Shown one piece after another: positions 1 through 10,428 of a stretch of 10,428 bases of DNA; the first letter of the stretch is position 1, and each line of letters begins with the position of its first letter. Below the pieces are notes generated by a model. The model made no database searches, was not told the DNA's origin, and saw only the letters and a program-made list of their open reading frames with translations. Source of the stretch: Pseudomonadota bacterium. Lineage in GTDB: Bacteria; Pseudomonadota; Alphaproteobacteria; Rhizobiales; Rhizobiaceae. The translations under genes were made by a program, and so were the position numbers. The stretch spans positions 1-10,428 of the forward strand of contig JAEYXI010000134.1 of the NCBI GenBank assembly GCA_023428515.1, given 5' to 3'.

Positions 1-49
1 GGACACGCTAGATGGAGATTGCATCACCCCATCCCCCGGAGGAACGGCG

Positions 50-514
50 ATGAGCAACCTCGACAGCAAGGAATTCATTCTTGCGGGCATCCTTATGAAA
101 CGTTTGCTCTCCGGAGAGCAAACCGCCGGACAGTTCTGCCTGTTCGAGAACAGAAGCGGCGGAAACACCAGGACGCCGATCCACGTCCACGCCAAGGACG
201 ACGAGACGGTTTACGTCGTCGAAGGCGAGTTGACCGTGGTCATCGACGGCCAGCCCCGGCGCCTGACGGCAGGTGACAGCGCTTTCCTGCCGCGCGGCAT
301 TCCGCACCAGCTTGTGAACATGAGCGGCAATCCCAACCGATATATCCTGATCGGGATCCCTGCCCTTTTCGAACGGTTTCTCGAGGAGGCCGGCCGCGAG
401 CGTCAGCCGGGCGAAGCCGCGAGACCACCGACTTCGGACGAGATCGGGCTCCTCCGCGAGGTCTCGCCAAAATTCGGCATCACCTTGCTCCCGGATTGGC
501 CCCAGTCAGGTTGA
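50..514 (+). CDS. Cupin-domain protein
   Basis: A 154-residue single-domain cupin, probably a cytosolic metal-binding beta-barrel protein; substrate unknown. Both cupin motifs are complete. Motif 1 holds His45, His47 and Glu52 (HVH then E, ending at Gly59). Motif 2 runs Gly75-x5-Pro81-x-Gly83-x2-His86-x3-Asn90. Those three His and one Glu are the usual metal ligands, so the protein should bind Fe, Mn, Ni or Zn. The first 40 residues and the last 50 carry no motif I recognise. The ATG is preceded by GGAGGA at 38-43 with good spacing, which decides the start. The gene ends 9 bases from the tail of the convergent VOC gene, with no evident terminator between. Small cupins of this type are quercetinase-like, isomerase or regulatory proteins, so only the fold can be stated safely. 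Confidence 0.88.
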   Translation: MSNLDSKEFILAGILMKRLLSGEQTAGQFCLFENRSGGNTRTPIHVHAKDDETVYVVEGELTVVIDGQPRRLTAGDSAFLPRGIPHQLVNMSGNPNRYILIGIPALFERFLEEAGRERQPGEAARPPTSDEIGLLREVSPKFGITLLPDWPQSG

Positions 515-523
515 CGACCGCCG

Positions 524-907
524 CTATTGGTAAGTCACGAAGGAAATCGCGTTGCCGTCGAGGTCGCGCACATGAAAATTCGTGCCGCCCCAATCCTGCT
601 TGGTGGGCATCTGCGCGAATTCGACGCCGCGTCCCCTGAACTCCTCGAACAGAGCCTGGACGTCCGAAACCTCTATGGTGGCGAGGATCAAGGAGACTTC
701 TCGCGCCGCCAGCTGGTCAAAGTTCGGCTCGTGTACGCAGCGGAGATGCAGGCACGCGCCACCGCGCGAGACCGAACCGTAATACGGCCGGTCGCCATAG
801 AGGAAGTCGATCGCGAAGCCGAGCTTGTCTCGAAAGAACGCCGCGCTCGCCGGCACGTCCCGGACGAACAGGATCGGGACCGCAGCTTCCAGAACGACTT
901 CACTCAT
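524..907 (-). CDS. VOC-family (glyoxalase/bleomycin-resistance-like) protein
   Basis: A 127-residue protein of the vicinal oxygen chelate superfamily. Visible marks are VPILFVRDV at the first strand, FFRDKLGF in the first helix, LHL near residue 54, and the closing strand with DLDGNAISF near 115-123. The positions that hold metal ligands in glyoxalase I and extradiol dioxygenases look mostly empty: Pro in strand 1 and Ser122 where Glu is usual. It therefore resembles the bleomycin-resistance/binding-protein branch more than a metal enzyme. A longer reading from 943 is open, but the ATG at 907 has GAAGGGGAG just upstream and the family begins close to VPILFV. It lies 39 bases downstream of the PepSY gene on the same strand and may be co-transcribed. 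Whether it binds an antibiotic or a metabolite cannot be told. Confidence 0.85.
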   Translation of the reverse strand: MSEVVLEAAVPILFVRDVPASAAFFRDKLGFAIDFLYGDRPYYGSVSRGGACLHLRCVHEPNFDQLAAREVSLILATIEVSDVQALFEEFRGRGVEFAQMPTKQDWGGTNFHVRDLDGNAISFVTYQ

Positions 908-946
908 CGACACTCCCCTTCGACCCGCCGTGGCGCCTTGCAATTG

Positions 947-1216
947 TTACCAGGGCTTCGCCTGTCCTGTCGTCGCGTCGATCTTGAGTTCGACCTTGGC
1001 GTTGTCCGACGTGTAATAGGTGATGTTGTAGCTGCCTTCCCTGTCCCACTCGATATCGCTGACGTATCGGAAGCTTTCCCTTTGTTCGATCTTGGCGATG
1101 ATCTCGGACAGCTTGATAGCCTTTTCGGGTGGAACCGGAGAATCTGTTTGCGCCTGGGCGGCCCCGCAAAGCATCAGGAGCGCACAGGCGGAACCGAGAA
1201 TGGTGTTGCGAGACAT
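947..1216 (-). CDS. Small exported PepSY-domain protein
   Basis: An 89-residue secreted protein. Residues 1-22 form a clear Sec signal peptide (basic start, hydrophobic core ending LCGAAQAQ), with likely cleavage after AQA. The mature part of about 67 residues is one PepSY-like domain: a helix (IKLSEIIAKIEQ) followed by strands ending in ELKIDATTGQA. PepSY domains occur in protease propeptides and as stand-alone periplasmic proteins, and are thought to inhibit or modulate peptidases. The start at 1216 is chosen over the upstream in-frame start at 1261 because AAAGGAAG lies 6 bases before it and the signal peptide begins there. It sits 77 bases downstream of the MBL-fold gene on the same strand. 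Its partner is unknown. Confidence 0.8.
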   Translation of the reverse strand: MSRNTILGSACALLMLCGAAQAQTDSPVPPEKAIKLSEIIAKIEQRESFRYVSDIEWDREGSYNITYYTSDNAKVELKIDATTGQAKPW

Positions 1217-1293
1217 CGATGTCTTCCTTTCGCGAAATACGAGGAAACGAAAGATCCGCACCGCGGTTCCAAATCCTCCGGGGATCGCACCCG

Positions 1294-1998
1294 CTACAAC
1301 TCCACCGTCTTCCCGACATCCGGAGCGACCACGTTGACGCCCGAGCCTTCCATGCCGGCGATAAACTTGTCCGGCGTCTGGTCGAGCAGGCCGAATGTCT
1401 TGTAGTGGCAGGGGATCACCGTCTCGAAGTTGAAGAACCGGCGGCAGGCAAGCGCGGCCACGGCGCCGCCCATGGTGAAGCGGTCGCCCACCGGCACCAG
1501 GCCGATCTTCGGCTCGTGCAACTCGTTGATCAGGCCCATGTCGGAGAAGATGTCGGTGTCGCCCATGTGGTAGAGCGTCTTGTCGTCAGGGAAATGCAGC
1601 ACCAGCCCGAGCGGATTGCCGAGGTAGACGTTCGTGCCGTCACCGAGGTTGAAAGAGGAGGAATGCAGAGCCTGTACGAAAGTAGTCGTGAAGGCGCCGC
1701 AATCGACAGTGCCGCCGGTATTGCCCGGATTGATCTGGTCGCCCGAGACGCCTCGCCCGACCAGGTACATGCAGAGCTCGAAATTGGCGACGAGCTGCGC
1801 CCCGGTCTTCGTCAATATGTCGACCGCGTCGCCGATATGGTCGTTGTGCCCGTGCGTCAGAAGCACATGCGTCACGCCTTCGGCCGGCCCTTCCCAACCC
1901 TTGTCCCACAGCGGGCTGGTCAGGAACGGGTCGATGAGAACAGTCGCGCCCTTCGTCTCGACACGGAACGCCGATTGCCCGTACCAGGTCAGCTTCAT
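1294..1998 (-). CDS. MBL-fold metal-dependent hydrolase, UPF0173 type
   Basis: A 234-residue metallo-beta-lactamase-fold protein of the UPF0173 (YtkL-like) group. The signature HGHNDH is at residues 49-54. Further ligand residues are His112 (ALHSSS), Asp147 (GDTD) and His198 (PCHYKTF), so the dinuclear metal site looks complete. The opening MKLTWYGQSAF and the PVGDRFTMG segment near 169-177 are typical of the group. The natural substrate is not known; the fold hydrolyses esters, phosphoesters, thioesters or lactams. The ATG at 1998 has AAGGAGA 5 bases upstream and is preferred to a TTG one codon earlier. It is divergent from ruvX across 100 bases that must hold both promoters. The PepSY and VOC genes follow on the same strand. 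Confidence 0.92.
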   Translation of the reverse strand: MKLTWYGQSAFRVETKGATVLIDPFLTSPLWDKGWEGPAEGVTHVLLTHGHNDHIGDAVDILTKTGAQLVANFELCMYLVGRGVSGDQINPGNTGGTVDCGAFTTTFVQALHSSSFNLGDGTNVYLGNPLGLVLHFPDDKTLYHMGDTDIFSDMGLINELHEPKIGLVPVGDRFTMGGAVAALACRRFFNFETVIPCHYKTFGLLDQTPDKFIAGMEGSGVNVVAPDVGKTVEL

Positions 1999-2098
1999 CA
2001 AAATCTCCTTGAATTTCTGTTCGCCAGGGCGTTCGGCCCTACAGCGCCATGACTTAAAAGGATAGAACGAGGCCAGTCCAAGTCAAAGGAACGCCCTC

Positions 2099-2584
2099 GT
2101 GGCCGTCATACCCATCACCGATCTAGCCGCCACCCTTGACGGCGGCAAGACACTCGCCGGACTCGATCTCGGCGAGAAGACGATCGGCGTCGCCGTCTCC
2201 GACAGAAGCCTTTCCTTCGCTCATCCGCGCCCGGTCATCATCCGCAGGAAATTCTCGCTGGACGCGGCGGCGCTGCTCGATCTGCTCGGCAAGGAGAATG
2301 TCGGCGCGGTCGCGATGGGCCTGCCGATCAACATGGACGGCTCGGAAGGGCCGAGGGCCCAGGCCTCCCGCGCGTTCGTGCGCAACATCGCGAAATTGAC
2401 GGAGCTGCCCTTCGTCTTCTGGGACGAACGCCTGTCGACGGTGGCGGCCGAACGCACGCTGATCGAGATGGATTTTTCGAGGAAGAAGCGCGCCGGCAAG
2501 ATCGATTCGGCCGCCGCCGCCTTCATCCTGCAGGGCGTGCTCGACCGGCTTCGCGCACTCGGCGAAGCGTCCGCTCCGGGGTAG
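2099..2584 (+). CDS. ruvX: Putative pre-16S rRNA nuclease / Holliday junction resolvase homologue RuvX (YqgF)
   Basis: A 161-residue YqgF/RuvX protein with an RNase H-like fold, implicated in 16S rRNA 5'-end maturation; the resolvase name comes from fold similarity. Conserved blocks are all present: [15 protein letters not shown] at 21-35 with Asp23, [10 protein letters not shown] at 72-81, WDERLST at 108-114, and the C-terminal K-x-D block with Asp136 followed by AAAAFIL. Length is a little over the usual 140-150 because of about 17 N-terminal residues before the first strand. The start is GTG at 2099 with AAAGGAA at 2085-2091. Its last 62 bases overlap the 3' end of the convergent small membrane protein gene. 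Confidence 0.95.
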
Positions 2585-2861
2585 CGCTGTAGCGCGCCCC
2601 GATCCAGGACGCGATCGCCTTGCGGCGCCGGAACGCCCAGATCGCGAGGATGAGGGCCGTATCGAGAATGCACGCCTTGGCAACGAGCGGCGGGATCGTC
2701 GTCGGCTCGATGCCGAGCATATCCCCGTAAAGCTGGAAAAACAGGTCGTGCACCTGTCTCGTCAGCATGACGTAGCCGAAATTCATGTCGTTGAGCGACA
2801 GGAAGTACCAGCCCCAGAAGATGCCCATCGGCAAGGCCCATGCCGCGAAGACCCAGCGCAT
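2523..2861 (-). CDS. Small two-helix membrane protein (possibly DUF6105)
   Basis: A 112-residue protein with two predicted membrane segments, about residues 4-22 (aromatic-rich, [10 protein letters not shown]) and 58-77 ([21 protein letters not shown]), joined by a hydrophilic loop with [21 protein letters not shown] directly follows helix 2 and the C-terminal 30 residues are basic. From memory it resembles the rhizobial DUF6105 family, which has no known function; this was not checked. The ATG at 2861 has GGGAGA upstream at somewhat long spacing. The frame is open back to 3005, but that extension looks unlike protein. The last 62 bases lie inside the end of ruvX on the other strand, so the basic tail is coded opposite the RuvX C-terminus. 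Confidence 0.75.
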
Positions 2862-2997
2862 CAGCGTGCGTCTCCCGCCGCGCTGACGGGGCCGCTCGGC
2901 GCTACGGCTTTCAGGGCCGTATATGGGATCGAAACAGGCCGCATGAGAATCTCTTCGCTTACCCGAACTGTGGTCTTGGCCAGATTCGGTTGCAACG

Positions 2998-3019
2998 TAA
3001 ACCATTCGTTAAGGTTAAC
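2998..3019. promoter_or_regulatory. CtrA-like TTAA motif cluster (candidate)
   Basis: The spacer upstream of the small membrane protein gene contains TAAACCATTCGTTAA (2998-3012) directly followed by GGTTAAC. This approaches the alphaproteobacterial CtrA consensus TTAA-N7-TTAA, with one mismatch in the first half (TAAA), and includes an AACCAT core. Several TTAA/TAAA elements sit within 22 bases in an otherwise GC-rich region. Such motifs are common upstream of rhizobial genes, so functional binding is only a guess. Confidence 0.3.
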
Positions 3020-3075
3020 AAAAAGTTGCCGTGCATGGCCCCGCTTGACGCCTTGGCAGGCGGGTACGTGATTCT

Positions 3076-4704
3076 TCAATTGGTCGGCGGATAGAGCGTG
3101 TCGATGACGAGGCGTGCATCGTGGCGCGCATCGAGCATGCCGTAGGTGGTGCGCCACTGGCCGGCGAGCCGCGTTTCTATGAAGGCGTCGGCGATCCGCC
3201 CTGCCCCCATTCGTTTCAGCTCGGCTGCCGCTGCCGACAAGGCAAGCTGCTCGGTGAGTATCCTGGCCGAGCCCTCGTCGGAGCTCGCGACCTGCATCGC
3301 GGCCTTGAGCACGGCGACCGTGCCAGGCCCGCCTGCCCCAAGATCCTTTTCGATGCCGGCCAACACTTCGTCGAACAGCGCCGGCGCACGGCCGAGCACA
3401 CGCAGCACATCGAGCGCCATCACGTTGCCGGAACCTTCCCATATCGCGTTGACCGGCGCCTCGCGGTAATAGCGGGCGAGCGGCATCTCCTCGACATAGC
3501 CGTTGCCGCCCAGGCACTCCATCGCCTCGTAGAGCAGTGCCGGCGCGATCTTGCACACCCAGTATTTCACCACCGGCGTCATCGCCCGCGCGAATGAGGC
3601 CTCGCGCTGGCTGCTTGCCGCCTCGTCGAAGGAACGCGCCAGCCGGAAGGACAGTGCGGACGCGCCGGCGACGTCGAGCGCCATGTCGGCGAGCACGCGC
3701 TGCATCAGCGGCTGGTCGACGAGCTTTTTCCCAAAAGTTTCGCGGTGCCGCGTGTGGTGGATGGCTTCCGCAAGCCCAGCCCGCATCAGGCCGGACGAGG
3801 CGATGGCGCAATCCAGCCTGGTCAGCGTCACCATGTCCATGATCGTCTTCACGCCGGCGCCGGGCTCGCCGACCATCTGGCCGATGGCGTTGACGAACTC
3901 GACCTCGGACGACGCGTTCGAGCGGTTGCCGAGCTTGTCCTTCAGGCGCTGGAAACGGAAGCCGTTGCCGGTGCCGTCGCCGAGGATGCGCGGCACGAGG
4001 AAGCAGGACAGCCCCTCATTCGCTTGGGCAAGGACGAGGAAGGCGTCGGACATCGGCGCCGACATGAACCATTTATGGCCGTTGATGCGATGGAAATCGC
4101 GACCGGCGCGCTCAGCCTTGGTCGTGTTGGCGCGCACGTCGGTGCCGCCCTGCTTCTCGGTCATGCCCATGCCGAGCGTGAGCCCCGTCTTCTCGATCGG
4201 CGGCTTGCTCGCCTGGTCGTATTTGCGCGTCGTGACACGCGGCGCCCATTCGCGGAACAGTTTTGGACTTCCCATCAGCGCCGCCAGCGAAGCGCTGGTC
4301 ATGGTGATCGGGCAGAGGTGCCCCGTCTCCAACTGGGCGGTCAGGTAGAAGCGGGCCGCCCGCACCTGATGCCGCCTGCCGGTCTCGGCAGCACCGTTCT
4401 CCCAGATCGAGGAATGCAGTCCGCTCGCCACCGAACGGCGCATCAGCGCGTGGTAGGCCGGGTGGAAGTCGACCGTGTCGATGCGCCTGCCCTGCCGGTC
4501 GTGGGTCCTCAGCACCGGCGTCTCGACATTGGCGAGCCGCGCTGTCTCGTGCGCCTCCTGGCTGAGCACGAAGCGGCCGAGATTGTCGAGATCCTTGCGC
4601 ACCGGCGCGGCGAAATCCTCGGCGATCTGGATCAGCAGCGGATCGCCGCGCCAGGCGTTACCGCCTGTGATCGGCGGCGTCTGGTTGGTTACCTCGTCAG
4701 CCAC
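3076..4704 (-). CDS. aidB: AidB-type acyl-CoA dehydrogenase family protein (alkylation response)
   Basis: A 542-residue flavoprotein of the AidB branch of the acyl-CoA dehydrogenase superfamily. AidB is part of the adaptive response to DNA alkylation; it binds FAD and DNA and is thought to protect DNA or destroy alkylating agents. Blocks matching E. coli AidB from memory include ETARLANVETP near 53-63, CPITMT near 131-136, GMGMTEKQGGTDV near 178-190, LKDKLGNRSNASSEVEF near 254-270, and PVNAIWEGSGN near 417-427 with the conserved Glu of WEGSGN. Length equals the family's (about 540). The start is uncertain: GTG at 4704 has GAGGA 5 bases upstream and is preferred, while GTG at 4716 would add four residues with a poorer site. 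It is divergent from pyrB. No ada gene is visible nearby, so Ada control cannot be judged. Confidence 0.93.
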   Translation of the reverse strand: MADEVTNQTPPITGGNAWRGDPLLIQIAEDFAAPVRKDLDNLGRFVLSQEAHETARLANVETPVLRTHDRQGRRIDTVDFHPAYHALMRRSVASGLHSSIWENGAAETGRRHQVRAARFYLTAQLETGHLCPITMTSASLAALMGSPKLFREWAPRVTTRKYDQASKPPIEKTGLTLGMGMTEKQGGTDVRANTTKAERAGRDFHRINGHKWFMSAPMSDAFLVLAQANEGLSCFLVPRILGDGTGNGFRFQRLKDKLGNRSNASSEVEFVNAIGQMVGEPGAGVKTIMDMVTLTRLDCAIASSGLMRAGLAEAIHHTRHRETFGKKLVDQPLMQRVLADMALDVAGASALSFRLARSFDEAASSQREASFARAMTPVVKYWVCKIAPALLYEAMECLGGNGYVEEMPLARYYREAPVNAIWEGSGNVMALDVLRVLGRAPALFDEVLAGIEKDLGAGGPGTVAVLKAAMQVASSDEGSARILTEQLALSAAAAELKRMGAGRIADAFIETRLAGQWRTTYGMLDARHDARLVIDTLYPPTN

Positions 4705-4744
4705 GCACTTCCTCACTGCCGGTCCGAATCCGGCTAACTCAGGT

Positions 4745-4760
4745 CGGCTCTATATAGCCG
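4745..4760. promoter_or_regulatory. Near-perfect palindrome over a candidate aidB -10 box
   Basis: The sequence CGGCTCTATATAGCCG is a 16-base palindrome with a single mismatched pair. On the minus strand it contains CTATAT (4757-4752), an exact match to the rhizobial sigma-70 -10 consensus, placed about 48 bases before the aidB GTG at 4704. The corresponding -35 region (CATCGC or TCATCG) is poor. A further CGGCTA half-site lies at 4731-4736. The arrangement suits a regulator that covers the -10 element or activates a weak promoter. Confidence 0.4.
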
Positions 4761-4784
4761 AAGAGGTCGTTAATGCGATGAAAA

Positions 4785-4812
4785 TACCGGGGGAAGGCCG
4801 GCAATCCCGGTA
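4785..4812. repeat. Inverted repeat upstream of the pyrB promoter
   Basis: TACCGGG at 4785-4791 and CCCGGTA at 4806-4812 form a perfect 7-base inverted repeat around a 14-base centre. It ends 7 bases before the -35 box of the candidate pyrB promoter. The second arm overlaps one copy of CGGTACA (4808-4814) that recurs at 4824-4830. Being upstream of the predicted transcription start, it would act as DNA (operator) and not as an RNA hairpin in the pyrB transcript. Confidence 0.35.
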
Positions 4813-4819
4813 CACTCGT

Positions 4820-4848
4820 CTTGCGGTACAAGGACCTGCGCCCTATAG
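4820..4848 (+). promoter_or_regulatory. Candidate sigma-70 promoter of the pyrB operon
   Basis: CTTGCG (4820-4825), 17 bases, then CTATAG (4843-4848) closely match the rhizobial consensus CTTGAC-N17-CTATAT. Transcription would begin near 4855, only about 6 bases before the pyrB ATG at 4861, leaving no room for a ribosome-binding site or a leader attenuator. Confidence 0.5.
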
Positions 4849-4860
4849 CAGCGCCTTGAC

Positions 4861-5826
4861 ATGACCGAAGCGCCCTCTCCGCCGCTCTTCCCGCATCGCC
4901 ATCTGCTTGGCATCCGCGATCTGTCTCCAGCCGATATCGAAATGCTGCTCGACCGCGCAGACGCGGCGGTCTCCATTTCGCGCCAGCCGGAGAAGAAGAC
5001 CTCGACGCTACGCGGGCGCACGCAGATCAACCTCTTCTACGAGGCCTCGACCCGCACCCAGTCATCCTTCGAACTTGCGGGAAAAAGGCTCGGCGCCGAC
5101 GTGATGAACATGTCGGTCGCCAGTTCGTCGGTGAAGAAGGGCGAGACGCTGATTGATACGGCCATCACGCTGAACGCCATGCGGCCGGACATTCTGATCA
5201 TCCGCCACCAGTCCGCGGGCGCAGCCGCCCTGCTCGCACAGAAAGTCGGCTGTTCGGTGGTGAATGCCGGCGACGGCGCGCATGAGCATCCGACGCAGGC
5301 GCTGCTCGATGCGCTCACCATCCGGCGCGCCAAGGGCCGCATTGCCGGCCTGTCCGTAGCGATCTGCGGCGACATCCTGCATTCGCGCGTCGCCCGCTCG
5401 AACATCATGCTCCTCAACGCTCTGCGCGCCGGCGTGCGCGTCGTTGCGCCTTCGACCCTGCTGCCATCCGGCATCGAACGGATGGGGGTAACGGTGTGCC
5501 GCACGATGGAGGAAGGGCTGAAGGGTGCCGACGTCGTCATGATGCTGCGCCTGCAGCGCGAGCGCATGGCCGGCGCCTTCGTGCCTTCGGTGCGCGAATA
5601 TTTCCGCTATTTTGGCCTCGATGCGGAGAAGCTGAAGGCAGCCCGGGATGATGCCCTCGTCATGCATCCCGGCCCGATGAACCGCGGCGTCGAGATCGCC
5701 TCGGAGATCGCCGACGGTCCGCAGAGCGTCATCCAGGAACAGGTCGAGATGGGCGTCGCCGTGCGCATGGCGGTCATGGAGGCGCTGCTCGATCCCCGCC
5801 GCAATCCAAGCGGAGGCGCACAATGA
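4861..5826 (+). CDS. pyrB: Aspartate carbamoyltransferase catalytic subunit
   Basis: A 321-residue aspartate transcarbamoylase that joins carbamoyl phosphate and L-aspartate to give N-carbamoyl-L-aspartate in de novo pyrimidine synthesis. The carbamoyl-phosphate loop STRT is at 63-66 inside [13 protein letters not shown], the 80s-loop Lys92/Lys93 is in [12 protein letters not shown] is at 143-146, HSRVARSN at 174-181, and the aspartate-side HPGPMNRG at 269-276, so all key residues are present. No regulatory pyrI-like gene follows; instead the stop overlaps the start of a pyrC-like gene by 4 bases (ATGA). There is no Shine-Dalgarno before the ATG and an in-frame stop lies at 4846-4848, so 4861 is the first possible ATG start. 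With the promoter at 4820-4848 the mRNA would be nearly leaderless. Confidence 0.97.
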
Positions 5827-7109
5827 GCGTCACCGTCTTCCAGAACGCCAGAATCGTCGACCCCTCGCGCGGCGTCGACGAGACAGGCGCCGTCATCGTC
5901 GACGGCAAGAAGATCGCCGCCGCGGGCGCATCCGCCCTGAACCAGGGCACGCCCGAAGGTGCCGCGATCGTGGACTGCGCAGGCAAGGCCATCCTGCCGG
6001 GCCTCGTCGATTCCCGCGTCTTCATCGGCGAGCCGGGCGCCGAGCACCGCGAGACCATTGCCTCGGCCAGCCAGGCGGCGGCCGCCGGCGGCGTCACCTC
6101 CATCGTCATGATGCCGGACACCGATCCGATCATCGACGACATCGCGCTGGTCGAGCACGTGCTGCGCGCCGCGCGCGACACGGCGTCGGTGCATGTCTAT
6201 CCTGCAGCCGCAATTAGCAAGAGGCTTCTGGGACACGAGATGACCGAGTTCGTCCTGCTGCGCGAGGCAGGCGCGGTCGGCTTCACCGATGGCCGCAACA
6301 CCATCACCAGTTCCGCCCTGATGCGCCGCGCCCTCACCTATGCGCGCGACTTCGGCGCCGTGATCGCGCATGAGACGCAGGATGCGGAGCTGTCTTCCAA
6401 TGGCGTGATGAACGAAGGCCTCTACGCCAGTTGGCTCGGCCTGTCGGGCATTCCGCGCGAGGCGGAAGCGATCCCGCTGGAGCGCGACCTCATGCTCGCC
6501 CGCCTGACCCGCGGCAACTACCACGCGGCGAAGATCTCGACCGCCATGTCGGCAGCAGCGATCGCCCGCGCCAAGTCCGACGGGGCGAACGTCACGGCGG
6601 GCGTCTCGATCAACAATCTCTCGCTCAACGAAAACGACGTCGGCGAGTACCGCACCTTCTTCCGCCTCTCGCCGCCCCTGCGCGCGGAAGACGACCGGCT
6701 GGCCATGATCGAGGCCGTGAAGGGCGGCACGATCGACGTGATTGTCTCCTCGCACGACCCGCAGGACGTCGACACCAAGCGACTGCCCTTCGCCGACGCG
6801 GCGCAAGGCGCCATCGGCCTCGAAACGCTGCTCGGCGCCGCGCTCAGGCTCTACCACAATGGCGACGTGCCGTTGATCAGGCTGGTCGAGGTCCTGTCGA
6901 CCGCGCCGGCAAAACTCTTCGGCCTGCCCGGCGGAACGCTGAAGCCGGGCGCAGTGGCCGATCTCGCCGTCATCGACCTCGACGCCCCCTGGGTCGTCAA
7001 CGAGGCAGACATACGCTCGCGCTCGAAGAACACATGCTTCGAAGGCGCCAGGATGCAGGGCCGGGTCTTGCAAACGCTGGTCGCGGGCCGCACAGTCTTT
7101 TCATCGTAA
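5823..7109 (+). CDS. pyrC: Dihydroorotase-like protein lacking the metal site (PyrC'/PyrX type)
   Basis: A 428-residue member of the class I dihydroorotase family, full length, with the N-terminal strand domain, the amidohydrolase barrel and the C-terminal [14 protein letters not shown] segment. The catalytic residues are largely gone. The usual D-x-H-x-H-x-R-[ED]-P-G reads [10 protein letters not shown] at 63-72, so both metal His become Arg65 and Phe67 and the substrate Arg becomes Gly69. MPNT reads MPDT at 97-100. The later metal His (HxST type) is Lys237 in AAKIST, and the DHAPH motif reads SHDPQ at 310-314, losing the Asp. Only His183 of the metal ligands is clearly kept. It should not be an active dihydroorotase. 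In Pseudomonas an inactive PyrC' is required to assemble the PyrB holoenzyme, and the same role is inferred here from the ATGA overlap with pyrB. GGAGG at 5812-5816 serves the start. Confidence 0.9.
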
Positions 7110-7139
7110 GGCGGCGGCAAGCCCGCCGGGGGAGATCTG

Positions 7140-7727
7140 ATGTCCTATGCGCTGCTGATCGCGCTCGTCTTCGGCTATCTGCTGGGCTCGATCCCCTTCG
7201 GCCTGCTGCTCACGCGCGCGGCCGGCCTCGGCGACGTCAGAAGCATCGGCTCGGGCAATATCGGCGCCACCAACGTGCTCCGGACCGGCAACAAGGGGCT
7301 CGCCGCGGTCACCCTGCTCCTCGACATGCTGAAGGGTACGGCCGCCGTGCTGGTCGCCAGCCACTACGGCCCGGAGCCTGCCATCGCCGCCGGCCTCGGC
7401 GCCTTCCTCGGCCACATCTTCCCGGTCTGGCTGGGCTTCAAGGGCGGCAAGGGCGTCGCCACCTATATCGGCGTGCTTTTCGGCCTGATGTGGCAGGTCG
7501 GGCTCCTTTTCCTCGCGATCTGGATCGCCGTCGCCTTCGCGTTCCGCTACTCCTCGCTCTCGGCCCTTACGGCCTGCGTGATCACCCCCATCGTGCTCTG
7601 GTTTATGGGCCGGCCTGACCTCGCCATCCTCTTCGCGGTCTTGAGTGTCATCGTCTTCATAAAACACCGCGCCAACATCTCGCGGCTCCTGGCCGGCACC
7701 GAGGGCAAGATCGGGGCGAAGGGTTGA
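7140..7727 (+). CDS. plsY: Acyl-phosphate:glycerol-3-phosphate acyltransferase
   Basis: A 195-residue inner-membrane enzyme that moves an acyl group from acyl phosphate to glycerol-3-phosphate, the first step of phospholipid synthesis (PlsX/PlsY route). The three PlsY motifs are intact: [11 protein letters not shown] at 16-26, [11 protein letters not shown] at 38-48 and [18 protein letters not shown] at 91-108. About five hydrophobic segments can be seen (near 3-25, 53-75, 80-98, 110-135 and 140-176). GGGGGAG at 7128-7134 stands before the ATG. It starts 30 bases after the pyrC-like stop, and its own stop overlaps the dprA start by 4 bases (TTGA), so it belongs to the pyrB-dprA operon. Confidence 0.97.
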
Positions 7728-8860
7728 ACAAGCCGGCCGAAGCCCCTCGCCTCAGCGACCGGCAACGGCTCAACTGGCTGCGGCTCATCCGCACGTCCAA
7801 TGTCGGCCCCGCGACCTTCCGGGACCTCATCAACCGCTTCGGCTCCGCCGAGGCCGCACTCGAAATCCTCCCGGAACTGGCGACAGCCGGCGGCGCAGGC
7901 CGGGCCGTCCGCATTCCTTCGGTAGCCGAAGCCGAAGCCGAGTTGGAGGCCGCGGCGAAGCACGGCGCGATCTTTGTCGGCATCGGCGAGCCCGACTATC
8001 CGCCCCTGCTCAAGCGCATGGACCACCCGCCGCCGCTTTTGGCGGTCAAGGGCACGCCATCCGTCTTCTCGCTGCCGCCGGTCGCCATCGTCGGCGCGCG
8101 CAACGCCTCGCTGGCCGGCGTCAAGATGGCGCGTATGCTGGCCGGCGAGTTGGGTCGGCAGGGATACGGCGTCGTCTCGGGCCTGGCGCGCGGCATCGAC
8201 ACCGCTGCACACGAAGGCAGTTTGTCGACCGGCACCGTCGCGGTTCTGGCGGGCGGTCTCGACAAGCCCTACCCGCCGGAAAACATCGACCTGCTCGGCG
8301 AGATCACCTCAAGCAGCGGCGCGGCGGTCTCCGAAATGCCGTTCGGCTGGGAGCCCCGCCCGCAAGACTTTCCGCGCCGCAACCGCATCATCGCCGGCCT
8401 CTCCTTTGGGCTGGTCGTCGTCGAGGCCGCGAAAAAGTCGGGCTCGCTGATCAGCGCGCGTCTAGCCGGCGAGATGGGAAGGCTGGTGTTCGCCGTGCCG
8501 GGCTCGCCGCTCGATCCGCGCGCATCGGGCGCGAACGGGCTGCTCAAGGAAGGCGCAACTCTTGTCACGGAAGCGGCCGACATCATCGAGGCCATCGCGC
8601 CGCTGACGGGAGCCGCGATCCAGCTCCCGCCCAAGCTCGACGCGCCGCCGGATTTCGGCGCCACGCCGCCGCCGCAGGATGGGGATCGCGAACGCGTGAT
8701 CGAGGCGCTCGGGCCGACGCCGGTCGGTGTCGACGAGATCATCCGCCACACCGGCCTGCACCCCGCGCAGATCTTCATGATCCTGCTCGAGCTCGACCTC
8801 GCCGGCCGTCTCGAGCGCCATTCAGGCGGAGCTGTTTCGCTTCTTTTTGGCGACTCGTAA
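7724..8860 (+). CDS. dprA: DNA-processing protein DprA
   Basis: A 378-residue DprA/Smf protein, which binds incoming single-stranded DNA and loads RecA during natural transformation; many non-competent bacteria also keep it. An N-terminal helix-hairpin-like segment (residues 12-60, [17 protein letters not shown]) precedes the Rossmann-type core: [10 protein letters not shown] at 120-129, [15 protein letters not shown] at 151-165, [14 protein letters not shown] at 172-185, [12 protein letters not shown] at 216-227, and [11 protein letters not shown] at 238-248. A C-terminal winged-helix domain spans about 320-374. The start is a rare TTG overlapping the plsY stop, with GGGG and AAGGG just upstream. 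The last 13 codons before the stop run through a 24-bp sequence repeated beyond higBA, so the tail FGDS may be a result of that insertion. Confidence 0.95.
8822..8845. repeat. Left copy of a 24-bp direct repeat flanking higBA (end of dprA)
   Basis: This 24-base sequence, beginning TCAGGCGGAG and ending TCGCTTCTT, recurs without a mismatch at 9602-9625, 780 bases away. Here it encodes SGGAVSLL near the DprA C-terminus. The identity stops sharply on both sides (8821 T against 9601 C; 8846 T against 9626 C). Confidence 0.93.
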
Positions 8861-8875
8861 GCCTGAAAATCAGGC
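8861..8875. terminator. Hairpin between convergent dprA and higA
   Basis: GCCTGA-AAA-TCAGGC is a perfect 6-base stem with a 3-base loop, placed directly after the dprA stop and covering the higA stop codon. It could end transcription from both sides. Neither strand has a good run of T after the stem, so it would be a weak intrinsic terminator or an mRNA 3'-end protector. TTCAGGC at 8821-8827 offers an alternative partner for GCCTGAA at 8861-8867. Confidence 0.45.
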
Positions 8876-9250
8876 GGCCCTGTCCTCGCGCGTCGGACTA
8901 ATGATAATGTCCGCGGAAATGCCAAGACCATCATTCAGGCGTCGGATCATATCGATCGAAAGACCACGCTTCCGGTTCATGACTTCCGCGACACGCGCCC
9001 GTGATCCGATGAACGGCTCCAGGTCCCTGCGGCTCAGACCCAGCTGCTCCATTCGAAACTGTATGGCTTCGATCGGATCCGGCGGATCAAAGGGATACGC
9101 CTCCTTCTCGTAGGCTTCGACCAGGGTGACCAGCACATCGAGACGGTCGCCTTCAGGCGTTCCGCTTTTCGCTCCCCAAAGGCGCTCCACTTCCGTCATG
9201 GCGCGCTCGTGATCGGCCTCTGTCCTGATGGGCTTCAGCTCATTCTTCAT
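8870..9250 (-). CDS. higA: HigA antitoxin, HTH-type
   Basis: A 126-residue antitoxin of the larger HigA class (COG5499 type, from memory). The N-terminal part (1-55, with ALxxVExLW-like spacing and PEGDRLDVLVTLVEAYEKE) leads into PPDPIEAIQFRMEQLGL and a helix-turn-helix at about 68-108 (LSRRDLEPFIGSRARVAEVM, then RGLSIDMIRRL). It should neutralise HigB and, with it, repress its own promoter. It is the second gene of the pair: its ATG overlaps the end of higB by 11 bases, with GGAG 8 bases upstream inside higB. The frame is open far upstream, but that part is higB read out of frame. It ends within the hairpin facing dprA. Confidence 0.92.
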   Translation of the reverse strand: MKNELKPIRTEADHERAMTEVERLWGAKSGTPEGDRLDVLVTLVEAYEKEAYPFDPPDPIEAIQFRMEQLGLSRRDLEPFIGSRARVAEVMNRKRGLSIDMIRRLNDGLGISADIIISPTREDRAA

Positions 9251-9563
9251 GCTCGATCTCCGAAACGTTGATGCGGTCGTATTCCTTGTGTGTCCCAACC
9301 CATTTGATCCAAACGATCGACTTTTCGTAGTCGACCGAAACAACCAGCCGATAGTCATTACCTTTGATATTGAAGACGATCCTGTCGGCGCCGACGATGC
9401 TGGCTGTCGCATAGAGCCGCTTCACACCTGCGGAATTTCGCCAGACCGTTCTGCTTACTTCGGCGTACCAGGCATCGAGAGCAGCGCCGACCGCACGCTG
9501 GTCCTTTCGACCGGCAAGCTTGTCCACGAAGGTGCGCAGAGTCCGCCGGGCGATGATCCGCAT
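9240..9563 (-). CDS. higB: HigB toxin, mRNA interferase family
   Basis: A 107-residue toxin of the HigB family (PF09907 type), which cleaves mRNA, usually on the ribosome, and is related in fold to RelE. Family marks are MRIIARRTLRTF at the start, AWYAEV near 31-36, SIVGADRIVFNIKGNDYRLV at 55-74 and WVGTHKEYDRI at 88-98. Length is normal and no frameshift is seen, so the toxin is probably functional. Toxin first, antitoxin second is the standard hig order. Base composition is visibly poorer in G+C than the surrounding operon genes (about 43% in 9301-9360 by hand count), fitting acquisition from outside. The ATG at 9563 has only GAGG two bases upstream, too close for normal use; see the promoter entry. 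Confidence 0.93.
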   Translation of the reverse strand: MRIIARRTLRTFVDKLAGRKDQRAVGAALDAWYAEVSRTVWRNSAGVKRLYATASIVGADRIVFNIKGNDYRLVVSVDYEKSIVWIKWVGTHKEYDRINVSEIEHEE

Positions 9564-9569
9564 GGCCTC

Positions 9570-9598
9570 TACATAACACGATCCCAAAATGGGAACAA
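9570..9598 (-). promoter_or_regulatory. Candidate higBA promoter with palindromic operator in the spacer
   Basis: On the minus strand TTGTTC (9598-9593), 17 bases, then TATGTA (9575-9570) form a plausible sigma-70 promoter. The spacer holds the palindrome TCCCA-AAA-TGGGA (9582-9594 on +), a natural site for autorepression by HigA or the HigBA complex. Transcription would begin at or next to the higB ATG (9563), implying a leaderless toxin mRNA. Confidence 0.45.
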
Positions 9599-9601
9599 CG
9601 C

Positions 9602-9625
9602 TCAGGCGGAGCTGTTTCGCTTCTT
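9602..9625. repeat. Right copy of the 24-bp direct repeat flanking higBA
   Basis: Identical over all 24 bases to 8822-8845. On the minus strand it encodes the last residues and stop codon (KKRNSSA then TGA) of the 66-aa gene. Read in the phase dprA uses for the left copy, it continues as three codons (L, D, I) and a TGA at 9635-9637. Confidence 0.93.
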
Positions 9626-9802
9626 CTCGATATTTGACGGCCGTTCCCCGCGCAGTATGTCGCTCGCTTCGAGATAGGCCATCTCGATCAGGTAGGCGAG
9701 CATGTCGCAACGTTCGGCATCCGCCATGCTGCGCAGCTGTGCCAGCATCGACTGTATGTAGCCGAGTGTTTCGTTGCGTTTTCTGCCGGGCTGGGCATGC
9801 AT
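9602..9802 (-). CDS. Small helical protein of unknown function
   Basis: A 66-residue protein dominated by two likely amphipathic helices: ETLGYIQSMLAQLRSMADAE, then CDMLAYLIEMAYLEASDILRG, with basic ends (KRNE early, EKKRN late). It looks like a small conserved rhizobial protein, but I cannot name a family. The ATG at 9802 has GGAG 9 bases upstream and is chosen over an in-frame ATG at 9817 (71 residues). Its last eight codons and stop are the right copy of the 24-bp repeat. It lies 38 bases upstream of higB on the same strand, but higB appears to have its own promoter, so they need not be one operon. It could be a helical adaptor or regulator; nothing shows a catalytic site. Confidence 0.65.
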   Translation of the reverse strand: MHAQPGRKRNETLGYIQSMLAQLRSMADAERCDMLAYLIEMAYLEASDILRGERPSNIEKKRNSSA

Positions 9803-10097
9803 CGTGCAAGACTCCATTGCCGCCCCGGGCGCAGTTCATGTGCGCGAGGCGATCGTTCAGTCTCTGGATTATTTTGCCGTTATTCGCGGCAACCCCTTAT
9901 GGTGATTATCACTATCAGAATTACTGTAGGTTGCAAGGAATTTTTGCCTAGCGTAAAAGTTGCATATGGTCGTACAGGGTCCGAATTTGGGTCAGCGGAC
10001 TTGACCGGACGGAAAACCGCAGCCATGTGACGGACGATTCCAAAAACTTCAGGGCGCAGCCATCCTCCACCCGCGCCGCAGGGAAACTGAACAGCTC
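9803..10097. other. A+T-rich intergenic region upstream of topA
   Basis: About 295 bases without a convincing gene. It holds an inverted repeat TTGCCG-7-CGGCAA (9874-9892), the palindrome GTGATTATCAC (9902-9912), and two promoter-like pairs facing topA: TTGCAA-N17-TAAAAG (9931-9959) and CTTGAC-N17-CCATGT (10000-10028). The stretch 9860-9970 is clearly richer in A+T than the rest of the window. Short open frames here have no protein-like character. Confidence 0.6.
10000..10028 (+). promoter_or_regulatory. Candidate topA promoter
   Basis: CTTGAC (10000-10005) is an exact rhizobial -35 box. After 17 bases CCATGT (10023-10028) matches four of six positions of CTATAT. Transcription would start near 10035, leaving a leader of about 60 bases before the topA ATG. 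Confidence 0.4.
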
Positions 10098-10428
10098 ATG
10101 GACGTCGTCGTCGTCGAATCGCCTGCGAAGGCGAAAACGATCAACAAATATCTCGGCCGCAACTACAAGGTCCTGGCCTCCTATGGCCATGTCCGCGACT
10201 TGCCGGCCAAGGACGGCTCCGTGCGTCCCGATGAAGACTTCTCCATGTCTTGGGAGTTCGACGGCCCCTCCTCCAAGCGGCTCAGTGAAATCGCCTCCGC
10301 GATGAAGGAAGCCGACGGCCTGATCCTCGCCACCGACCCGGATCGCGAGGGCGAGGCGATCTCCTGGCATGTGCTGGAGATCCTGAAGAACAAGCGCGTG
10401 CTGAAGGACAAGCCGGTCAGCCGCGTCG
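10098..10428 (+). CDS. topA: DNA topoisomerase I, N-terminal part (runs off the window)
   Basis: The first 110 codons of a type IA topoisomerase, which relaxes negative supercoils by single-strand passage. All that is visible is the Toprim domain: MDVVVVESPAKAKTI with the metal-site Glu7, GHVRDLPAKDGSV at 30-42, and ATDPDREGEAISWH at 78-91, with Asp80, Asp82 and Glu84 forming the Mg-binding DxDxE. The active-site Tyr lies beyond the window. The ATG at 10098 matches the usual TopA start, though its upstream AGGGAAA is about 12 bases away, so ribosome binding looks weak. The gene is in the usual rhizobial place after dprA, but here separated from it by the higBA insert, the 66-aa gene and the A+T-rich spacer. 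Confidence 0.96.
   Translation, partial: MDVVVVESPAKAKTINKYLGRNYKVLASYGHVRDLPAKDGSVRPDEDFSMSWEFDGPSSKRLSEIASAMKEADGLILATDPDREGEAISWHVLEILKNKRVLKDKPVSRV

Follow-up and report, generated by a model that had tools for sequence, protein, structure and literature searches.

Introduction

Chromosomal type II higBA loci, in which a HigB toxin of the PF09907 family is paired with a helix-turn-helix antitoxin HigA, have the toxin gene first, an overlapping antitoxin gene and an upstream palindrome. Integrative elements are known that use and restore the 3′ ends of genes, the end of the target being kept and a direct repeat flanking the element. On Acinetobacter plasmids, dif modules carry higBA and pdif sites recombine (PMC13141974); in these modules, a toxin–antitoxin unit without a recombinase of its own lies between short sites.

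The locus described in the present study lies in a window of 10,428 nt (the whole stretch of DNA analysed) from a member of the Rhizobiaceae. It is like the chromosomal higBA loci in gene order, overlap and palindrome, but forms a bare cassette exactly at the overlap of two convergent genes, with that overlap present twice. It has the kept 3′ end and the flanking direct repeat of the integrative elements, but no integrase, and its repeat can be explained by the pre-existing overlap of two genes. It also resembles the Acinetobacter modules, but has no dif-like site. Modules of higB, higA and a large serine recombinase in Hyphomicrobiales encode HigBA 71–75% identical to that of the window over both proteins and have a similar upstream palindrome, whereas the window has no recombinase and other neighbours.

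Duplication of the overlap lets a single-operon cassette lie between two overlapping conserved genes without damage to either, as relatives with empty sites or decayed copies illustrate. Some ‘att-like’ repeats beside toxin–antitoxin pairs could be explained in this ordinary way, and others can be tested simply, by asking whether relatives have the repeat as an overlap of two genes. Among the literature titles listed, none concerns a duplicated gene overlap around a toxin–antitoxin pair, which is weak evidence.

Results

A higBA pair between two copies of a 24-bp repeat

A 24-bp direct repeat (TCAGGCGGAGCTGTTTCGCTTCTT) occurs at positions 8822–8845 and 9602–9625, the copies being 780 bp apart and 100% identical, as an earlier sequence-only reading of the window had reported. 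It is the longest exact direct repeat of the whole window. Among 300 first-order Markov sequences simulated at the length of the window, a repeat of at least 17 bases was present in five, of at least 19 in one and of at least 20 in none, which rules out a chance origin of the 24-mer. The same reading had described a sharp loss of identity outside the repeat; identity does drop beyond the 24-mer, but not to nothing, as 27 of 39 positions match when the copies are compared ungapped over 39 bp. Both higB and higA lie entirely between the copies, as it had stated (Table 1).

HigB matched PF09907 with 101.9 bits (cut-off 27). HigA, encoded directly downstream of HigB with a fitting order and overlap, scored 21.8 bits against HTH_3 (cut-off 23) and 16.1 bits against the NCBIfam HigA model TIGR02607 (cut-off 47.7). 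Judged by the PF09907 match, the gene order and the overlap, higBA is a predicted type II toxin–antitoxin pair, and the palindrome upstream of higB (TCCCAAAATGGGA) is a candidate HigA operator. A simple scan of 8780–9700 found no sigma-70-type promoter, and a higB promoter is assumed. HigB also matched the whole A protein profile of the PD-Lambda-2 phage defence system (E 2.4e-36); HigA matched only positions 2–124 of the 402 in the B protein profile (E 1.7e-45), well short of a full-length B protein.

The insert holds no gene other than higB and higA, and thus no integrase gene, and only 9 bp separate the stop codons of dprA and higA. The scan of 14 window proteins named neither a recombinase nor a transposase, with the exception of RuvX (Pfam ‘Holliday junction resolvase’); RuvX aside, the absence of a recombinase noted earlier holds for these proteins. 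Transposon insertion was discarded, there being no transposase among the scanned proteins and no terminal inverted repeat joining the two insert ends among the 25 inverted pairs listed (of 88). The G+C content is 57.4% for the insert, 69.2% for dprA, 55.5% for the right flank (9626–10097) and 53.6% for the intergenic stretch; the insert, said to be poorer in G+C than its surroundings, is so relative to dprA but not to the right flank or the intergenic stretch.

Table 1. Features at the dprA/orf71 junction (positions in the window)
Feature	Position	Strand	Remarks
dprA	7724..8860	+	native 3′ end corresponds to repeat copy 1; Pfam DprA_N, DNA_processg_A, DprA_WH; C-terminus like that of relatives
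Left overlap copy, 39 bp	8822..8860	.	from former orf71 stop (TCA) to dprA stop (TAA); 8822–8845 is the exact 24-mer
Inserted unit: higB upstream region, higB, higA	8861..9601	.	absent from empty relatives; present in L159 and L007
higA, antitoxin, 126 aa	8870..9250	-	start overlaps higB end
higB, toxin, RelE-like, 107 aa	9240..9563	-	PF09907, E 2.2e-29
Palindrome TCCCAAAATGGGA upstream of higB	9582..9594	-	similar palindromes upstream of related higB genes
Right overlap copy, 36 bp	9602..9637	.	one codon shorter, relict in-frame dprA stop (TGA); 9602–9625 is the exact 24-mer
orf71, 71 codons	9602..9817	-	convergent with dprA; native 3′ end corresponds to copy 2; tblastn matches in 72/80 dprA loci
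topA (start)	10098..10428	+	right-hand reference gene

The repeat corresponds to the overlap of the dprA and orf71 3′ ends

We compared the window with the dprA loci of relatives (best 80 of 500). An orf71, which matched no Pfam, NCBIfam or PADLOC family, was found beside dprA in 72 of these 80. The 3′ ends of the two genes overlap in 66 of the 72, the 3′ end of orf71 being antisense to dprA there. The six without overlap comprise three with cargo between the genes (L007, L009 and L029) and three in which the genes lie 3, 19 and 51 bp apart (L016, L025 and L062 respectively). The length of the overlap varies, the commonest being 39 bp (20 empty loci). Since a single stretch codes for both gene ends, the repeat sequence is present once in empty relatives; in the filled slot, dprA and orf71 each have their own copy, copy 1 encoding the last DprA codons (SGGAVSLL...) and copy 2 starting with the stop codon of the minus-strand orf71. 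By this comparison of sequences, the repeat is the dprA/orf71 overlap, duplicated around the higB upstream region, higB and higA.

The sequence-only reading had regarded higBA as an inserted unit with att-like ends, and the 24-bp length as suited to a site-specific or homology-driven entry. Its inserted unit stands, as close relatives have empty sites and the repeat accompanies the insert. The att-like ends find no support, the repeat being a gene overlap of which empty relatives have one copy and the filled site two. Nor is the argument from length sustained: both genes need the duplicated overlap to stay whole, so the length of the repeat gives no hint of a site-specific enzyme. The comparison thus points to a real higBA insertion and, on present evidence, not to an att-flanked cassette.

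A search for further copies of the 24-mer, proposed in that reading, gave a single occurrence in total with up to three mismatches across the genomes of ten relatives, at a dprA end, so a dispersed repeat was not seen. The reading had also pointed to relatives without higBA that might still carry two copies. Of L001–L080, 77 loci have no higBA, higA or L029-type gene in the slot; when up to 1.1 kb was searched by sliding comparison, none had a second copy matching at 18/24 or better (best 17/24, sliding control best 16), a search that likewise failed to pick up the decayed copies described below for L007, L009 and L029. As a side observation, the left copy (8824–8843) scores on the plus strand as a hairpin of the terminator type with T residues after it (two overlapping matches against 0.5 expected), and the overlap may double as the dprA terminator.

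Two kinds of cargo occupy the slot in three lineages

A family search gave a HigB match in 52 of 297 genomes; of the 61 matches, the best 16 places were examined at length. This led to L159 (the same as L082), the closest relative, which has the same insert in the same slot, with 93–94% identity to the window for DprA and 86–88% for HigBA. At the DNA level, HigBA is more diverged from L159 (79%) than dprA is (87%). The two overlap copies of L159 match at 21/24 and 29/39 positions, and its copy 2 has an in-frame relict dprA stop at codon 13. From the 29/39 match and the relict stop, the original duplication would have been approximately 39 bp, with the 24-mer of the window as its unchanged part. 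In the nearest other relatives on the tree described below (L001, L004 and L006) the slot is empty.

The slot is also occupied in L007 (Mesorhizobium camelthorni), with higBA, and in L009 (Mesorhizobium alhagi), with higA at 1134–1610; a higB was looked for in the L009 slot and not detected, and this higA looks like an antitoxin left behind after loss of the toxin. In L029 (Rhizobiales bacterium 65-79), an unrelated 120-codon gene (6139–6498) lies in the slot between two overlap copies. It matched no significant Pfam family and has what we take to be a lipoprotein-like signal. When dprA–topA distances were surveyed by eye among the matches listed, L029, G031 and G072 stood out besides the higBA genomes; in L183 (G031:C22), the dprA–topA gap appears by eye to be enlarged by a tandem repeat before orf71.

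After the sliding search had missed the second copies of L007, L009 and L029, an anchored test was made, in which the first 24 bases from the orf71 stop were compared with the 20 empty overlaps, using 793 other TCA-starting 39-mers as controls. Mean identities per 24 positions were 19.2 for the right-hand copy of the window, 16.6 for L159, 16.0 for L007, 16.1 for L009 and 14.6 for L029, every one above all of the controls (mean 8.4, maximum 13.0). Left-hand copies scored 14.9–19.2/24, as expected of dprA ends, so the right-hand copies are the informative ones. The in-frame relict dprA stop is kept at codon 13 in copy 2 of both L007 and L009. Copy 1 and copy 2 match each other at 15/24 (L007), 14/24 (L009) and 12/24 (L029), which is within chance (sliding control up to 16), so the duplication in these loci rests on the resemblance of copy 2 to the empty overlaps. 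At the level of alignment, the anchored test shows that both copies descend from the overlap; the time of doubling lies outside its reach. What is unusual is that all three filled lineages, with their two kinds of cargo, have the gene overlap in duplicate.

The number of entries

A tree was built from pieces of PyrB, PyrC, PlsY, DprA and TopA. On this tree, the window with L159 and L007 with L009 are separated by many loci without higBA; on the 45 tips that remained once seven loci were set aside (dprA neighbour changed or orf71 not found), the distribution takes two changes under free gain and loss, as opposed to one gain and ten losses. Node support is 96–100 next to the window and weak (43–81) deeper in the tree.

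A single ancient entry of higBA, predating the divergence of the window and L007 lineages and followed by many losses through recombination between the copies, is compatible with the entry that we propose below, and we regard it as possible though doubtful. The HigBA tree joins the window, L159 and L007, and a single origin is not rejected (AU p 0.58); on the higB side, the junction TGA-GCG-TTG is common to the window and L007, and direct repeats would ease precise loss. Against it stand the ten losses as compared with two changes, and the position of L004/L006, L001, L011/L025 and L010, all without higBA, which branch within nodes of support 96–100. The HigBA of L007 is by raw identity 79–86% identical to recombinase-linked HigBA and 74.5% to that of the window; separate donors for L007 and the window were nevertheless dropped, as the tree and the AU test do not reject a single group. 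L029 represents a separate event because its cargo differs. The closest HigB proteins from a large protein search (up to 89%) had no gene neighbourhood attached, so the slot may be filled in further genomes.

HigBA loci outside the dprA slot

We examined 24 HigBA loci that lie at sites other than the dprA slot, chosen from among the best matches; L202 and L203 were inspected but not counted, and L204–L222 were not included. In 13 of the 24, the N-terminal motif of a serine recombinase begins 18–27 bp after the higA stop; L168 is by eye a 14th recombinase-linked locus, and the remaining loci had no such motif in the 400 bp tested. The L160 recombinase has Resolvase, Recombinase and zinc ribbon domains. 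The arrangement higB–higA–large serine recombinase appears as a recurring module in Hyphomicrobiales (L160:7291–9699; L161–L167, L170, L171, L196, L197 and L199).

In L194 and L266, a bare HigBA lies between convergent genes resembling amidase and plsY (named by eye). The same flanks occur without HigBA in G658, G636 and G641, where they are 4, 4 and 6 bp apart respectively. Comparison of the insert with these empty sites, at this one site, found no long duplication; in L266, but not in L194, the 8-mer GCAACAAG was seen by eye on both sides of HigBA. As the amidase and plsY genes do not overlap, no duplication is needed there. It is chiefly this contrast between an overlapping and a non-overlapping site that leads us to attribute the 39-bp duplication to the landing place rather than to an enzyme; as it rests on one site, it is suggestive only.

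Discussion

Empty sites have a single overlap and filled lineages two copies, a second type of cargo occupies the same slot, and the copies changed once released. We consider that higBA probably entered the dprA/orf71 junction in a non-site-specific manner, with the overlap duplication kept by selection. A bare cassette of upstream region, toxin and antitoxin would have entered where the 3′ ends overlap by approximately 39 bp, and its entry would have duplicated the overlap, so that dprA retained its 3′ end on the left and orf71 on the right. The event may have been illegitimate: a fragment could have been captured where a staggered break left ends approximately 39 nt apart that were then filled in, or illegitimate recombination could have been aided by homology. 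Survival would have been limited to events with a duplicated overlap, since others would cut dprA or orf71. Later, the first 24 bp would have stayed identical in the window and the rest diverged, as copy 1 no longer had to encode the end of orf71, nor copy 2 that of dprA, and trimming of spare DNA may have left only 3–9 bp between the stop codons and the higB upstream region. Each step of this entry is a proposal from sequence comparison. Several points weaken it. Three lineages are filled at the same overlap, as a site preference would also give, and the spacing is tidier than an illegitimate event need leave it, with only 3–5 bp from the orf71 stop to the TTG that precedes the palindrome and 6–9 bp between the higA and dprA stops. 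The chance-level match between the two copies of L007, L009 and L029, the single site behind the contrast with non-overlapping genes, the 8-mer of L266 there, and a HigBA tree that does not reject one origin for the window, L159 and L007 also count against it.

The use of one slot by three lineages and two types of cargo, together with a target that is a gene 3′ end and is kept, would also suit site-specific integration at the dprA 3′ end by a tyrosine-type integrase acting in trans, with the 24–39 bp repeats as attL and attR and the gene end restored. As for an integrative element, the flanking repeat derives from a target that is single in empty sites; duplication of the overlap accounts for this equally well. 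That the slot was used at least twice keeps this reading in consideration, but we hold it to be unlikely: no integrase was named among the scanned window proteins or, in rearranged relatives, seen by eye among the listed ORF starts next to dprA, and the repeat sequence of the window was not seen by eye at the ends of HigBA kin elsewhere. A viral or plasmid carrier of an att-like sequence was sought and not found, as the exact 24-mer is absent from viral contigs and no plasmid or phage record had a place covering 80% of the dprA end. The bare HigBA insert between amidase and plsY, which has no long repeat relative to its empty sites, also argues against it.

The recombinase motif 18–27 bp past higA in 13 of the 24 loci elsewhere raises the question of whether the unit in the window descends from an integrated higB–higA–large serine recombinase element whose recombinase has since been lost. 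This seems quite improbable to us, as the higA and dprA stops leave only 6–9 bp between them, and serine integrases, which act at a 2-bp core, are not known to produce duplications of 24–39 bp. A tree placing L007 with 16 mostly recombinase-linked rows was rejected (AU p 0.015), which is a weak point against the remnant. A Xer-recombined dif-type module like those with higBA on Acinetobacter plasmids, suggested by the analogy of a toxin–antitoxin pair without its own recombinase between short sites (PMC13141974), is scarcely credible, since the window has no dif-like site at up to three mismatches from the consensus, and the repeat is a coding 3′-end overlap.

Apart from these alternatives to the non-site-specific entry, convergent 3′-end overlaps could be a general landing place for bare toxin–antitoxin cassettes and other single genes, with an unnamed recombination or repair process duplicating the overlap each time. 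We think this generalization improbable. If true, it would let genes enter conserved clusters harmlessly and leave no enzyme behind, and such a landing preference would bear on the spread of solitary chromosomal toxin–antitoxin loci.

Beyond the chromosomal loci, more distant HigA relatives were found in 526 plasmid records (72% at best), and HigB relatives in viral contigs reach at most 50%. Two further higBA sites showed repeats by eye. Between rsmE and gshA (L172 and L169; genes named by eye), higBA is bracketed by a short direct repeat, TTTCCATTG; empty relatives aligned only loosely with these loci. In L195, a REP-like palindromic repeat, GGATCACGCCTTCGGCTGATCC, stands on either side of HigBA.
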